Shown here piece after piece: positions 1 to 64,000 of a stretch of 64,000 nt of DNA. The translations under genes and the position numbers were made by a program. A model generated the notes under the pieces. That model worked only from the letters and a program-made list of their open reading frames with translations, did not search any database and had not been told where the DNA came from. This stretch comes from Coprothermobacter platensis DSM 11748 (GTDB lineage: Bacteria; Coprothermobacterota; Coprothermobacteria; Coprothermobacterales; Coprothermobacteraceae), in the NCBI RefSeq assembly GCF_000378005.1, contig NZ_KB899040.1:609645-673644 (forward strand). Direction: 5' to 3'. Position 1 is the first letter of the stretch, and the number at the start of each line of letters is the position of its first letter.

Positions 1-1
1 T

Positions 2-556
2 GTGTTGGGTCCGATAGTAAAAGGGTTATTCCATGTAGAAGTGGACATGAAACAACCACTCACATATGGAAGATGGATACTTACCCCGAACCATACCAGT
101 GCCTGGGACCCTGTGTGCCTTGCCGCTTCTTTGCCGCGCTCTGCTTACTTTGTTGCAAAAAAAGAACTGATGAGCATAATGGGACCTCTTCTTCATGCCT
201 TAAACGGTGTTACCATTACTCGAGATACCCCAGATATAACGACGATAAAAACAATAAACAGACTTCTTTCTAAGGAAAAACTTGTAGTTATATACCCGGA
301 AGCAAAAATCTTCACAGATGGTGTAATGGGACCTTTTAAAAGTGGGGCATTCTATTTTTTACGCAAACGAATATCTCCAGTGGTTCCCGTCGTTATAAAA
401 GGACTGGAACGGCTTACGCCGGATTCTTTCTTTGGACGTCGGGTAAGTGTTTCTTTCCTAGAGCCTGTGTTTCCCGTAGATACTTTGGGTATGAGAGAAA
501 ATGCCATTGCTAATATGATTAAGAGTAGTATGGAGACAGCGTATGACGGAATGTAA
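2..556 (+). CDS. plsC: 1-acyl-sn-glycerol-3-phosphate acyltransferase, 5'-truncated by window edge
   Basis: PlsC/LPLAT-family acyltransferase, which adds the second acyl chain to lysophosphatidate at the inner membrane. The HX4D catalytic motif is visible as NHTSAWDP (about residues 30-37), followed by the substrate-binding GVTITRD segment, the YPEA block (family norm FPEG; the final Gly is Ala here) and PVVPVVIKG. The frame is open to the window start, and families of this type usually carry 15-40 further N-terminal residues including a membrane helix, so the GTG at position 2 is probably not the true start. The 3' end overlaps ispH by 14 bp. plsC followed by ispH and der resembles the common cmk-plsC-ispH-der block. 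Confident in family; true start outside the window. Confidence 0.85.
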   Translation: MLGPIVKGLFHVEVDMKQPLTYGRWILTPNHTSAWDPVCLAASLPRSAYFVAKKELMSIMGPLLHALNGVTITRDTPDITTIKTINRLLSKEKLVVIYPEAKIFTDGVMGPFKSGAFYFLRKRISPVVPVVIKGLERLTPDSFFGRRVSVSFLEPVFPVDTLGMRENAIANMIKSSMETAYDGM

Positions 557-1391
557 TAAGGAGATACATCTTGCTTTTCCTCAAGGACCATGCTTTGGTG
601 TCAAACGCAGCATAGAAATATGCGAGAAACTTCTTAAGAAACATGATGCTGTGTATTGCATACACCCATTGGTCCATAACGAAGTAGTCATGCAAGACCT
701 GCAAAAACAAGGGCTGATTCTGGAACCGCATTTGGAAAATATTCCTGATAACTGTTGGGTGATCCTGTCAGCTCATGGCACGTCGAAAGATGTAGTGGCT
801 GAATTAAAAAATAAAGGTTGCCATATTGTGGATGCTGTGTGTCCGCTAGTCCTATTTGTCCACAAGAAGGCAAAAGAGACGGTCATTAGTGCTGGAAAAG
901 TTAACATCGTTGGTGATCCAAAACATCAAGAGGTAGTTGCGCTTTTATCTGACCTTCCGAATGATTCTTACATCCTGGCAGGAGAGAATGGGAAGGCAAT
1001 AGATCCACGTTTCCCTACTGTTTTTCAAAGTACTACAGACCCTCGTGTGCTTCAAGACCTTAGAAATGAAGGATTTTCAGTAGTAGATACCATATGTTTT
1101 GCTACAAAAGGGCGGCAAAAAGCACTAGATGAACTTATAGAAAACTGTGATGCGCTTGTTGTCCTCGGTTCTTCTACCAGCGCAAATACTAAACATCTTG
1201 CTATTAAGGCTCAGGAAGCCCACAAAAAAGTATTACTCACTTTAGATTTACTTCAAATAGAGCAATTTGTACAAAAGATTAGTTGCGTAGGCATTATTGC
1301 AGGAGCATCTACTCCTCTTTACGTTGTTTATGACGCATATGATAGAATAGTTAGCGCATATGAAAAGATTTGTGATTATCGGAGCTCCTAA
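543..1391 (+). CDS. ispH: 4-hydroxy-3-methylbut-2-enyl diphosphate reductase
   Basis: IspH (LytB), the last step of the non-mevalonate pathway, converting HMBPP to IPP and DMAPP with a [4Fe-4S] cluster. The 282-residue protein shows the three cluster cysteines in their usual settings: GPCFGVKR (C17), DAVCPLV and TICFATKGRQ. HPLVHN, SAHGTS and the GDPKHQEV segment (family norm GHPEV, with the catalytic Glu retained) are also present. The C-terminal IIAGASTP motif is intact. Start ATG follows a GGAGA-like site inside the end of plsC, and the gene overlaps der by 32 bp, indicating translational coupling. IspD and IspF, earlier steps of the same pathway, are encoded as a fusion near 55-56 kb. Confidence 0.95.
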   Translation: MTECNKEIHLAFPQGPCFGVKRSIEICEKLLKKHDAVYCIHPLVHNEVVMQDLQKQGLILEPHLENIPDNCWVILSAHGTSKDVVAELKNKGCHIVDAVCPLVLFVHKKAKETVISAGKVNIVGDPKHQEVVALLSDLPNDSYILAGENGKAIDPRFPTVFQSTTDPRVLQDLRNEGFSVVDTICFATKGRQKALDELIENCDALVVLGSSTSANTKHLAIKAQEAHKKVLLTLDLLQIEQFVQKISCVGIIAGASTPLYVVYDAYDRIVSAYEKICDYRSS

Positions 1392-2637
1392 TGTTGGGAA
1401 ATCCTCTTTATTCAACCGTCTTGTGGGCGGTCGTGATGCATTGACATATGATCAACCTGGAGTAACACGTGACTATCTCACACGTATAACTGAGTGGAGA
1501 GGGCGTTATTTCGAACTTGTCGATACGGGTGGTTTATACCGAGGCGAATCAGATTTAGAATCCTTTTGGCGTCGTTCACTGAGCATTGCAAAAGATGCAG
1601 ATGTCATTTTGTTTGTTGTAGACGCTAGTAGACCGCTTACCACAGTGGAATATGATATTGCAACTGATTTAAGAAAGATGGGCAAGCCCACTGTAGTAAT
1701 CGGAAATAAGATGGATCTTCTGAAAGACCCTTCGAGCCATGAGCTCTACACGCTTGGTTTTGAAAACGTACAATTAGTGTCTGCGACAACAGGCAGGAAT
1801 ACTGGTGATTTGCTTGATTTAATGTGGAATTTTCTTTCAGATGATGATAGAGAGGAACCAGTCAAGGATATTTCGTTTCATGTAGCTGTTATAGGCAGAA
1901 CCAATGCCGGTAAATCGACACTCATGAACAAACTTCTGGGCATAGAAAGAGTTTTAGTTTCTGACATGCCTGGAACCACTTTAGACTTTGTATCTGAAAC
2001 AATAAACATAAGAGACACCTCAATTGAAGTAACAGATACGCCTGGTTTAAGAAAAGGCGATCTGCGGCGTCTTACTGTACCGGAAATGCTCGCTGTAAAG
2101 CGGCTTGAGAATAGGCTGCGAAGACAACAAGTGCTTCTTCATGTGGTAGATGCACCCATGGGGCTTACAGCACTTGATGAGAAGGTTATACGCATCGCCG
2201 AAGAAGAAGGTATAGGATATATCGCAGTTCTGAACAAAATTGATTTGGCGAAGAATCCAGAAGAGGCTGCCAAGGTCTTGTCTGATGCTTTTACAAAGAA
2301 ATTCCCTTGGGTAAACCGGAACGCTGTTGTTCCTGCGTCGGCTATCCAAGGCTACAATATCGACAAAATAAGAACTGCCATTCGTATGGCTCAATACGAT
2401 TTGGAATTAACCTTTAAGTCTCGTGAGCTCACAGAACTTATCAAACCATTAGAGGAGCTGGTCAGCGGATATAAATTCTACTATGCTGTTCAGGTATCAA
2501 CGCTGCCTGCTGTAGTTAAGATTTTTGCAAACAAAATGGAAATGCCAGGTAATCTTTTAACATTCTTGCGAAGAGAACTAAAGAAGAGAATGGGACAAAA
2601 AACGGCGCTTCCGAAAGTCATTTTGGAGAAATCATAG
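1360..2637 (+). CDS. der: Ribosome biogenesis GTPase Der (EngA)
   Basis: Tandem-GTPase Der, needed for 50S subunit maturation. Two complete G domains are visible: the first with G1 GAPNVGKS (residues 8-15), DTGG and NKMD; the second with G1 GRTNAGKS near residue 178, DTPG and NKID. A C-terminal KH-like domain follows, giving 425 residues, close to the family length of about 435. The start ATG lies inside the ispH 3' end and has no strong Shine-Dalgarno, so translation is probably coupled to ispH. The stop is separated from murC by one base. Family assignment is very secure. Confidence 0.96.
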   Translation: MKRFVIIGAPNVGKSSLFNRLVGGRDALTYDQPGVTRDYLTRITEWRGRYFELVDTGGLYRGESDLESFWRRSLSIAKDADVILFVVDASRPLTTVEYDIATDLRKMGKPTVVIGNKMDLLKDPSSHELYTLGFENVQLVSATTGRNTGDLLDLMWNFLSDDDREEPVKDISFHVAVIGRTNAGKSTLMNKLLGIERVLVSDMPGTTLDFVSETINIRDTSIEVTDTPGLRKGDLRRLTVPEMLAVKRLENRLRRQQVLLHVVDAPMGLTALDEKVIRIAEEEGIGYIAVLNKIDLAKNPEEAAKVLSDAFTKKFPWVNRNAVVPASAIQGYNIDKIRTAIRMAQYDLELTFKSRELTELIKPLEELVSGYKFYYAVQVSTLPAVVKIFANKMEMPGNLLTFLRRELKKRMGQKTALPKVILEKS

Positions 2638-2638
2638 C

Positions 2639-3985
2639 ATGGTTAGTTGGAATGCATCATACCATTTCATTGCGGTAGGTGGAATGGGTATGAGTGCATT
2701 AGCTAAGATACTTGCTGAAAAAGGTGCAACCGTTTCTGGTTGCGACGTTCAAGAGCAGTTTATGACCAAAAAGGATTTACAAGAACACAATGTTCGTGTA
2801 CTTGTAGGTCAAAATGCGAGCCATTTGAATGGTGTCGACTATGCCGTTTTTTCATCAGCTATAAAGCCCAATAATATTGAGTTCCAAGCAGCTATGGAAA
2901 TGCATGTGCCATTGTTACATCGCTCTGAGATACTGTCTGATTTGATGGATGACAAGCTTTCTATAAGCGTCACTGGAACACATGGTAAGTCTTCTACTAC
3001 CGGTTTTATTGCTCAGGGTTTGGACTTAATTGGCTTCGAGCCTACATTTATAGGAGGAGCCGTTGTTAATGCATTAGGAGGCAATGCAAAACTGGGTAAT
3101 GGCCCAGTGGTAGGTGAGGTTGACGAAAGCGACGGTAGCTTGTTGAGAATTCCTTCTTCTATTAAGGTTATTCTTAATTTGGACGATGATCATTTATCTT
3201 TCTACGGTAGTATGGAAAATCTAGCGTCTACGATGCAACAGTACATCAATGGTCAGCCACACAGCAGTATAGCTTTGTTGAATTACAACGATTCGCTATT
3301 GAAGAACATGGATCCGCGTAGCCGAAAGCTCTATTGGTACGGCTATGGCGCACCGGACTTTTGTATCGATTCCATTAAATTACAAGGTGTTCATCCGATA
3401 ATCGATTTAAAATATAATCAGCAGACATTTACTATTTTGAACAATAAAATTTTCGGTGAGCATAATGGTTGGAACTTAGGTATGGCTTTTTCTGCTATGG
3501 TAATGGCAGGAGCCGATCCAAAACGTGCTGCTGATGCCCTCCAAAATGTTGAAACACCTCGCCGTAGGCAACAGATACTTGGTACGTTGGGCAAAACAGA
3601 AATCATGGTTGATATTGCATTACATCCCACGGAGTTCAGAGCATTAAGAGAAGTCTTCGAGAAAAACAACATGAATGTTTTGCTGGTATTTCAACCTCAT
3701 CGTTATAGCAGGTATAAGCTACTCTTCTCAGATTTTGTCGAGGAGTTATCGAAGTGGCCACATGTCGTGATTACCGAAATCTATCCTTCAGATGAGCCAC
3801 ATGAAGATATAAGCAGTTACGGCATGTACGAAGATGTTGTAACGCAAGAAAAATACTTTATTCCTGATAAAGAAGAACTATTCCAATTCTTACCAAAAAT
3901 TCTGTCGAATTTCGATGTCGTATTATTTGCAGGTCTGGGAAACATAGGTAATTGGGCAGAAGATTTCTTTTCCATTAACAAATGA
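2639..3985 (+). CDS. murC: UDP-N-acetylmuramate--L-alanine ligase, divergent
   Basis: MurC-type Mur ligase, which joins L-Ala to UDP-MurNAc using ATP in the cytoplasm. The N-terminal Rossmann part has GGMGMSALAKIL (residues 14-25). The ATP loop is GTHGKSSTT (113-121; the usual form is GTHGKTTT), followed by VGEVDESDGS (158-167), NLDDDH (180-185), GEHN (273-276) and FQPHRYSR (351-358). The normally near-invariant YAHHPTE stretch reads IALHPTE (326-332), so one His is Leu. Length (448) is normal. The gene sits one base after der, outside any division and cell wall cluster, and no other mur gene lies in the window. MurC is the best match; the paralogue Mpl is less likely given the short length. 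Substitutions may mean relaxed or altered activity. Confidence 0.85.
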   Translation: MVSWNASYHFIAVGGMGMSALAKILAEKGATVSGCDVQEQFMTKKDLQEHNVRVLVGQNASHLNGVDYAVFSSAIKPNNIEFQAAMEMHVPLLHRSEILSDLMDDKLSISVTGTHGKSSTTGFIAQGLDLIGFEPTFIGGAVVNALGGNAKLGNGPVVGEVDESDGSLLRIPSSIKVILNLDDDHLSFYGSMENLASTMQQYINGQPHSSIALLNYNDSLLKNMDPRSRKLYWYGYGAPDFCIDSIKLQGVHPIIDLKYNQQTFTILNNKIFGEHNGWNLGMAFSAMVMAGADPKRAADALQNVETPRRRQQILGTLGKTEIMVDIALHPTEFRALREVFEKNNMNVLLVFQPHRYSRYKLLFSDFVEELSKWPHVVITEIYPSDEPHEDISSYGMYEDVVTQEKYFIPDKEELFQFLPKILSNFDVVLFAGLGNIGNWAEDFFSINK

Positions 3986-4034
3986 AAAAATACTCGGTAG
4001 ATACTCAGTTTTACAGCCTCGTTTTGTAAAATCA

Positions 4035-4065
4035 TTAACCCTTTCTTAACCAAGCGTCGTATAAT
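4035..4065 (+). promoter_or_regulatory. Probable promoter of the 5'-nucleotidase gene
   Basis: A perfect -10 hexamer TATAAT lies at 4060-4065 in the gap after murC. The best upstream element is TTAACC at 4035-4040, a weak -35 with a long 19 bp spacer. The predicted transcript would carry an untranslated leader of about 45 bases containing GGAGGAGGTG just before the TTG start at 4116. Confidence 0.45.
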
Positions 4066-4115
4066 TTTAAAAGTAACAACCTATGTACACAAGCTTATTG
4101 GAGGAGGTGTTAATT

Positions 4116-7100
4116 TTGGATGGTAAGACCTTAAAGAGAGTTCTTTCCTTGGGTTTAGTCCTCGCTATGGTTATCGGCTTCGTTATCCCTATGAACGTAA
4201 ATGCCCAGGAAGACGTTAAGATTACCGTGTTGGAAACTTCAGATGTGCATGGTCACATTTTAGCTTATGATTATGGCACAGACAAAGTTTCCGCTAACTA
4301 CGGTTTATCTAAGGCATCAACGTACGTAAGCCAAGTACGCAAAGAAAATCCTAACACAGTACTCGTTGATGACGGCGATTTTCTACAGGGAACACCAATG
4401 GTAGAAAACTACTTGACAGCTACAGTGAACCCTATGGCTAAGGTGATGAACTACCTAAAGTACGATGCTGTCGTCCTTGGGAATCATGAATTCAATTTTG
4501 GTATGGACACACTATCAAACTTTGTTAAATCATTGGATGTTCCAGTGATTTCCGCGAATGTAGTTAAAGCGGGAACAGATGAACCTTATTTCAAACCATA
4601 TGTCGTTGTGGAGAGAAATGGGGTAAAGATAGGGATTCTTGGATTGACTACACTTGTCGTGAAGAAAGTTGAAAAGCCATCTAATTTGCAAGGTGCAGAC
4701 TTAATAGACCCAGTTGAAACTGCTAGCAAGTACGTCAACATACTGAGAAATCAGGAAAAAGTTGATGTCGTGATTTTAGCAGGTCATTCTGGCCTTGAGT
4801 ACGATCCTGAAACTAATGTCCAGAGTACAAGAGAGTATCCGGAGAATTTTATTTACTCGGTTGTAACGAAAGTTCCCGGGATAGATGCAGTTTTGTCTGG
4901 ACATGACCATTCACAGTTCGCTAAAGTGATAAAAACACCTTTTGGTACCACGGTACCTGTCGTACAGCCTAATTCTTGGGCTAACGCGGTGGGAAGAATT
5001 GATATTACCGTTACAAAAGCAGATGATGGTACATGGAAGGTTTCACAAGCAACCGGCACCACCGTTAATATGAAAGATTATGAAGAAGATAAGAACATCG
5101 TTGATATGCTTGCCAGCGAGCAAGAAGAAGTATTGAAGGACATTCGTACACCCATAGGTGAATTTACAGAAGACTTCCCAACCTTGGATTCCTTAGGTGC
5201 ACGTGTATCCGATAATGCCTATTTCGATTTGCAGCTAAAAGCTATGGAATGGGCAGCAGGAACCGATATAGCTATCCAAGCTATATTGCCTACTAACGTG
5301 CCAACATTTAAGAAGGGCCCAATCACTGTAAAAGATGTTAATGCCCTCTACATATATGCAAACACGCTTTACAAGGCAAATGTTACGGGTCAAATGATCA
5401 AAGATTTGTTGGAAGCATCAGCTAAGTATTTTGTTTACAGCTATGATCCGCTCAATGGCGCTAAAATATCTTCCGACCCCAATTTCCGTGCTTACAACTA
5501 TGATGCTGCTGATGGTATCGATTACAAAATAGATGTAACGAGACCTGCCGGTGATCGTGTCGTAGATTTGATGTACAAGGGCCAGCCTTTGCAGATGAAT
5601 GCTACCTACACTATCGCCATTAATAACTACAGATTCGAAGGAATGAGAAATACTGCTTTGAAGGGCGCAGAAAAATTGTGGGAAAGTGACTATCCCATAA
5701 CCGATTACATAATTCAATACATTAAAGAAAAGAAAACGATCGCTCCAGAAACGGATAATAACTGGTCTATAACGCCTACTTATCTACTCTACAGCACATC
5801 CACCGTTGTGAATGACTACGCTACGCTTGACCAAACAAAAACCCTTTATAGCGGGTATGAAGGGCCTACGGCAACACTCACAAGAGGGAGCGCAGCATGT
5901 TTCTTTACTCCCGTGTATGTGACGGAAACACCCACTGCAACTATTCCACCGTTCACGGATTTGGATCCAAATGCCAATAGCTGCGTAAAGCCTCTACTCC
6001 AGACAGGTTTGTATGCAGGGTACGGGGATAGTACCGTTAGGCTTAATAACGAGCTAACACGAGAACAAGCCGTGGTAGTAGCTTTACGTGGGTTAAAGGC
6101 TGCCAACAAGTTGCCAAGTGATGAAGAAACTGCTTCGATTTTGGCAACTTATTCAGATAAAGACCAAGTATCCGCATGGGCGCGTCCATATGTGGCTGCT
6201 GCATTAAAGTTCGGTTGGCTTGAGACCCGTGATGGGAAAATCGCTCCTCAGGACATCATAACTGAAGGCGAACTGGTCAACATGCTTCACTGGAGTCGAT
6301 TCCCGAACGTCCGCATACTGAGTATTAATGATTTTCATGGCAATATCAGCACTTTCTACAACGATAGTTCGCTAAAAGCAACTGTTGGCGGCTATGAAAC
6401 GATAGCTTGGTATGTTAACAAATATAGGTCTGAAAATCCACTTTATACTTATTTCTTTGACGCTGGTGACTTGATGCAGGGTACAGGCACATCCACTGCT
6501 CTTCATGGTGAACCCCTCATTGCACTGCACAATGCATTAGGTGTAGATGCCATGACTATAGGTAACCATGAATTTGATTGGGGCATAGACGTACTGAAGC
6601 AGAACATGAGCAAGGCGAATTTCCCAATAATTTCTTCTAATATCTATGAAAAAGCAACCGGCAAGCCTGTTGACTGGGCGCAACCTGACACTGTTATCCA
6701 AAAAGGATTCTTGACAGTGGGTGTCGTCGGCTACACAACGGCTGAAACATCCATAACTGCTCATCCTTCAATAGTCGGGGGCTTAAGCTTTGAGAGTGCT
6801 ACAGTTGTTGAACCATATATTAAAGAGTTAAAAGATAAAGCTAATTTGGTCGTCGTCGTTGCACATGACAGCGCTTACCAAGACGCGAAAACAGGATCCA
6901 TTACTGGCAATTCTATAAGCGACTCTATAACACAGATTGCAAGCTATAAACCAGATGCGCTTATAACTGGGCACAGCCACACATCTGTTGCTGGCTATGT
7001 AGACGGTGTTCCTACTGTTCAAGCTTGGTATAATGGTCGAAGGATAGGCGGTATCGGAATTCTGTACGATACACTGACTGGAAGCACACTCATGAATACG

Positions 7101-7817
7101 GCAACATTAATCGCGCCTATTGTTACAGAGAATACAAAAGTGCCAGATATTGCTGCAATTATAAAGAAATATGACGATCAAGTTGGTCCAGTATTCGGTA
7201 CCGAAATTGGATATACAAAAAATGGACTAACAAGAAATTACAATGGCGAATCGAATTTAGGTGATCTGACATCAGATATAATTCTTGATGCTGCAGAAAA
7301 AGCTACGAGCGCTACCATTGACGCAGCTTTCCAGAATGCTGGTGGTATACGCATCGATATTCCAACTGGGACTATCACTGTTGGTACCATTTGGCAGCTT
7401 ATGCCTTTCGACAACACGGTTGTGGTAATGGACCTGAAAGGAACAGATGTGAAGGCTTTGTTAGAACGTTCTTGCCTTAAAGAAGGGGAATCTGATGCAA
7501 ATGGCGTTAGTAAGGGTCAGCTTCAGCCTTCTGGTATACGTTGGACGTGTGACACGAGCAAACCAATTGGCCAGAGGGTAGTTAGTATCACTTTTGAGAA
7601 CGGAAAGACGTTTAGCGAAGACAGCGTTTACAAGATTGCTACCAATGACTTCTTAGCTACCGGTGGAGATGGCTTTGCTCAGTTTAAGAATGGTGCTAAC
7701 ATTACTAACACTTTTGTGGTAGTACGTGATGCCATAATTGATGCGTTTAAACAGATGACGGCGCAAGGTAAGACCATTGATTACGATATAGTAGGGCGCA
7801 TAACAATCATTCCCTAA
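4116..7817 (+). CDS. Exported double 5'-nucleotidase / metallophosphoesterase with internal SLH-like repeats
   Basis: Very large (1233 aa) exported nucleotidase. I choose TTG at 4116 because the strong site GGAGGAGGTG (4100-4109) sits six bases upstream; an ATG at 4083 in the same frame lacks one. A signal peptide ends near NVNA-QED (residue 30). The first calcineurin-like domain has SDVHGH, DDGDFLQGT, GNHEFNFG and SGHDHSQ, followed by a 5'-nucleotidase C-terminal domain to about residue 560. Two SLH-like repeats follow (FTDLDP...GYGDSTVRLNNELTREQ and a weaker second). Then a second complete nucleotidase has NDFHGN, DAGDLMQGT, GNHEFDWG and TGHSHTS, with its own C-terminal domain (FQNAGGIR, MPFDNT). 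It likely dephosphorylates nucleotides outside the cell, feeding the nucleoside importer at 46-51 kb. The SLH repeats suggest envelope attachment. Exact substrate unknown. Confidence 0.88.
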   Translation: MDGKTLKRVLSLGLVLAMVIGFVIPMNVNAQEDVKITVLETSDVHGHILAYDYGTDKVSANYGLSKASTYVSQVRKENPNTVLVDDGDFLQGTPMVENYLTATVNPMAKVMNYLKYDAVVLGNHEFNFGMDTLSNFVKSLDVPVISANVVKAGTDEPYFKPYVVVERNGVKIGILGLTTLVVKKVEKPSNLQGADLIDPVETASKYVNILRNQEKVDVVILAGHSGLEYDPETNVQSTREYPENFIYSVVTKVPGIDAVLSGHDHSQFAKVIKTPFGTTVPVVQPNSWANAVGRIDITVTKADDGTWKVSQATGTTVNMKDYEEDKNIVDMLASEQEEVLKDIRTPIGEFTEDFPTLDSLGARVSDNAYFDLQLKAMEWAAGTDIAIQAILPTNVPTFKKGPITVKDVNALYIYANTLYKANVTGQMIKDLLEASAKYFVYSYDPLNGAKISSDPNFRAYNYDAADGIDYKIDVTRPAGDRVVDLMYKGQPLQMNATYTIAINNYRFEGMRNTALKGAEKLWESDYPITDYIIQYIKEKKTIAPETDNNWSITPTYLLYSTSTVVNDYATLDQTKTLYSGYEGPTATLTRGSAACFFTPVYVTETPTATIPPFTDLDPNANSCVKPLLQTGLYAGYGDSTVRLNNELTREQAVVVALRGLKAANKLPSDEETASILATYSDKDQVSAWARPYVAAALKFGWLETRDGKIAPQDIITEGELVNMLHWSRFPNVRILSINDFHGNISTFYNDSSLKATVGGYETIAWYVNKYRSENPLYTYFFDAGDLMQGTGTSTALHGEPLIALHNALGVDAMTIGNHEFDWGIDVLKQNMSKANFPIISSNIYEKATGKPVDWAQPDTVIQKGFLTVGVVGYTTAETSITAHPSIVGGLSFESATVVEPYIKELKDKANLVVVVAHDSAYQDAKTGSITGNSISDSITQIASYKPDALITGHSHTSVAGYVDGVPTVQAWYNGRRIGGIGILYDTLTGSTLMNTATLIAPIVTENTKVPDIAAIIKKYDDQVGPVFGTEIGYTKNGLTRNYNGESNLGDLTSDIILDAAEKATSATIDAAFQNAGGIRIDIPTGTITVGTIWQLMPFDNTVVVMDLKGTDVKALLERSCLKEGESDANGVSKGQLQPSGIRWTCDTSKPIGQRVVSITFENGKTFSEDSVYKIATNDFLATGGDGFAQFKNGANITNTFVVVRDAIIDAFKQMTAQGKTIDYDIVGRITIIP

Positions 7818-7854
7818 AAAGGTGTAATTAGCGTTCCTTATCGCATACCTTAAC

Positions 7855-7895
7855 AAAAAGGAGGGAGGCCATTCAAAGAGGCTTCCCTCCTTTTT
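7855..7895 (+). terminator. Strong rho-independent terminator after the nucleotidase gene
   Basis: A long stem, AAAAAGGAGGGAGGCC pairing with GGCTTCCCTCCTTTTT around a short loop, is followed by T5. It lies 37 bp after the nucleotidase stop. Its T-tail runs directly into the TATAAT of the next gene. Confidence 0.9.
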
Positions 7896-7899
7896 GTTA

Positions 7900-7905
7900 T
7901 ATAAT
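7900..7905 (+). promoter_or_regulatory. -10 element of nadE; leaderless layout TATAAT-N7-ATG
   Basis: A perfect TATAAT is followed by seven bases (CAAGCTT) and then the ATG of nadE at 7913. A transcript starting the usual 6-7 bases after the -10 box would begin at the start codon. No Shine-Dalgarno is present and no good -35 is visible upstream, because the preceding terminator occupies that space. Confidence 0.6.
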
Positions 7906-7912
7906 CAAGCTT

Positions 7913-9628
7913 ATGAAAATAGGATTAGCGCAAATAAACCCAAAGGTAGGAGACATTCAAGGCAATACAACAAAGATTCTTGGTTGTATTGAGAAACTCA
8001 GCACCGCGGATATAGTTGTTTTTCCGGAATTATGTGTGACAGGATACCCACCTGAAGATTTGCTATTCAATAAAGACTTTATTGCAGAAAGTCAGGTTGC
8101 CGTAGCAAAAATCGCTAAAGCTGTTAATTCTCACCAAGCTGTCATCATTGGGTGTCCCGAGCATACAAATGGGGAGCTGTATAATGCAGCTTTTGTAATA
8201 AACAACGGCCATATTATCGGTACCCATCGAAAAGTATTTTTACCTAATTATGATGTGTTTGATGAAATGAGGTATTTTAGTTCAGGGCAGACCGGAACCA
8301 TCATAAGATTTGTTAATCATACAGTGGGCATCATTGTGTGTGAAGACCTGTGGAGGCCCGACGGGCCTGCTCAGTGGGAAGCATCTCAGGGAGCGCAAAC
8401 CATTATTTCTATAAACGCATCACCTTTTGAACATGGTAAGATGGAAAGTCGATTGAACCTCATTAGGCACATGGCGAAGACATCAAAGGTAAGCATTGTT
8501 TACCTAAATATGGTGGGAGGGCAAGATGAACTGCTCTTTGACGGAGCCAGCGTGGTCGTGTCCGATGACGGTGACATTCAAGCAGTTATGCCATCATTCG
8601 AAGAATCTCTGTCTTTGGTCAATGTGCCTGCTTCCAGTGGTAATGATATCTTGCACAATGACAGTTCATTCTTGGCAAATGAATCTAACAGCATCGTGCA
8701 TTGTTTTGATGTTCCTATGGAGACTTCAGATGAGAAGCCTATTTCCGACCTCGTAGAAGCTCCAATTGATTCTATAGCTAATATATATAAAGGGCTCGTT
8801 ATGGGTATAAAAGACTACGTCACAAAACAGGGCTTTAAAGGTGTTATCGTCCCTGTTTCGGGTGGAATCGATAGCGCGTTAGTTGCCACGATGAGCGTGG
8901 ACGCACTAGGTGCTGATCGTGTTAAGCTCATCTACTTGCCGACAAGGTTTAATAGTCCGGACTCACTCGAGGATGCAAAAAAGCTTAGCGATAATCTCGA
9001 TTCACCGCTCATGGTTTTGAGTATTGATAGCATTTTTGAAACATTTGACAACACACTTAGGAATGAACTTCACAAGGAGTCTTTCGACATCGCTGACGAA
9101 AATCTTCAGGCGCGTATAAGAGCAAATATTGTGTTTTACATTTCCAATGCTACTGGTTACTTGGTTTTGTCATGCTCCAACAAAAGTGAAGCTGCTGTTG
9201 GGTATGGAACAATTTATGGCGATATGGCTGGAGGTTTTGCTCCTATCAAGGATGTACTAAAGACTCAGGTTTATCAATTGGCACGTTATAGAAATGATCT
9301 AAATCCTGTGATACCGGAGCGCATATTATCTCGGGCTCCATCTGCAGAGTTAAATGTGGACCAAAAAGACCAAGATGTTTTGCCTCCATATGACATACTG
9401 GATGCATTCATCAATGATTACATGGTCAGTAATATTCCAATCGAAAACTTAACGCAAAGGTATGGCAATGAAGTCGTAAGCAAAATTCTCCGGATGATAA
9501 AAGGAAGCGAATTTAAGAGAAAACAAGCGCCTGTGGGACCAAAGATTTCTCCCAGAAGTTTTGGTAAGGGCTGGCGTATGCCGATTGTTAATGGATTTAT
9601 GCCAAAGGAGAACACGTTAGGAGATTGA
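7913..9628 (+). CDS. nadE: Glutamine-dependent NAD(+) synthetase
   Basis: NadE with an N-terminal nitrilase-type glutaminase fused to an ATP-pyrophosphatase NAD synthetase, 571 aa. It amidates nicotinate adenine dinucleotide to NAD using ammonia released from glutamine. The glutaminase triad is visible as E39 (FPEL), K107 (HRKVFLPNY) and C143 (VCEDLW). The synthetase P-loop SGGIDS is at residues 316-321, followed by SNKSEAAVGYGT and DMAGGFAPIKDV. The gene starts directly after a terminator with TATAAT only seven bases upstream and no ribosome site, suggesting a leaderless mRNA. A second, ammonia-type synthetase homologue is encoded 1.1 kb downstream on the other strand. Secure assignment. Confidence 0.95.
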   Translation: MKIGLAQINPKVGDIQGNTTKILGCIEKLSTADIVVFPELCVTGYPPEDLLFNKDFIAESQVAVAKIAKAVNSHQAVIIGCPEHTNGELYNAAFVINNGHIIGTHRKVFLPNYDVFDEMRYFSSGQTGTIIRFVNHTVGIIVCEDLWRPDGPAQWEASQGAQTIISINASPFEHGKMESRLNLIRHMAKTSKVSIVYLNMVGGQDELLFDGASVVVSDDGDIQAVMPSFEESLSLVNVPASSGNDILHNDSSFLANESNSIVHCFDVPMETSDEKPISDLVEAPIDSIANIYKGLVMGIKDYVTKQGFKGVIVPVSGGIDSALVATMSVDALGADRVKLIYLPTRFNSPDSLEDAKKLSDNLDSPLMVLSIDSIFETFDNTLRNELHKESFDIADENLQARIRANIVFYISNATGYLVLSCSNKSEAAVGYGTIYGDMAGGFAPIKDVLKTQVYQLARYRNDLNPVIPERILSRAPSAELNVDQKDQDVLPPYDILDAFINDYMVSNIPIENLTQRYGNEVVSKILRMIKGSEFKRKQAPVGPKISPRSFGKGWRMPIVNGFMPKENTLGD

Positions 9629-9631
9629 TGG

Positions 9632-9637
9632 TATAAT
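9632..9637 (+). promoter_or_regulatory. -10 element upstream of the tRNA-Pro cluster
   Basis: TATAAT lies immediately after the nadE stop, 13 bases before tRNA-Pro. No clear -35 is visible, so the cluster may also be read through from nadE. Confidence 0.4.
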
Positions 9638-9650
9638 AAATTACTGCGGG

Positions 9651-9728
9651 CGGGGCGTAGCGCAGTTTGGTTAGCGCGCTTGCCTTGGGAGCAAGAGGTC
9701 GGCGGTTCGAATCCGCCCGCCCCGACCA
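9651..9728 (+). tRNA. tRNA-Pro (anticodon TGG)
   Basis: The cloverleaf reads by eye: acceptor CGGGGCG pairs with CGCCCCG, the anticodon stem is CTTGC/GCAAG with loop CTTGGGA giving anticodon TGG, the T-arm contains GGTTCGAATCC-type bases, and CCA is encoded at 9726-9728. First of five tRNAs. Confidence 0.95.
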
Positions 9729-9732
9729 CGAT

Positions 9733-9809
9733 GGGCCCGTAGCTCAACTGGACAGAGCATCGGCCTTCTAAGCCGAGGGCTGCAGGTTCGAGTCCTGTCG
9801 GGCTCACCA
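9733..9809 (+). tRNA. tRNA-Arg (anticodon TCT)
   Basis: Acceptor GGGCCCG pairs with CGGGCTC (one G-T pair). The anticodon loop CTTCTAA gives TCT, reading AGA/AGG. CCA is encoded. Acceptor and T-arm are nearly identical to tRNA-Arg(CCT) and tRNA-Lys(TTT) in this window. Confidence 0.95.
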
Positions 9810-9814
9810 CTTAT

Positions 9815-9892
9815 GGTGAGCGTAGCTCAATTGGTTAGAGCACTAGACTGTGGATCTAGGGGCTGGGGGTTCGAGTCCCCTCGCTCACCCCA
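9815..9892 (+). tRNA. tRNA-His (anticodon GTG)
   Basis: Acceptor GTGAGCG pairs perfectly with CGCTCAC, and an extra 5' G at 9815 sits opposite discriminator C at 9889, the G(-1):C73 pair diagnostic of tRNA-His. The loop CTGTGGA gives anticodon GTG. CCA is encoded. Confidence 0.96.
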
Positions 9893-9910
9893 TAATATGT
9901 TCTCATTGTT

Positions 9911-9987
9911 GGGCCCGTAGCTCAGTTGGATAGAGCGACAGCCTCCTAAGCTGTAGGCCGCAGGTTCGAATCCTGTCGGGCTCACCA
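9911..9987 (+). tRNA. tRNA-Arg (anticodon CCT)
   Basis: Acceptor GGGCCCG/CGGGCTC, anticodon stem ACAGC/GCTGT with loop CTCCTAA giving CCT, which reads AGG. CCA is encoded. Confidence 0.95.
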
Positions 9988-9994
9988 CAAATGT

Positions 9995-10071
9995 GCGCCT
10001 GTGGCTCAATTGGATAGAGCAGCGGACTTCGGATCCGCAGGCTGGGGGTTCGAGCCCCTCCAGGCGCGCCA
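9995..10071 (+). tRNA. tRNA-Arg (anticodon TCG)
   Basis: Acceptor GCGCCTG pairs with CAGGCGC, anticodon stem GCGGA/TCCGC with loop CTTCGGA gives TCG, reading CGA/CGG. CCA is encoded. Last tRNA of this cluster; no clear terminator follows. Confidence 0.94.
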
Positions 10072-10153
10072 GCATTCTTAGGAATTCTTGAGGTACATTA
10101 ATGGACATTGTTTCAGGGGATGGGAAATGTGTTCAGCCCTGTGTTGCGATAGT

Positions 10154-10672
10154 TTAGAGTTTGCCTGAATACCTTAACCCCAACGGTATTTTACGACTAA
10201 AGAAGGATTTCATGTAGCGATGACATTCTTGGTTTTGCGGACCTGAATACGAAAAACAGCCAGATTCCAGCTTCTAACCTAACGATTTTTCCCATCGAAC
10301 GTGTTCCATGATTGCTAACACTTCTTGTGTTAATCCAGCTTTTTGAAGTACAACATACGCTAAGCTTAGTGAAGCATTGCAAATTGCAGGCAAACTGAGA
10401 AAAAGATGCCCTAATATGGCTGTTTCTATCATAAGCGTGAGCATTAAAGATAGCATAAGAACTTCCCAGTAGGCAGGGGGTAAGTATATGCCCTCGCTTT
10501 TTCACGTTTTCGTAATATCGTTCATCTGGAATACTTGAGTTTATTCTTACCAGAAAGAAATTTGAAAGAGGACCAAAGAAACAACAATAGCTAAGATCTA
10601 GAGTTTTACGACTCGAAAAATACCTAAACTTTTTGAAATCACGTTATTTTCTGACTTTGTGGCTTGTAACAT
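10154..10672 (-). pseudogene. Eroded small membrane-protein gene with at least five in-frame stops
   Basis: This fills most of the 650 bp gap between the tRNA cluster and nadE2. One minus-strand frame from ATG at 10672 to TAA at 10154 (173 codons) reads like protein but is broken by stops at codons 25, 42, 44, 57 and 133. The stretches between them look coding: codons 26-41 resemble a membrane helix (LAIVVSLVLFQ), and codons 58-132 are open and contain two further hydrophobic helices (VLMLSLMLTLM and a later Ala/Leu-rich segment), then a charged tail with EHVRWEKSLG. An overlapping frame is also open for about 150 codons but its composition (many Ser, Cys, His, Arg) looks non-coding. It lies 49 bp downstream of nadE2 in the same direction. 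I do not recognise the parent family. Chance openness cannot be excluded. Confidence 0.4.
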
Positions 10673-10721
10673 TTATGTCACTTAACTGCATGATAGGTAT
10701 GGATATGTGGGACACGAAAAA

Positions 10722-11621
10722 TCATTCTTGAAGTCGTTCGAGCATTAACGGTTTCTCTTGCTCTTCTATTGTTCTTCCGATCTGTTCACGGACAAGGTCT
10801 ACTAACTTTTCTGGGTATTTCTCTTTTATCAGTTTTAATGATAAACCTGCGTCTAAGGCGACTAGTATTCCGTCTAACATGTCATATGTGGCACCCATTG
10901 AGTATTCATCTGTTATGCCGGGGAGCAAGTCAGGTGTAGGTGGACGATCTAAGATCTCTTTAGGAACTCCCAACAGTTGAGATAGCTGCCTTACTTCGGT
11001 CTTGTAAAGATGGGCTATAGGAGCGATATCGCTTAGATCATCGCCGAACCTGACATAATAGCCTAAACGTCGTTCTGTCAAATTAGTACAGCCCGCTACA
11101 AGATAATTCAATTGTTCAGCGTAATAATAAAGGAGAACGGTTCTCACCCTATGCTTAATACGGTAATATGCAATTCCTTGATAGAAGTAGGGTAACGGTT
11201 TTGAAATATAGTCATTCTGGCCAAAAAACACTGGCTTACCGAGTTCCTTCGTATAGTTGTCGTAATACTTTCTAACAAGTCTTTCCCGCAAGGAGCGAGT
11301 TGGAATGTAAGAAAGTGGTAAATCTCTATAAATGCCGATATAACGCAAGACAGGAGTTAGAGACAAGACTTTGTAATCAACATGTTCGGCTTTCAGTAAA
11401 TCTAATGCCAATGAGGTAGATAACTTCTGAGTGTCTTTTTCCGGTAGCACTAAAGCCTGTATTTTGCTCCTATCGACTGATTGGAGCAAAAGTTTTAAGA
11501 CAGCAGCAGAATCTAATCCGCCGCTGATTCCGACAACAAAACCTTCTTTCTTATAGTGTTCTAACGAAGACCTCAAGAAAGAGACTATGCGATCTATTTC
11601 ATTCCTAGCATCCACACCCAT
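10722..11621 (-). CDS. nadE2: NH3-dependent NAD(+) synthetase homologue
   Basis: Stand-alone ATP-pyrophosphatase of the NadE family, 299 aa, lacking a glutaminase domain. The P-loop SGGLDS is at residues 33-38. The dimer and substrate region is recognisable (KHRVRTVLLYYYAEQLNYLVAGCTN segment, then GYYVRFGDDLSDIAPIAHLYKTEV). The usual GTGNKSE signature reads GCTNLTE, and the usual PSAGL reads PTPDL, so it is a divergent member. A 45-residue insert after the P-loop half, rich in Tyr, Arg and Pro, looks lineage-specific. It starts with ATG seven bases after a perfect TATAAT and has no Shine-Dalgarno. Either a second NAD synthetase, or a relative acting on a different adenylated carboxylate. The NadE fold is secure; the exact substrate is not. 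Confidence 0.82.
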   Translation of the reverse strand: MGVDARNEIDRIVSFLRSSLEHYKKEGFVVGISGGLDSAAVLKLLLQSVDRSKIQALVLPEKDTQKLSTSLALDLLKAEHVDYKVLSLTPVLRYIGIYRDLPLSYIPTRSLRERLVRKYYDNYTKELGKPVFFGQNDYISKPLPYFYQGIAYYRIKHRVRTVLLYYYAEQLNYLVAGCTNLTERRLGYYVRFGDDLSDIAPIAHLYKTEVRQLSQLLGVPKEILDRPPTPDLLPGITDEYSMGATYDMLDGILVALDAGLSLKLIKEKYPEKLVDLVREQIGRTIEEQEKPLMLERLQE

Positions 11622-11628
11622 AAACTGA

Positions 11629-11634
11629 ATTATA
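11629..11634 (-). promoter_or_regulatory. -10 element of nadE2; leaderless layout TATAAT-N7-ATG
   Basis: On the minus strand TATAAT is followed by seven bases (TCAGTTT) and the ATG at 11621. No Shine-Dalgarno precedes the start and no clear -35 is visible. Same geometry as the nadE gene at 7913 and the gene at 45169. Confidence 0.6.
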
Positions 11635-11664
11635 TGCTACAAAAATGTTCATTAAAGCATTTTG

Positions 11665-11693
11665 TTGACAGTATTTTGAAGTTGTGATACTAT
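11665..11693 (+). promoter_or_regulatory. Promoter of the tRNA-Lys-Lys-Leu cluster
   Basis: Consensus TTGACA at 11665-11670, a 17 bp spacer and TACTAT at 11688-11693. The predicted start is about four bases before tRNA-Lys. Because no hairpin terminator is seen after tRNA-Leu, the transcript may continue into tig-clpP-clpX-lon. Confidence 0.75.
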
Positions 11694-11704
11694 TTAAAAA
11701 GGTT

Positions 11705-11780
11705 GGGCCCGTAGCTCAGCAGGTAGAGCACCGCCCTTTTAAGGCGGGAGTCGCAGGTTCGAATCCTGTCGGGCTCACCA
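11705..11780 (+). tRNA. tRNA-Lys (anticodon TTT)
   Basis: Acceptor GGGCCCG/CGGGCTC, anticodon stem CCGCC/GGCGG with loop CTTTTAA giving TTT. CCA is encoded. Acceptor and T-arm match those of two tRNA-Arg genes 1.7-2 kb upstream. Confidence 0.95.
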
Positions 11781-11782
11781 TT

Positions 11783-11858
11783 GGGCTGTTAGCTCAATAG
11801 GTAGAGCAACGGACTCTTAATCCGTGGGTTGCAGGTTCGAGTCCTGTACAGCCCACCA
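11783..11858 (+). tRNA. tRNA-Lys (anticodon CTT)
   Basis: Acceptor GGGCTGT/ACAGCCC, anticodon stem ACGGA/TCCGT with loop CTCTTAA giving CTT. CCA is encoded. Two bases separate it from the previous tRNA. Confidence 0.95.
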
Positions 11859-11866
11859 AAGACGGT

Positions 11867-11952
11867 GCGAAGGTGGCGGAACTGGCAGACGCGCTGGACT
11901 TAGGATCCAGTGGGCTAAACCCATGCGGGTTCAAATCCCGCCCTTCGCACCA
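11867..11952 (+). tRNA. tRNA-Leu (anticodon TAG)
   Basis: Acceptor GCGAAGG/CCTTCGC, anticodon stem CTGGA/TCCAG with loop CTTAGGA giving TAG (CTN codons), plus the long variable arm (TGGGCTAAACCCA) of class II tRNAs. CCA is encoded. A T-rich tract without a further hairpin follows. Confidence 0.95.
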
Positions 11953-12012
11953 TTTTTTATTTTATTTTCCTAAATCTGAAAAAGTAGTTGACATTATCGG
12001 AGGAGGTCTGAC

Positions 12013-13260
12013 ATGAACTTAAACAAAGTTTCTTCTGTGGAGGTCATGGTTGAAGAAAATTACGACGGAGAGAAGTTTCAAGCCCTTCAAAATAAAGCGT
12101 TGGAAAAGTTAGCCAAGAGCATTCAGATTCCCGGATTTAGAAAGGGCAAAGCACCTGTCAGCTTGGTCAAGAATTACGTTAACCCAAGCTATTTTAAAGA
12201 ACTGATTGTGGACGAAATGGTCGATGACATATTGGATAACGCAGGTTCACAGTTCGACGCTCCTATTTATAAAGTTCTTGTAAAAGAAGCAAATATTGAA
12301 GAAGACAAGGGTTTTGTAAAAATATCTGTGGAACTCCTTCCGCAGCCTAAGTTTGAGCAAATAAACTTCGAGGTTCTTCCCAAGTTTGAAGAGCAGCAAG
12401 TGAATGAGGATGAGGTTGCAGGAGTAGTGGATCATCTTCTCGAAGATCAGGCAGTTATAAGAAGTACTGATAGCGAAAAACCTGAAGATGGTCAGCTTGC
12501 TGAAATTGAATGGTCTTTACTGGATGAACAGGGTAATCCTCTTAAACCGAGGAGGACTACTGTTGAAATTGGAAAAGAAGAGTTCCTTGAAGGTACTGAC
12601 GAATTGTTAAAAGGGATGACAGTGGGCGAAGAGAAAACAATGAAGACGCCTGATGGCCAATCTGAAATAAAAATAAAGTTATTAGACATAAAAGCTAAGG
12701 TAAAACCAGAGCTTACTGATGAACTTGCATCTGATCTTGGGTTTGATAACGCAGAAGCACTTCGAAACGCTGCTGAAGATGAAATTCGCCGTTACAAGAC
12801 AGATCAATATGTGGATGGGTGGCTGAACGATATTCTGGATAAAATCGCTGAGCAGCTTAGCTTGGAATTGCCGACATCCATGATTGAAGAGGAGTACGAT
12901 CACCGCTATGAAGAATTTATGAATATGTTAAATGAACGAGGGCTCACTCTTGAATCTTACGCTGCTCAAATGCAGCAAACACCAGACCAAGTTTTGACTG
13001 AGATAAGGAATAACGTTAATAAATCACTGAGGCGGTATTTCATACTGGAGTTCTTAAAGAGCTCTATGGGCATAGAAGCTGAAAACACAGAAGTATCTGA
13101 ATATATGAAAACTCGCCAGGGTATAAATAGACAGGAAGCTCAGTATGAGCTTGAGATTCAGGAGTTAATAGATGCATTGAAAGAAAAAATCGGTACCGTT
13201 GCTGCATCGGAAGGTAGTGACGATCAGGTCGATGTAGCGGCAGATAAAGAGGAGGGTTAA
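12013..13260 (+). CDS. tig: Trigger factor
   Basis: Ribosome-bound chaperone and peptidyl-prolyl isomerase, 415 aa. The ribosome-docking signature GFRKGKAP is at about residues 36-43 of the N-terminal domain. An FKBP-like domain occupies roughly residues 150-230 and is weakly conserved, and the helical chaperone domain follows. GGAGGAGGTC lies ahead of the ATG. Upstream are three tRNA genes with no terminator between; downstream clpP begins four bases after the stop. The tig-clpP-clpX-lon order is a classic protein quality-control operon. Confidence 0.95.
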   Translation: MNLNKVSSVEVMVEENYDGEKFQALQNKALEKLAKSIQIPGFRKGKAPVSLVKNYVNPSYFKELIVDEMVDDILDNAGSQFDAPIYKVLVKEANIEEDKGFVKISVELLPQPKFEQINFEVLPKFEEQQVNEDEVAGVVDHLLEDQAVIRSTDSEKPEDGQLAEIEWSLLDEQGNPLKPRRTTVEIGKEEFLEGTDELLKGMTVGEEKTMKTPDGQSEIKIKLLDIKAKVKPELTDELASDLGFDNAEALRNAAEDEIRRYKTDQYVDGWLNDILDKIAEQLSLELPTSMIEEEYDHRYEEFMNMLNERGLTLESYAAQMQQTPDQVLTEIRNNVNKSLRRYFILEFLKSSMGIEAENTEVSEYMKTRQGINRQEAQYELEIQELIDALKEKIGTVAASEGSDDQVDVAADKEEG

Positions 13261-13263
13261 CAA

Positions 13264-13860
13264 GTGCCATTAGTACCTTATGTAGTAGAACAAACGCCTC
13301 GCGGCGAACGTGGTTACGATATATATTCGAGGTTACTTAGAGACAGAATTGTTTTCATCAACGGTGAAGTTGAGCCTGAGATGGCTGGATTAGTTATAGC
13401 ACAGCTGCTTTTTTTGGAAGCAGAAGATCCTAAAAGAGACATTTATGTGTACATAAATTCTCCTGGTGGTGTAGTAACAGATGGTTTAGCTATTTACGAT
13501 ACGATGCAATACATCCAACCAGATGTGGTTACAATGTGCATTGGCCAAGCTGCAAGTATGGCAGCCATTTTGTTGGCAGCGGGTGCAAAGGGGAAACGTT
13601 TTGCGCTTCCTAATTCTCGTATTTTGTTGCATCAACCTATGGGTGGTGTACAAGGTCAAGTCACCGATGTCGAAATACAAGCAAAAGAGTTGGTAAGAAT
13701 CAAACAACGTATAAATGAGATTTTGAGTCATCATACGGGTCAGCCTATTGACAGGATTTTAGAGGACACAGACCGCGATTTTATTCTTACTCCTGAAGAG
13801 GCTGTGCAATATGGTGTCATTGATCAAGTTATAACCAAGCGTCCTGGGAAAGAGGATTAG
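13264..13860 (+). CDS. clpP: ATP-dependent Clp protease proteolytic subunit
   Basis: ClpP serine protease, 198 aa, assembling into the tetradecameric barrel. The catalytic triad is visible as S98 (GQAASMAA), H123 (LLHQPMGG) and D172 (DTDRDF). The N-terminal segment is short, so little or no propeptide processing is expected. The start is GTG, preceded by GGAGGG. Partners encoded in this window are ClpX immediately downstream and the ClpC at 58.5 kb, which carries an IGF docking tripeptide; the Hsp100 at 40 kb does not. Confidence 0.97.
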
Positions 13861-13865
13861 CACTT

Positions 13866-15119
13866 ATGCCGAAAGAAATTAGATGTTCTTTTTGTGGTAG
13901 GACAGCGGATGAAGTTGATCAAATGCTTGCATGGCCTAATGGCCTATATATTTGCAATTACTGTGTAGAAGATGCTCACAAACTGCTGGACGCTAACAAA
14001 AAGAAATCTGCAGATTTTTCCGCTCTTGACGGGAAACTGCCCACACCATCGAAAATAAAGAGTTTCTTGGACCAATATGTGGTTGGTCAAGATCATGCTA
14101 AAAAGATTGTTTCGGTGGCTGTTTACAACCATTACAAACGTGTGAGAAGTAAACTAAGAGGCGATCGCATAGCTGCAGATTTAGGTAAAAGCAACATTCT
14201 TTTCATCGGTCCTACGGGTACAGGCAAGACATATGTAGCACAAAACTTGGCAAAACTGTTGAATGTTCCTTTTTCCATAAGTGATGCAACGAGCTTGACG
14301 GAGGCTGGTTATGTCGGTGAAGATGTAGAGAACATATTGCTTAGGTTGATCCAGGCTGCAGATTGGGATATTTCAAAAGCCCAGTATGGCATTGTGTACA
14401 TCGACGAAATAGACAAAATTGCGCGCAAGAGCGAAAATCCTTCTATAACGCGCGATGTATCTGGCGAAGGTGTTCAGCAAGCACTGCTAAAAATTGTTGA
14501 AGGGACACTCGCCAATGTTCCACCCCAGGGTGGTCGCAAACATCCCTACCAAGAGTTTGTCCAAATAGACACGTCTGATATCCTATTTTTGGTAGGTGGA
14601 GCTTTCGAGGGGTTAGATGACATTATTAGGCAACGTCTTGGACGCCGTACTGTGGGTTTTATGTCAGAACAAAGAGTTTTGGATAGTAATGCCATTCTTG
14701 ACGAAGTAATTCCTGAAGATTTACTCAAGTTTGGCATGATACCAGAATTTGTTGGGCGTTTTCCTGTTATTGCCACGTTCCATGAGTTGTCAAACGCTGA
14801 TTTGGTGGAGATTCTTACGAAGCCAAAGAACAGCTTGGTGAAGCAATATCAGGCACTTTTTGCCATGGATGGTGTCGAGCTGGAATTTACTGATAAAGCA
14901 GTTGAAGCGGTGGCACAAGAAGCGCAAAAACGAGGCATGGGAGCTCGTGGCTTGCGCTCTATTATGGAAGAAACGCTTACCGATTTAATGTACGATATTC
15001 CTGAAAAACCGGAAATCAAGAAAGTGATAATAACGTCGAAATGCTTAAAAGGGGAAGAACCCATATTCCTAACAGAACTTGATCTAGCCGAAGGTAGGAG
15101 TGTTGCAAATTATGAGTGA
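13866..15119 (+). CDS. clpX: ATP-dependent Clp protease ATP-binding subunit ClpX
   Basis: AAA+ unfoldase that feeds ClpP, 417 aa. The N-terminal zinc finger uses C7, C10, C30 and C33. Walker A is GPTGTGKT (115-122), Walker B is VYIDEIDK, the pore loop is GYVGED, and sensor elements lie in the [14 protein letters not shown] region. The start ATG is five bases after clpP, and the 3' end overlaps lon by 8 bp. Full length and conserved throughout. Confidence 0.97.
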
Positions 15120-17418
15120 AAAACTACCTGTAATTCCTTTAAAGAATGTTGTAATGTTTCCGGGTATAGTTTTGCCATTGCTTATTGGGCGGCCCAAAAG
15201 CATAAAAGCCTTAGAAGAAGCAATGAACGGCTCCAAGAAAGTTGTTTTGCTTGCACAAAAGGATGAAAACACTGACGACCCATCTATTGACGATTTGTAT
15301 GATATAGGTGTTCAAGGCGAAGTTATACAAATTTTCAGGGCTCCAGATGGTACTGTCCGAATTGTTATTGAAGCTAAAACGAGGGTAAAAGCCACGGTTT
15401 CTGACAATGGTGATTATCTGGAAGCCGAATATGAAGAACTTGCCGAAGTAGAGGGAGATCCAACGCGGACGGAAGCGCTTGTAAAAGCCGCTGTGGCACG
15501 TTTTGAAGAATATGCGCGCCTGTCAGGAAGAATTCCTGTGGAAGTAGTTGCTGGCATCGGTGGTTTGGATAGCCCTGGCAAGATTGCAGACATGATAGCT
15601 GCCAACATGTTCATAAGCTATCAAGAAAAACAGAAAATACTTGAAATATTGACCATTCCTGAACGTCTTGAACATGTTCTTCAATTACTTTTGAGAGAAA
15701 TTGAAGTTTTGAAATTATCTCAAGAGATTGAGGAAACTGTTCGAGAGAGAATGGAGAAAAATCAACGAGAATACATCCTTCGAGAACAACTGAAAGCCAT
15801 ACAAGAAGAATTAGGGGAGAAGGATGAAAGAACCATAGAGATCGAGCAGTATAAGAAGCGCATCGCAGAAAGTGGTATGCCAGATGACGCGCTGAAAAAA
15901 GCTGAAGAAGAGTTGGACAGGCTGCAACGTATGCCTCCATATTCGGCCGAGCTTGCTGTTATACGAACATACTTGGATTGGCTTCTTTCTTTGCCGTGGA
16001 ACATAAGGACAGACGATGAAGATGATATCGACGCAGTGAAGGAAAAACTTGATAAAAGTCATTATGGTTTGGAAGAGGCAAAAGAACGCATCGTAGAATT
16101 CATAGCTACTAAGAAACTTTCAAAGCTCCCAAAGGCTCCTATTCTTTGCTTGGTCGGTCCTCCTGGTGTAGGAAAAACCTCCCTTGCGAAAGCAATAGCA
16201 ACAGCTTTAAACAGAAAACTTGTCCGTGTATCTTTGGGTGGCATTAGAGACGAAGCGGAAATACGCGGCCATAGGCGCACATATGTTGGAGCTATGCCTG
16301 GTCGCATAATTCAAGGTATAAGACAAGCAGGGACAAAGAATCCTGTGTTCGTACTGGACGAGATAGATAAACTTTCGTCAGATTTTATGGGTGATCCATC
16401 AGCTGCTTTGCTTGAAGCATTAGATCCAGAGCAGAATTATGCTTTCCAAGACCATTATTTGGAAGTAGCTTTTGATCTGTCAGAGGTTTTCTTTGTCACT
16501 ACAGCAAATAACCTTTATTCTATACCGCCTGCATTGCTGGACAGAATGGAAGTTATAAGACTCCCGGGATATACGGAAGATGAAAAGCTTCACATTGCAA
16601 AGCAATTCATATTACCAAAACTGTATGAACAAAGCGGTATTTCCGCAAACGAAGTTACGTTTTCCGATCAAGCTATTCTAAAAATAATCCGTGAATATAC
16701 GCGTGAAGCGGGAGTACGTAATTTGGAGAGAAATCTGCTCAATATTCTTCGAAAGATGGCTGTCGAAAAACTGGAGAGTAACATCTCTCATTCACGTGTT
16801 AGTGTAAAAAATGTAGAAGAATATTTGGGCATACCTAAATTCCACTACGGTAAATCTTTGGAAAAACCCGAAATTGGTGTCGTTACCGGTCTTGCTTGGA
16901 CAGAATTCGGTGGCGAGACAATGCTCATTGAGTGCCAGGTTGTAAAAGGTAAAGGTCAACTTATTCTAACTGGAAGTTTAGGACAAACATTGAAAGAATC
17001 AGCAATGGCTGCATTGACTTATGTTCGTAGTCGCGCAAAAGATTTAGGTATAGATGAAGATTTCTATAAAAAATATGACATACACATACATGCTCCTGAG
17101 GGTGCAATTCCGAAGGATGGCCCATCAGCGGGAATAACCATTGCCACGGCTATGGTGAGTGCACTTAAGAAGCAACCGGTTCCCAATGATTTAGCGATGA
17201 CAGGAGAGATAACTATTACAGGTAAAGTTCTCGCCATAGGCGGCGTTAAGGAAAAAGTATTGGCTGCGCATCGCATTGGGCTGAATCGTGTTATTCTGCC
17301 AAAGGACAACAAAGTCAACATGGAAGAAATAAGTGATGAAGTAAAAAGAAAAGTGAAATTCTACTTTGTGGATACGGTTGACCAGGTGGTGGATATCGTT
17401 TTTGGGAAGAATAGCTAA
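15112..17418 (+). CDS. lon: ATP-dependent protease Lon
   Basis: LonA-type protease with fused AAA+ and Ser/Lys peptidase, 768 aa. I take ATG at 15112, placed after GGTAGGAG; an in-frame GTG at 15100 lies on top of that site and is less likely. The N-terminal substrate domain starts [13 protein letters not shown]. Walker A GPPGVGKT falls near residue 350, Walker [10 protein letters not shown] follows, and the catalytic Ser is in PKDGPSAG (about residue 672) with Lys in GGVKEK (about 713). The gene overlaps clpX upstream and the next gene downstream. Confidence 0.96.
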
Positions 17419-18028
17419 AGTTTTTTTGGCTGTTTTTGGCATCATTTGCTTGTTTGCTGCTGGAAGCTTTGCTGAGAATGCACTGGTTGAGTCGTCGAAG
17501 CCTGTTTATACAGTGCTGTTACCTTACGAAACATACATGGGTAATCTATGGCAGGTAGAAGAGCTTCCAGACATCCTACAAGCAATGAATAGTGAGCATG
17601 TGGTGGCGCTGGTTTATTACCCTTTTCAAGATGTAGATAAGATTATTCAGGGTCTGAGCACGGATGTCATACTCGTCTCAAATAAACCCATAACATCAGA
17701 CAAAAGGGTTCTATGGGTTAATATCGGTACATTTGCTAATGATGATTCATATTTAGATCTTTCCTATGAAACCCTACTCACCTATAAAGGCACGATGGCT
17801 GTTATCCAAAATAAGAAATTGTGCGCCAAGGATGAGCTCATGGCTTTGACAAATCAGTATTTGTGGTCAAAAACACAAGGTGTGTTTTCTGCTCAGGATT
17901 GCCCTTCAGATGCTTTGTTCATCGGTTATGGCAGCGGTTCTTCGCATAAGGTCATTGCTTTTGATGTAAAGGCTTCTATACAATCACTGGTTAAGGGCCA
18001 AAGAATTAGAAAGGTGGTCCAGTATTGA
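17402..18028 (+). CDS. Exported protein of unknown function
   Basis: I do not recognise this 208-residue protein. From the proposed TTG start at 17402 it has a charged GRIAK head, a hydrophobic segment ([15 protein letters not shown]) and a likely signal-peptidase site before ENALVE, so it is probably secreted or membrane-anchored. AGGTGGTGGA lies nine bases upstream of that TTG; an ATG at 17366 in the same frame would add 12 Trp-rich residues and deepen the overlap with lon. The mature part has two Cys, in KKLCAKDE and AQDCPSD, which could form a disulfide. It is followed at -4 bp by rimO. No function should be assigned. Confidence 0.7.
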
Positions 18029-19299
18029 ACCAGAAAAAAAGAATCTATGTACAAACGTTAGGCTGTCCTAAAAATATAGTGCGTACGCAAGATTTCTATA
18101 AGTCACTCGATTATGCCAATAATGAAGTTGTATATTCTCCAGACGATGCAGATGTAATAATTCTTAATACTTGTGGATTTATAGCTGATGCAGTAAAAGA
18201 GTCTGTTGTCAACGCTTTGGAACTTAGAGAACAATACCCTGATAAAGAAATAGTCTTCGCTGGTTGCGTTCCACTACGCTTTGGAACAGATACTGTAAGT
18301 AAAGAACTCCCGGAAATGAATGCGGTCATAAAAGGCATGGATGTTAATAGCTTTGTTACAAAAGCAAAGAATATGGATGGCTCTATTTTGACATTTCCTT
18401 ACGCATACGTTTCAATAGCTGAAGGATGCAACGGTACTTGCAGCTATTGTACTATCCCTAAGTTTTGGGGACCTCTGCAGTCCAAATCGATAAAAGACAT
18501 ATTGGATGAACTAAACACTTTGACAGATATTGGTATAAAAGAGGTCGTGTTGGTGTCTCAAGATAGTGGAGCGTGGGGTACAGACCTTTATGGAAAGCCT
18601 TCATTATCGATGCTTATCGACGCACTTAGAGATACTGATATACCTTGGTTGAGAATCATGTACGTTAATCCTTCCTACATCAATGAGGCCCTACTAAGTA
18701 AATGGCGTGACAATGGGCGTATATTGCCTTATTTTGATATACCTCTGCAGTCTGGATCAGATAGATTATTAAAATTGATGCACAGAGGCTACTCTCGGAG
18801 CAAAGCACTTGAGTCATTAAAACTGGTTGATGAAGTATTTCCAGAAAATGTAAAGCGTACCTCGCTTATAGCAGGTTTTCCAACGGAAAGCGAGGACGAT
18901 TTGAAAAATACTATAGATTTGATAATAGAAGGTAAATTGAATCATGTTGGTGTATTTGCTTATTCCGACGAAGAGGAAGCGCCATCTTACCAATTGCCAC
19001 AGAAACTGAGCGAAGAAGAAATACAGCAGCATAAGAATGTGTTAGAAAACGTAGCACTTCAACTTCAAGTGGCATGGGAAAGAACACATATAGGGAAAAG
19101 TGTTTTGTGCTTGGTAGAAGCATGCAGTGACGGTAGTTTTGTTGGGCGCATGTGGGGACAGGCGCCAGAAATTGATGGTATCGTTGTTGCCCAAGGCAAC
19201 GCCGAGCCCGGGGAGATGGTGGAGGTTGTTGTGGAAAAAGCAGAACCTGGTGTACTCATTGGCCATAAAAAAGGCGAAAAGGATAATAACTTCTCATAG
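18025..19299 (+). CDS. rimO: Ribosomal protein S12 methylthiotransferase
   Basis: RimO radical-SAM methylthiotransferase, 424 aa, which modifies the conserved Asp of ribosomal protein S12. The MTTase domain cysteines are C14 (TLGCPKN), C50 (NTCGF) and C81 (AGCVPLR). The radical-SAM cluster is C135, C139 and C142 (GCNGTCSYC). A TRAM domain closes the protein. TLGCPKN and NTCGFI are RimO-type rather than MiaB-type motifs; the MiaB paralogue is at 24 kb. The start is TTG, overlapping the previous stop by four bases behind AGGTGG. Confidence 0.94.
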   Translation: MNQKKRIYVQTLGCPKNIVRTQDFYKSLDYANNEVVYSPDDADVIILNTCGFIADAVKESVVNALELREQYPDKEIVFAGCVPLRFGTDTVSKELPEMNAVIKGMDVNSFVTKAKNMDGSILTFPYAYVSIAEGCNGTCSYCTIPKFWGPLQSKSIKDILDELNTLTDIGIKEVVLVSQDSGAWGTDLYGKPSLSMLIDALRDTDIPWLRIMYVNPSYINEALLSKWRDNGRILPYFDIPLQSGSDRLLKLMHRGYSRSKALESLKLVDEVFPENVKRTSLIAGFPTESEDDLKNTIDLIIEGKLNHVGVFAYSDEEEAPSYQLPQKLSEEEIQQHKNVLENVALQLQVAWERTHIGKSVLCLVEACSDGSFVGRMWGQAPEIDGIVVAQGNAEPGEMVEVVVEKAEPGVLIGHKKGEKDNNFS

Positions 19300-19693
19300 A
19301 ACGGTAAGCGTAGCAGAATCATGTACAGGCGGCCAAGTGGCGGCCTGGCTTACATTATTACCTGGTTCATCGAAAGTGTTCGATAGTGGTTATGTCGTTT
19401 ATACAGTTGATGCAAAAAAACGTATGTTAGGTGTGGATACTAATGAGCCTACGTCAGCTGATACCGCTCTTTCTTTGGCAAGGGCACTACCGAAGAAAGA
19501 CATAATGGTTGCAGTGGTAGGAAACCTTGGGCCATCTTCTGAAGCTGGTAGCGGTAGGGGAATAGTAACGGCATGCTTTATTGCAGACGAGTCAAAACAT
19601 ACGATGAGAAAGAGCTTCAGACATGGACGGTTAAGAAATAGAACTCTTAGTGCCTATTGGGTTCTGGACACAATTTCCAGGAGCTTTTTATGA
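19250..19693 (+). CDS. pncC: CinA C-terminal domain protein (nicotinamide-nucleotide amidase type)
   Basis: Stand-alone CinA C-terminal/PncC domain of about 147 aa, which deamidates NMN to NaMN in pyridine nucleotide recycling. VSVAESCTGG is the family signature, followed by LPGSSKVF, DSGYVVYTVDAKKRMLGV and a GNLGPSS segment. The start is uncertain: GTG at 19250 or TTG at 19259, both inside the rimO 3' end, leave the expected helix before the signature; neither has a clear ribosome site. No CinA N-terminal (MoaB-like) domain is present. It lies close to recA, as cinA does in Firmicutes, and fits with the NAD synthetases in the window. Confidence 0.8.
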   Translation: MYSLAIKKAKRIITSHRTVSVAESCTGGQVAAWLTLLPGSSKVFDSGYVVYTVDAKKRMLGVDTNEPTSADTALSLARALPKKDIMVAVVGNLGPSSEAGSGRGIVTACFIADESKHTMRKSFRHGRLRNRTLSAYWVLDTISRSFL

Positions 19694-20214
19694 GGTTATT
19701 CTTTGGTGTTCCTGTTTCAGAAGAACTTAGGACGTTTTATAAGAACTTTATTGAGCCTGAATTGGAGGCTCATGTTATAGGTAAAGCTGTAGAACCTGAA
19801 AACCTGCATATTACAATGCTTTTTCTCGGTGACATTTCTGATGTGGGTTTTATCAGCACAATTGCAAGTGATCTAAGCACCTTCTTACCCTTTGAGGTCA
19901 CTGTAGGAGGATATAACTTTTTTGGGCATCCTCCACGCGTGTTTTTCATGGATGTTATAAAAGGCAAGAGCGAATTAAATGCTATTCATGATTGTCTGTG
20001 TACTGGAACAGGTCTCAATGACCCACGTTTTTCTCCTCATGTGACATTGGCACGTATAAAATATTCAAATACAGCCATACACAATATAATTAATAAGCTA
20101 CCAAGTGATAATTTTACGTGGACAGTTAACAAAATCGTACTTTTTGAATCAAAATTGACGAATAAGGGGCCTATATATTCCGTTTACGAAGAATTTCCAC
20201 TTAAAGCTTTATAA
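19690..20214 (+). CDS. thpR: RNA 2',3'-cyclic phosphodiesterase (2H family)
   Basis: 2H phosphoesterase of the ThpR/LigT group, 174 aa. Both HxT motifs are visible: LHITMLFLG and SPHVTLARI. The start ATG at 19690 overlaps the preceding stop (ATGA) and has AGGAG upstream; longer in-frame starts are inside the pncC gene and unlikely. Family members open 2',3'-cyclic phosphates on RNA ends; the physiological substrate is unknown. In many bacteria this gene neighbours cinA and recA, as here. Confidence 0.9.
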   Translation: MRLFFGVPVSEELRTFYKNFIEPELEAHVIGKAVEPENLHITMLFLGDISDVGFISTIASDLSTFLPFEVTVGGYNFFGHPPRVFFMDVIKGKSELNAIHDCLCTGTGLNDPRFSPHVTLARIKYSNTAIHNIINKLPSDNFTWTVNKIVLFESKLTNKGPIYSVYEEFPLKAL

Positions 20215-20235
20215 TTAAAATAAGGAGGAAATGCC

Positions 20236-21270
20236 ATGGAAACAAGTGAAAAAGAAAATCAAAGTGATAAACAAAAAGCATTAGACATGACAGTCCAATA
20301 TGTTGAAAAAAGATTTGGGAAAGGTTCTTTAATGCGGTTAGGAGAATCTGGAAGTACCATGCAAGTAGATACTATATCCACAGGCGCACTCACGTTGGAT
20401 CTTGCTCTCGGGATAGGGGGCATACCTCGTGGAAGAATAATAGAAATTTACGGTCCAGAAGGAGCAGGTAAGACAACACTTGCATTACATATTATCGCTA
20501 ATGCTCAAAAGAATGGTGGAACAGCTGTATTTATCGATGCTGAGCATGCTCTGGACCCAGTGTATGCAAGAAAGCTGGGTGTCGATGTAGACAACCTTTA
20601 TATCTCTCAACCAGATTATGGGGAGCAAGCTTTGGAAATTGCTGAAGAACTAAGCAAGAGCGGTGCTGTAGATGTTATTGTTATTGACTCTGTTGCTGCA
20701 TTAGTTCCAAAGGCAGAATTGGACGGCGAAATTGGTGATTCATTTATGGGTTTGCAGGCTCGTCTCATGTCACAAGCCCTTAGAAAATTGACCGGTATAG
20801 CTTCTAAGACCGGTACTGCAATTGTCTTTCTTAACCAACTTAGAGAAAAAGTTGGTATCACGTTTGGAAATCCAGAAGTAACTCCAGGAGGGCGCGCGCT
20901 CAAGTTCTTTGCCTCGGCCAGGATTGAACTACGCAAATCAGAAAATATTGGCGGAAGCGGAGATGCCAGTGAAGGTGCGGTAATTAAAGCAAAAATTGTA
21001 AAGAACAAATTGGCTCCTCCATTTAGGACGGCCATGTTTGACCTTTATTTTGGAAAAGGGATATCTTGGACGGCTTCCGTGGTAGATGCAGCCATCATTG
21101 CTGGTGTTATTCAAAAAAGTGGAAGTTGGTATTCATATAATGACATAAGACTTGGGCAAGGTAAAGATAATGCAGTATCTTTTCTTGAAGAGCACCCAGA
21201 TAGCCTTTCTGAAATAGAAAAAGCTGTTCGAGGAACTCTACAGGAGCTTCCAGTGGAGAGCGACGAGTAA
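20236..21270 (+). CDS. recA: Recombinase RecA
   Basis: RecA, 344 aa, the strand-exchange protein for homologous repair. Walker A is GPEGAGKT (73-80). Conserved [19 protein letters not shown] and the L2 loop [22 protein letters not shown] follow. GGAGGAAATGCC precedes the ATG. The 3' end is followed after four bases by recX. No SOS box is obvious in the 21 bp gap from thpR, so any promoter lies further upstream. Confidence 0.98.
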
Positions 21271-21274
21271 GTGC

Positions 21275-21688
21275 ATGGATCCTTGCGAAAAAAGCTGGTC
21301 TGGAATATTAAGACGTCTTTCGCGTAAAGATTATTCTAAACACGAGTTATTGGAAAAGGTTCCTGATGAATGTAAAGAGTTTGTCAATGAACGCCTCAAT
21401 TCATACTTTCCGAACTTAGATGAAATGGTTTTGGAAGGTGAAATTAGGCGTGCAGTTAATCATGGAAAAGGTCCATTGTATCTACGAAACCGATTGTGGG
21501 AGAGAAAGGTTTCTGCGGATATGGAACTGCTGTTGGATAATGATGATGTTTGGCATAAAAGTTTAGACAATGCTTTACAAAAAGCAAAAAACAAGATTCA
21601 AGATAAGGAAAAGATCATTCAGTATTTGTTAAGACAAGGCTTTACGTACGAAATGATTTCACGGTTCATGAAGGAGGTTGATACCTAA
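21275..21688 (+). CDS. recX: RecX family regulator of RecA
   Basis: Small helical RecX-like protein, 137 aa, slightly shorter than usual. It shows the repeat-type pattern LRRLSRKDYSKHELLEK, a central GPLYLRNRLWERKV and a C-terminal KIIQYLLRQGFTYEMISRFM, matching the triple-helix RecX modules. It lies four bases after recA, the expected partner it inhibits or modulates, and overlaps rny by one base. Assignment rests on modest similarity plus position. Confidence 0.82.
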   Translation: MDPCEKSWSGILRRLSRKDYSKHELLEKVPDECKEFVNERLNSYFPNLDEMVLEGEIRRAVNHGKGPLYLRNRLWERKVSADMELLLDNDDVWHKSLDNALQKAKNKIQDKEKIIQYLLRQGFTYEMISRFMKEVDT

Positions 21689-23244
21689 TGGCGATGATGA
21701 TATTTGGTTTACTCATAGGCATAGTGGTTGGCGGTGTTTTAGCTTACTTCTACGCTATAAACTCGACGAAATCGAAAGTTCAAAAGATGATAGAGGATGC
21801 TCAGTCAGAGGCCTCATCCATTGTAAAAACAGCACGAGAGGAAGAAAAGAAAGCTCAGGAACGCTCTGAGTCGTTGGTAAAGCAAGCTCAAGAACAAGTT
21901 TCTTCTATGATTGCTGAGACAAGCAAGGAATTAAAATCGAGGAGAGAACAGCTAGACAAGCTTGAACAACGTCTTTCTCAGAGAGAACAGCAACTGGATA
22001 GACGGATGGACTCTATCGAAGCAAAAGAGAAAAGAGCTGAGCAAAAATTGCAACTGGCAGAAGAAAAGCTTAAATCTGCAGAGTCATTTGAGCAAGAAGC
22101 TGTTAAGAAGCTCCAGGAGATAGCAAATATGACTACTGATGAAGCAAAACAATTTTTGTTTTCACGATTAGAAGAAGAGTTGAAAGAGGAATTTGGAGAG
22201 AAAATAAGGACATTTGAGGAGAATTTCAAAGAAGAAGCTGACAAGAAAGCTTCAGAGCTTATTGTTAGCGCAATGCAACGTCTGACGACCGAAAAGCCTG
22301 AAGATCCTGTAATTTCGGTGGTAGAACTTCCTTCAGAAGAAATAAAAGGCCGCATCATAGGTCGTGAAGGAAGAAACATCAGAACCTTTGAACGTATCAC
22401 AGGCGTGGATCTGATTATCGATGATACACCAGAAGTAGTCGTTGTCTCTTCGTTTGATCCTATTCGAAGAGAAATTGCTCGAAGAACCTTAGAAAAGCTC
22501 ATAATCGATGGACGTATTCAACCTGCTCGCATAGAGGAAATCTTTGCTAAGGAAAAAGATGCCATTGAGCAAGAAATTGTGGAGGCTGGTGACAAGGCTG
22601 TTAGGGACCTTGGTATCAGGGAGATGAATGCGGATCTAAAGCACATCGTTGGCCAATTGAAGTTTAGAACATCATACGGGCAGAATGTCCTGAGTCATTC
22701 GGTCGAAGTTGGTTTCCTTGCAGGTATGCTCGCCAGCGAACTTCATCTTGACACACAACTGGCGAAACGTGCTGGTCTATTACATGATATTGGAAAAGCG
22801 CTTGACCATAGCATAGAAGGTAGCCACGCACTCATAGGAGCAGACGTAGCCAGAAAATACAGGGAGAATCCTGTGGTAGTGAATGCCATAGCGTCACACC
22901 ATAATGAAGTCCCTCAGGAAAGCATGTACGCAGTTATAACACAAATTGCTGATGCTATAAGTGCCTCTAGACCAGGCGCACGTAGAGAAAATTATGCGGC
23001 TTACATAAAGAGAGTTCAACAGTTGGAAGAAATAGCTAAGGAGTTTGATGGTGTAGAATCAGCTTTTGCGGTTCAAGCGGGAAGAGAAATTCGTGTTATC
23101 GTTCATCCTGAAGTTATCGGGGACAATGAAGCATTTGCGTTAGCCCGAGATATTGCTAAAAAGATAGAAGAAGAGCTGATATATCCAGGTCAGATAAAAG
23201 TTACTGTAGTACGTGAGACAAGGGTCGCAGAATACGCAAAATGA
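21688..23244 (+). CDS. rny: Ribonuclease Y
   Basis: Membrane-anchored endoribonuclease that initiates mRNA decay, 518 aa. An N-terminal helix (FGLLIGIVVGGVLAYFYAI) is followed by a long Glu/Lys/Gln coiled coil (about residues 30-190). A KH domain (IKGRIIGREGRNIRTFE) and an HD phosphohydrolase domain (LLHDIGKALDH, SHALIG) complete it. GGAGG lies upstream of the ATG, which overlaps the recX stop. The next gene, ymdB, overlaps by four bases; the rny-ymdB pairing is conserved in Firmicutes. Confidence 0.96.
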   Translation: MAMMIFGLLIGIVVGGVLAYFYAINSTKSKVQKMIEDAQSEASSIVKTAREEEKKAQERSESLVKQAQEQVSSMIAETSKELKSRREQLDKLEQRLSQREQQLDRRMDSIEAKEKRAEQKLQLAEEKLKSAESFEQEAVKKLQEIANMTTDEAKQFLFSRLEEELKEEFGEKIRTFEENFKEEADKKASELIVSAMQRLTTEKPEDPVISVVELPSEEIKGRIIGREGRNIRTFERITGVDLIIDDTPEVVVVSSFDPIRREIARRTLEKLIIDGRIQPARIEEIFAKEKDAIEQEIVEAGDKAVRDLGIREMNADLKHIVGQLKFRTSYGQNVLSHSVEVGFLAGMLASELHLDTQLAKRAGLLHDIGKALDHSIEGSHALIGADVARKYRENPVVVNAIASHHNEVPQESMYAVITQIADAISASRPGARRENYAAYIKRVQQLEEIAKEFDGVESAFAVQAGREIRVIVHPEVIGDNEAFALARDIAKKIEEELIYPGQIKVTVVRETRVAEYAK

Positions 23245-24005
23245 AGATATTGTTCTTCGGAGACGTGGTCGGGCGGAGTGGTCGCCAAGCACTGAGTCGC
23301 CATGTGCAGGATCTAAAGACGTCACTCAATGCAGATGTTGTTGTTGCTAATGGCGAAAACTCCGCTGGAGGTCTCGGAATAAACAGAAAAGCTGTGGAGG
23401 AAATCTTAAACTGTGGCGTAGATGTGATTACCACGGGGAATCATGCCTTCCACTGGAAAGAATGGAAAGATGTTTACGAGAATTACCCCATGGTTGTTTT
23501 TCCAGCAAATTATCCAGATATGCAAGATCGTTCATGTTATTCAGTGAAGGGTCTAACAGTGATAAATTTACAGGGGAGAGTATTCATGGACTGCATCGAT
23601 AATCCCTTTTCATCTGTAAAAAATGTTCTGCGTCGTCTTGATAAAGAAACAATAAAGCTGGTAGACTTTCATGCTGAAGCCACAAGTGAAAAAATCGCGA
23701 TGGGTTATTTCCTTGATGGGCGTGTGGATGCTGTGGTGGGCACACATACCCACGTACAGACTGCTGACGAAAAGATGCTACCAAATGGAACTTTATACAT
23801 AAGCGACGTGGGTATGACAGGCCCTTACGATAACTCCGTTTTAGGCATGGATAAAGAAGCTGTGATAGGTAAGTTTTTGAATAACAGACCCGTCCGGTAT
23901 GAGTTAGCGAAAGGGAGAAACATAATAAATGGAGTATTCATAAATATTTCTGATTCCGAACGTTCAATTACTCGTATTTCCTTTTTAGAACAGGGAGAGG
24001 ATTAA
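23241..24005 (+). CDS. ymdB: YmdB-type metallophosphoesterase (2',3'-cAMP phosphodiesterase family)
   Basis: 254-residue metallophosphoesterase of the YmdB family. Metal-binding motifs are [10 protein letters not shown] (near the N-terminus), [26 protein letters not shown] and [10 protein letters not shown]. In Bacillus the homologue hydrolyses 2',3'-cyclic nucleotides and affects mRNA levels; whether that holds here is inferred. It overlaps rny by ATGA, fitting a linked RNA-turnover role. Confidence 0.92.
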
Positions 24006-24007
24006 TC

Positions 24008-25291
24008 TTGAAATATTACATCTTTACATATGGCTGCCAGATGAATAAGAACGATAGTGAAATGGTTAGCGGTTTGTTGAAGAGAGCGGGTTGGGAAGAA
24101 GCAAGTAACGCTGTTGACAGCGACGTTGTTTTAGTGAATACATGCTCTGTTAGGCTTCATGCTGAAGACAGGGCCATAGGCACTATCTCGGCACTCAAAA
24201 AATTGGGCAAAAAAGTAATAGTAATGGGATGCATGGTAGAATCCAGAGGCAAAGAACTTTTAGATCGATTTGCGCATGTCCAGGCTGCCGTTGGCCCTTC
24301 TTATGAAGCAAGAATTCCTGAATTGCTAATGAACGGTGATAGGCTGTTGCTCACTGGCGATGAAAGAGTAGATTTCGACGGATATGGACATTCAAGCCGT
24401 CAGCAAAAACACTCTGTTTACGTTACCATAATGAAAGGCTGCGATGATTTTTGTACGTATTGCATTGTCCCCTATACCAGAGGTAGAGTGCAATCAAGAC
24501 CTGCTGAATCTGTTTTAGAAGAGGTTAAAGAATGTGCACAAGCAGGTGCTTCGGAAGTCACATTGCTTGGACAAAACGTGAACGATTACGGAAAAGACAT
24601 AGAAGGCTGGGATTTCGCCCGCTTGGTAGAAGAGGTAGCAAAAGTCGACGGGATAAAGCGCATACGATTCATGTCTCCACACCCTGCAAATTTCACTAGA
24701 GATGACATTCTAAGGCTTACATCCATAGATAAAATGGCACCGTATTATCATTTACCTTTACAATCCGGAGACGATGAAATATTGCGTCTTATGAATCGTA
24801 AGTACACCACTGCGCAGTTTGAAGAGCTTGTTCAGTTTATTCGAGAAAGAGTACCAGGAGTGGCTATTGGCACTGACCTCATAGTAGGATTTCCAGGAGA
24901 AACAGAAAAACATTTTAGCAATACACTGGAGTTCTTGAAAAAGATGAGGTTTGATGTTATCTATATGGCAATATATTCTCCACGTCCAGGAACTCCTGCC
25001 GCAAAGTGGTCTGACCGGTTTGTCCCAGACGAAGTGATGAGGTTACGTTACGACGAAGTCATGAAGTTAGAAGAGGAAATTGCCTATGGTATAAATCAAG
25101 AATATGTAAACACACTGCAAAGCGTTCTTATTGATAGGATAGATCAGGAAAATGGAAAATTCATTGGTAGAACAGCAACAAATAAAACGGTCGTTTTCGA
25201 TGCAAATAACGCACATACGGTAGGAGAGTTTTGTGATGTTTTGATTACCGAAGCGAAGTCATGGGTTCTTTATGGAAAGGCTCCTAATTAG
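24008..25291 (+). CDS. miaB: tRNA-2-methylthio-N6-dimethylallyladenosine synthase
   Basis: MiaB radical-SAM methylthiotransferase, 427 aa, acting on i6A37 of tRNAs. MTTase cysteines are C10 (GCQMN), C46 (NTCSVR) and C75 (GCMVES); the radical-SAM cluster is C145, C149 and C152 (GCDDFCTYC) followed by PYTRGR. A C-terminal TRAM domain follows. The start is TTG behind GGAGAGGA. It overlaps miaA, which makes the substrate of this enzyme, by 20 bp. Confidence 0.96.
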
Positions 25292-26219
25292 TGTTCTTGG
25301 TCCTACCGGTGTCGGTAAGACAAATTTATCTCTTTACCTGACTCAAGAGCTAAAGGCTGCGAACATTATATCCATAGATACGGGAGCTTTTTACAAGGAG
25401 ACGAGTGTTGGAACTGCAAAGCCTGAAAAAACGTCCATTAGCGTTGTAAAGCATTGGTTTGTCGATTGCCTTTCTTGTTCAGAGCTCTATTCCGTAGGAT
25501 CATTTGTACAAGACTGCTCAGAAATTATTGAGGATCTTTGGCAGCAGGATATAACGCCTATACTGGTAGCTGGTACACTTTTCTACTACTATGCTCTACT
25601 TGGCGAGCGCAGCTATGCGTCGCTAGGTACTGATTACAGTATTAGGTCTGAAGTAGAATCTGATTTAGTGAAGTTTGGTGAATCTTTCTTGAGAAATGAG
25701 CTAAAGGCGTATGATCCTTTGAGAGAATCAGAAATAGCTATAGGTGACGAAAGAAGACTCGTTCGCGCTGTGGAAATACTTAGAATGGGCAAGAAACCAT
25801 CAGAAGCGCAGGTTTATAATAAATTGCGTTTTAATTCAAATATAAAGATAGGTTTGATGATACCGCGAGATCCCTATCGTGAGCGACTTATGCAGAGAGT
25901 AAACACCATGATTGAGAAAGGTCTCATTGAGGAAGTTGAGGCTTTATTGAAACAGTTCAATGAAAGTAGCCCTTGTTTAAAACAAATAGGTTATAAGGAA
26001 GTGTGCAACTATTTAAAAGGGAATATCTCAAGTGTTGAAGAACTCAAGCAGAGAATATTCTACAGACACTGGGATTATGCTAGAAAGCAAATGAAATGGC
26101 TTAAGAAGGATGACAGCATTACTTGGTTTGATGCTTCTCAGCCCTTTGATGATCTTTGTGAGGAGGTCACAGTTTATGTTAGACGCACTTTGGACAATAG
26201 CACAGGTAAATTACAATAG
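25272..26219 (+). CDS. miaA: tRNA dimethylallyltransferase
   Basis: MiaA adds a dimethylallyl group to A37 of tRNAs reading UNN codons, 315 aa. The P-loop GPTGVGKT is at residues 10-17. [16 protein letters not shown] corresponds to the usual DSMQVYRG..IGTAKP, so the family core is altered but recognisable. Later motifs are [12 protein letters not shown] and a C-terminal [15 protein letters not shown], the latter matching the usual R.YAKRQ.TWF. The start lies inside miaB without a clear ribosome site. The gene overlaps the downstream PLP-enzyme gene. Confidence 0.93.
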
Positions 26220-27264
26220 GCTTCTCGATGCATTTCGTGCTGTAAGGCTCTCCGAATCAGATTTATGGGGATCCACAGGTTATGGTTTAGATGATCTAGG
26301 TAGAGATAAATTGGAAAACGTGTATTTTTTGTACTTTGGAGCAGAGGACGCATTGGTTCGGCCGAACATCTCATCTGGGACACATGCATCGTATCTTGTA
26401 GCATCGAGCTTGGGTTTAAAGGATAAATCGGTCTTATTTACACCGTTCGAACCGTATGATAGCGTTTTTGAAAATATAAGACCTTTGTTGGGGAAATGGT
26501 CTGTTTGGAATGGCCAAGACAATTCAAAGGCTGATGTCCTTTGGCTACAGCGTTCTGGGGGATATCGCTGGTTTGAAGGATTAAACATTACGCAAATGCA
26601 AACCATTATTGAGCGTTTTCATAGCATCAATCCTAACGGCATCGTTGTCGTTGATAATTGCTATGGAGAATTTGTTGAAGAAAAAGAACCTACTCATGTG
26701 GGAGCTGATCTTTGCTTTGGTTCTCTCATTAAGAACCCCGGAGGAACAATAACTCCTACCGGAGCTTATGTTGTAGGAAAGCAGGCATTGGTGGAACGAG
26801 TTAGTAAAACACTCTTTGGGCCAGCGTTGGCAGATGAGCAGGGTGCGACAGGGCCTTTTCTCCATTCGGCGTTTCATGGGCTATTCTTGGCACCACTACT
26901 TGTATACAATAGCTTGGTGTCGAAAGAAAAACTTGTAGACAAGCTTCCTAATGCTCTAGAAGAGCGTTTCCCATTTTCAGACATCATCGTTAGAACACGT
27001 TGGGAAACAAAAGAGAAAATGATCTCCGCTGCTCAACTTATTCAGCATGTAGGACCGGTTAACAGTTATGTAACTTTAGAACCTTTTGCTATGGGCGGCT
27101 ATAAGGATCCTATCGTAATGGCATGGACTGGCTTTGTGCAAGGAGAATCACTATCCTTAAGCGCCGATGGTACTGTTTCAGAACCTTTTGAATTGTTTAT
27201 TCAGCCCGGTGTTAATCCTTTTATAATTGAAGAACTGTCTGCAAAGTTGAACTCAATCGTTTAG
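26176..27264 (+). CDS. YnbB-like PLP-dependent enzyme ('aluminum resistance' / methionine gamma-lyase-like family)
   Basis: Fold-type I PLP protein of 362 aa. Matching family blocks are GSTGYGLDDLGRDKLE, FGAEDALVRPNISSGTHA, DNCYGEF and SLIKNPGG, where the Lys of SLIKNPGG is the likely PLP-binding residue. I take ATG at 26176 because GAGGAGGT lies eight bases upstream; a longer reading from 26110 sits inside miaA. It overlaps miaA by 44 bp. In Bacillus the homologue ynbB also lies shortly after miaA, with hfq between, which is absent here. Historical names such as aluminum resistance protein are not functional evidence; substrate unknown. Confidence 0.85.
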   Translation: MLDALWTIAQVNYNRLLDAFRAVRLSESDLWGSTGYGLDDLGRDKLENVYFLYFGAEDALVRPNISSGTHASYLVASSLGLKDKSVLFTPFEPYDSVFENIRPLLGKWSVWNGQDNSKADVLWLQRSGGYRWFEGLNITQMQTIIERFHSINPNGIVVVDNCYGEFVEEKEPTHVGADLCFGSLIKNPGGTITPTGAYVVGKQALVERVSKTLFGPALADEQGATGPFLHSAFHGLFLAPLLVYNSLVSKEKLVDKLPNALEERFPFSDIIVRTRWETKEKMISAAQLIQHVGPVNSYVTLEPFAMGGYKDPIVMAWTGFVQGESLSLSADGTVSEPFELFIQPGVNPFIIEELSAKLNSIV

Positions 27265-27275
27265 TATGGTATTAT
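27247..27275 (+). promoter_or_regulatory. Promoter of tRNA-Val (and probably thrS)
   Basis: TTGAAC at 27247-27252, a 17 bp spacer and TATTAT at 27270-27275. The -35 lies in the end of the YnbB-like gene and the predicted start is about five bases before tRNA-Val. Confidence 0.6.
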
Positions 27276-27286
27276 ATATTCCAGTT

Positions 27287-27361
27287 GGGTGCGTAGCTCA
27301 GTGGTAGAGCGCTACTCTGACACAGTAGAGGTCGAAGGTCCGATTCCTTCCGCACCCACCA
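27287..27361 (+). tRNA. tRNA-Val (anticodon GAC)
   Basis: Acceptor GGGTGCG/CGCACCC, anticodon stem CTACT/AGTAG with loop CTGACAC giving GAC. CCA is encoded at the 3' end. It sits 25 bp before thrS with no terminator, so the two may be co-transcribed. Confidence 0.95.
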
Positions 27362-27386
27362 TTTATCTGCTATTGGGGTGATGTGA

Positions 27387-29282
27387 ATGGACTCCGTGAA
27401 AATTGATGTGAATCCTGGCGAAATGTACAGTGTGCAAGAGTTAATTTCTAAGGCTAGCATAGATGCATTTGGAATTATTACAAATGGCCTTTTATATATC
27501 ACCGGAGAATCTACCATATTGGGTGATGATCTTGAATTTGTCAGCAAAGAGGAAGCCTTAGAAATCCTCAGACATTCAACTGCTCACTTAATGGCTCAGG
27601 CCGTCAAACATTTATTTCCTAATGTGAAGCTTGGCGTTGGGCCATCTATTGAGAATGGCTTCTATTATGATATGCTCGTTCCTAGCGGAATGACTGAAGC
27701 TGATTTAGAGCGTATAGAAAAAGAGATGCAAAACATAGCAGAGCAAAAGCTACCTGTGGAAAGACGTTTCGTCACGAAGGTGGAAGCAAAAGAGCTATTC
27801 GAATCGAGAGGAGAAACGTTTAAAGTTGAAATTCTTGATGACATAGCTGATGAAACAGTTAGCATATATTCACAGGGAGATTATGTTGATCTTTGCAGAG
27901 GTCCACACGTTAATAATACGGGTCTTATAAAACACTTCAAACTGCTAAATATTAGTGGCGCTTACTGGCGCGGGGACGAGAAACGTGAACAACTAACAAG
28001 GATTTACGGCACGTCTTTCTGGTCTGAAGAAGAACTTGAACAGTTCTTACACAACCTTGAAGAGGCAGACAAGAGAGATCACCGGAAGCTTGGCAAGCAA
28101 ATGGATCTTTTTTCTATAAATGAAGACATTGGACCTGGGCTCATACTGTGGCATCCAAATGGAGCTATAGTAAGAAAAGAAATAGAGGATTATTGGCGAG
28201 AAACGCACATAAAACAAGGTTATCAACTTGTTTTCACTCCTCACGTAGCTAGGACAAAACTGTGGGAAATATCTGGGCATTTGTCTTTCTACAAAGAAAA
28301 CATGTTCCCTTCAATGGAGCTGGAAAACCAATCTTATTTGGTAAAGCCCATGAATTGCCCATTCCATGTACAGATCTATAAGACGAGGACGCGAAGTTAT
28401 AAGGAGATGCCTATACGCTTTGCAGAGCTGGGTACCGTTTATCGTTTCGAAAGAAGCGGTGTTCTGCATGGACTTTTGAGAGTAAGAGGATTTACTCAGG
28501 ATGATGCTCATATCTTCTGCACACGCGATCAAGTACAAGAAGAAGTGGAAAGCGTCTTAGATATGGCATTAGATATGAATAGGTTGTTCGGTTTTGAAGA
28601 CCTAAAAGTTGAATTATCAGTGCGTGATTCGAAACACAAAGATAAGTATGTTGGTGATGATGACGTTTGGGAATTAGCGGAATCTGCTTTGGCTAATGCA
28701 TTAAGAGCGAAGGACCTGAAGTTCACAGTTGAGGAAGGCGAAGCCAAGTTCTACGGGCCGGCTATTGACATAAAGGTTGGAGATGCATTAGGCCGTTATT
28801 GGCAAGGGCCCACAATTCAGGTGGATTTCAATTTACCTCGACGTTTTGAGATGAAATATACTGGTCCTGATGGTCTTGAGCACGAACCAGTCATGATACA
28901 CAGAACACTTCTTGGTTCTATGGAGAGATTTTTTGCCCTCCTTATAGAACAATATGCGGGTTGGTTCCCCTTGTGGGTTGCTCCTGAACAGGTCCGTGTG
29001 GTGCCGATTACTGAAGAGCAGATGCCTTTCGCTTCTGAGGTCGCTCGAGAACTGCAAATGTTTAGAGTGACATTGGATACTGATACTGGCTCCAAGCTTG
29101 GCTATCGTGTAAGAAAGGCACAAAATGATAAAGTTCCTTACATTCTGGTGATTGGTAAAAAAGAAGTAGAATCGAATTGTGTTTCGGTAAGGCATGGAGT
29201 GAAAGGCGACCTCGGTCAAATGAGCGTCGAAGAGTTAAAGAATAACCTAAGCGAAGAAATTGAAAAGAAAGTTCATTTATGA
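27387..29282 (+). CDS. thrS: Threonyl-tRNA synthetase
   Basis: Class II ThrRS, 631 aa, normal length. The N-terminal TGS domain (residues 1-60) precedes the editing domain, marked by HSTAHLMAQAV and later the CRGPH segment. The catalytic core shows the zinc Cys in KPMNCPFH, motif 2 FAELGTVYRFERSG and motif 3 HRTLLGSMERFFALLIE; the anticodon-binding domain is C-terminal. No T-box leader is present in the 25 bp between tRNA-Val and the ATG. The stop overlaps the next ATG. Confidence 0.97.
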   Translation: MDSVKIDVNPGEMYSVQELISKASIDAFGIITNGLLYITGESTILGDDLEFVSKEEALEILRHSTAHLMAQAVKHLFPNVKLGVGPSIENGFYYDMLVPSGMTEADLERIEKEMQNIAEQKLPVERRFVTKVEAKELFESRGETFKVEILDDIADETVSIYSQGDYVDLCRGPHVNNTGLIKHFKLLNISGAYWRGDEKREQLTRIYGTSFWSEEELEQFLHNLEEADKRDHRKLGKQMDLFSINEDIGPGLILWHPNGAIVRKEIEDYWRETHIKQGYQLVFTPHVARTKLWEISGHLSFYKENMFPSMELENQSYLVKPMNCPFHVQIYKTRTRSYKEMPIRFAELGTVYRFERSGVLHGLLRVRGFTQDDAHIFCTRDQVQEEVESVLDMALDMNRLFGFEDLKVELSVRDSKHKDKYVGDDDVWELAESALANALRAKDLKFTVEEGEAKFYGPAIDIKVGDALGRYWQGPTIQVDFNLPRRFEMKYTGPDGLEHEPVMIHRTLLGSMERFFALLIEQYAGWFPLWVAPEQVRVVPITEEQMPFASEVARELQMFRVTLDTDTGSKLGYRVRKAQNDKVPYILVIGKKEVESNCVSVRHGVKGDLGQMSVEELKNNLSEEIEKKVHL

Positions 29283-30670
29283 AAACATTAGCAAACATAG
29301 AAGTCGCAATAGACTCTAACATTTACAAGGTCGGTTGGAAAAGTTTCCCTGATTCTTCTGCGCCAGAACGTCATGTTGTGGTTATCGGTAAGAGCGATCG
29401 TCTTGTGAATATTCTGTTGGACGAGTTTAGTAATTGCGAAGATATCGACTGTTTGAAAAAAGCAGCTGAGTTCTATGATGATGAAGCATGGCTATTACTT
29501 GAAGTAAACGGGACAAACCTTTTTGTAATTAACAACTCTAATTTGGTACTTTACCATGAGCAGGCGGGAAAAACCACTTGCCTGACAGACCCGCTATTTG
29601 ATTTTACGCACAGGCTTACATGGCAGGATGAGGATGGATCACGAGTTAAAACGGTGAGCCAAGCTGTTATCAATAGTGATGATGTGATTCGTATTGAAGA
29701 AAATGGCTTGCGAATCGGGAGAATTATTGTTAAGTATATTGAAGAGCTTTATGCTGAAGAATCATTAGAAGAACAGGTTGCAGTTCCTGTCCATGTAAAT
29801 AGGCTGAGGTCTAAGACGGGTCCTTACGTGTTGGTTGCCTTGATAGCGTTAGTAATCGTAGGCCTGGTTTTTGGACTCCATGGTTCTCGTTTCCTAGTTT
29901 TGAGTAAACCTTCAGAGAATAATGTGACCGAAACACCGACAACATCTTCAACGGACATTACTGCCGGCGTGCTTGATATGGTGAAAACAGCAACGAAAGC
30001 TCAATTAGGTTCTATTACAGGCAAATGGGTAAGCACAAGTTCAACACAGTGGTATGTTTCTGACGGATCTTACATTTACAGCAGTTATGGTAAGAACGCT
30101 GTCGGAACTTCCAAGGGATTGTTCATCGGTAAGCTATGGTATGTTGATACAGTTTGGTATCTGCAATATAGCGAAGGCATGATGCATTTAACTTCTCTAA
30201 AAGGAAACAAAATCTCCCTTACGGGAACAGACAAGACAGATTTCGACGCTGTGCGTGACTTTACTGCGTTCTCGTCTGAAACTACTGCAACAGCTATGGT
30301 TGTTAAGGACAATGGTGTTGAGGTTTTCAGTGGACAGAACTACCTTGCTCCGGTGAAAACGATAAGCTACCCGAGTGGTTACAAACTCATAGGTGCCATA
30401 AAACGAAAACCGTTAACTTTGCTACTTGGAAATGGAACTGATTTACGTATTATGCAGGTTGGAAATGGCGTATTGACGAGCGTGGGAACAGCAGAAAAAG
30501 CTGATTGGGCGATGATATCCGGGAATCAGGTGTATACTATTACGGGTAGTGTTCTACATACTCAATCGGTAGATTTTTTGCTGCCATTTAATTCTGCTAA
30601 TATAGCTTCTGTGGATGGTATGGATGTATTACTAAAGCAGCCATGTCAATTACTAGAATTAAGACCTTAA
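29279..30670 (+). CDS. Single-pass membrane protein of unknown function
   Basis: I do not recognise this 463-residue protein confidently. The N-terminal 180 residues are soluble and mixed alpha/beta. Segments such as GTNLFVINNSNLVLYHEQ...LTDP and SDDVIRIEENGL faintly recall the GDSR..LT and GD..LL..DGL blocks of PP2C phosphatases, but the metal-binding Asp residues are not evident. One strong membrane helix (YVLVALIALVIVGLVFGL, about residues 190-207) is followed by a Ser/Thr-rich linker and a 240-residue, Gly/Ser/Tyr-rich, beta-looking domain, probably outside the membrane. The start overlaps the thrS stop (ATGA), so it is translationally coupled. Confidence 0.75.
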   Translation: MKTLANIEVAIDSNIYKVGWKSFPDSSAPERHVVVIGKSDRLVNILLDEFSNCEDIDCLKKAAEFYDDEAWLLLEVNGTNLFVINNSNLVLYHEQAGKTTCLTDPLFDFTHRLTWQDEDGSRVKTVSQAVINSDDVIRIEENGLRIGRIIVKYIEELYAEESLEEQVAVPVHVNRLRSKTGPYVLVALIALVIVGLVFGLHGSRFLVLSKPSENNVTETPTTSSTDITAGVLDMVKTATKAQLGSITGKWVSTSSTQWYVSDGSYIYSSYGKNAVGTSKGLFIGKLWYVDTVWYLQYSEGMMHLTSLKGNKISLTGTDKTDFDAVRDFTAFSSETTATAMVVKDNGVEVFSGQNYLAPVKTISYPSGYKLIGAIKRKPLTLLLGNGTDLRIMQVGNGVLTSVGTAEKADWAMISGNQVYTITGSVLHTQSVDFLLPFNSANIASVDGMDVLLKQPCQLLELRP

Positions 30671-30694
30671 TACTTATAAGGAGGTAGATATTCC

Positions 30695-31078
30695 ATGAAT
30701 ATTCCAGAAGGTTTAAAGTACTCTAAAGAGCATGAGTGGGTCAAGGTTTTAGATGGAACTAAGGTGATGGTTGGTGTTACTGATTTCGCTCAGGATGAAC
30801 TAGGTGATATTGTTTTTGTGAATCTACCTACACCAGGCCAAACAGTGAATACAGGAGACACATTGGCATCTCTCGAGTCCGTGAAATCCGCAAGCGATGT
30901 GTATTCCCCTGTTAGTGGAAAAGTCGTTGAAATTAATGAAAAGCTGAAAAACACGCCAGAGGCAATTAACGATGACCCTTATGGCGAAGGTTGGATAGCC
31001 GTAATTGAATTGCAAGATGTGAGTGTTCTTGATTCGCTGATGAATTCCGAAGATTACAAGAAATTCATTGGTGAGTAA
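30695..31078 (+). CDS. gcvH: Glycine cleavage system H protein
   Basis: Lipoyl carrier of the glycine cleavage system, 127 aa. It begins with YSKEHEWVK, and the lipoylated Lys lies in LESVKSASD, followed by SPVSGKVVEIN and NDDPYGEGW. AAGGAGGT precedes the ATG. No gcvP, gcvT or lipoate ligase lies nearby; the rho gene follows after 28 bp. H-protein can also serve as a lipoyl relay, so the glycine pathway itself cannot be inferred from this window. Confidence 0.95.
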   Translation: MNIPEGLKYSKEHEWVKVLDGTKVMVGVTDFAQDELGDIVFVNLPTPGQTVNTGDTLASLESVKSASDVYSPVSGKVVEINEKLKNTPEAINDDPYGEGWIAVIELQDVSVLDSLMNSEDYKKFIGE

Positions 31079-31106
31079 GTAGCACAGGTTCTTAGGAGGG
31101 ACATAG

Positions 31107-32498
31107 GTGGACTTAGTCACTATTCAAAAAGAGATCCAAAATAAGAAGATTTTTGAGCTACGCCAAATTGCTAACCAGTTGGGCATAAAAAATGTGAAAA
31201 ATATGACCAAGCAAGAGTTAACTGATGCGATTTTAAAAGTTGCTGAAGCAGAGTTAGAAAGTCAAGGTACTAAAGAGCAAGAACGTCGCCCTGCAGCTGA
31301 GCCTGTTCATCAGCAAGTGGAGACGCAGCGTGAAGAAGAACATGTTAGCGCTGTGCAGGGAACAACAACAGCAACCTCTGAACGCCGAGGTGCTGGTATA
31401 TTATATTTTCCTGATGAACAGCAGGGGTATGCTCTTTTAAAAAACAAGTTTGGACCGACAGGGATAGACATCTATTTATCTATTTCACAAGCCCGGAAGT
31501 TCAGATTAAGAGAAGGAGATTATGTCGAGGGCATAATAAGGCCTCCGAGAGAGAAAGAAAAATATCCTGCAATTCTTCGTATCGAAAAAGTGAACGGGAT
31601 ACCTGTCGAAAGAATAGGAGATCGGGTAAAATTTGATGAACTTGTACCTGTGTTCCCTCACGAACGATTTAACTTATACTTGGGTCCGCAGGAAGTTACC
31701 AATCGTATGATAGACCTCTTCTCACCGATCGGAAAAGGACAAAGGGGTCTCATTGTCGCTCCGCCAAAAGCTGGCAAGACAACTATAATGAAAAAAATTG
31801 CCCAAGCTGTTACCACGAATCATCCTGAAGTGCACGTCATAATCTTACTCGTGGATGAACGCCCAGAAGAAGTAACGGATATGATTCGATCTGTTCCTGC
31901 TGCTGAGGTTGTGGCTTCTACATTTGATCTTCCACCTGAAAATCATATCCAAGTCGCCCACATTGTTCTTGAAAGGGCTAAACGATTGGTAGAACTTGGA
32001 AAAGATGTTGTAATTTTACTTGATGGAATTACGCGATTGACAAGAGCATATAATCTTGTAATACCGCCATCAGGGAGAACGCTATCAGGTGGCCTTGATC
32101 CAGCATCCATAAGGGGACCGAAACACTTCTTTGGAGCAGCTAGAAAGGTAGAAAGTGGTGGTAGTTTGACCATATTGGCCACTGCTCTTGTGGAAACAGG
32201 GTCAAGAATGGACGAGGTAATTTTTGAAGAATTCAAGGGAACGGGAAATATGGAGCTAATTCTTGATAGAAAACTTGCAGAGCGCAGGCTATTCCCAGCT
32301 ATAGACATAAAGCGTTCTGGAACAAGGCATGAGGAAAAGTTATACACACCTGAAGAGTTGGATGCTATTTGGAAGCTGAGAAGAGCTATTGCAGGCCAGG
32401 AACTGGAAAATGCTGTAGAGGAAGTCATCAAGTTTCTTGGTAGAACCAAAGACAATAGTGAGTTCCTTGATCAGATAAATAGGCTTCAAATTCTTTAA
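31107..32498 (+). CDS. rho: Transcription termination factor Rho
   Basis: Rho hexameric RNA helicase, 463 aa. The N-terminal Rho_N helix bundle (ELRQIANQLGIKNVKNMTKQEL) is followed by an acidic linker, the cold-shock-like RNA-binding domain, and the ATPase domain with Walker A APPKAGKTT and VDERPEEVTD. The start is GTG behind TTAGGAGGG. In Bacillus the next genes are rpmE, tdk, prfA and prmC; here thyX occupies the rpmE position. Confidence 0.97.
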   Translation: MDLVTIQKEIQNKKIFELRQIANQLGIKNVKNMTKQELTDAILKVAEAELESQGTKEQERRPAAEPVHQQVETQREEEHVSAVQGTTTATSERRGAGILYFPDEQQGYALLKNKFGPTGIDIYLSISQARKFRLREGDYVEGIIRPPREKEKYPAILRIEKVNGIPVERIGDRVKFDELVPVFPHERFNLYLGPQEVTNRMIDLFSPIGKGQRGLIVAPPKAGKTTIMKKIAQAVTTNHPEVHVIILLVDERPEEVTDMIRSVPAAEVVASTFDLPPENHIQVAHIVLERAKRLVELGKDVVILLDGITRLTRAYNLVIPPSGRTLSGGLDPASIRGPKHFFGAARKVESGGSLTILATALVETGSRMDEVIFEEFKGTGNMELILDRKLAERRLFPAIDIKRSGTRHEEKLYTPEELDAIWKLRRAIAGQELENAVEEVIKFLGRTKDNSEFLDQINRLQIL

Positions 32499-32512
32499 AA
32501 AAGGAGCCAAAT

Positions 32513-33199
32513 GTGGGGAGCGCAAGAGTAAAACTAATAAGTTACACACCTGAACCAGAGAAAGTGGTAGCGTACGCTGCGCGTATATGTTACAGCTCTG
32601 AAGACCCTTTCGAACTGTACGATCAGTTGTCTGAAGATCAGATTGCCCGAAGCATTAAGACCGTTAAGAAACGTGGCCACTTAAGTGTTTTAGAGCATGT
32701 AAGTTTTACGTTCGTTATCGATGGATGTTCCCGCGTATGTACACATCAATTAGTTAGGCATCGACTGGCATCTTATTCTCAGCGTTCCCAGCGTTATGTT
32801 AATCAGGAGAAAGAAGATTTTGTTATACCTCCCACGATAAAGGAAAATGCTGATGCTGTAGCGCTGTTTCAAGAACACTTGCAATCAAGCAAACGTTTGT
32901 ATGAACAATTTCTCTCCCTTGGTATACCGAAGGAGGATGCACGTTTTATCTTACCTCAAAGCGTGAAAACAACTATAGTAGTTACTATGAATGCACGGGA
33001 GCTGTTGCACTTCTTCGCTCTGAGAACATGTAAAAGAGCCCAGTGGGAGATACAAGAGGTAGCAATGCTCATGCTTAATGAGGTAAGACCGCTGGCTCCG
33101 ATACTATTCGAAGATGCAGGTCCTTCTTGCATTAGCATGGGTCAATGTCCTGAAGGCAACGAAAAGTGTTATGAAGAGGTATCTAAGCAATGGAAATAG
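32513..33199 (+). CDS. thyX: FAD-dependent thymidylate synthase
   Basis: ThyX makes dTMP from dUMP with methylenetetrahydrofolate and FAD, 228 aa. The family signature RHRxxSxxxxSxRY is present as RHRLASYSQRSQRY (about residues 83-96). The C-terminal ARELLHFFALRTCKRAQWEI block is typical. The start is GTG after AAGGAGCC. It overlaps tdk by 10 bp, linking de novo dTMP synthesis with thymidine salvage. Confidence 0.96.
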   Translation: MGSARVKLISYTPEPEKVVAYAARICYSSEDPFELYDQLSEDQIARSIKTVKKRGHLSVLEHVSFTFVIDGCSRVCTHQLVRHRLASYSQRSQRYVNQEKEDFVIPPTIKENADAVALFQEHLQSSKRLYEQFLSLGIPKEDARFILPQSVKTTIVVTMNARELLHFFALRTCKRAQWEIQEVAMLMLNEVRPLAPILFEDAGPSCISMGQCPEGNEKCYEEVSKQWK

Positions 33200-33786
33200 T
33201 GACACAGGATGGATGGTTAGAAGTTATCACAGGTTGCATGTTTTCTGGAAAAACTGAAGAACTGGTCCGCCGTCTGAGGCGTGCAGTTATTGCGCGCAAG
33301 AAAACAGTTGCTATAAAACCAACCATTGATACACGTTATGATTTGATGGCTGTGGTATCCCATTCAGGCTTCAGTTTCAATGCGATCCCCATAGGTGATC
33401 CGAAAACAATTCTTTCCATTTCTAAAGATGCCGAAGTTGTAGGCATTGATGAATCCCAATTCTTTACAATCGATTTGATTCCGGTAATTCAAGAGCTTTT
33501 GCAAGAGAAGAAACGTGTCATAGTGGCTGGGTTGGACTTAGATTTCCGTGGCGAACCTTTCGGGATAATGCCTAACTTACTTGCGCTAGCTGACGAAGCA
33601 ATGAAACTTCATGCCATATGTAGCGTTTGCGGCAATATTGCCACAAAGACACAACGACTTATAGATGGGAAACCGGCTCGTTATGACGATCCCACTATTT
33701 TAGTCGGCGGATTAGAATCGTATGAAGCCAGGTGTAATCTTCATCATGAAGTACCTGGCAAAACGCTTACACTTTTCAAGGAGTGA
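33190..33786 (+). CDS. tdk: Thymidine kinase
   Basis: Type II thymidine kinase, 198 aa, phosphorylating salvaged thymidine. The P-loop is in ITGCMFSGKTEEL. IDESQFF carries the metal Asp and catalytic Glu, and AGLDLDFRGEPFG is the lasso-adjacent block. The zinc site is formed by CSVC and, near the C-terminus, the Cys and His of RCNLHH. It overlaps thyX and precedes prfA by nine bases, matching the conserved tdk-prfA-prmC order. The nucleoside ABC importer at 46-51 kb could supply its substrate. Confidence 0.96.
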   Translation: MEIVTQDGWLEVITGCMFSGKTEELVRRLRRAVIARKKTVAIKPTIDTRYDLMAVVSHSGFSFNAIPIGDPKTILSISKDAEVVGIDESQFFTIDLIPVIQELLQEKKRVIVAGLDLDFRGEPFGIMPNLLALADEAMKLHAICSVCGNIATKTQRLIDGKPARYDDPTILVGGLESYEARCNLHHEVPGKTLTLFKE

Positions 33787-33795
33787 TGGTTACTT

Positions 33796-34878
33796 ATGGC
33801 TCTCGATAATATAATGGACAGCATACTACAAAGGTATGATTTTCTCAATAAAGAGTTGGAGAATCCAGCTATTGCATCTGATCCAGAAAAAATAATGAAC
33901 CTTATGAAAGAAAAAAGTCAAATAGAGCCATTAGTTCAGCAGGTTCTGGAATATAAGAAATTACTCAGAGATCTTGAATCGACAAGGTCAATCATAGAAG
34001 AAACAGATGATCCAGACTTGAAAGCCATGGCTGAAGAAGAGATAGAAAGACTTCAAGCAGCACTTCCAGAGAAAGAAAAACAACTAAAGCTCTTGCTTGT
34101 AGAGCCAGATCCCATGGATGAAAAACCAGTTGTCGTCGAAATAAGAGCAGGTGTAGGTGGGGAAGAGGCAGCTCTTTTCGCTGGGGACCTTTTTAGAATG
34201 TACACACGCTACGCCGAACGCAAAAACTGGAAAATAGAACTAATAGATGCTAACCCGACCGACCTGGGCGGTTTCAAAGAAGTCGTGTTTTCTGTAGAAG
34301 GAGATCGTGTTTATTCAAGAATGAAATATGAATCCGGTGTTCATAGGGTACAGAGAATACCTGAAACGGAATCCTCTGGACGCATTCATACTTCTACTGC
34401 AACCGTGGCTGTACTCCCTGAGGTAGACGAAGTAGAAGTGGAAGTAAAGGATGAAGATTTGGAAATCGATACTTTTAGGGCTGGTGGACATGGCGGACAG
34501 AACGTTCAAAAGAACGAAACGGCTGTCCGTATAAGGCATAAACCCACCGGAATTGTGGTAACTTGTCAGGATGAGCGCTCTCAGCTGCAAAATAAGATGA
34601 AAGCCATGAAGGTTTTAAGGGCGAAACTTTATGAGAGAACATTGGAAGAGCGTCAGAAGAACATGTCTAGCTTTAGGCGTTCTTTGATTGGATCGGCTGA
34701 GAGGGGAGAAAAAATACGTACTTACAATTATCTTCAAAATCGCGTTACTGACCACAGAATTAATTTCACTATTTACTACCTTGACCGTTTCTTAGACGGC
34801 GACTTAGATGAGATGATAGATGCACTAGAGTCTGCTGATCGGGAGAACCGGCTATTAGAAATGGATGAAAGCGCTTGA
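33796..34878 (+). CDS. prfA: Peptide chain release factor 1
   Basis: RF1, 360 aa, releasing peptides at UAA and UAG. The P-x-T stop-codon recognition element is visible in [14 protein letters not shown]. The catalytic GGQ lies in an unusual setting, [18 protein letters not shown], where most release factors read SGAGGQx[15 protein letters not shown] in the C-terminal half is standard. GGAGTGATGG precedes the ATG. The end overlaps prmC, whose product methylates the GGQ glutamine. Confidence 0.95.
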
Positions 34879-35674
34879 TCTGTTTAGTTTACTCAAGCGT
34901 TCTGATTCATCTAACGCGCTTCAGGACGCAACTATTCTTAATTTAATAGAATACTGCTTTCATATACCTAAGGCAAAGGTGTTCTCTAATAGCGATGTGT
35001 CTCCAAACACAAAAGAGCTTGACAGAGTTGTGTATTTGCTGCGAGAAAGAGTTCCGTTCGCATACATAACAGGCAGGGAATCTTTTTATGGAAGAGAGTT
35101 CTTTATAACTCCTGGAGTGTTTATTCCCCGTAACGAGACCGAAATTCTAGTCGAAGAGGCACTGAAAGCACCTTTTGAAAAGGTGCTTGACTACGGAAGT
35201 GGAAGTGGTGCCATATGCGTCACACTGCTTTTGGAAAATGACAAAAGTACTGCAACAGCAGTGGAAATATCACATGTAGGTTGTCTATGTACGTACTCTA
35301 ATGCAGAGAAATTCAATGTAAGTAACAGGCTTACTCTTCTTACCAGCTTACCTGATAAGGGCATATTTGATTTGATTGTTTCAAATCCACCCTACGTAGA
35401 TTTTAAATCACTCCAGAACGTAGATGAAAGTGTTAAACTTTTTGAACCAATGCAAGCCGTATTTCATGAAAATCCCACCAGCGTATATAACGACCTTCTC
35501 ATTTATGGCAAAGAGCATCTTAGTAAGCACGGAAGAATTGTCTTTGAAATAGATGATGACTTAACTCCACAGATAGTTGACTTGGCTTTATCTCTGGGTT
35601 TTGATTGTTCGCTTACGAGAGACTTTTCTAATCTTAACAGAATAGCTGTTATTACCCCCCGATCATTCACGTAG
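34865..35674 (+). CDS. prmC: Release factor glutamine methyltransferase
   Basis: SAM-dependent N5-glutamine methyltransferase acting on the GGQ of release factors, 269 aa. [12 protein letters not shown], the SAM loop [11 protein letters not shown] and catalytic SNPPYV are visible. The start lies within the prfA 3' end with no separate ribosome site, so it is coupled to its substrate's gene. It is the last gene of this plus-strand run and is followed by a bidirectional terminator. Confidence 0.95.
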
Positions 35675-35707
35675 TTACATCGTTATTCACTATCTTTTAT
35701 AAAAAAT

Positions 35708-35738
35708 AAAGGCGGTCGCTTATAAAATGACCGCCTTT
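35708..35738. terminator. Bidirectional terminator between prmC and the sugar ABC operon
   Basis: Stem AAAGGCGGTC pairs perfectly with GACCGCCTTT around an 11-base loop. A short T run follows on the plus strand, and a T-rich tract (from the A-rich sequence at 35700-35710) follows on the minus strand. It serves both convergent units. Confidence 0.85.
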
Positions 35739-35758
35739 TGCTTAAAATACTCTTTTAG

Positions 35759-36949
35759 CTATCGTACTCGTGCTCTAGTAGCAACATCGAAGATAACGGC
35801 AACCGCAAGAACGACACCGAGGATGATGTACTGTAGGGAAACATCTACACCTAACAGTAGCATTCCATTCGTGAGCGTTTGCATTACGAACGCACCAATT
35901 AGTGAATTGATTACTTTTCCTACACCACCTGCAGCTGAGACGCCACCTATATATGCGCCTGCTATAGCGTATAGCTCGAACATGGTTCCTGCCGTTGTTG
36001 TAGCTGATTGCAAACGTGACGCGAAGAGAACACCAGATAAACCAGCCAACATACCCATGGCGGTAAACACTATCAAAATAACATTCCTAACGTTTATTCC
36101 GCTGAGTTCTGCTGCTTCTGGGTTACCACCTACAGCGTAGATGTGCCTTCCTAAAACAGTCCGTTCTGTTATAAAGTAGAAGAGGAAGGTCACCAATAGA
36201 ACTATTAACAAAGTCCATGAAATGCCCCTATAAGCAGCCAATTCATAGGTGAGGTACAAAAGACCAGCTGAAATAAACACCATTTCCAGGATAAACATAT
36301 CCATAGGAAGTGGTTCAAAGCCGCGCTTTATTTGTCTTCTACGATTTGCTATGGAAGAATAAATTATCGCGATAACTGCTATTATGCCCAGTAACAGGGT
36401 CAATTTGTGATAACCAGGCAAGAAGTTCTTCAAACCTGGTATGTCTGGTATGTAGCCGTTTCCAATGGCATTGAACGTCTTGTTACTGATAATAATTGTT
36501 CCCATGCCACGTGTTGCTAACAATAGAGCGCCACGGTAAGCCATCCAACCAGCAAGTGTGGCAATGAATGAAGGTATATTCAAATATGCGACCATGGAGC
36601 CGTTCAAAAGCCCAGCCAATCCGCCCAGTGCTAACACAACCAAGATCGCTGGTAGGGCTCCAAAATGAGAAAACTGCATAAGGTTTGCTGCGACTGCGCC
36701 CAAAAAGCCAGACAAGAATCCTACTGACAGATCTACGTGCCTGATAACGATAACAAGTGTTTCACCGATAGAAAGCACACCCAGATATCCTGTCTGATCT
36801 ATTAGGTTGCTGATATTCACTGGTGACAGGAAATTTCCCCCTGATAGAACCGTAAACACGACCATAATAGCTAACAATGCTAAGAACATAGCATAATCAC
36901 GTATGTTTTCAACAAGGAATTTCTTTAAGTGTTGACCGAAGGAATTCAA
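35759..36949 (-). CDS. Sugar ABC transporter permease (XylH/GguB type)
   Basis: Inner-membrane permease of the monosaccharide (CUT2) ABC family, about 396 aa with roughly ten membrane segments. Family features include GETLVIVIRHVDLSVG, LNIPSFIATLAGWMAYRG and VGGNPEAAELSGINV. I prefer the TTG at 36949, seven bases after AGGAGG; a GTG three codons upstream is part of that ribosome site. A large middle insertion (GMGTIIISNKTF to RRRQIKRGFEPLP) is typical of XylH. Last gene of an operon with the ATPase and binding protein. Substrate (xylose, glucose, galactose or other) cannot be told from sequence alone. Confidence 0.9.
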   Translation of the reverse strand: MNSFGQHLKKFLVENIRDYAMFLALLAIMVVFTVLSGGNFLSPVNISNLIDQTGYLGVLSIGETLVIVIRHVDLSVGFLSGFLGAVAANLMQFSHFGALPAILVVLALGGLAGLLNGSMVAYLNIPSFIATLAGWMAYRGALLLATRGMGTIIISNKTFNAIGNGYIPDIPGLKNFLPGYHKLTLLLGIIAVIAIIYSSIANRRRQIKRGFEPLPMDMFILEMVFISAGLLYLTYELAAYRGISWTLLIVLLVTFLFYFITERTVLGRHIYAVGGNPEAAELSGINVRNVILIVFTAMGMLAGLSGVLFASRLQSATTTAGTMFELYAIAGAYIGGVSAAGGVGKVINSLIGAFVMQTLTNGMLLLGVDVSLQYIILGVVLAVAVIFDVATRARVR

Positions 36950-36964
36950 TTGTTCCACCTCCTC

Positions 36965-38488
36965 TTAGTCGATTGCATAAGTCATAACAGTTTCTTGGTC
37001 AGCTTTGTCCGCTGGTAGTTCGCCTGTTATTCGTCCGCGTCCCATAACATAGATGCGGTCACTCATCCCTAGAATTTCAGGCAATTCTGATGAAATCAGA
37101 AGTATCGCTTTTCCTTCTTTAGCAAGTTGCCTTATGAGAGTATAAATTTCATATTTTGCTCCAACATCAATACCACGCGTTGGCTCATCCAATATAAGTA
37201 CTTCTGGTTCAGTAAACAGTCCCTTAGCGACCAAAACTTTTTGCTGTGTACCTCCACTAAGTGTTAAAACTTTCTCTTCAACATTTCTCGTTTTTATACT
37301 CAAGTTCTGCACGAAGTTTTCTGCAACATCTATTTCTCTTGCATCATCGAGTATGCTGCCATGCGATACTGCCACGAGATTTGCAAGAGATATGTTTTTC
37401 CTAATACTGTCAATAAGGATAAGACCTCTCTCTTTTCTATCTTCTGTTAGGTAGAAAACACCATTCCGAATGGCCTCTGTGGGAGATCTAAAGTGCACTG
37501 GTTTTCCATGCAAATACATCTCACCTTGCACTGTGTACTTGTACGGGTTTCCGAATATGCTTAGGCCAAGCTCTGTTCGTCCCGCGCCAATGAGGCCAAA
37601 TAGACCAACGATCTCTCCTTTTTTGACATACAGATTAGCATCCTTAACAAGGTAACGTCCCGTCTTCGGATCGATTGCATTCCAATTCTTCACTTCGAAC
37701 ACTATTTCGTCAGTGGGCTCTGCGATCTTTGGAGGATACAGGTTTGTTATTTCACGACCCACCATGTGCTTGATTATAGTCGCTTCGTCTACGTCTTCTT
37801 TTGCCCTATCAAAATAAGCCACTGTGTGGCCATCGCGTAGAACAGTAATAGCATCTGCAACCTGCATAACTTCTTTCAGACGATGACTTATCAAGATTAT
37901 TGTCACACCTTGTTTCTTTAACTCTGTTAGCAAGTTCAAAAGGTTTTCGCTTTCCACTTCACTGAGCGCAGAAGTTGGCTCATCCAAAATTAAAGCTTTG
38001 GGATTCTTACTCAGTGCTTTAGCTATTTCCACAAGTTGCTGCATGCTGACACTCAGCTCTTTGACCTTTGAACTAGGTCGAATATAATCTGCCCTTACAG
38101 CTTTAAGCAACTCTATTGAACGCTGAATTTCGGCTTCCGTGTCAACAACAGTTCCTTTTTTTATCTCATTGCCAAGAAAAATGTTTTCATAAACAGTCAT
38201 TTCAGGAACCATAGAAAGTTCTTGATAAATAATTGATATTCCAGCCTTTTCGCTGTCACTAATGTTATGAAACTGGACGGGGTGACCCTCAATGAGTATT
38301 TCTCCACTGTACTGACCATAAGGGTACACCCCACTCAGAATTTTCATTAGAGTGCTCTTACCAGCTCCGTTCTCTCCAACCAAGCAATGTATTTCACCTT
38401 TTTTTACGCTTAAGTTGACGTCGAACAAGACCTGGACTTCGCCAAAAGACTTGTTAATGTTCCTAAGCTCTATGAGTGGGGTGTCCAT
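36965..38488 (-). CDS. Sugar ABC transporter ATP-binding protein, two NBDs (XylG/MglA type)
   Basis: Double-ATPase subunit, 507 aa, energising the CUT2 importer. The first half has Walker A GENGAGKST, signature LSVSMQQL and Walker B ALILDEPTSAL. The second half has a degenerate Walker A (GLIGAGRTEL), signature LSGGTQQK and Walker B VLILDEPTRGID, the pattern typical of this subfamily. The ATG follows AGGTGAG. It lies between the permease gene, six to fifteen bases downstream depending on the start, and the binding-protein gene. Confidence 0.94.
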   Translation of the reverse strand: MDTPLIELRNINKSFGEVQVLFDVNLSVKKGEIHCLVGENGAGKSTLMKILSGVYPYGQYSGEILIEGHPVQFHNISDSEKAGISIIYQELSMVPEMTVYENIFLGNEIKKGTVVDTEAEIQRSIELLKAVRADYIRPSSKVKELSVSMQQLVEIAKALSKNPKALILDEPTSALSEVESENLLNLLTELKKQGVTIILISHRLKEVMQVADAITVLRDGHTVAYFDRAKEDVDEATIIKHMVGREITNLYPPKIAEPTDEIVFEVKNWNAIDPKTGRYLVKDANLYVKKGEIVGLFGLIGAGRTELGLSIFGNPYKYTVQGEMYLHGKPVHFRSPTEAIRNGVFYLTEDRKERGLILIDSIRKNISLANLVAVSHGSILDDAREIDVAENFVQNLSIKTRNVEEKVLTLSGGTQQKVLVAKGLFTEPEVLILDEPTRGIDVGAKYEIYTLIRQLAKEGKAILLISSELPEILGMSDRIYVMGRGRITGELPADKADQETVMTYAID

Positions 38489-38511
38489 CTTATCTCACCT
38501 GTTTTCTCGTG

Positions 38512-39672
38512 CTATTGTGTTGGCCAAGTGAAATCGCTTTCACTGTAATAGCCAGAGTCGATAAGGATAGACTTTACGTTGCTCTTATCGACAACCTGAA
38601 CCTCAGACGGTTTTGATGGAACGTCTTTCACGTTATTGTTATATGTTGTAGTTGATTCTGGGGTTCCTCCGTCAAGGTAAGTCAATGCAGCATTGATAGC
38701 ATCTCTTACCAATACTCTTACGTCTTTAAATACTGTCATAGATTGCTTTCCATCGATAATGTACTGTACGGATGGCTTTTCTGCATCTTGTCCAGTGATG
38801 ACATAGCTCTTTACTGCTGGATCTGCCGCAAATGTGTCAGCAATGGATCTTGCTGTTCCATCATTTGGAGCCAGTATAAACACGTTACCCTTTAAAGAAG
38901 AGGAAGCTTGAGAAAGGTTGGCCTGTGCTAAATTTTTAGCGGTACTGAAATCCCAGTTTGTCGTGATCTGACCGATAATGCTGGACATTTCATCCCTGGT
39001 CAACGTCTGTTTGCTCTTTACAGCTTCTGCCTTGCTGGAGTTTGCGATAACAAACGTTCCGTCAGCAATTTTAGGTTGTAGAACTTCCCATGCTCCCTGG
39101 AAGAACAAGAAAGAGTTGTTATCGGAAAGAGCGCCTGCATAAAGATAAAGCGGGTTGTTCTTGCCTGTTGCATGGTCTACCAAATACTGACCTTGCTTAC
39201 GGCCTACCTCGACACTATCAAACGTTACATAGTAATCAACAGCGTCTGTTCCGAGTATTAAACGGTCGTAGGAAATAACTTTTACTCCGGCATTCTTAGC
39301 TGCCTCTGCTGCTGCAGCTGCTGCGCTAGCATCCTGAGGGCACAGAATCAGCACTTTGATACCTTGGCTGATTAATGTCTCGACGTTAGATTTTTCGCGA
39401 GCAGAATCACCCTGGCTGAACATGATTTCAGCACTATAAGGCGTGTCCTTCAAAGCGTCGTTGAATCTGGTTTCATCCTGTATCCACCGCGGTTCATCTT
39501 TGGTAGGCAGAACGATACCGATAACTTTCTGCTTTTCAGACGTTGTTCCACCAGTGCTCGTGGCAGTACCTGTGTTGTTGCTTGAACCGTTGTTACTGCT
39601 GCACCCACTTACAAAACTCACAACCAGTAACAGTGCTACAAGTACTGCTACTGTTCCCTTAAAGCGTTTCAT
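38512..39672 (-). CDS. Sugar-binding lipoprotein of ABC transporter (XylF/ChvE type)
   Basis: Type I periplasmic-binding-protein fold, 386 aa, presumably catching monosaccharide outside the membrane. A lipoprotein signal ends at the lipobox VSGC, followed by an Asn/Ser/Thr-rich flexible linker. Ligand-site regions are recognisable (IGIVLPTKDEPRWIQDE, KVISYDRLI, NDGTARSIADTF, VITGQDAE). I take ATG at 39672 because AGGAGG is seven bases upstream; a GTG six bases earlier abuts that site. First gene of the three-gene operon; divergent from rubredoxin. Confidence 0.93.
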   Translation of the reverse strand: MKRFKGTVAVLVALLLVVSFVSGCSSNNGSSNNTGTATSTGGTTSEKQKVIGIVLPTKDEPRWIQDETRFNDALKDTPYSAEIMFSQGDSAREKSNVETLISQGIKVLILCPQDASAAAAAAEAAKNAGVKVISYDRLILGTDAVDYYVTFDSVEVGRKQGQYLVDHATGKNNPLYLYAGALSDNNSFLFFQGAWEVLQPKIADGTFVIANSSKAEAVKSKQTLTRDEMSSIIGQITTNWDFSTAKNLAQANLSQASSSLKGNVFILAPNDGTARSIADTFAADPAVKSYVITGQDAEKPSVQYIIDGKQSMTVFKDVRVLVRDAINAALTYLDGGTPESTTTYNNNVKDVPSKPSEVQVVDKSNVKSILIDSGYYSESDFTWPTQ

Positions 39673-39784
39673 ACACACACCTCCTAAAATGTTAAACTAC
39701 GTATATTTTAAGACTTTATGAAACAAAGTTATAGTTAAATATAAGTTAAAATACCTCAATTTTTCTTTGGTTCTTCGGGTCGGT

Positions 39785-39790
39785 TATAAT
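39785..39790 (+). promoter_or_regulatory. -10 element of the rubredoxin gene
   Basis: TATAAT lies 20 bases before the rubredoxin ATG, and a strong AAAGGAGGT follows it. No convincing -35 is visible at the usual distance. Confidence 0.5.
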
Positions 39791-39810
39791 TTAGAAAGGA
39801 GGTGGAATAA

Positions 39811-39969
39811 ATGAAATATGTATGCCAAGTATGCGGTTTCATCTATGATCCTGAAGAAGGAGATCCAGACAACGGTATAGCTGCTGGTACACCATTCGAG
39901 CAACTCCCAGATAACTGGGTGTGCCCTGTATGTGGTGCATCTAAGGACATGTTTGCCCCAGCAGAGTAA
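39811..39969 (+). CDS. Rubredoxin
   Basis: 52-residue iron protein that transfers single electrons in anaerobes, often in oxygen or superoxide detoxification. Four Fe ligands are visible as CQVCG near residue 5 and CPVCGA near residue 38, with the typical YDPEEGDP and [14 protein letters not shown] between. It is preceded by AAAGGAGGT and flanked by its own -10 and terminator, so it appears monocistronic. No superoxide reductase, rubrerythrin or flavodiiron gene is adjacent. Identity is secure despite its size. Confidence 0.97.
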
Positions 39970-39990
39970 ACTGAAAAACATTCAGTCTGG

Positions 39991-40018
39991 AAGGGCAAGC
40001 CTAGCTTGCCCTTTTTTT
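39991..40018 (+). terminator. Terminator after rubredoxin
   Basis: Stem GGGCAAGC / GCTTGCCC with a three-base loop (CTA), followed by T7. Confidence 0.92.
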
Positions 40019-40041
40019 GAATAAATGCACCCATAAAATGG

Positions 40042-40047
40042 TATACA
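40042..40047 (+). promoter_or_regulatory. Putative -10 of the Hsp100 gene
   Basis: TATACA lies just after the rubredoxin terminator; TTGAAT at 40017-40022 is a possible -35 with a 19 bp spacer. The predicted start falls at the left edge of the inverted repeat at 40051. Confidence 0.4.
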
Positions 40048-40050
40048 CTA

Positions 40051-40073
40051 GTTGTCATAAAAAACATGACAAC
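40051..40073 (+). promoter_or_regulatory. Perfect inverted repeat, probable heat-shock operator
   Basis: GTTGTCAT-N7-ATGACAAC is a perfect 8 bp inverted repeat in the leader of the Clp ATPase gene, between its -10 and Shine-Dalgarno. It is not CIRCE and not a CtsR direct repeat. The arm and seven-base spacer geometry resembles the HspR (HAIR) operator layout, but the bases differ. Confidence 0.6.
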
Positions 40074-40093
40074 GAAATTGGAGGTGCATATAA

Positions 40094-42565
40094 ATGTTTG
40101 ATGACTTGTTTCAGCAGTTTTTTGGAGACGATTTTTCGGATCTATTTCCAGAGTTTTTCGAGAGAAGAAAAAGAGACCTCACAGATTATCTGTCTTCATC
40201 TGCTATGAACGCGCTTCAAGGAGCTGCTAACTTAGCAGGTGAAGCTGGACATAATGAATTGATGCCTGAGCACTTGGCCTATGCTTTACTTGAGGACGAA
40301 ACGTTGCGGTCGGTTTTACAAAACCACGGCGTGAATGTCGACAAAATATTGCATGAACTGGAAACAACATTCAGCCCGAAAGGAACTCCAGTGAGCGAAG
40401 TTAGTATTGCACCGGAGTTGAAGTCCGTACTTGAAAGGGCTGTCAACATGTCAAGAAATAGTTTCTCTGAAAGTGTAACACCAGAAGAACTTCTCCTTGC
40501 CATTATCGAAGATGGTGGAACAGCCTCTCAAATTATGCAGAGGAATAATCTAAAATCAAGCAATTTAATAGATATCATCAATGAAGAAATTAGGAATAAG
40601 CCAATTGGTAGAGTAGGGCAAAAAACAACAGAAGGAAAAAGTAATACCAAATTACAGGAGTATGGTCGAGACCTCACCGATCTTGCGCGTCAGGGAAAAC
40701 TTGACCCCATAGTAGGAAGAGATAATGAAATACAACGTGTACTGGAGATCCTGTCAAGGAGAACAAAGAACAACCCTGTACTCATAGGAGACCCTGGAGT
40801 CGGGAAAACGGCCATTGTTGAAGGAATAGCTGAACGAATAGCTTCAGATGATGTGCCTGATGCCCTAAAAGGAAAGCACGTTGTGGAATTGGATATAGGC
40901 TCACTGGTTGCTGGTACAAAATATCGTGGTGAATTCGAAGAGCGCATGCAGGAAATCCTTGACGAGATAATGAGTAAGAAAGATGAACTAATACTATTCA
41001 TAGATGAACTCCATACCATTGTTGGAGCAGGAGGAGCAGAAGGAGCAGTAGACGCTTCAAATATGTTGAAACCAGCTTTAGCTCGTGGCGATTTACACGT
41101 CATAGGTGCTACTACTATTGACGATTACAGAAAATACATTGAAAAGGACCCAGCATTGGAAAGAAGGTTTCAGCCTGTTTACGTACCAGAGCCTACACTT
41201 GAAGATACCATCGCCATATTGAAAGTGTTGAAGGATAAACTGGAGGCACATCACAAGGTTAAGATTTCAGACAGTGCCATAAAGGCTGCCGTGTATTTAT
41301 CTGATAGGTACATCGCAGATAGACATCTACCTGATAAGGCAATAGACCTATTGGATGAAGCGTGCGCCAAAGTTCGTCTGAGTAGATCTAGTGTACCAAA
41401 GAACATTAAGGATATCGATGAGGAAATTAACAAGCTTCAAAAAGAGTTAAGGTCTGCTGTGGACAAAAATGAATTCGAAAGGGCAGCAGAGCTTCGAGAT
41501 AGAATTGCTGAGTTAAAAGCGCATAAAGAAAAGGCGGAAACGTCTGCCTTTGGCAATCAAAGTGCAGAACTGACCGTAACTGATAAAGAAATTGCTCAAG
41601 TAGTTTCTGCTTGGACGGGTATTCCTGTTACAGAACTTGAAGAGAGCGAAAAGGAAAAGCTGGCTCGCTTGGAAGAAATTCTTCACGAAAGGGTAGTTGG
41701 CCAGGATGAAGCTATATCTGCTGTTTCACAAGCTATAAGGCGTGCCAGGACGGGTTTGAAAGATCCAAAAAGACCTATAGGGAGCTTCATATTCTTAGGC
41801 CCTACAGGTGTGGGTAAGACCGAGCTTGCAAAAACGCTTGCGGAAGTTCTATTTGGAGATGAGTCGGCACTTGTTCGTTTCGATATGTCTGAATACATGG
41901 AAAAACATACTGTCAGTAGGCTTATTGGTTCTCCTCCAGGATATGTTGGTTATGAAGAGGGTGGGCAACTAACAGAAGCAGTAAGACGTCGTCCTTACAG
42001 TGTGATCTTGTTCGATGAAATAGAAAAAGCACATCCTGATATACACAATTTGTTGCTTCAAGTATTGGATGACGGTAGATTAACGGACGCAAAAGGTCAT
42101 GTAGTAGATTTTAAGAACACAATAATCATAATGACTAGCAATCTCGGAAGTCAGATTCTAATGGATGCCGCCGATGGGAAAATAGCAGAAGAAGAAGCTC
42201 AAAAGAGGGTAATGGATCTCTTGAAAACCCACTTTAGGCCTGAATTCCTCAACAGAGTAGATGATATTGTGTTCTTTAAACCTTTGACCAAGGACGAACT
42301 CAAAGACATAACAAGGCTCCAACTAAACAATCTCGCAGAAAGGCTCCAAGAGCAACATGTGAAACTTGTACTGACAGATAAAGCGATAGAACATATAGCC
42401 GAGCTTGGGTATGACCCTGAACTTGGAGCACGACCACTCAAACGGGTTATACAAAAAGAAATAGAAAACAGAATTGCTGAGAAGATGGTGCGCGGCGAAA
42501 TCAAGCCAGGGAATTCTGTTGAAATTGATTTTGATGGAACACAGTTCGAACTAAAAAGCGCGTAA
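40094..42565 (+). CDS. Clp/Hsp100 AAA+ ATPase, ClpC-sized but without ClpP-docking tripeptide
   Basis: Two-NBD Hsp100 chaperone, 823 aa. An unusual Phe/Asp-rich head (MFDDLFQQFFGDDFSDLF) precedes the Clp_N double repeat (to about residue 150). NBD1 has GDPGVGKTA and LFIDELHT. The short middle segment contains a UVR-like coiled coil (NEFERAAELRDRIAELK) rather than the long ClpB M-domain. NBD2 has [26 protein letters not shown] and LFDEIEKAHPD. The loop after TSNLG, where ClpA/ClpC/ClpX place an [ILV]-G-[FL] tripeptide to bind ClpP, lacks one here. The C-terminus (GYDPELGARPLKR, RGEIKPG) is ClpB-like. It may act as a disaggregase without ClpP. GGAGGTG precedes the ATG. Confidence 0.9.
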   Translation: MFDDLFQQFFGDDFSDLFPEFFERRKRDLTDYLSSSAMNALQGAANLAGEAGHNELMPEHLAYALLEDETLRSVLQNHGVNVDKILHELETTFSPKGTPVSEVSIAPELKSVLERAVNMSRNSFSESVTPEELLLAIIEDGGTASQIMQRNNLKSSNLIDIINEEIRNKPIGRVGQKTTEGKSNTKLQEYGRDLTDLARQGKLDPIVGRDNEIQRVLEILSRRTKNNPVLIGDPGVGKTAIVEGIAERIASDDVPDALKGKHVVELDIGSLVAGTKYRGEFEERMQEILDEIMSKKDELILFIDELHTIVGAGGAEGAVDASNMLKPALARGDLHVIGATTIDDYRKYIEKDPALERRFQPVYVPEPTLEDTIAILKVLKDKLEAHHKVKISDSAIKAAVYLSDRYIADRHLPDKAIDLLDEACAKVRLSRSSVPKNIKDIDEEINKLQKELRSAVDKNEFERAAELRDRIAELKAHKEKAETSAFGNQSAELTVTDKEIAQVVSAWTGIPVTELEESEKEKLARLEEILHERVVGQDEAISAVSQAIRRARTGLKDPKRPIGSFIFLGPTGVGKTELAKTLAEVLFGDESALVRFDMSEYMEKHTVSRLIGSPPGYVGYEEGGQLTEAVRRRPYSVILFDEIEKAHPDIHNLLLQVLDDGRLTDAKGHVVDFKNTIIIMTSNLGSQILMDAADGKIAEEEAQKRVMDLLKTHFRPEFLNRVDDIVFFKPLTKDELKDITRLQLNNLAERLQEQHVKLVLTDKAIEHIAELGYDPELGARPLKRVIQKEIENRIAEKMVRGEIKPGNSVEIDFDGTQFELKSA

Positions 42566-42585
42566 TAGGACACCTCAATAATGTA

Positions 42586-42613
42586 GGCCCAGACGTTTGT
42601 CTGGGCCTTTTTT
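42586..42613 (+). terminator. Terminator after the Hsp100 gene
   Basis: Stem GGCCCAGAC / GTCTGGGCC with a four-base loop, followed by T6. Confidence 0.93.
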
Positions 42614-42719
42614 GATATGTAAACTTATAAAGAAACAACTTCCGATAATGTGCATTATGTTACATAAATCTAAGAAAATGCGTTAAAAACCTTTGTCATA
42701 TCACACTTTTTCGACATTT

Positions 42720-43016
42720 CTATAGTTCTTGCAAAGCCTCAGACAACTTCTGTTTCATTTCATTGACGTCAACATAATTCTTTATAAGAACAAGCTTTAC
42801 ATCAGCATTTTTGAAAGAACTTGCAAATTCTGGAGATGTCACAACAATATCAGCTTTCTGAGACTTAGCGCTACTCACATCAGAAACATTTACAGCAGCT
42901 TTGACCCCAAGTTCTTTTAGAACTTTATCAATAGTCATCTTTAGTACAACTCCTGATCCAAGTCCCATACCACATACCGCCAATATAGAAACGTTCGTTT
43001 TCTTACCTACATCCAT
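42720..43016 (-). CDS. PTS EIIB component, lactose/ascorbate type
   Basis: 98-residue phosphocarrier domain of a sugar phosphotransferase system. The phosphorylated Cys lies in the CGMGLGSG loop (about residue 15) after a hydrophobic strand (VSILAVC). It begins downstream of AAGGAGGA, 26 bp after the EIIC gene, with which it would form a UlaB/UlaA-type pair. No EIIA, EI or HPr gene is present here, so the phosphate donor must be encoded elsewhere or the unit may be incomplete. Confidence 0.88.
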   Translation of the reverse strand: MDVGKKTNVSILAVCGMGLGSGVVLKMTIDKVLKELGVKAAVNVSDVSSAKSQKADIVVTSPEFASSFKNADVKLVLIKNYVDVNEMKQKLSEALQEL

Positions 43017-43042
43017 TTCAGATCCTCCTTAAAAACGCTTTT

Positions 43043-44398
43043 CTATGCTTCTGCTTGGTTTAGCCGAGTTGTTACATAACTTGCTATAGCCAATAAAACT
43101 ACGCAGACACCAATAACACTGATGTACGCTCCTACAGAACCGAGTCTCGACAGGCTACCACCAAGGATTCCGGCCCAGCAAAAGTCGCTATCGCCGAACG
43201 TTGTATTGGCCAACCCTAAACCACCCAGGTAAGACAACAGCAAAGCCGGTAGAAACGTGATCAAAAGCCCATTTACAAAAGAACCAATAATGGCGCCCCA
43301 GAGTCCACCCGTGGAATTCCCGTATACTCCTGCTGTTCCTCCATCAAAGAAATGTGGAATCATGCCTGGAATAATGAACGCTAATCCCAATGGGCCCACT
43401 AAGAACATGCCAACAATTCCGCCGATAACGCTGAAGATAAATCCAATTACCACTGCATTAGGCGCATACGGGAAAACAGTTGGGCAGTCCAGTGCTGGTA
43501 CAGCATTGGGTATTAAACGCTCTGCAATTCCTTGGAACGCTGGTACAAGTTCTGCTAATATCATACGTACACCATAGATGATAATCCCTATAGCAGCTCC
43601 AAAAGTCAGCCCTTGCATAATCGCATACATTATGTAATTACCACCGCCCGTGTAATCCTTTAAAACATCAGGACCCGCAACTATGGCTAGAAATACATAT
43701 ATTATCATCATTACAACGCTTGTGATTACCAATGGTTCTTTAAGAAAAGCCAAATTTTCAGGTACTTTGATCTCTTCAGTAGACTTACTCCCCTTGCCCA
43801 CAAGTTTACCTATGAGACCTGACACCAAGTACCCAAGAGAATTGTAATGTCCTAAGGCGAAACCAGCGTCACCTGTGATTTTCTTGGTAAATGGATGAAC
43901 AAAAGCTGGCATGATGGTGGCTATTGTGCCTTGAAGAATAGATCCTATTATGATCAGATTTGCCCCTTTTATGCCGGCACTTCCGATAACGACCGCCAAC
44001 ACCGTCGCCATATACAATAAGTGATGCCCTGTAAGGAAGACAAACTTTGCAGGAGTTATAAGTGCAAATATGAGGTTAAATACAAAGCCAAGCGCCATAA
44101 TAGCTGCTACTTCAGTTGCGAAGTCTTTCAGAGCAAGGGCGACTATTGCTTCATTTGTAGGAATTACTCCATGGAGATTAAATGCTTCTTTTACCATAAC
44201 TTCCAGTGGGCCAAGTGTAGTAATTACCAAGTTTGCACCAGCTGAGAGGATTAGAAATCCAAGTATGGTCTTTACAGTACCGCTCAACGTGTCGCTAAAA
44301 GATTTCCTTAGTGCCAACAAACCTACTAGCGACATTAGACCAACAAGCAAAGCTGGCTTGCTCAAAATCTCATTTACAATGAAATTTAAAACTGCCAT
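43043..44398 (-). CDS. PTS EIIC component, UlaA/SgaT ascorbate family
   Basis: Polytopic membrane transporter, about 451 aa, of the ascorbate-type EIIC family. Recognisable blocks are FLTGHHLLYMATVLAVV, FALGHYNSLGYLVSG, LDCPTVFPYAPNAVVIGF and IPHFFDGGTAGVYGNSTGG. I take the internal ATG near 44398, preceded by AGGAGGAGG; an upstream ATG at about 44431 would add an Arg-rich head that is the ribosome site translated. A TATAAT lies about 20 bases before that upstream ATG. The true substrate is not certain, because UlaA relatives transport other compounds too. Confidence 0.9.
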   Translation of the reverse strand: MAVLNFIVNEILSKPALLVGLMSLVGLLALRKSFSDTLSGTVKTILGFLILSAGANLVITTLGPLEVMVKEAFNLHGVIPTNEAIVALALKDFATEVAAIMALGFVFNLIFALITPAKFVFLTGHHLLYMATVLAVVIGSAGIKGANLIIIGSILQGTIATIMPAFVHPFTKKITGDAGFALGHYNSLGYLVSGLIGKLVGKGSKSTEEIKVPENLAFLKEPLVITSVVMMIIYVFLAIVAGPDVLKDYTGGGNYIMYAIMQGLTFGAAIGIIIYGVRMILAELVPAFQGIAERLIPNAVPALDCPTVFPYAPNAVVIGFIFSVIGGIVGMFLVGPLGLAFIIPGMIPHFFDGGTAGVYGNSTGGLWGAIIGSFVNGLLITFLPALLLSYLGGLGLANTTFGDSDFCWAGILGGSLSRLGSVGAYISVIGVCVVLLAIASYVTTRLNQAEA

Positions 44399-44530
44399 AA
44401 ATCCTCGCCTCCTCCTGTTTATGGACCACATCTATTCTGTTGCCTAAAGATATTATACAGTTTACCGGCAAAATTATCAGCTTTCCCCCTTTTGATACAT
44501 GTGAATGTTCAGAATACTGTTTTTAAGAAG

Positions 44531-45169
44531 TTAAGGGTTAAGAGAGCCTTTCTGACTTGCACTGTTCTTTTGAGTTCTTCCCCTGTAAAACCCTTTGAAC
44601 AGGCGTGAAAAATGAAACAAATTGAGATTTTTGTCTTTCACGCTAATAATCCCCCTTATCGCAGCAACGGAAGATATGTCGTCTTTTCCTTTGTAAAATG
44701 ACACAAGCTCTCTTCCTTTAGAAGTTAGCGGAGCTTTAATAACTGATAGTATTACTGCTATACAAGGTAAAGCGAACCAGAACATCAGCAACATCCTCGC
44801 ACGTAAAAAATAGAATGGAATCCAACCAATAACGCTTACTATCCATAAAATTAAGCTCCACTTAGAAAGCTGGCTTTCAATATCCCATCGAATGTAGGGC
44901 TCGCTGCTCTTGATTACCCAGAGGAAAAACTTTTCCCGGAGCGAGAAGAAATAATCAGCCAATTCTGATGCAGAAACTGAGCTACCGATATTATCGAAAA
45001 CAGGGTGCCCTAATGTCTCAGAACTTTTTCTAATAAGCTTAAGTTGATCGTCCTCAATGTCGACATAAAAAACGTCTTGCTCTACGAGGTATATCATATC
45101 TGAGATGACTAAGTCTTCAGTTTCTTTTCGCGTTCTAACATAACCGTATAGAGATGGCCAATAAGTCAT
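44531..45169 (-). CDS. Small membrane protein, possibly DUF2207-related C-terminal part
   Basis: 212-residue protein with a soluble N-terminal half and two adjacent membrane helices (about residues 105-150: LILWIVSVIGWIPFYFL and MLLMFWFALPCIAVILSVI), then a basic tail. The pattern DLVISDMIYLVEQDVFYVDIEDDQLKL...GHPVFDNI before the helices and LTSKGRELVSFYKG after them faintly recalls the C-terminal half of DUF2207 membrane proteins. If so, the N-terminal half of that family is missing. It starts with ATG seven bases after TATAAT and has no Shine-Dalgarno. Function unknown. Confidence 0.65.
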   Translation of the reverse strand: MTYWPSLYGYVRTRKETEDLVISDMIYLVEQDVFYVDIEDDQLKLIRKSSETLGHPVFDNIGSSVSASELADYFFSLREKFFLWVIKSSEPYIRWDIESQLSKWSLILWIVSVIGWIPFYFLRARMLLMFWFALPCIAVILSVIKAPLTSKGRELVSFYKGKDDISSVAAIRGIISVKDKNLNLFHFSRLFKGFYRGRTQKNSASQKGSLNP

Positions 45170-45176
45170 AATGTTA

Positions 45177-45182
45177 ATTATA
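45177..45182 (-). promoter_or_regulatory. -10 element; leaderless layout TATAAT-N7-ATG
   Basis: On the minus strand TATAAT is followed by seven bases (TAACATT) and the ATG at 45169. No ribosome site precedes the ATG. The same AT-rich core (TTATAA) could also serve the divergent endonuclease IV gene. Confidence 0.55.
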
Positions 45183-45207
45183 AAGCAGAAAGCGTGGGTT
45201 GTCAGAA

Positions 45208-46017
45208 ATGATCTATAAAGGCTTGCATCTTAGTATAGGTGATGGCATAGATGCTATATTAAAACAGATAGATGAACTTCAGATAAACTGTTTTCAGCTT
45301 TTCTTGGAGAGTCCACTTTCATGGACGCCTATGAAAGGCATATACAGGTTCCAAACACTGATAGAAAAAGCACGTACCTCCTTTGGAGTCAATACAGTTT
45401 TTGTACACTCTCCTTACTTGGTACACTTATCCAGTGGCAACAGTTCTACTCGAGTGAAATCGTGGAAGAAAGTCAAAGAGGACTTGATAATAGCAACCGA
45501 ATTAGGAATTGACGGTTATGTCGTGCACTTGGATATGGCGCAAGAAAACGATTTAATTACCTTTAAAGAGGAATATTCCTATCATCTTGGCGTTACTACA
45601 GCTTCAACTCCCCTTCTGTTTGAAAATATGGCATCCGCAAAGCTAATCGGTTCAAATCCATTCTTCGTTCAGAAATGTGTGGACGAAATCTCAAACATAT
45701 ATCCTGCTTTGGTCTGCCTAGACACAGCTCACTTAGCAGCTGCAGGCTATGATATCGACCATATACTGGAAAATCCTACTTTTCAAGATGTTTTGGATGA
45801 AACCACGCTTGTGCACCTTAATGATTTAAAAACTGCTACAGGATCTTCACGCGATGTGCACGAAAACATCGGCGCGGGTTCTATAGGCTTCGGAACCTTG
45901 AAAAGATTTGTTAGGTCTTTAAAAGATGGTACATCTGTTGTTTTAGAAACACCACAAGACAAGGTAGACAATAATAGGAAAAACATCGAAGCACTAGACC
46001 GAATGATAAAAGAATGA
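45208..46017 (+). CDS. nfo: Endonuclease IV (AP endonuclease)
   Basis: TIM-barrel AP endonuclease, about 269 aa, which cuts DNA at abasic sites. Metal ligands sit in the expected order: GLHLS, FVHSPYLVHLSSGN, YVVHLD, FENMA, CLDTAHLAAAGYD, VHLNDLKTATGSSRDVHENIGAGSIG and VLETP. ATG at 45208 gives the usual short lead into the first strand; an in-frame TTG at 45199 adds three residues. Neither has a good ribosome site. It is divergent from the small membrane-protein gene. The stop is immediately followed by a terminator hairpin. Confidence 0.92.
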   Translation: MIYKGLHLSIGDGIDAILKQIDELQINCFQLFLESPLSWTPMKGIYRFQTLIEKARTSFGVNTVFVHSPYLVHLSSGNSSTRVKSWKKVKEDLIIATELGIDGYVVHLDMAQENDLITFKEEYSYHLGVTTASTPLLFENMASAKLIGSNPFFVQKCVDEISNIYPALVCLDTAHLAAAGYDIDHILENPTFQDVLDETTLVHLNDLKTATGSSRDVHENIGAGSIGFGTLKRFVRSLKDGTSVVLETPQDKVDNNRKNIEALDRMIKE

Positions 46018-46046
46018 AGAAAGGGCCTTTCGAGGCCCTTTCTTTT
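46018..46046. terminator. Terminator after endonuclease IV
   Basis: AGAAAGGGCC / GGCCCTTTCT with a six-base loop and T4 on the plus strand, starting directly after the stop codon. The minus-strand ABC operon converges on it and may use it less efficiently. Confidence 0.85.
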
Positions 46047-46075
46047 GTTCCATCACTAAAGTTAACACCTGTTTG

Positions 46076-46954
46076 TCAGTCTTCACCTTTCTCGAAGACG
46101 ACACCATCAGCTTTCGGAGCTTTTGTCTTACCTATGAATCCTGCCAAAACGATCAGGGCAAGAACATATGGGAATGTCTTTATAAGTATAGGAGAGATGT
46201 TAGACAGGAGCGGTATCTGTTCTTGGAAATAAGTGAGCGTTTCTGCGTAACCAAAGAGCATTGATGCTAAAGCTGCGTTCAATGCATTATAGTTTCCAAA
46301 GATCATTGCCGCTAATGCGATGTAACCTCTTCCTGCCGTCATTGCATCAATCCACTGATTTGGGTAGAGCGTAGCAGCGGCTAAACCTGCGAAAACTCCA
46401 GAAAGAATTACTCCAATATACTTATACATGTAAACATTAACACCCAAAGAATCAGCCGCCCATGGATTTTGGCCACAGCTTCTAAGCCTTAAGCCAAACC
46501 GCGTTCTCTTGAACAACCATATGGTAAAAAGTGCAAGCGGTATGAAAAAGAATGCCAGCACATTTATCCCGAAAACCGTAGGTGGCACATAAGGGTTAAC
46601 AGGGCTTTGCGTTTCCATTCCAAAAGCTTGCATGCACAGAAAACGCGTCAAGCCAGCAGCCAAAATGTTAATGGCAGTACCACTGACAACATGGTCTACC
46701 TTAAAAGTTATGGTCACTACACCATGAATAAGAGCTAACAAAACTGACCCTAATATGGCTGCTAACAAACCAATAAACCAATTACCTGTAGTCTTCGCAC
46801 CCCATACATAAAAGAATGTTCCGGACAGCATCATACCTTCTATAGCAATGTTGACAACACCACCTGTCTCAGAGTAAACACCTCCAAGGGCACCGTATGC
46901 TATAGGAGCACTAATCTGCAATCCTCTCAGAAGAAAATACCATATGTTAAACAT
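46076..46954 (-). CDS. Nucleoside ABC transporter permease 2 (BMP family, YufQ/NupQ type)
   Basis: Membrane permease of about 292 aa with eight to ten hydrophobic helices, the smaller of two permeases of a BMP-type importer. Family features are GGVYSETGGVVNIAIEGMMLSG, NILAAGLTRFL and FGLRLRSCGQNPWAADSLGVNV. I use ATG at 46954, preceded by AGAGG; a TTG nine bases upstream is directly at that site. It overlaps the first permease gene by 8 bp. Last gene of the operon. Confidence 0.92.
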   Translation of the reverse strand: MFNIWYFLLRGLQISAPIAYGALGGVYSETGGVVNIAIEGMMLSGTFFYVWGAKTTGNWFIGLLAAILGSVLLALIHGVVTITFKVDHVVSGTAINILAAGLTRFLCMQAFGMETQSPVNPYVPPTVFGINVLAFFFIPLALFTIWLFKRTRFGLRLRSCGQNPWAADSLGVNVYMYKYIGVILSGVFAGLAAATLYPNQWIDAMTAGRGYIALAAMIFGNYNALNAALASMLFGYAETLTYFQEQIPLLSNISPILIKTFPYVLALIVLAGFIGKTKAPKADGVVFEKGED

Positions 46955-48089
46955 TTTGACCAACCTCTTTTCTCCTCAATGTACGTACATAACGTCTGAG
47001 TATTTGGTCGAATACAACAACAGATAGAATCATGATGCCACTAATAGCATTGATAAGTGAATTAGGTACTTTTGTGTACATCTGCAAGCCATAACCTGCC
47101 CTTGTAAGGAACGAGAACAGTAGACCTGCAAAAACCACACCTATAGGATTGTTACGGGCTAAAAGAGCAACAGCTAATCCTGTAAAACCAAGCCCCTTGG
47201 TTATATTAGGTGTGAAGAACTTTGATATATAGGCAACTTCCTGAAGTCCAACCAGCCCTGCTATGGCGCCTGATATCATCATGGTAGTAAACAGTGTCTT
47301 TTTTATATCAACACCCGCATAGACGGAAGCTGAAGGGTTTTGCCCTACCCAACGAATTCGTAACCCTAAGGACGATTTGAATATAAGAAACCACAGACCA
47401 ATAACTACGACAATAGCTATGACCCAGCTAAAGTCCACAGCTACATAGTTAGGGAACTTGAAACCAAAAATGCCGGTGATACTATTAACGATTTTGTGAA
47501 GTGACGGAAACACAGCTGTCGGCTTTAAATAAGGAGTGCGGAGGTTGTATGAAAGTGCTTGTCCTCTTACACCATTAAAAGGTCCATTGACAAGATATAA
47601 AACTACCGCGGAAGCAATTTGGTTCATCATAATTGTTCCTATAACTTCGTGGACGCCCTTATAGACTTTAAGCAATATGGGTATCAGTGCCCAGAGCATA
47701 CCACCAGCCATTCCAGCTAGTACCACAACCAGTATGTGTATTGGCGTAGGTAAATTCAAATAAGCACCAGCAACACCTGCGCAGAGTGCACCGAACAAAT
47801 ACTGCCCTTCCACGCCAATGTTGAATAAACCTCCCTGAAAAGCCACAGCGTTAGCTGCACCGGAAATTATGATAGGAACGGATTGTGAAATGATGTAAGC
47901 GATACCAGCTTGACTAAAGGAAAAAGATATAATTGCTCCCAATGCATTAGATGGGCTTTCTCCTATAAACCACACAACGATCATCATGACAACCATTGCG
48001 AACAAGAATCCTAATACAGGAGATATTCCTTCTAGTAATCTGTACCACCTTTCTCGGCTATTAACTTTCTGCTTTTTTTCGTCAATCAT
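46947..48089 (-). CDS. Nucleoside ABC transporter permease 1 (BMP family, YufP/NupP type)
   Basis: 380-residue permease with about nine or ten membrane segments. Recognisable blocks are AVAFQGGLFNIGVEGQYLFGAL, EVIGTIMMNQIA, LRIRWVGQNPSASVYAGV and GLGFTGLAVALLARNNPIGVV. The ATG follows GGGAGTG and overlaps the ATPase stop (ATGA). Pairs with the 292-aa permease to form the membrane channel. Confidence 0.93.
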   Translation of the reverse strand: MIDEKKQKVNSRERWYRLLEGISPVLGFLFAMVVMMIVVWFIGESPSNALGAIISFSFSQAGIAYIISQSVPIIISGAANAVAFQGGLFNIGVEGQYLFGALCAGVAGAYLNLPTPIHILVVVLAGMAGGMLWALIPILLKVYKGVHEVIGTIMMNQIASAVVLYLVNGPFNGVRGQALSYNLRTPYLKPTAVFPSLHKIVNSITGIFGFKFPNYVAVDFSWVIAIVVVIGLWFLIFKSSLGLRIRWVGQNPSASVYAGVDIKKTLFTTMMISGAIAGLVGLQEVAYISKFFTPNITKGLGFTGLAVALLARNNPIGVVFAGLLFSFLTRAGYGLQMYTKVPNSLINAISGIMILSVVVFDQILRRYVRTLRRKEVGQNV

Positions 48090-49636
48090 TCTTCTTTCAC
48101 TCCCAGCATGTAAAGTCCAATCTGTTCAGGTGTTGCTTCTTCTCGACTGAATTCTTTAATGATTTTTCCTCTATAGATGACCCCAATTCTGTCTGAAAGC
48201 GCCAAAATCTCTTCTAAGTCTGCAGAAACTAAGAGGATAGCTTTTCCTCTGACTTTCTCATCAATAATCTGTCTGTAAATAAACTCAGTGGCACCCACAT
48301 CTACGCCTCGAGTCGGATAAGCAGCGATCAAAACAGATGGATCAAAACTGATTTCTCTGCCAACTATGAACTTTTGTTGGTTACCACCACTGAGAGCATT
48401 AGCTGGCACATCCACTGAAGGCGTCCTTACATCAAACTGCTGGATGATACTGGCTGCTTTTTCACGCATAGCTTTGTAATCTATTATTCCGTGATGCTGA
48501 AATTCATCTTTCCATTGCCACCCAACGGCGGCATTAACATATAGAGGCATATTCACAAATAATCCCTGCTTCTGACGATCGGCAGGGATGTGTCCAATGC
48601 CGATTTTGCGCCGTCCAAGTGGACCAATTTTCGTTATACGTTGGCCACACACTTGCACACTGCAAAGCAAAACGTCACCAGACGAAGGGAAAATTTCTCC
48701 GGATACGACTTGAAGCAATTCTTCCTGACCGTTGCCTTCCACGCCAGCTATACCGTATATTTCCCCAGCTCTTACGTGGAAGCTCAGCCCATCGAGTTTC
48801 TTAACACCACCTTCCACCAGGGTGACATCTTTGAGAACCAGCAAATCTTCTCCCACTTCAACTTCTGGCACAGGCACCTGTAGCAAAACGGGTTTGCCTA
48901 CCATCATTTCAGCGATTTTTTGCCTGTTGGCCTCTTGAACAGGCATCTCGCCAATGACCTTGCCTCTTCTTATAACTGTTATTCTGTCAGCAATGGCTAC
49001 GACCTCATCTAATTTGTGTGATATGAATATAATCCCTCGACCTTGTGCCTTCAGTGTCTCCAGCGTCTTGAATAATTCTTCAGTTTCCTGAGGCGTCAGT
49101 ACAGCAGTAGGCTCGTCCAGTATTAGTGTCTCTGCCCCTCTATACAGGAGCTTCAAAATCTCCACGCGCTGTTGCAATCCAACAGGAAGAGAATCTACAT
49201 CTACGTCCAGTTCCACTGGCATGGCATTCTCTTGCATTATTTTCTCGATCTTCTCGCGAGCAGATTTAGCGTCTACAGTTCCTCCTGAGACAGGCTCGCT
49301 TCCAAGTACGATGTTTTCCAACACTGAAAGCCCAGGAACTAGCATAAAGTGCTGGTGAACCATACCTATTCCCAGCGCTACGGCTTCGGCAGGGCCAGTT
49401 ATTCTAACTGGTTTCCCTTTGACAAGGATTTCACCTTTATCTGGCTTGTACTCACCATAGAGTATCTTCATCAAAGTTGTTTTACCGGCGCCATTCTCTC
49501 CAACGAGCGCGTGTATCTCACCCGGGAAGAGTGAGAGTGTTACGTCGTCATTAGCTACAACGCCTGGAAACAGTTTTGTAATTCCTTTAAGTTCAATTAA
49601 AGGAATTTTCTCATTTGCAGTATCGGAGTTTACCAA
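48086..49636 (-). CDS. Nucleoside ABC transporter ATP-binding protein (two NBDs, YufO/NupO type)
   Basis: Double ATPase of about 516 aa. NBD1 has GENGAGKTTLMKILYG, signature LPVGLQQRVEIL and Walker B TLILDEPTAVLT. NBD2 has a modified Walker A (GVEGNGQEELL) and signature LSGGNQQK with VLIAAYPTRGVD in place of a consensus Walker B, as usual for this subfamily. Start: TTG at 49636 lies six bases after GAGGTG; a GTG nine bases earlier is part of that ribosome site. A hairpin terminator separates it from the binding-protein gene upstream, and a TATAAT at 49682-49687 may give it its own promoter. Confidence 0.93.
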   Translation of the reverse strand: MVNSDTANEKIPLIELKGITKLFPGVVANDDVTLSLFPGEIHALVGENGAGKTTLMKILYGEYKPDKGEILVKGKPVRITGPAEAVALGIGMVHQHFMLVPGLSVLENIVLGSEPVSGGTVDAKSAREKIEKIMQENAMPVELDVDVDSLPVGLQQRVEILKLLYRGAETLILDEPTAVLTPQETEELFKTLETLKAQGRGIIFISHKLDEVVAIADRITVIRRGKVIGEMPVQEANRQKIAEMMVGKPVLLQVPVPEVEVGEDLLVLKDVTLVEGGVKKLDGLSFHVRAGEIYGIAGVEGNGQEELLQVVSGEIFPSSGDVLLCSVQVCGQRITKIGPLGRRKIGIGHIPADRQKQGLFVNMPLYVNAAVGWQWKDEFQHHGIIDYKAMREKAASIIQQFDVRTPSVDVPANALSGGNQQKFIVGREISFDPSVLIAAYPTRGVDVGATEFIYRQIIDEKVRGKAILLVSADLEEILALSDRIGVIYRGKIIKEFSREEATPEQIGLYMLGVKEE

Positions 49637-49681
49637 TCTTATCACCTCTACTTGTATTAAGCTTCAAAGTCTGGCAAAGAA

Positions 49682-49687
49682 ATTATA
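49682..49687 (-). promoter_or_regulatory. -10 element before the nucleoside ATPase gene
   Basis: On the minus strand TATAAT lies between the hairpin after the binding-protein gene and the ATPase start. No good -35 is seen. Confidence 0.4.
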
Positions 49688-49700
49688 GCATTACACAGGG

Positions 49701-49738
49701 AAAAAAAAGGGCTACCATTCTAAGGTAGCCCTTTTTTT
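49701..49738 (-). terminator. Terminator/attenuator between binding protein and ATPase genes
   Basis: GGGCTACC / GGTAGCCC with a seven-base loop, flanked by A8 and T7 so it works in both directions. Partial termination here would make more binding protein than membrane components, a common arrangement in ABC operons. Confidence 0.9.
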
Positions 49739-49749
49739 ACGAATTAATC

Positions 49750-50919
49750 TTAGGGAAGCTGAAAGTTAGCCAGCTCAGCGTTGCTCGCTGGAACTACGAT
49801 TTCACCGTTAATAATCTTCTGCTGTAGCTCTTCAATCTTAGGAGTTACACTTTCCAAAAGTGACTTGTTGTAGTCATTAACGGCATAGCCAACACCGTTT
49901 TCTTTCAAGCCGAAGTTCCTAATACCACCCTGCCAATTGCCATTCATGAAATCCTTTGCTGTGTCATAGACGGAGATATCAACACGCTTCAATGCAGAAG
50001 TTAATATCCTGCCGCCTATTGCCTTTTCCTGGGAATCGGTACTGGAATTGTAGATAAGACCTTGGTCACTATCTACACCGATTGCCCATACATCTTTGCC
50101 TGCCTGATAAGCTTCATACGTAGCCTGGAATACACCAGCACCTGAAGCGCCAGACGCGTGATAGACAATGTCTGCACCCTGGTTATAGAAAGATGACGCA
50201 ATTTCTTTTCCTTTCGCAGGATCCTTAAACGCATCGCCTGTTGTACCGATGTACTGAGAAAGTAGGTTACCTGATGTTCTCAGCTTGGGATTTACGTACA
50301 TGGCGCCAGCTTTATAGCCAGCTTCAAAAGTCTCTATCAAGGGAGACTGCATTCCGCCGACATAACCAATCTTATTCGTTTTGGTCATGTAACCTGCAAT
50401 TGCACCAACTAAGAAGGAACTTTCATTGGCTTTAAAGTTCAAGCAAACAATGTTGCTTGTAGATGTAAGACCGTCGATTGTACCATCAACAATTGCGAAC
50501 TTGGTGTCAGGGAAATCTTTTGCTACATTGATCATTGGGTCAGTAAACATGAAACCAATACCGAAAATGAGGTTGTAACCGTCCTCAGCTAATGTTCTGA
50601 GAAGTTGTTCTCTGTCCTGTCCACCCTCTTTTGGCTCCAAGTACTTCAGTTCTACTTCTGTTCCGTAGTTTACTTTGTCAGGGTCATCTTTGATATAACC
50701 CTTGTAGTCTTTAGCAATTTGAACTAATCCCTGATAAGCAGAATCGTTAAATGACTGGTCGCCTCTGCCACCGATATCAAACACTAAGCCTATTTTGTAC
50801 TTTGGCCCAGTACTAGCATTGTTGCCATTATTAGCGTTATTCTGACTAGAGGTGCAACCGCCGAGCACTAATGACACGGCTAGCAAGGCGACTACGATAC
50901 CAACAGTAAATTTCTTCAC
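49750..50919 (-). CDS. BMP-family nucleoside-binding lipoprotein
   Basis: Basic membrane protein (PnrA/TmpC type), 389 aa, the extracellular receptor for purine or other nucleosides. A lipoprotein signal ends at LGGC, followed by an Asn-rich linker. Family blocks are GLVFDIGGRGDQSFNDSAYQGL, FGIGFMFTDP, NKIGYVGGMQSPLIETFEAGYKAGA and WAIGVDSDQG. The start is GTG after GGGGAGGAG. First gene of the importer operon, with a palindrome and promoter upstream. Confidence 0.94.
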   Translation of the reverse strand: MKKFTVGIVVALLAVSLVLGGCTSSQNNANNGNNASTGPKYKIGLVFDIGGRGDQSFNDSAYQGLVQIAKDYKGYIKDDPDKVNYGTEVELKYLEPKEGGQDREQLLRTLAEDGYNLIFGIGFMFTDPMINVAKDFPDTKFAIVDGTIDGLTSTSNIVCLNFKANESSFLVGAIAGYMTKTNKIGYVGGMQSPLIETFEAGYKAGAMYVNPKLRTSGNLLSQYIGTTGDAFKDPAKGKEIASSFYNQGADIVYHASGASGAGVFQATYEAYQAGKDVWAIGVDSDQGLIYNSSTDSQEKAIGGRILTSALKRVDISVYDTAKDFMNGNWQGGIRNFGLKENGVGYAVNDYNKSLLESVTPKIEELQQKIINGEIVVPASNAELANFQLP

Positions 50920-50950
50920 TCTTACTCCTCCCCTTTCACAGTTTTCGATT

Positions 50951-50969
50951 GTGGAAGTATAACTTCCAC
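50951..50969. promoter_or_regulatory. Perfect 19 bp palindrome, probable operator of the nucleoside importer
   Basis: GTGGAAGT-ATA-ACTTCCAC is a perfect inverted repeat with a three-base centre. It falls at or just after the predicted transcription start of the binding-protein gene, in the divergent gap shared with the phosphofructokinase genes. A repressor-binding site is the simplest reading; a leader RNA hairpin is the alternative. Confidence 0.6.
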
Positions 50970-50976
50970 TTGCGTA

Positions 50977-51005
50977 ATATTATACTATGCTTAAAGTAGT
51001 GTCAA
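50977..51005 (-). promoter_or_regulatory. Promoter of the nucleoside importer operon
   Basis: On the minus strand TTGACA (51005-51000) is followed by TATAAT after 15 bp, or by the overlapping TAATAT after 17 bp. The predicted start is near 50970, adjoining the palindrome. Confidence 0.65.
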
Positions 51006-51097
51006 GATTAGCCATAACAAACTGTTAAAGGAACTTAAACCAGTAAGAACTAAAATAACGTGGACTAGCTTAAAAGAGTAAAAGGAGGTTGAATAAG

Positions 51098-52132
51098 GTG
51101 TCTGAAAATAAACGCTTAGGCGTATTAACAGGTGGAGGCGATGCTCCAGGTTTGAACCCAGCCATTAGAGGTGTTTTTTACAAAGCATCAGAGTTGGGTT
51201 ATGAAATCGTAGGTCTAAGAGATGGTTGGAAAGGTCTTTTAGAAAAGGATGCAATACCACTGACTAAAGAAGAAGTGGATGCTGCTTTAACAAAGGGCGG
51301 TACTATCCTTGGATCCAGTAGAACAAACCCTTATAACCGCGAAGGCGGTAAAGAACTAGCTGAGAAAAACTTCCATGAACTAGGGCTAAATGCACTGATC
51401 GCAATCGGAGGAGAGGATACACTCGGTGTCGCTGGCCAGTTGGTAAGAGATTTTCGACTTCCAATAAATGGAGTACCAAAAACCATAGATTTTGATGTTC
51501 CTGAAACAGATTTCACTTTGGGCTTTTTTACCGCTTTAGAAGTCACCACAGACGTTTTGGAACGGCTTCAAGACACTGCAAGGAGTCACCACAGGGTTAT
51601 GGTGCTGGAAGTGATGGGAAGACATGCAGGTTGGTTGGGCTTATTTACGGCAGTTGCCGGAGGCGCTGACTATGTTTTGGTACCTGAAAAGAAAGCTAAC
51701 ATTGATGACCTGGTACTGAAAGTGAAGCAGGCTGTCTCCAATAAAGGTTTTGCAGTTGTCGTCGTTTCAGAGGGAGCAGTGCTTGATGAAAGCATGTTAA
51801 AAGATCGTCCTGTGGATGAATTTGGCCATGTACAGCTTGGCGGTATGGGAGAAGTCGTAGCAAGTTTTCTTGAAAAGCAACTGAATATGGAAGTAAAAGC
51901 TGTCATCTTAGGTCACGCCCAGCGTGGTGGAAAACCATCGGTTTTAGATAGGATACTGCCCCAACTGCAAGCGATAAAGGCAGTGGAATGGTTACATGAT
52001 GGACAAACAGGAGTGCTTGCAGCATATAGAGAAGGCAGTATTAAACCTATAGATTTAACAAAAGTCGTAGGAAAGAATCGTCCTTTACCTGAGTCGCTTA
52101 TAAACGACTTCAGCGTGTTTTTTAGAGGTTAA
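51098..52132 (+). CDS. 6-phosphofructokinase, PPi-dependent/group III-like
   Basis: PFK-family enzyme, 344 aa, phosphorylating fructose 6-phosphate. GGGDAPGLN (12-20) opens the phosphate site. At the donor-selecting positions it has GGEDT (104-108) and PKTID (127-131); ATP enzymes have GGDGS and PGTID, whereas an acidic residue and Lys here are typical of PPi-dependent or related group III PFKs. The usual IDND reads IDFD. MGRHAGW and QRGG are conserved. I take GTG at 51098, nine bases after AAAGGAGG; a TTG at 51089 is inside that site. Followed after five bases by a second PFK. Confidence 0.9.
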   Translation: MSENKRLGVLTGGGDAPGLNPAIRGVFYKASELGYEIVGLRDGWKGLLEKDAIPLTKEEVDAALTKGGTILGSSRTNPYNREGGKELAEKNFHELGLNALIAIGGEDTLGVAGQLVRDFRLPINGVPKTIDFDVPETDFTLGFFTALEVTTDVLERLQDTARSHHRVMVLEVMGRHAGWLGLFTAVAGGADYVLVPEKKANIDDLVLKVKQAVSNKGFAVVVVSEGAVLDESMLKDRPVDEFGHVQLGGMGEVVASFLEKQLNMEVKAVILGHAQRGGKPSVLDRILPQLQAIKAVEWLHDGQTGVLAAYREGSIKPIDLTKVVGKNRPLPESLINDFSVFFRG

Positions 52133-52137
52133 TCACT

Positions 52138-53088
52138 ATGAAAAGGGTCGGGATATTGACGTCCGGCGGAGACTCACCTGGTATGAATGCTGCCATTGCA
52201 GGTGCAGTTACTGCGGCTGAGCAGAAGCGTATCGAGATCATTGGCATTTGGAACGGTTATGATGGCCTTTTAGATGAACAGTTCTTGCCTCTTAGCTCAA
52301 GCAGGGTCAGAGGTATTAATTCCCTTGGTGGAACAATTTTAGGTACTTCTCGTAGCGAACGATTCATGTTACCTGAGTGGAGACGTCGAGTACCCGACAC
52401 CATGGCTTCGACAGGTTTGGATGGCTTAATAATAGTAGGAGGCAACGGTTCTTTAAAAGGAGCCGTTGCCTTAGAGCAAGCCGGCATACCCACTGTTGGG
52501 ATACCAGGCACTATTGATAATGACCTCGGAGGAACAGATTTTACTCTCGGTTTTGTAACAGCTGCTGAGACTGCTGTTAAAGCAGTACGAAGGCTCACCG
52601 ACGTAGCCCTTTCAGAAAAAGGCGTTTTTGTAGTGGAAGTGATGGGTCGGAATTCGGGATACATAGCTATGTTCGTAGGGTTAGCAACAGGAGCGGACTT
52701 TGTTAATATACCTGAAGCGCCATCTACTCCACAAGAAATCGCTCTGAAACTTAGTCAATCAGAAGAGAGCGCCATAGTTATCTGGGCCGAAGGATGCGGA
52801 GATCCATCTGCAGCGGCTGAAACGCTAAAAGCAGCACTCCATCGGGACGTTGAGATTTCTCGTATAGGGTACTTGCAACGCGGAGGTACTGCTTCCACGC
52901 TGGATTCATTTATAGGTTTTGGTATGGGGGCGGCTGCACTGAATGCACTTTCAGAAGGTAGACGCAGTGTGATGATTGGCGTGAGAAACTTACAACCGGT
53001 TGAAGTCCCCTATGAAGTGGCTGTACAAACGAACCCTATTCCGCCATATCTTCAACAGATATTACTACCGCTCTTAAACACACGTTGA
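52138..53088 (+). CDS. pfkA: 6-phosphofructokinase, ATP-type
   Basis: 316-residue PFK with the short bacterial ATP-type architecture. TSGGDSPGMN (8-17), PGTIDND (123-129), MGRNSGY and QRGG are present. GTID (no Lys) points to ATP as donor. However, GGDGS reads GGNGS (101-105), replacing the Asp that helps bind Mg-ATP in studied enzymes. C-terminal length is normal. It forms an operon with the PPi-like PFK. The 3' end overlaps the convergent rlmB gene by 37 bp. Confidence 0.93.
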   Translation: MKRVGILTSGGDSPGMNAAIAGAVTAAEQKRIEIIGIWNGYDGLLDEQFLPLSSSRVRGINSLGGTILGTSRSERFMLPEWRRRVPDTMASTGLDGLIIVGGNGSLKGAVALEQAGIPTVGIPGTIDNDLGGTDFTLGFVTAAETAVKAVRRLTDVALSEKGVFVVEVMGRNSGYIAMFVGLATGADFVNIPEAPSTPQEIALKLSQSEESAIVIWAEGCGDPSAAAETLKAALHRDVEISRIGYLQRGGTASTLDSFIGFGMGAAALNALSEGRRSVMIGVRNLQPVEVPYEVAVQTNPIPPYLQQILLPLLNTR

Positions 53089-53768
53089 CGTTTAATCTCG
53101 TACAAAGCTATACTGAGAGCAACATGAACATTTAAGCTTTCAAAGTCTGTGGGGATATTGGCTGAGCTATCGCATAGCGCCATGACAGTTTTCCTTATTC
53201 CCTTGTCTTCAGAGCCGATAACCAATGCAATAGGACCTGATAAATCGTAGTTGTACACGGCTTCACCCTCGTGTGCATCCATGGCTATAATAGAAAATCC
53301 CTTTTCCTTAAGCCTCGGAATCACTTGCTTTATGTTCAAGCGCCATACATTACACTTGAGGGCAGCACCTCGGGAAACCTCCACAACCTTTGGCGTAATA
53401 GCTCCTGTATTATGGAGGTCGAGCAATACGTTAGGTGCTGAAAACGCCACAGCTGATCGGAAAATCGTACCTAAATTGGTTGCGTCGGTTACACCATCTA
53501 TTACAATAAGTGGATCTCCCACGTACTTTAGTTCATCCCAACCCAGATATTCCACTTCAGATGGTAAAAAGCCAACCCACTCTTTTTCAGGAAAAAACTC
53601 CTTGGGAACTGCAACAGTGGGTATGGGTCTGGTTTTTTCGATCTTGTTTATCAGTTCTTTCACTTTCTCCAACTTGTCAGTTCTGACCCATATTTTTTCC
53701 ACTTTACCTGCATCTAATGCTTCTTGTAAAGGATCCAAACCATACGACAATTCTTTTTTTAAGCTCAT
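53052..53768 (-). CDS. rlmB: SpoU/TrmH-family RNA 2'-O-methyltransferase (RlmB-like)
   Basis: 238-residue SPOUT methyltransferase. The three family motifs are visible: DGVTDATNLGTIFRSA, ALVIGSEDKGIRK and ESLNVHVALSIALYEIKRQR. The N-terminal substrate-binding part starts with a GLDPLQEAL segment. Position after cysS matches the cysS-(mrnC)-rlmB order of Firmicutes, supporting 23S rRNA methylation; no mrnC is present between them. Its 3' end overlaps the convergent pfkA gene. Confidence 0.87.
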   Translation of the reverse strand: MSLKKELSYGLDPLQEALDAGKVEKIWVRTDKLEKVKELINKIEKTRPIPTVAVPKEFFPEKEWVGFLPSEVEYLGWDELKYVGDPLIVIDGVTDATNLGTIFRSAVAFSAPNVLLDLHNTGAITPKVVEVSRGAALKCNVWRLNIKQVIPRLKEKGFSIIAMDAHEGEAVYNYDLSGPIALVIGSEDKGIRKTVMALCDSSANIPTDFESLNVHVALSIALYEIKRQRVFKSGSNIC

Positions 53769-53778
53769 TTAATACCAT

Positions 53779-55161
53779 CTACTCCTTTATCCATCGAGTT
53801 CCATTCTTTGTATCTTCAATAGTAATGCCATGCTTGCTCAATAAATTTCTTACAGAATCAGCTTCAAGGAACTTCTTTTCTTTCCTTAGTTCATTCCGTA
53901 AATCGACCAGATCTTGTACTAATGAATCGTCAAACTGGCTTTCTGGCAATAAGCGTAGTCCGAAGATATCTTCCATAGAGAATGCAAGGAAATCCCTTAT
54001 GAGAGAAGCTTCTTTTCTATTTACTTGATCAGTACTCAGCTGAGACATTACCCTGTGAACACATGATAATGCTCCTGCAGTGTTCAAATCTTCTTCCAAA
54101 TAACTAGTAAAGTCCTTCTTTACTTCCTCCAATACATTTACAACAAAATCGCGAATCTCCCCTTCTGTTGTTATCCAGTTCAAGCGTTCCTTGTAAGCCC
54201 TTATATTCTTTACCGTTGCATCGGCTTGAGCATATGATTCTGCAGAGAACGTAACAGCATCTCTGTAGTACGTAGATAAAAGTAAATACCTTAAAACGTC
54301 AGGATCATATTGTTCCATTATTTCTTGTGCGCCTATGAAGTTGCCTAAGCTTTTATGCATTTCTTCTTGCCCTATTCTGAGCATACCCGTGTGCATCCAG
54401 ATTTTAGCAAATGGTTTCTCACCCATGAGAGCTTCCGATTGGGCCCTTTCGTTTTCATGGTGGGGAAAAATTAAATCGGCTCCACCTCCGTGAAAGTCCA
54501 ACGGATAAGTACCAAATTTTATCGATATCACGCTACATTCAATGTGCCAACCAGGTCGTCCATCACCCCACGGACTATCCCACCATATATTATCGCTAGG
54601 TTTTCTCGCTTTCCAAATAGCAAAGTCCCTGGAGTCCTGTTTATATGGAGACGGTTCTATGCGAGCCTCCATCTGAGAGATGTCTTCCGCATTTCTTCCA
54701 GAGAGTATGCCATAGTCTGGGAATTTTCCCACAGAAAAATAGACTCCATCTGGTGTTACATAAGCATAATCACGTTGAATTAGCTTCTCGACGGCATCTA
54801 TAATATCAGGCATTACTTGTGATACACGGCCATATATATATAGCGGTTTGACGTTAAGATAGTCCATTAACCTGTAATACGCCCTTTCATATGTCTCTGC
54901 TAAAGCTAAAGGGTGCACAGAAAGCGCTTTTGAACGTTCGATAATTTTATCGTCTACATCCGTGAAGTTAGAAATAAAAACAGGTTTGTAGCCCATACTT
55001 TGAAGAAATCTTTGAAATAAATCGAAAACTAACGCTGTTCTAACATGCCCAAGATGAGGTTCATCATAAGGCGTAATGCCACATACATAACCGACAACAG
55101 AATCACCAGGTTTCTTATCTAGTTCAATAAGCCTACGACTTTCCGTATCATAAAGTCTCAT
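53779..55161 (-). CDS. cysS: Cysteinyl-tRNA synthetase
   Basis: Class I CysRS, 460 aa. The HIGH motif is PHLGH in a GYVCGITPYDEPHLGHVRT context with the first zinc Cys. GWHIECS and FPHHENERAQSEAL supply the other zinc ligands. The KMSKS loop reads EMHKSLGN, keeping only the last Lys-Ser. No T-box leader is present because the gene lies inside an operon, overlapping ispDF by four bases. Confidence 0.95.
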   Translation of the reverse strand: MRLYDTESRRLIELDKKPGDSVVGYVCGITPYDEPHLGHVRTALVFDLFQRFLQSMGYKPVFISNFTDVDDKIIERSKALSVHPLALAETYERAYYRLMDYLNVKPLYIYGRVSQVMPDIIDAVEKLIQRDYAYVTPDGVYFSVGKFPDYGILSGRNAEDISQMEARIEPSPYKQDSRDFAIWKARKPSDNIWWDSPWGDGRPGWHIECSVISIKFGTYPLDFHGGGADLIFPHHENERAQSEALMGEKPFAKIWMHTGMLRIGQEEMHKSLGNFIGAQEIMEQYDPDVLRYLLLSTYYRDAVTFSAESYAQADATVKNIRAYKERLNWITTEGEIRDFVVNVLEEVKKDFTSYLEEDLNTAGALSCVHRVMSQLSTDQVNRKEASLIRDFLAFSMEDIFGLRLLPESQFDDSLVQDLVDLRNELRKEKKFLEADSVRNLLSKHGITIEDTKNGTRWIKE

Positions 55162-56246
55162 AATTTCACCTCAAACGCATTTGTAAATGACACGCACACT
55201 ATACCATCTAAAGGTTTTCCAAACACATTTTCACTATGCGTTACAGATACGTGCACCTTCGCATTTAGAATGGAACTCAAATGATTTTCCATCAGCTTAA
55301 GCCATGGACCTAAACGAGGTTGATCTGCCAATAGAAGTACAGAAACATCGGAGACAGTGATATTCATTTCTTTTGCCATTAGCAAAACAGCATTCAATAT
55401 GTCTGTGGAGGGCTTGTTCTCCCATGTTTCATTATTTGGGAATAGAGTCCCTAAATCGCCTTTGCCAATCATCGACAGAATGCTTTCTGCCACAGCATGG
55501 ATCACCACATCACCATCGGTCCACGATTTCAAACCAACTACAGAATCAGTAATCTGCACGCCCCCTAATATTAGTGGGCAGGACGGATCAAAACGATGGA
55601 AATCCCAACCTATACCTGATGTTTTTTCAAACATCAAATCCCCAATAAAAATATCTCCAGGGAATGTGACTTTTAAATTCTTACGTTCTCCTTCTATGGT
55701 GTGTACTTTGAAGCCTAAATCCTGTGCCACACTAGCCTCATCGACATCTTCATTCGACGACTCCATAACAATTGACAGTGCTTCGTAAGTGAACCCTTGC
55801 GGAGTTTGAACACGAAGAATTCCATTTCTCGATAAAGGAACACTTTCCTCTCCGGCCATTTTTCTTAGAGCGTCTTCTATATCAATTACTGGCACAACAA
55901 CGGGATAAATGTCTAACCATGCTAGCACACGCTCGAACAGATCGTCACTAGCTAACGGACGAGCTGCATCATGGATAACAACTTTATCTACATCTGATAG
56001 CAACGCAAAACCATTCTTCACTGATTCTTTTCTCGTAAGGCCCGGAGGTGCTACTAAAAGTGACTTATCCTTAGGCTGCTCGTCAGAAACTATAACAATT
56101 TGGGCGAAAAGCTGCTTTAAGTAGGGAAGCCTCAATTCCCAATAATCCAATAACGAATAACCATGGAACACTGGAAGCGATGCTTTTCCTCTTCCTCCAG
56201 AAAAACGCTGTCCTTTGCCTCCCGCGACAAGAATCAGACCGTTCAT
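55158..56246 (-). CDS. ispDF: Bifunctional IspD-IspF (MEP cytidylyltransferase / MECDP synthase)
   Basis: Fused non-mevalonate pathway enzyme, 362 aa. IspD part (residues 1 to about 205): LVAGGKGQRF, LTRKESVKNG and VVIHDAARPL. IspF part (about 210 to the end): GIGWDFHRFD with two zinc ligands, TDGDVVIHA with the zinc His, GDLGTLFPN, and a C-terminal THSENVFG. In Bacillus these are separate adjacent genes at the same place. The fusion skips IspE, the enzyme acting between the two. It overlaps cysS and follows the PIN-TRAM gene after five bases. Confidence 0.95.
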   Translation of the reverse strand: MNGLILVAGGKGQRFSGGRGKASLPVFHGYSLLDYWELRLPYLKQLFAQIVIVSDEQPKDKSLLVAPPGLTRKESVKNGFALLSDVDKVVIHDAARPLASDDLFERVLAWLDIYPVVVPVIDIEDALRKMAGEESVPLSRNGILRVQTPQGFTYEALSIVMESSNEDVDEASVAQDLGFKVHTIEGERKNLKVTFPGDIFIGDLMFEKTSGIGWDFHRFDPSCPLILGGVQITDSVVGLKSWTDGDVVIHAVAESILSMIGKGDLGTLFPNNETWENKPSTDILNAVLLMAKEMNITVSDVSVLLLADQPRLGPWLKLMENHLSSILNAKVHVSVTHSENVFGKPLDGIVCVSFTNAFEVKL

Positions 56247-56251
56247 AGTTC

Positions 56252-57256
56252 TCAGTCAGCAACCTTTGTAAATATTATTTTCCCAGTATCGCTAACATGT
56301 ACATTGGTTACCACGACTCTAACTGTGCTGCCAATAAGGTCAGCAGCATCCTCTACGACGACCATGGTACCATCGTCGAGGAATCCCACACCTTGAGCTC
56401 TGATTTTTCCCTCCTTGACCACCTTTATTGTTAATTCATCTCCCACATTAATATTTGGCCGAAGTGCAACAAACACTTCGCTAAAGTTGATAACATCAGC
56501 ATTGTGTAAACGAGCAATTTTTGCCAAATTTGAATCAAGGGTGACAATTGTTGCTTTCTTATCACGAGCATATTGGATTAAAGCATCATCTACACCTTTT
56601 ACGCCTCTAGGAGTATATTCTACTAATGCCAAACGTTTACTGCTCTCCTTCATTTGTTCGAGAACTTTTAATGCCCTTTGTCCTTTGTCTCGTTTTACAG
56701 GATCTGTGCTATCAGCTAATTGCATAATTTCCTTCACAACGAAGGATGGCACCACTACTCTGCCTTTAAAAAGATCGAGATTGATCAATTCCAGGATACG
56801 TCCATCAACCAAAATAGAAGTATCCAAAACAAATTCTGGTTCCATTCCAATTATGTTTTCTCTTTTTTCCCTCGCTCGGTAAATAACAATGGCTCCCCAT
56901 ACAGCGATCACATCAAGAATAAGTAGAATGCCGACACCGAGCGCATATTCCCCAGCATAAATAAGTGGGATGAGTATAGGAACACCCACAACATTAGCTA
57001 ATATGATGCCTATACCGATGTATTGAAACTGCTGAAACGGAAATGTAGCTGCTCGCTGAAATGCTTGCTCAAACCACTTATCAAAAACTGAGCGGCACGA
57101 ATAACCGACAGCCAAAGATACGATCGCTGTCGTTCCTAAAATTATTAGGTTGTGGCTATTGAGGAACCGCACAGGAAAAAGACGCTCCACAGCATAGAGC
57201 GCAATAAAAACAACAATGGAATAAAACATTCCTCTAAAAAAACGTAAAATACGCAC
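56252..57256 (-). CDS. PIN-TRAM domain membrane protein (YacL family)
   Basis: About 334 aa. Four hydrophobic helices occupy roughly residues 8-130, then a PIN nuclease-like domain (EFVLDTSILVDGRI, ending VVTLDSNLAKIARLHNADVINFSE) with acidic metal-binding residues, and a C-terminal TRAM domain (VGDELTIKVVKEGKIRAQGVGFLDDGTMVVVEDA). I choose GTG at 57256, six bases after GAGGTG; a GTG nine bases earlier overlaps that site. It lies between radA and ispDF as in Firmicutes. Biological role unclear; RNA cleavage at the membrane is inferred from the domains. Confidence 0.92.
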   Translation of the reverse strand: MRILRFFRGMFYSIVVFIALYAVERLFPVRFLNSHNLIILGTTAIVSLAVGYSCRSVFDKWFEQAFQRAATFPFQQFQYIGIGIILANVVGVPILIPLIYAGEYALGVGILLILDVIAVWGAIVIYRAREKRENIIGMEPEFVLDTSILVDGRILELINLDLFKGRVVVPSFVVKEIMQLADSTDPVKRDKGQRALKVLEQMKESSKRLALVEYTPRGVKGVDDALIQYARDKKATIVTLDSNLAKIARLHNADVINFSEVFVALRPNINVGDELTIKVVKEGKIRAQGVGFLDDGTMVVVEDAADLIGSTVRVVVTNVHVSDTGKIIFTKVAD

Positions 57257-57276
57257 AAAAATCACCTCACAAAAGG

Positions 57277-58482
57277 TTAAAAGAGTTCTTTTATTAATTC
57301 TACAACAGTGGAGGCTTTAGTTCTAATAAGGGAAGCGCTCTGAGATATCTTTGGGTTTTGCTGAGGAATCAGTATGCCACCTGTGAGAAGAATTTCTCCG
57401 TAAACGAGAACATTCTGAGAAACAGCGCGCTCTTTTAAACTCGAATATATCGCAGCCACGATGGCCGCGTCTATACCGTAATCATTCACAAAAAAATCTG
57501 TTGTGATGTCCACGTAGACATCATACTTGTACATAGGTATTTTTAAGTATTTTTGCATTACCGCGGTAAGTAACAAAAGTCTACTGTTAGGATAGCGAGA
57601 ACTTATCCTTCTGGGCATCTGGCCATAAGATTCTGTAACCAAGGCATGAACTTGAACAAACTCAAAATGCGTTCCTGTGTTTACAGCACTTACTACTAAA
57701 CCTGGCTCCGATACTGACTGTTGGATACTGATTGTTGAGGGATTCAAACCATGCTCTGACATTTCCAGCAGTACCTGATCTGTGCTTGGACCGAAACGGT
57801 TCTTTACCAATTTTAAAAGCCGCTTATTACCCGTACGCTCTCCTTCAAGATATAAAACTACATCTACCATATGTTCAATCGTTCGTGGGCCAGCAATTAT
57901 ACCCTCTTTTGTGACATGGGCCACAATTATCACGCAGCAGTTAACTTCTTTAGAGAACCTAACAAGTTTTGATGCTACATCTTTTACCGTAACAGGCGAA
58001 CCAGGTGCACCATCACTTCCATAGGTTATGGTCTGAAGGCTATCAACACAAATAATATCGTAACCACCTAAGTCAACATCATTTAGGTCTCCTGCTGAAA
58101 CGATGTTTGGCAAATGAATCCCAAGCCTCTCAGCTCGTTTTGTGACTTGGTTTTCAGTTTCTTCGGAAGTAACATAAAGAACTTTACCATCAACAGACCC
58201 CAGCAATTGTAATGCCAATGTGGATTTTCCTATACCAGGTTCCCCGCCAAGGAGCATGACTGAACCGCTTTGAAATCCCCCACCTAAAACTGCATTCAAC
58301 TCATCTAAGAAAGTTGGAATAACACGAACAGGCATAGGTTGATAAACATTCCTTGAGGTTTCAATTTCCGAGGTTTTACGCTCAATAAAAGTACCAAAGT
58401 GACCGCACTGCGGGCACTTCCCCAATTTTACAGAGGAAACATACCCGCAGTCGGTGCATTCATATTGTACCTTGTTGCTCAA
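57277..58482 (-). CDS. radA: DNA repair protein RadA (Sms)
   Basis: 401 aa, shorter than the usual 450. An N-terminal zinc finger (CTDC and CPQC) is followed by a RecA-like ATPase with Walker A GGEPGIGKST and the RadA motif KNRFG. A Lon-like C-terminal domain is present but abbreviated after GEILLTGGI. RadA promotes branch migration in recombination. The start is TTG, overlapping the clpC stop by four bases. disA, usually next in Firmicutes, is missing. Confidence 0.94.
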   Translation of the reverse strand: MSNKVQYECTDCGYVSSVKLGKCPQCGHFGTFIERKTSEIETSRNVYQPMPVRVIPTFLDELNAVLGGGFQSGSVMLLGGEPGIGKSTLALQLLGSVDGKVLYVTSEETENQVTKRAERLGIHLPNIVSAGDLNDVDLGGYDIICVDSLQTITYGSDGAPGSPVTVKDVASKLVRFSKEVNCCVIIVAHVTKEGIIAGPRTIEHMVDVVLYLEGERTGNKRLLKLVKNRFGPSTDQVLLEMSEHGLNPSTISIQQSVSEPGLVVSAVNTGTHFEFVQVHALVTESYGQMPRRISSRYPNSRLLLLTAVMQKYLKIPMYKYDVYVDITTDFFVNDYGIDAAIVAAIYSSLKERAVSQNVLVYGEILLTGGILIPQQNPKISQSASLIRTKASTVVELIKELF

Positions 58483-60896
58483 ACTCTGCTTACTTCTCCG
58501 TTGGGTACAGGATTGATTATCGTTGAGCCATCTTCATAGTCCATCATAAGTGTTCCTGTTACATTTTCCCGCTGAAGCATGTATTCAGCCAATGGGTCTT
58601 TAACTAACCGTTGAATGGCCCGTCTTAAAGGCCGTGCTCCAAAGCGAGGCTCATAACCTTCTTTTATAATCTGCTCCAGCAATCTATCAGAAATTTTTAC
58701 GGCGATATTCTGCGAACGAATTTGTTTGTTGAGTTCGTCGACCATGATACCCACAATCTGGCGGAGATCATCATTGGTGAGATGATGGAACACTACAACC
58801 TCGTCTATTCTATTTAAAAACTCTGGCTTGAAAAACTTCTTAACTGCGTCCATTACTAAGTTTTCCATATTTTCAAACTTTTCTTCGTTCTTCAAAAATC
58901 CGATAGTTGCCCCAGCACTTATATCTCTACTACCAAGGTTCGATGTCATTATTATGATAGTGTTCCTGAAATCAACAACTCGTCCCTGCCCATCTGTAAG
59001 GCGTCCGTCCTCGAATATCTGAAGCAAAATGTCAAAAACATCAGGATGAGCTTTTTCTATTTCATCAAGTAACACAATGCTATGTGGTTTCCTACGCACA
59101 GCTTCAGTAAGCTGTCCGCCCTCTTCGTAACCAACGTATCCTGGAGGAGCACCCACTAATCGGCTAACATTGAATTTTTCCATATACTCCGACATATCAA
59201 TGCGAACCAAAGCTTCTTCTTCACCGAACATGAATTCTGCTAACGCACGAGCGAGCTCTGTTTTGCCTACACCTGTAGGGCCAAGAAACAAAAACACTCC
59301 TATGGGGCGACGATCATCTTGCAAACCAGTACGACTTCTGCGTATGGCCTTCGCAACAGCAGATACGGCCTCATTTTGCCCCACAATGCGCTTATGTAGA
59401 TAATCTTCAATCTCAAGAAGTTTCTTCTTGTCATCTAAACGCAGTTTTGCCACAGGTATGCCTGTCCACGATGAGATCGTGTAAGCCACATCGTCAAAGG
59501 AAACAGTGGGTTGATTCTCATCCATGCTACGTTCATACAACCAGATCTCTTCCATTCTTGAATATTCTTCCTTAAGCGATTTCTCTTTATCACGTAAAGA
59601 AGCTGCTTCTTCAAACTGCTGAGAATCTATTGCCAGTTGTTTCTGCAAACGAACTTTTTCAATCTCATCTAAGAGAGCTCGAAGGTTGCTAGGCAATACT
59701 TCATTAGCTAGACGAACCTTAGCAGCGGTTTCATCAAGAGCATCAATAGCCTTATCAGGCAAGAAACGCTCCTTTACATACTTTTTTGTTAGCACAACGG
59801 CAGCATCAATAGCATCATCAGCTATTTTTACATTATGGAATTTCTCATAAATTGGTCTTAACCCTTCGAGAATCTTATGAGTTTCTTCCTCGTTGGTTTC
59901 TTCCACTTGTACTGGCTGGAATCTGCGCTCAAAAGCAGGATCGCGTTCTATGTACTTTCTATAGTCATCATAAGTTGTAGCACCGATTACTTTGATTTCG
60001 CCACGAGCCAATGATGGTTTTAATATTGAAGCCGCATCTATCGCTCCTTCAGCAGCACCAGCACCAATAACGGTGTGAATTTCATCAATGAACAGAATTA
60101 CCTGCCCATTAGTTCTTTTTACCTCATCCAGGATCTTTTTCATCCGTTCTTCAAATTCTCCTCTATACTTTGTGCCAGCAACAATAGAGGAAATATCCAG
60201 TTGAACCACACGTTTCTTTTTAAGCGAATAAGGAACTTTACCTGAAGCTATTCGCTCTGCCAAACCTTCAACTATTGCCGTTTTACCTACTCCAGGCTCT
60301 CCGAGTAAAATTGGGTTGTTCTTGATTCTTCGGCTGAGTATTTCAATAACTCTGTTTAGTTCATTTTCTCTACCAATGACAGGATCAAGTTTACCTTTCT
60401 CCGCCAAAGATACCAAGTCCTTTGAAAACTTATCCAGAACTGGTGTCTTTGTTTTTCCTTTTTCTTCGGGTTCCTGTTCTCCCATTTCCATTACTTTTCT
60501 GCGAACGTCGTCATAAAAAACGCCATTTTCATTCAGAATTGAGCTGACCCTTGACGGTTCTTTAAGAATAGCCATGAGCAAGTGCTCTGTTCCTACATAC
60601 GAATGGGCAAGTTTCCTTGCTTCCTCGCTGGCAGTGTCAAGTAATCTTCTTGCCTCGCTGGAAAGTTCTGGATACTGCAAACTAGATGCCATGGGCATAG
60701 GAATATCTTCTATGGCACTTCTTATAGCGTCGGGATCCGCGCCTATCGAATCGATAATAGAATAAGCACGGGTATCCTCATTTAGTAAAGCAAGTACTAT
60801 ATGTTCACGCCCTACGAAGCTACTGTTTAAACGCCTTGCTTCTTCTTGAGCATCTTTTAACGCTTTTCTTGCTTCTTCAGAAAATCTAATAAACAA
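58479..60896 (-). CDS. clpC: ATP-dependent Clp protease ATP-binding subunit ClpC
   Basis: Two-NBD unfoldase, 805 aa. Clp_N repeats (HIVLALLNED and HLLMAILKEPS) occupy residues 1-145. NBD1 has GEPGVGKTA and LFIDEIHT, the short UVR middle region contains QQFEEAASLRDKEKSLKEEY, and NBD2 has [10 protein letters not shown] and LLDEIEKAHPD. After TSNLG the loop contains ATIGF, the IGF tripeptide used to dock on ClpP. The start is TTG after AAGGAGGG. The gene lies between trxB and radA; the regulators ctsR, mcsA and mcsB are absent. Confidence 0.95.
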   Translation of the reverse strand: MFIRFSEEARKALKDAQEEARRLNSSFVGREHIVLALLNEDTRAYSIIDSIGADPDAIRSAIEDIPMPMASSLQYPELSSEARRLLDTASEEARKLAHSYVGTEHLLMAILKEPSRVSSILNENGVFYDDVRRKVMEMGEQEPEEKGKTKTPVLDKFSKDLVSLAEKGKLDPVIGRENELNRVIEILSRRIKNNPILLGEPGVGKTAIVEGLAERIASGKVPYSLKKKRVVQLDISSIVAGTKYRGEFEERMKKILDEVKRTNGQVILFIDEIHTVIGAGAAEGAIDAASILKPSLARGEIKVIGATTYDDYRKYIERDPAFERRFQPVQVEETNEEETHKILEGLRPIYEKFHNVKIADDAIDAAVVLTKKYVKERFLPDKAIDALDETAAKVRLANEVLPSNLRALLDEIEKVRLQKQLAIDSQQFEEAASLRDKEKSLKEEYSRMEEIWLYERSMDENQPTVSFDDVAYTISSWTGIPVAKLRLDDKKKLLEIEDYLHKRIVGQNEAVSAVAKAIRRSRTGLQDDRRPIGVFLFLGPTGVGKTELARALAEFMFGEEEALVRIDMSEYMEKFNVSRLVGAPPGYVGYEEGGQLTEAVRRKPHSIVLLDEIEKAHPDVFDILLQIFEDGRLTDGQGRVVDFRNTIIIMTSNLGSRDISAGATIGFLKNEEKFENMENLVMDAVKKFFKPEFLNRIDEVVVFHHLTNDDLRQIVGIMVDELNKQIRSQNIAVKISDRLLEQIIKEGYEPRFGARPLRRAIQRLVKDPLAEYMLQRENVTGTLMMDYEDGSTIINPVPNGEVSRV

Positions 60897-60910
60897 CCTT
60901 TACCCTCCTT

Positions 60911-61846
60911 TTATGTACCTAACTCATTTATGTATTCGAAGACGCTTTGTGCAGCAATTGCTCCATCTGCTGCTGCTGTCACTATTTGTCCTAATGCACC
61001 ATGTCTTATATCACCTGCTGCAAATAATCCTTTTTTAGACGTCTTCATTTCTTCGTCAGTTTTTATATACCCATTTTCGTCCAAATCTACCAAATCCTTA
61101 ACCATTTGAGTATTAGGTACATGTCCTACTTGCACAAAAACACCATCAACTGGCAATGTTGTTTCCTTTCCTGATTCTAAGTTTTTAAGCACTATGCCTT
61201 CTACTTTTTTTTCACCCAGCACTTCAGAGACAACACTATTCAGTATGAGCTGGATTTTGCCGTTTTGAGAAACCCTATCAACAAGAACTTTTTCCGCTCT
61301 AAAAGCATTTCTTCTATGGATTAGGTAAACTTTGCTCGCTATATTGGCTAAGTATTCAGCACTAGAGAAAGCAGAACTTCCGCCTCCAATAACAGCAACC
61401 GTTCTATTTCTAAAAAAGGCACCATCACACGTCGCACAATATGAAACGCCTCTGCCTATCAATTGCGATTCTCCAGGTACATTTAAATGCTTATAGTTTA
61501 CTCCCATGGACAAAATGATTGCCTTTGCGTAGAGCATGTCAAGTCCGTGAAGGGTAAACATACCATTCCTACCGTTTTCTTCAATGCTCTCGACTCGCTC
61601 ATTGATAAGAACAGCGCCGACGTTCTCAACATGGCGTCTCAAACGTTCTCCCAATTCAAGACCTTCAACCCCATCTGGGAAACCTGGATAATTCTCAATT
61701 AATGAGGCAGAACTCACTATACCTCCGAACACACCATCATAAACGACTCCTACTCTTAACCCATTGCGAGCCGCATATATAGATGCCGTTGCGCCAGCAG
61801 GTCCTCCCCCTATTATAAGCACATCAAATTCATTTGTCGTTGTCAT
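60911..61846 (-). CDS. trxB: Thioredoxin reductase
   Basis: FAD/NAD(P)H-dependent reductase of thioredoxin, 311 aa. The FAD site is GGGPAGATAS (13-22), the redox pair C137/C140 is in CATCDG, the second dinucleotide loop is GGGSSAFSSAEYL, and HRRNAFRA contains the residues that bind NADPH phosphate in the family. The C-terminal FAD block AAGDIRHG is intact. GAGGTGG precedes the ATG. It overlaps the DUF501 gene by 17 bp and precedes clpC by 14 bp. Confidence 0.95.
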   Translation of the reverse strand: MTTTNEFDVLIIGGGPAGATASIYAARNGLRVGVVYDGVFGGIVSSASLIENYPGFPDGVEGLELGERLRRHVENVGAVLINERVESIEENGRNGMFTLHGLDMLYAKAIILSMGVNYKHLNVPGESQLIGRGVSYCATCDGAFFRNRTVAVIGGGSSAFSSAEYLANIASKVYLIHRRNAFRAEKVLVDRVSQNGKIQLILNSVVSEVLGEKKVEGIVLKNLESGKETTLPVDGVFVQVGHVPNTQMVKDLVDLDENGYIKTDEEMKTSKKGLFAAGDIRHGALGQIVTAAADGAIAAQSVFEYINELGT

Positions 61847-62330
61847 ACGCCACCTCGCATACTATACTTTCGCAGTATGTATTTCCAATTACGTTAATTA
61901 TGTATTGCCCGGAACTGCCTTTATGAGAAACAAGATACCATGCCATGAGTGCATGTAGGCATTTAAAGGTCATCGGTTTCTTACTCCCTCCAATAAAAAC
62001 TTGCTCAGAGAAACCTTTAGCTTGTAAGTAGGTGGAAAAGGCAAGTTCACTATTCAGTTCTTCTTTTCTTGCATGCTCATCAACATTGATACCATTAATG
62101 ATAATATGTTTGATACTTCCGCTCTCTATTTTGGATACTTGCTCTCGCAAAAAAGGACAGGTGAGCCAAAAAACGGTGGGAAATGGTGTCCCATCTTCAA
62201 AAAACGGTTCCGTTTCTAAAACCATCGGATAACCGTAAGGGCAAAACACCCTGGGAAACCATGTCCCACGTGGTTTACGGCCCAATTGGCATCTAATGAC
62301 CGAATCTAATGACCGTGGCACCGTCAACAT
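61830..62330 (-). CDS. DUF501 family protein
   Basis: 166 aa protein of unknown function with the DUF501 pattern: QLGRKPRGTW, VFCPYGYPMVLETEP, DGTPFPTVFWLTCPFL and C-terminal MTFKCLHALMAWYLV. Conserved Cys residues (VFCP, LTCP, FKCLH, then two more near the end) suggest metal or redox chemistry, but this is inference. The pairing with a DivIC/FtsB-like gene directly upstream also occurs in Actinobacteria. It overlaps that gene by 38 bp within a 13 bp tandem duplication; the exact start is unsure, since no ribosome site is clear. Confidence 0.8.
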   Translation of the reverse strand: MLTVPRSLDSVIRCQLGRKPRGTWFPRVFCPYGYPMVLETEPFFEDGTPFPTVFWLTCPFLREQVSKIESGSIKHIIINGINVDEHARKEELNSELAFSTYLQAKGFSEQVFIGGSKKPMTFKCLHALMAWYLVSHKGSSGQYIINVIGNTYCESIVCEVAYDNDK

Positions 62331-62583
62331 CGGTTTTTAAAACATCAACCTGTATTTTTTCATTGTAATATTCACTATTTACGAATAGCATCTCACTCTG
62401 CAATGTCTTTTTTTGGCTCTGTAAGCTTTGTAGTGAACTATTCAGGTCACGTACTTGGCTTTGTACAGACAAGCATGCAAAAGACAACAGAACCAACATT
62501 ATTCCCAAAGTAATGGCGGTTGTCATAAGAACTTTCACACTGTGCCTTATTTTTAATTCTGCATCACTGTACGTAGTGCCCAT
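62293..62583 (-). CDS. DivIC/FtsB-like septum formation protein
   Basis: 96-residue bitopic protein: short cytoplasmic head, one membrane helix (ITLGIMLVLLSFACLSV, about residues 24-40), then a coiled coil rich in Leu, Gln and Ser (residues 42-75). Size and topology match the FtsB/DivIC family of divisome scaffolds. Assignment rests on architecture and on its position before DUF501, not on strong motifs. It overlaps pyk by 20 bp. Confidence 0.65.
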   Translation of the reverse strand: MGTTYSDAELKIRHSVKVLMTTAITLGIMLVLLSFACLSVQSQVRDLNSSLQSLQSQKKTLQSEMLFVNSEYYNEKIQVDVLKTDVDGATVIRFGH

Positions 62584-64000
62584 TGTATATCTTCCCAGTC
62601 TCCAGGTCGATCGTTATAACCGCTCCATCTTCAGGCTCTTGAATCCACACAACGTTTCTAAGGAGACTGTTTTCATCAGCCTGTTTACCAAGTAGTAATG
62701 TTTTTTCTTGTCCGCCATCATAGTTGGCAACGGCATTTAGACGTTTCACATAATGACCGACCAAATATGATTTTCGTGGATTTCTTACTTCTACATTTCC
62801 TATCACCATAGGTATGCGATAAATCTTAACTGAGTTCGTACTGCCTGCAACACCCGTTAAGTCTCCGAAGATATACAGAAGTAAATCTCCCCTACTTGCT
62901 ACATTATGTTCCAAAGACCAGTTCACGCTAAGCCTAAGAACTTCTTCTGCTGATGCAGAAGCTTCTATCCTTACCGGCACTACGGCCCGACTAAGGCATA
63001 GTTGTCGCTGCAATCGATCTGTGTGCGTAACAGCAAGAATCGGAACCACAGAACGAAAAGCGGAGGTTATCCTAGCGGAAGAACCTGTCTCTGTCGCAAC
63101 CACAAGAAGCTCTGCTCCACTTTTCTCGGCTATTCGCACTGCACTTTCTACAAGGGCCTCTCGAACTGATTTCGGCGTCAATGAGGTGGGCGACCTGAAT
63201 GGATACGTTTCGGCTGCTTCAATAATACGTTTCATTGTCTGAATAGAAAGAATGGGGTACTTACCAAAAGCTGTTTCCCCTGACAGCATAACAGCATCTG
63301 CCCCATCTATTACAGCGTTTGCCACATCTGTGATTTCAGCTCTACCGGGAAACGGACGATCCATCATTGTGTCAAGCATCTGCGTCGCTACAATAACGGG
63401 CTTACATTGTTCAATACTTATACGGATTATCTCTTTTTGTACCAATGCAAGATCTTCAAGAGGAATGTCAAGAGCAAGATCGCCTCTGGCTACCATTATC
63501 CCATCTGCTGCGTCCACAATAGAACTTAGATTCTCCAGCGCCTCATGACGTTCAATTTTCGCTACAATACCTAGATCTTTTCTGCCGTTCTTATCCAATC
63601 TTTTTCTCAAATCAATAATGTCTTCTGGGTCTCTGACAAAACTCAGCCCCACAAAATCGATATCCTGTTTTACAAGAAAGTCAATGTCTTTTAGATCTTT
63701 TTCTGTCAAAGCTGGAAGTCGCAGTTTTGCACCAGCAAAACTTATGCCTTTCCTTGAAGTTACTACACCACCTGCTACTACAACAGCGGATAAACTATCT
63801 TCGTTTTTATCAACTACACGAAGCTGTATTTTTCCATCGTCCAAATATACAAGAGAATTGACAGATACATCCTCCACAAGATATGGATAATCTACAAAAA
63901 ACACATCATCTGTGCAGGGTTCGGAGCCGAAGCGAATTGTTATCGTATTCCCTTCTGTGAGTACAACACCATTTTTATTCAATGTATTTGTTATGCGTAT
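62564..64000 (-). CDS. pyk: Pyruvate kinase, 5'-truncated by window edge
   Basis: Converts PEP and ADP to pyruvate and ATP. The 478 visible residues begin inside the region after the conserved KGPEIR block (IRITNT at the edge), so about 70-85 N-terminal residues are missing. Visible motifs: KIERHEALEN with the catalytic Lys region, MVARGDLALDIP, ATQMLDTMMDRPFPGRAEITDVANAVIDGADAVMLSGETAFGKYP. After the usual end (GVAGSTNSVKI) an extension of about 90 residues follows, ending in GAVITIDLETGKIYNG, which recalls a degenerate PEP-utiliser domain like that of Bacillus Pyk. First visible gene of the minus-strand operon. Confidence 0.93.
   Translation of the reverse strand: MRITNTLNKNGVVLTEGNTITIRFGSEPCTDDVFFVDYPYLVEDVSVNSLVYLDDGKIQLRVVDKNEDSLSAVVVAGGVVTSRKGISFAGAKLRLPALTEKDLKDIDFLVKQDIDFVGLSFVRDPEDIIDLRKRLDKNGRKDLGIVAKIERHEALENLSSIVDAADGIMVARGDLALDIPLEDLALVQKEIIRISIEQCKPVIVATQMLDTMMDRPFPGRAEITDVANAVIDGADAVMLSGETAFGKYPILSIQTMKRIIEAAETYPFRSPTSLTPKSVREALVESAVRIAEKSGAELLVVATETGSSARITSAFRSVVPILAVTHTDRLQRQLCLSRAVVPVRIEASASAEEVLRLSVNWSLEHNVASRGDLLLYIFGDLTGVAGSTNSVKIYRIPMVIGNVEVRNPRKSYLVGHYVKRLNAVANYDGGQEKTLLLGKQADENSLLRNVVWIQEPEDGAVITIDLETGKIYNGHYVQ

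Follow-up and report, generated by a model that had tools for sequence, protein, structure and literature searches.

Coprothermobacter platensis DSM 11748 encodes an Hsp100 protein with two intact ATPase rings, a short M-domain and no IGF tripeptide for docking to ClpP. We read it as a ClpP-independent, ClpG/ClpIb-like Hsp100 and most likely as a disaggregase that replaces the missing ClpB, with a probability of roughly two in three. Disaggregation and independence of both DnaK and ClpP are predicted here from sequence. The reading is supported because the protein has no IGF, a short M-domain with a UVR motif and an intact motor, and because the genome has no ClpB. Further support comes from the distribution of ClpB among families, the trees, a small deletion in the N2 domain, matches to the N-terminal head, and functional analogues (PMC11006417, PMC8024975, PMC10641755, PMC10149685). 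It is weakened because AU tests allow a grouping with the ClpC side, with ClpB or with the genome's own ClpC, and because the zinc core with which ClpG binds aggregates is missing and one order-level homologue (L014) is headless. We found no paper on Hsp100 proteins in Coprothermobacter. The window is a stretch of 64,000 nucleotides on contig NZ_KB899040.1; its features are collected in Table 1.

Table 1. Features in the window, numbered from its first base
Feature	Position	Strand	Basis
Hsp100 gene, IGF-less, short M-domain	40094..42565	+	ORF, Pfam, NCBIfam
Acidic-aromatic head, residues 1-27, MFDDLFQQFFGDDFSDLFPEFFERRKR	40094..40174	+	conservation, head matches, AlphaFold2 model
Clp_N (N2-type) domain, approximately residues 30-168	40181..40597	+	PF02861; indel table
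AAA1 ring	40652..41398	+	motifs all intact
AAA1 Walker A; pore loop GTKYRGEFE; Walker B	40787-40810; 40913-40939; 40991-41017	+	
One-wing (two-helix) short M-domain with UVR motif, residues 436-486	41399..41551	+	Pfam, model, alignment
AAA2 ring and D2-small domain	41798..42526	+	Pfam, motif alignment
AAA2 Walker A; pore loop GYVGY; Walker B; sensor 2	41798-41821; 41927-41953; 42002-42028; 42425-42445	+	
Short post-SNLG loop without ClpP-docking [ILV]G[FL], residues 686-713	42149..42232	+	loop alignment
Rubredoxin gene, immediate upstream neighbour of the Hsp100 gene	39811-39969		kept in G001 (congener) and G004 (family member)
ClpC paralogue with IGF loop, in clpC-radA-PIN/TRAM-ispDF cluster	58479..60896	-	loop sequence
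clpP (13264-13860) and clpX (13866-15119)	13264..15119	+	PF00574 1.1e-84; AAA_2 match; ORF coordinates

Motor, loop and M-domain

The open reading frame starts with ATG and encodes an intact two-ring protein of 823 amino acids, in which Pfam finds Clp_N, AAA, AAA_lid_9, UVR, AAA_2 and ClpB_D2-small. The Walker A and B motifs and the pore tyrosines (KYRG, GYVG) are complete in both rings, and sensor 2 is intact. With both rings and both pore loops intact, ATP-driven threading would be expected. Between SNLG and FRPEFLNR a search for [ILV]G[FL] found none, and the loop reads SQILMDAADGKIAEEEAQKRVMDLLKTH. The tripeptide is also absent from the loop of the genus and family orthologues (L010-L012; identity to the query protein 77% and 76% within the genus and 70% in the family) and of the order-level homologues L014 and L015. 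Because the tripeptide is gone, normal docking to ClpP should be impossible, and threaded chains would be released for refolding instead of entering ClpP. The ClpC paralogue of the same genome has SRDISAGATIGFLKNEEKFENMENLVMDAVKKF after SNLG, which includes IGF.

The M region spans 81 alignment columns; ClpB has 140-159, and most rows with a short M-domain of the ClpC type have 81-84. A Pfam UVR match covers residues 442-475, and the AlphaFold2 model predicts helices at 436-457 and 461-486. Such a one-wing M-domain would form neither the repressive belt of ClpB nor its DnaK-binding wing. These data confirm the first-pass annotation, which had given the coordinates of the gene exactly and had described two Hsp100 paralogues, one at 58.5 kb with IGF and one without [ILV]-G-[FL], and in the latter a short UVR coil in place of the ClpB M-domain. 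The annotation had also called the C-terminus ClpB-like. PF10431 is indeed present, but the ClpC paralogue has it too, so the C-terminus does not discriminate; what resembles ClpB is the whole AAA2 half together with the short loop. The chain ends with ...FDGTQFELKSA, the end of the D2-small region, and carries no C-terminal extension. Among solved structures, its best sequence match is S. aureus ClpC.

Place among the Hsp100 families

A short M-domain without IGF is already found in ClpG/ClpK, ClpL and ClpIb (PMC8024975, PMC11006417, PMC10149685). The earlier proposal of a disaggregase that uses neither ClpP nor a standard M-domain names the class that appears to fit best, but the combination is not exceptional. 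The protein shares with ClpG/ClpK the missing IGF/IGL, the one-wing M-domain, the Clp_N (N2) domain with a 2-residue deletion, and an acidic-aromatic segment ahead of N2, but it has neither their CxxC...C/H zinc core nor their C-terminal extension of 20-40 residues. The NCBIfam models for ClpG and ClpK (NF033607/NF033606) give 881 and 871 bits, with a cut-off of 1900. A Cys cluster corresponding to this N1 zinc core was absent from residues 1-30 and from the frame upstream, and a core hidden by a wrong start or a frameshift was rejected, as none was seen in the intergenic DNA or the in-frame upstream codons of three genomes, and the CxxC gene upstream is a separate one, for rubredoxin. Aggregate binding by ClpG requires the zinc core (1-46), which is also sufficient for it, and removal of the core leaves ClpG nearly inactive (PMC10641755). 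Because this aggregate binder is absent, the protein is not a ClpG.

ClpIb, a subtype of the Actinomycetota ClpI without LGF, coexists with ClpB and has a role that is not known (PMC10149685). The likeness lies in a ClpC-length M-domain, the lack of LGF, the short loop and extra N-terminal material before Clp_N, and a ClpIb-type protein from Tsukamurella even has the head motif and the N2 deletion of the query protein. The differences are that ClpIb belongs to another phylum, that ClpI coexists with ClpB whereas the query genome has none, and that grouping with two ClpI-like rows was not obtained with strong support (72/32). ClpL, a stand-alone disaggregase of Listeria, lactobacilli and streptococci, binds aggregates through flexible aromatic patches (PMC11006417). 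It likewise has no IGF, a short M-domain and a flexible, aromatic-rich N-terminal segment, but it is N/Q-rich, lacks Clp_N, which the query protein has, and branches with ClpE. ClpB shares the missing IGF, the short loop and an AAA2 to which its model is the nearest, and differs in having the second M-domain wing; its model is also the best NCBIfam match for the whole protein (TIGR03346, 1069 bits, under the curated cut-off of 1232). With ClpC the protein shares length, M-domain type and, for the genome's own ClpC, 51% identity, but it has no IGF and falls outside the ClpC clade once the N-domain is included.

Many IGF-less, short-M relatives were found in a survey of 386 genomes. Trees were built on AAA1 and AAA2 with the loop and M columns removed. 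In a quick tree of 93 rows the query protein groups with ClpK, ClpB and other IGF-less proteins (SH-aLRT 84), and in a careful tree of 47 rows it is sister to ClpG/ClpK (98/95). When ClpI-like rows are added, it takes no settled position within a clade of 31 rows (95/95) that comprises ClpB, ClpG, ClpI-like and other IGF-less proteins, and with the N-domain added it is outside both the ClpC clade (99/99) and ClpB (99/99). The branch with 72/32 has the query protein, ClpG and the two ClpI-like rows, which were identified by their features, on one side. The N2 deletion is common to the query group, the ClpG group and these two proteins; it is missing in most other short-M rows and present in ClpA and a few others. 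AU tests gave p 0.07 for placement with ClpB, 0.08 and 0.30 for the ClpC side, and 0.16 for the genome's own ClpC. Our best estimate, which is not proven, is therefore a position beside ClpG and ClpIb. The protein is probably not merely a ClpC minus its hook: several trees favour the IGF-less group, although the AU tests do not formally exclude the ClpC side. A recent duplication of the genome's own ClpC is favoured by no tree, and its AU value does not formally reject it.

A single loss of IGF was rejected. The loss has recurred, because L013 and L045 fall within ClpC, whereas ClpL branches with ClpE. L013 and L150, like L172 and L254, are tandem Hsp100 pairs (in genomes G053 and G328) in which an IGF-less copy lies beside an IGF ClpC. 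This copy has a zinc finger and an aromatic head, the genomes have no ClpB, and as it branches with ClpC, the ClpP hook was lost independently. L045 (4001-6307) is an Eggerthellaceae ClpC without IGF whose nearest relatives are IGF ClpCs of the same family, another separate loss. Two further proteins are worth noting. L020 (G057:C14:671-3076) is a short-M Hsp100 with LGF, yet on the ClpB side of the tree. L154 (G005:C17), an 875-aa Hsp100 with MGF, a 68-column M region and a very long branch, occurs in order-level relatives in place of a normal ClpC.

Absence of ClpB and gene neighbourhood

ClpB working with DnaK counts as the standard bacterial disaggregase. No full-length ClpB was found in the query genome (1.42 Mb, 91% complete), which has two Hsp100s, ClpX and some weak AAA matches, nor in a 99%-complete congener (G001), a family member (G004) or two relatives in the order (G005, G006). 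A true ClpB elsewhere in the genome, which the first-pass annotation had named as part of what would speak against its proposal, was accordingly not found. A search of the query genome for a split ClpB also found none. In the other lineage of the phylum (G007, G008) canonical ClpB is present and there is no Hsp100 of the query type. For a wider sample we took 79 genomes with a close homologue (E <= 1e-240) and classified the loop of each match. Full-length ClpB occurs in 2/14 families with an IGF-less protein versus 27/40 with IGF proteins only (Fisher p = 0.0012), counts in which related genomes are not independent and families are of unequal size. One of the two ClpB-positive families is a doubtful case with a TGF loop of ClpC length; moving it to the IGF side gives 1/13 versus 28/41 (p = 0.0002). 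Overall, 276/386 of the genomes surveyed have ClpB. Because ClpB is absent from 12/14 of the families that have such a protein, the data suggest that the IGF-less protein fills its place; the association is support for replacement and not proof.

The present protein is a further example of a general kind of which ClpG, ClpL and ClpI have been described before; what may interest the specialist is that in this lineage a core chromosomal gene of the kind seems to take the place of ClpB. If so, a chromosomal, family-wide, IGF-less short-M Hsp100 without ClpB would make stand-alone disaggregation an alternative core solution, especially for small anaerobe or thermophile-like genomes. We can only tentatively extend this to a scheme in which such proteins would be the only general disaggregase of the lineage and of several other ClpB-less families. 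In the lineage the protein would then be independent of DnaK, its head without a zinc core would serve as latch and aggregate sensor, and it would be a core housekeeping machine, not a mobile heat-resistance add-on.

The protein might instead solubilise aggregates as ClpB does, with DnaK recruiting it through another surface. DnaK, DnaJ and GrpE are encoded in the genome (as is HSP20), which makes a DnaK-coupled mode possible, and the missing zinc core and the high score of AAA2 against the ClpB model agree with it. We nevertheless consider it unlikely, as the second M-domain wing, the DnaK dock of ClpB, is absent, and the characterised short-M, IGF-less proteins ClpG and ClpL act without DnaK (PMC11006417, PMC8024975); judging from these two, a one-wing M-domain would not need DnaK for switching on.

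The surroundings of the gene bear on a narrower role. No chaperone or proteostasis operon was found around it, and in three genomes its upstream neighbour is a rubredoxin gene with its own stop codon, followed by a terminator. The protein could be an unfoldase that remodels particular complexes and is no general disaggregase, as has been suggested for the Actinomycetota ClpIb, which coexists with ClpB (PMC10149685). The lack of ClpB in 12/14 families with such a protein makes this rather improbable. It is very improbable that the protein is a ClpC derivative still feeding ClpP through a non-canonical contact: ClpP is encoded, S. aureus ClpC is the best solved homologue and AU does not reject the ClpC side, but all orthologues have the short ClpB-like loop, ClpP already has partners in ClpX and a distinct IGF ClpC, and the best trees place the protein outside ClpC.

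A perfect 7-base inverted repeat, TTGTCAT-N7-ATGACAA (40052-40072), lies after a -10-like box and before the ribosome site of the gene; it occurred 0 times in 100 shuffles of the window. At the equivalent position the family member G004 carries TTGGCT-N6-AGCCAA. The repeat is possibly an operator or a 5' mRNA hairpin. Elsewhere in the window, the order clpC-radA-PIN/TRAM-ispDF (55158-60896) is similar to that of Firmicutes clpC operons, and a thioredoxin-reductase-like gene (60911-61846) lies on the upstream side of clpC.

The N-terminal head

Ahead of Clp_N the protein has a short segment in which 8/27 residues are aromatic; in the remaining protein no 25-residue stretch exceeds 16%. The head is kept in the genus and family with dS saturated and dN low, L014 being entirely without it, and AlphaFold2 models it as short helices with low confidence (pLDDT ~44). 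The Tsukamurella protein has nearly the same motif, VFDDIFQRFFGN. Its N-terminus reads MSELDGVFDDIFQRFFGN. The protein lacks LGF, has the N2 deletion as well as a short M-domain, and agrees with the description of ClpIb (PMC10149685, a paper that does not name this protein). Its head matches that of the congener, MFDDIFQQFFGN, at 10/12 positions, and composition-preserving shuffles of the query head equalled the score of the real match in 0/5000 cases. Among plasmid sequences, the best tblastn matches by E-value to residues 1-177 are ClpG-like proteins. In one ClpG-like group from the survey of genomes (L174-L178, L180, L181, L183) a CxxC...C zinc core is followed by 'SPLESLF.GDF.KDFFGEEF' and then Clp_N, a layout found also in Klebsiella ClpK (L147) and a Methylorubrum protein (L149). 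The aligner set the query head against this segment, and the query protein starts exactly there. Shuffles of the same kind gave p 0.0005-0.07 for most ClpG-type rows and 0.3 for one, and the head resembles the ClpG N1 segment 47-71. A chance low-complexity stretch is ruled out by conservation, dN/dS and the matches across families. The first-pass annotation had the sequence of the head exactly right and called it unusual; it is aromatic-rich and conserved, but by its sequence it is not unique, as ClpIb-type proteins share it.

With the M-domain reduced to one wing, control of the proposed stand-alone disaggregase is more likely located in the head and the N2 domain. At rest the head may cap the N-domain groove or AAA1, to be displaced by an aggregate. 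In ClpG the helical segment 47-71 is dispensable: ClpG lacking it shows the highest ATPase and disaggregates better (PMC10641755). For the N-terminal extensions of ClpI, a cap over the substrate groove and a reach to AAA1 have been predicted (PMC10149685). Like those of ClpL, the aromatic residues of the head could also make contact with the aggregate. By analogy, the head would be a latch released by the aggregate, a direct aggregate contact, or both, with the parallels to ClpG and ClpI speaking for the latch. If query-type proteins do replace ClpB, one head motif with either role would also link them with ClpIb and ClpG. On the Tsukamurella plasmid (L257:1-3157) the ClpIb-type gene adjoins a family 1 encapsulin shell gene.
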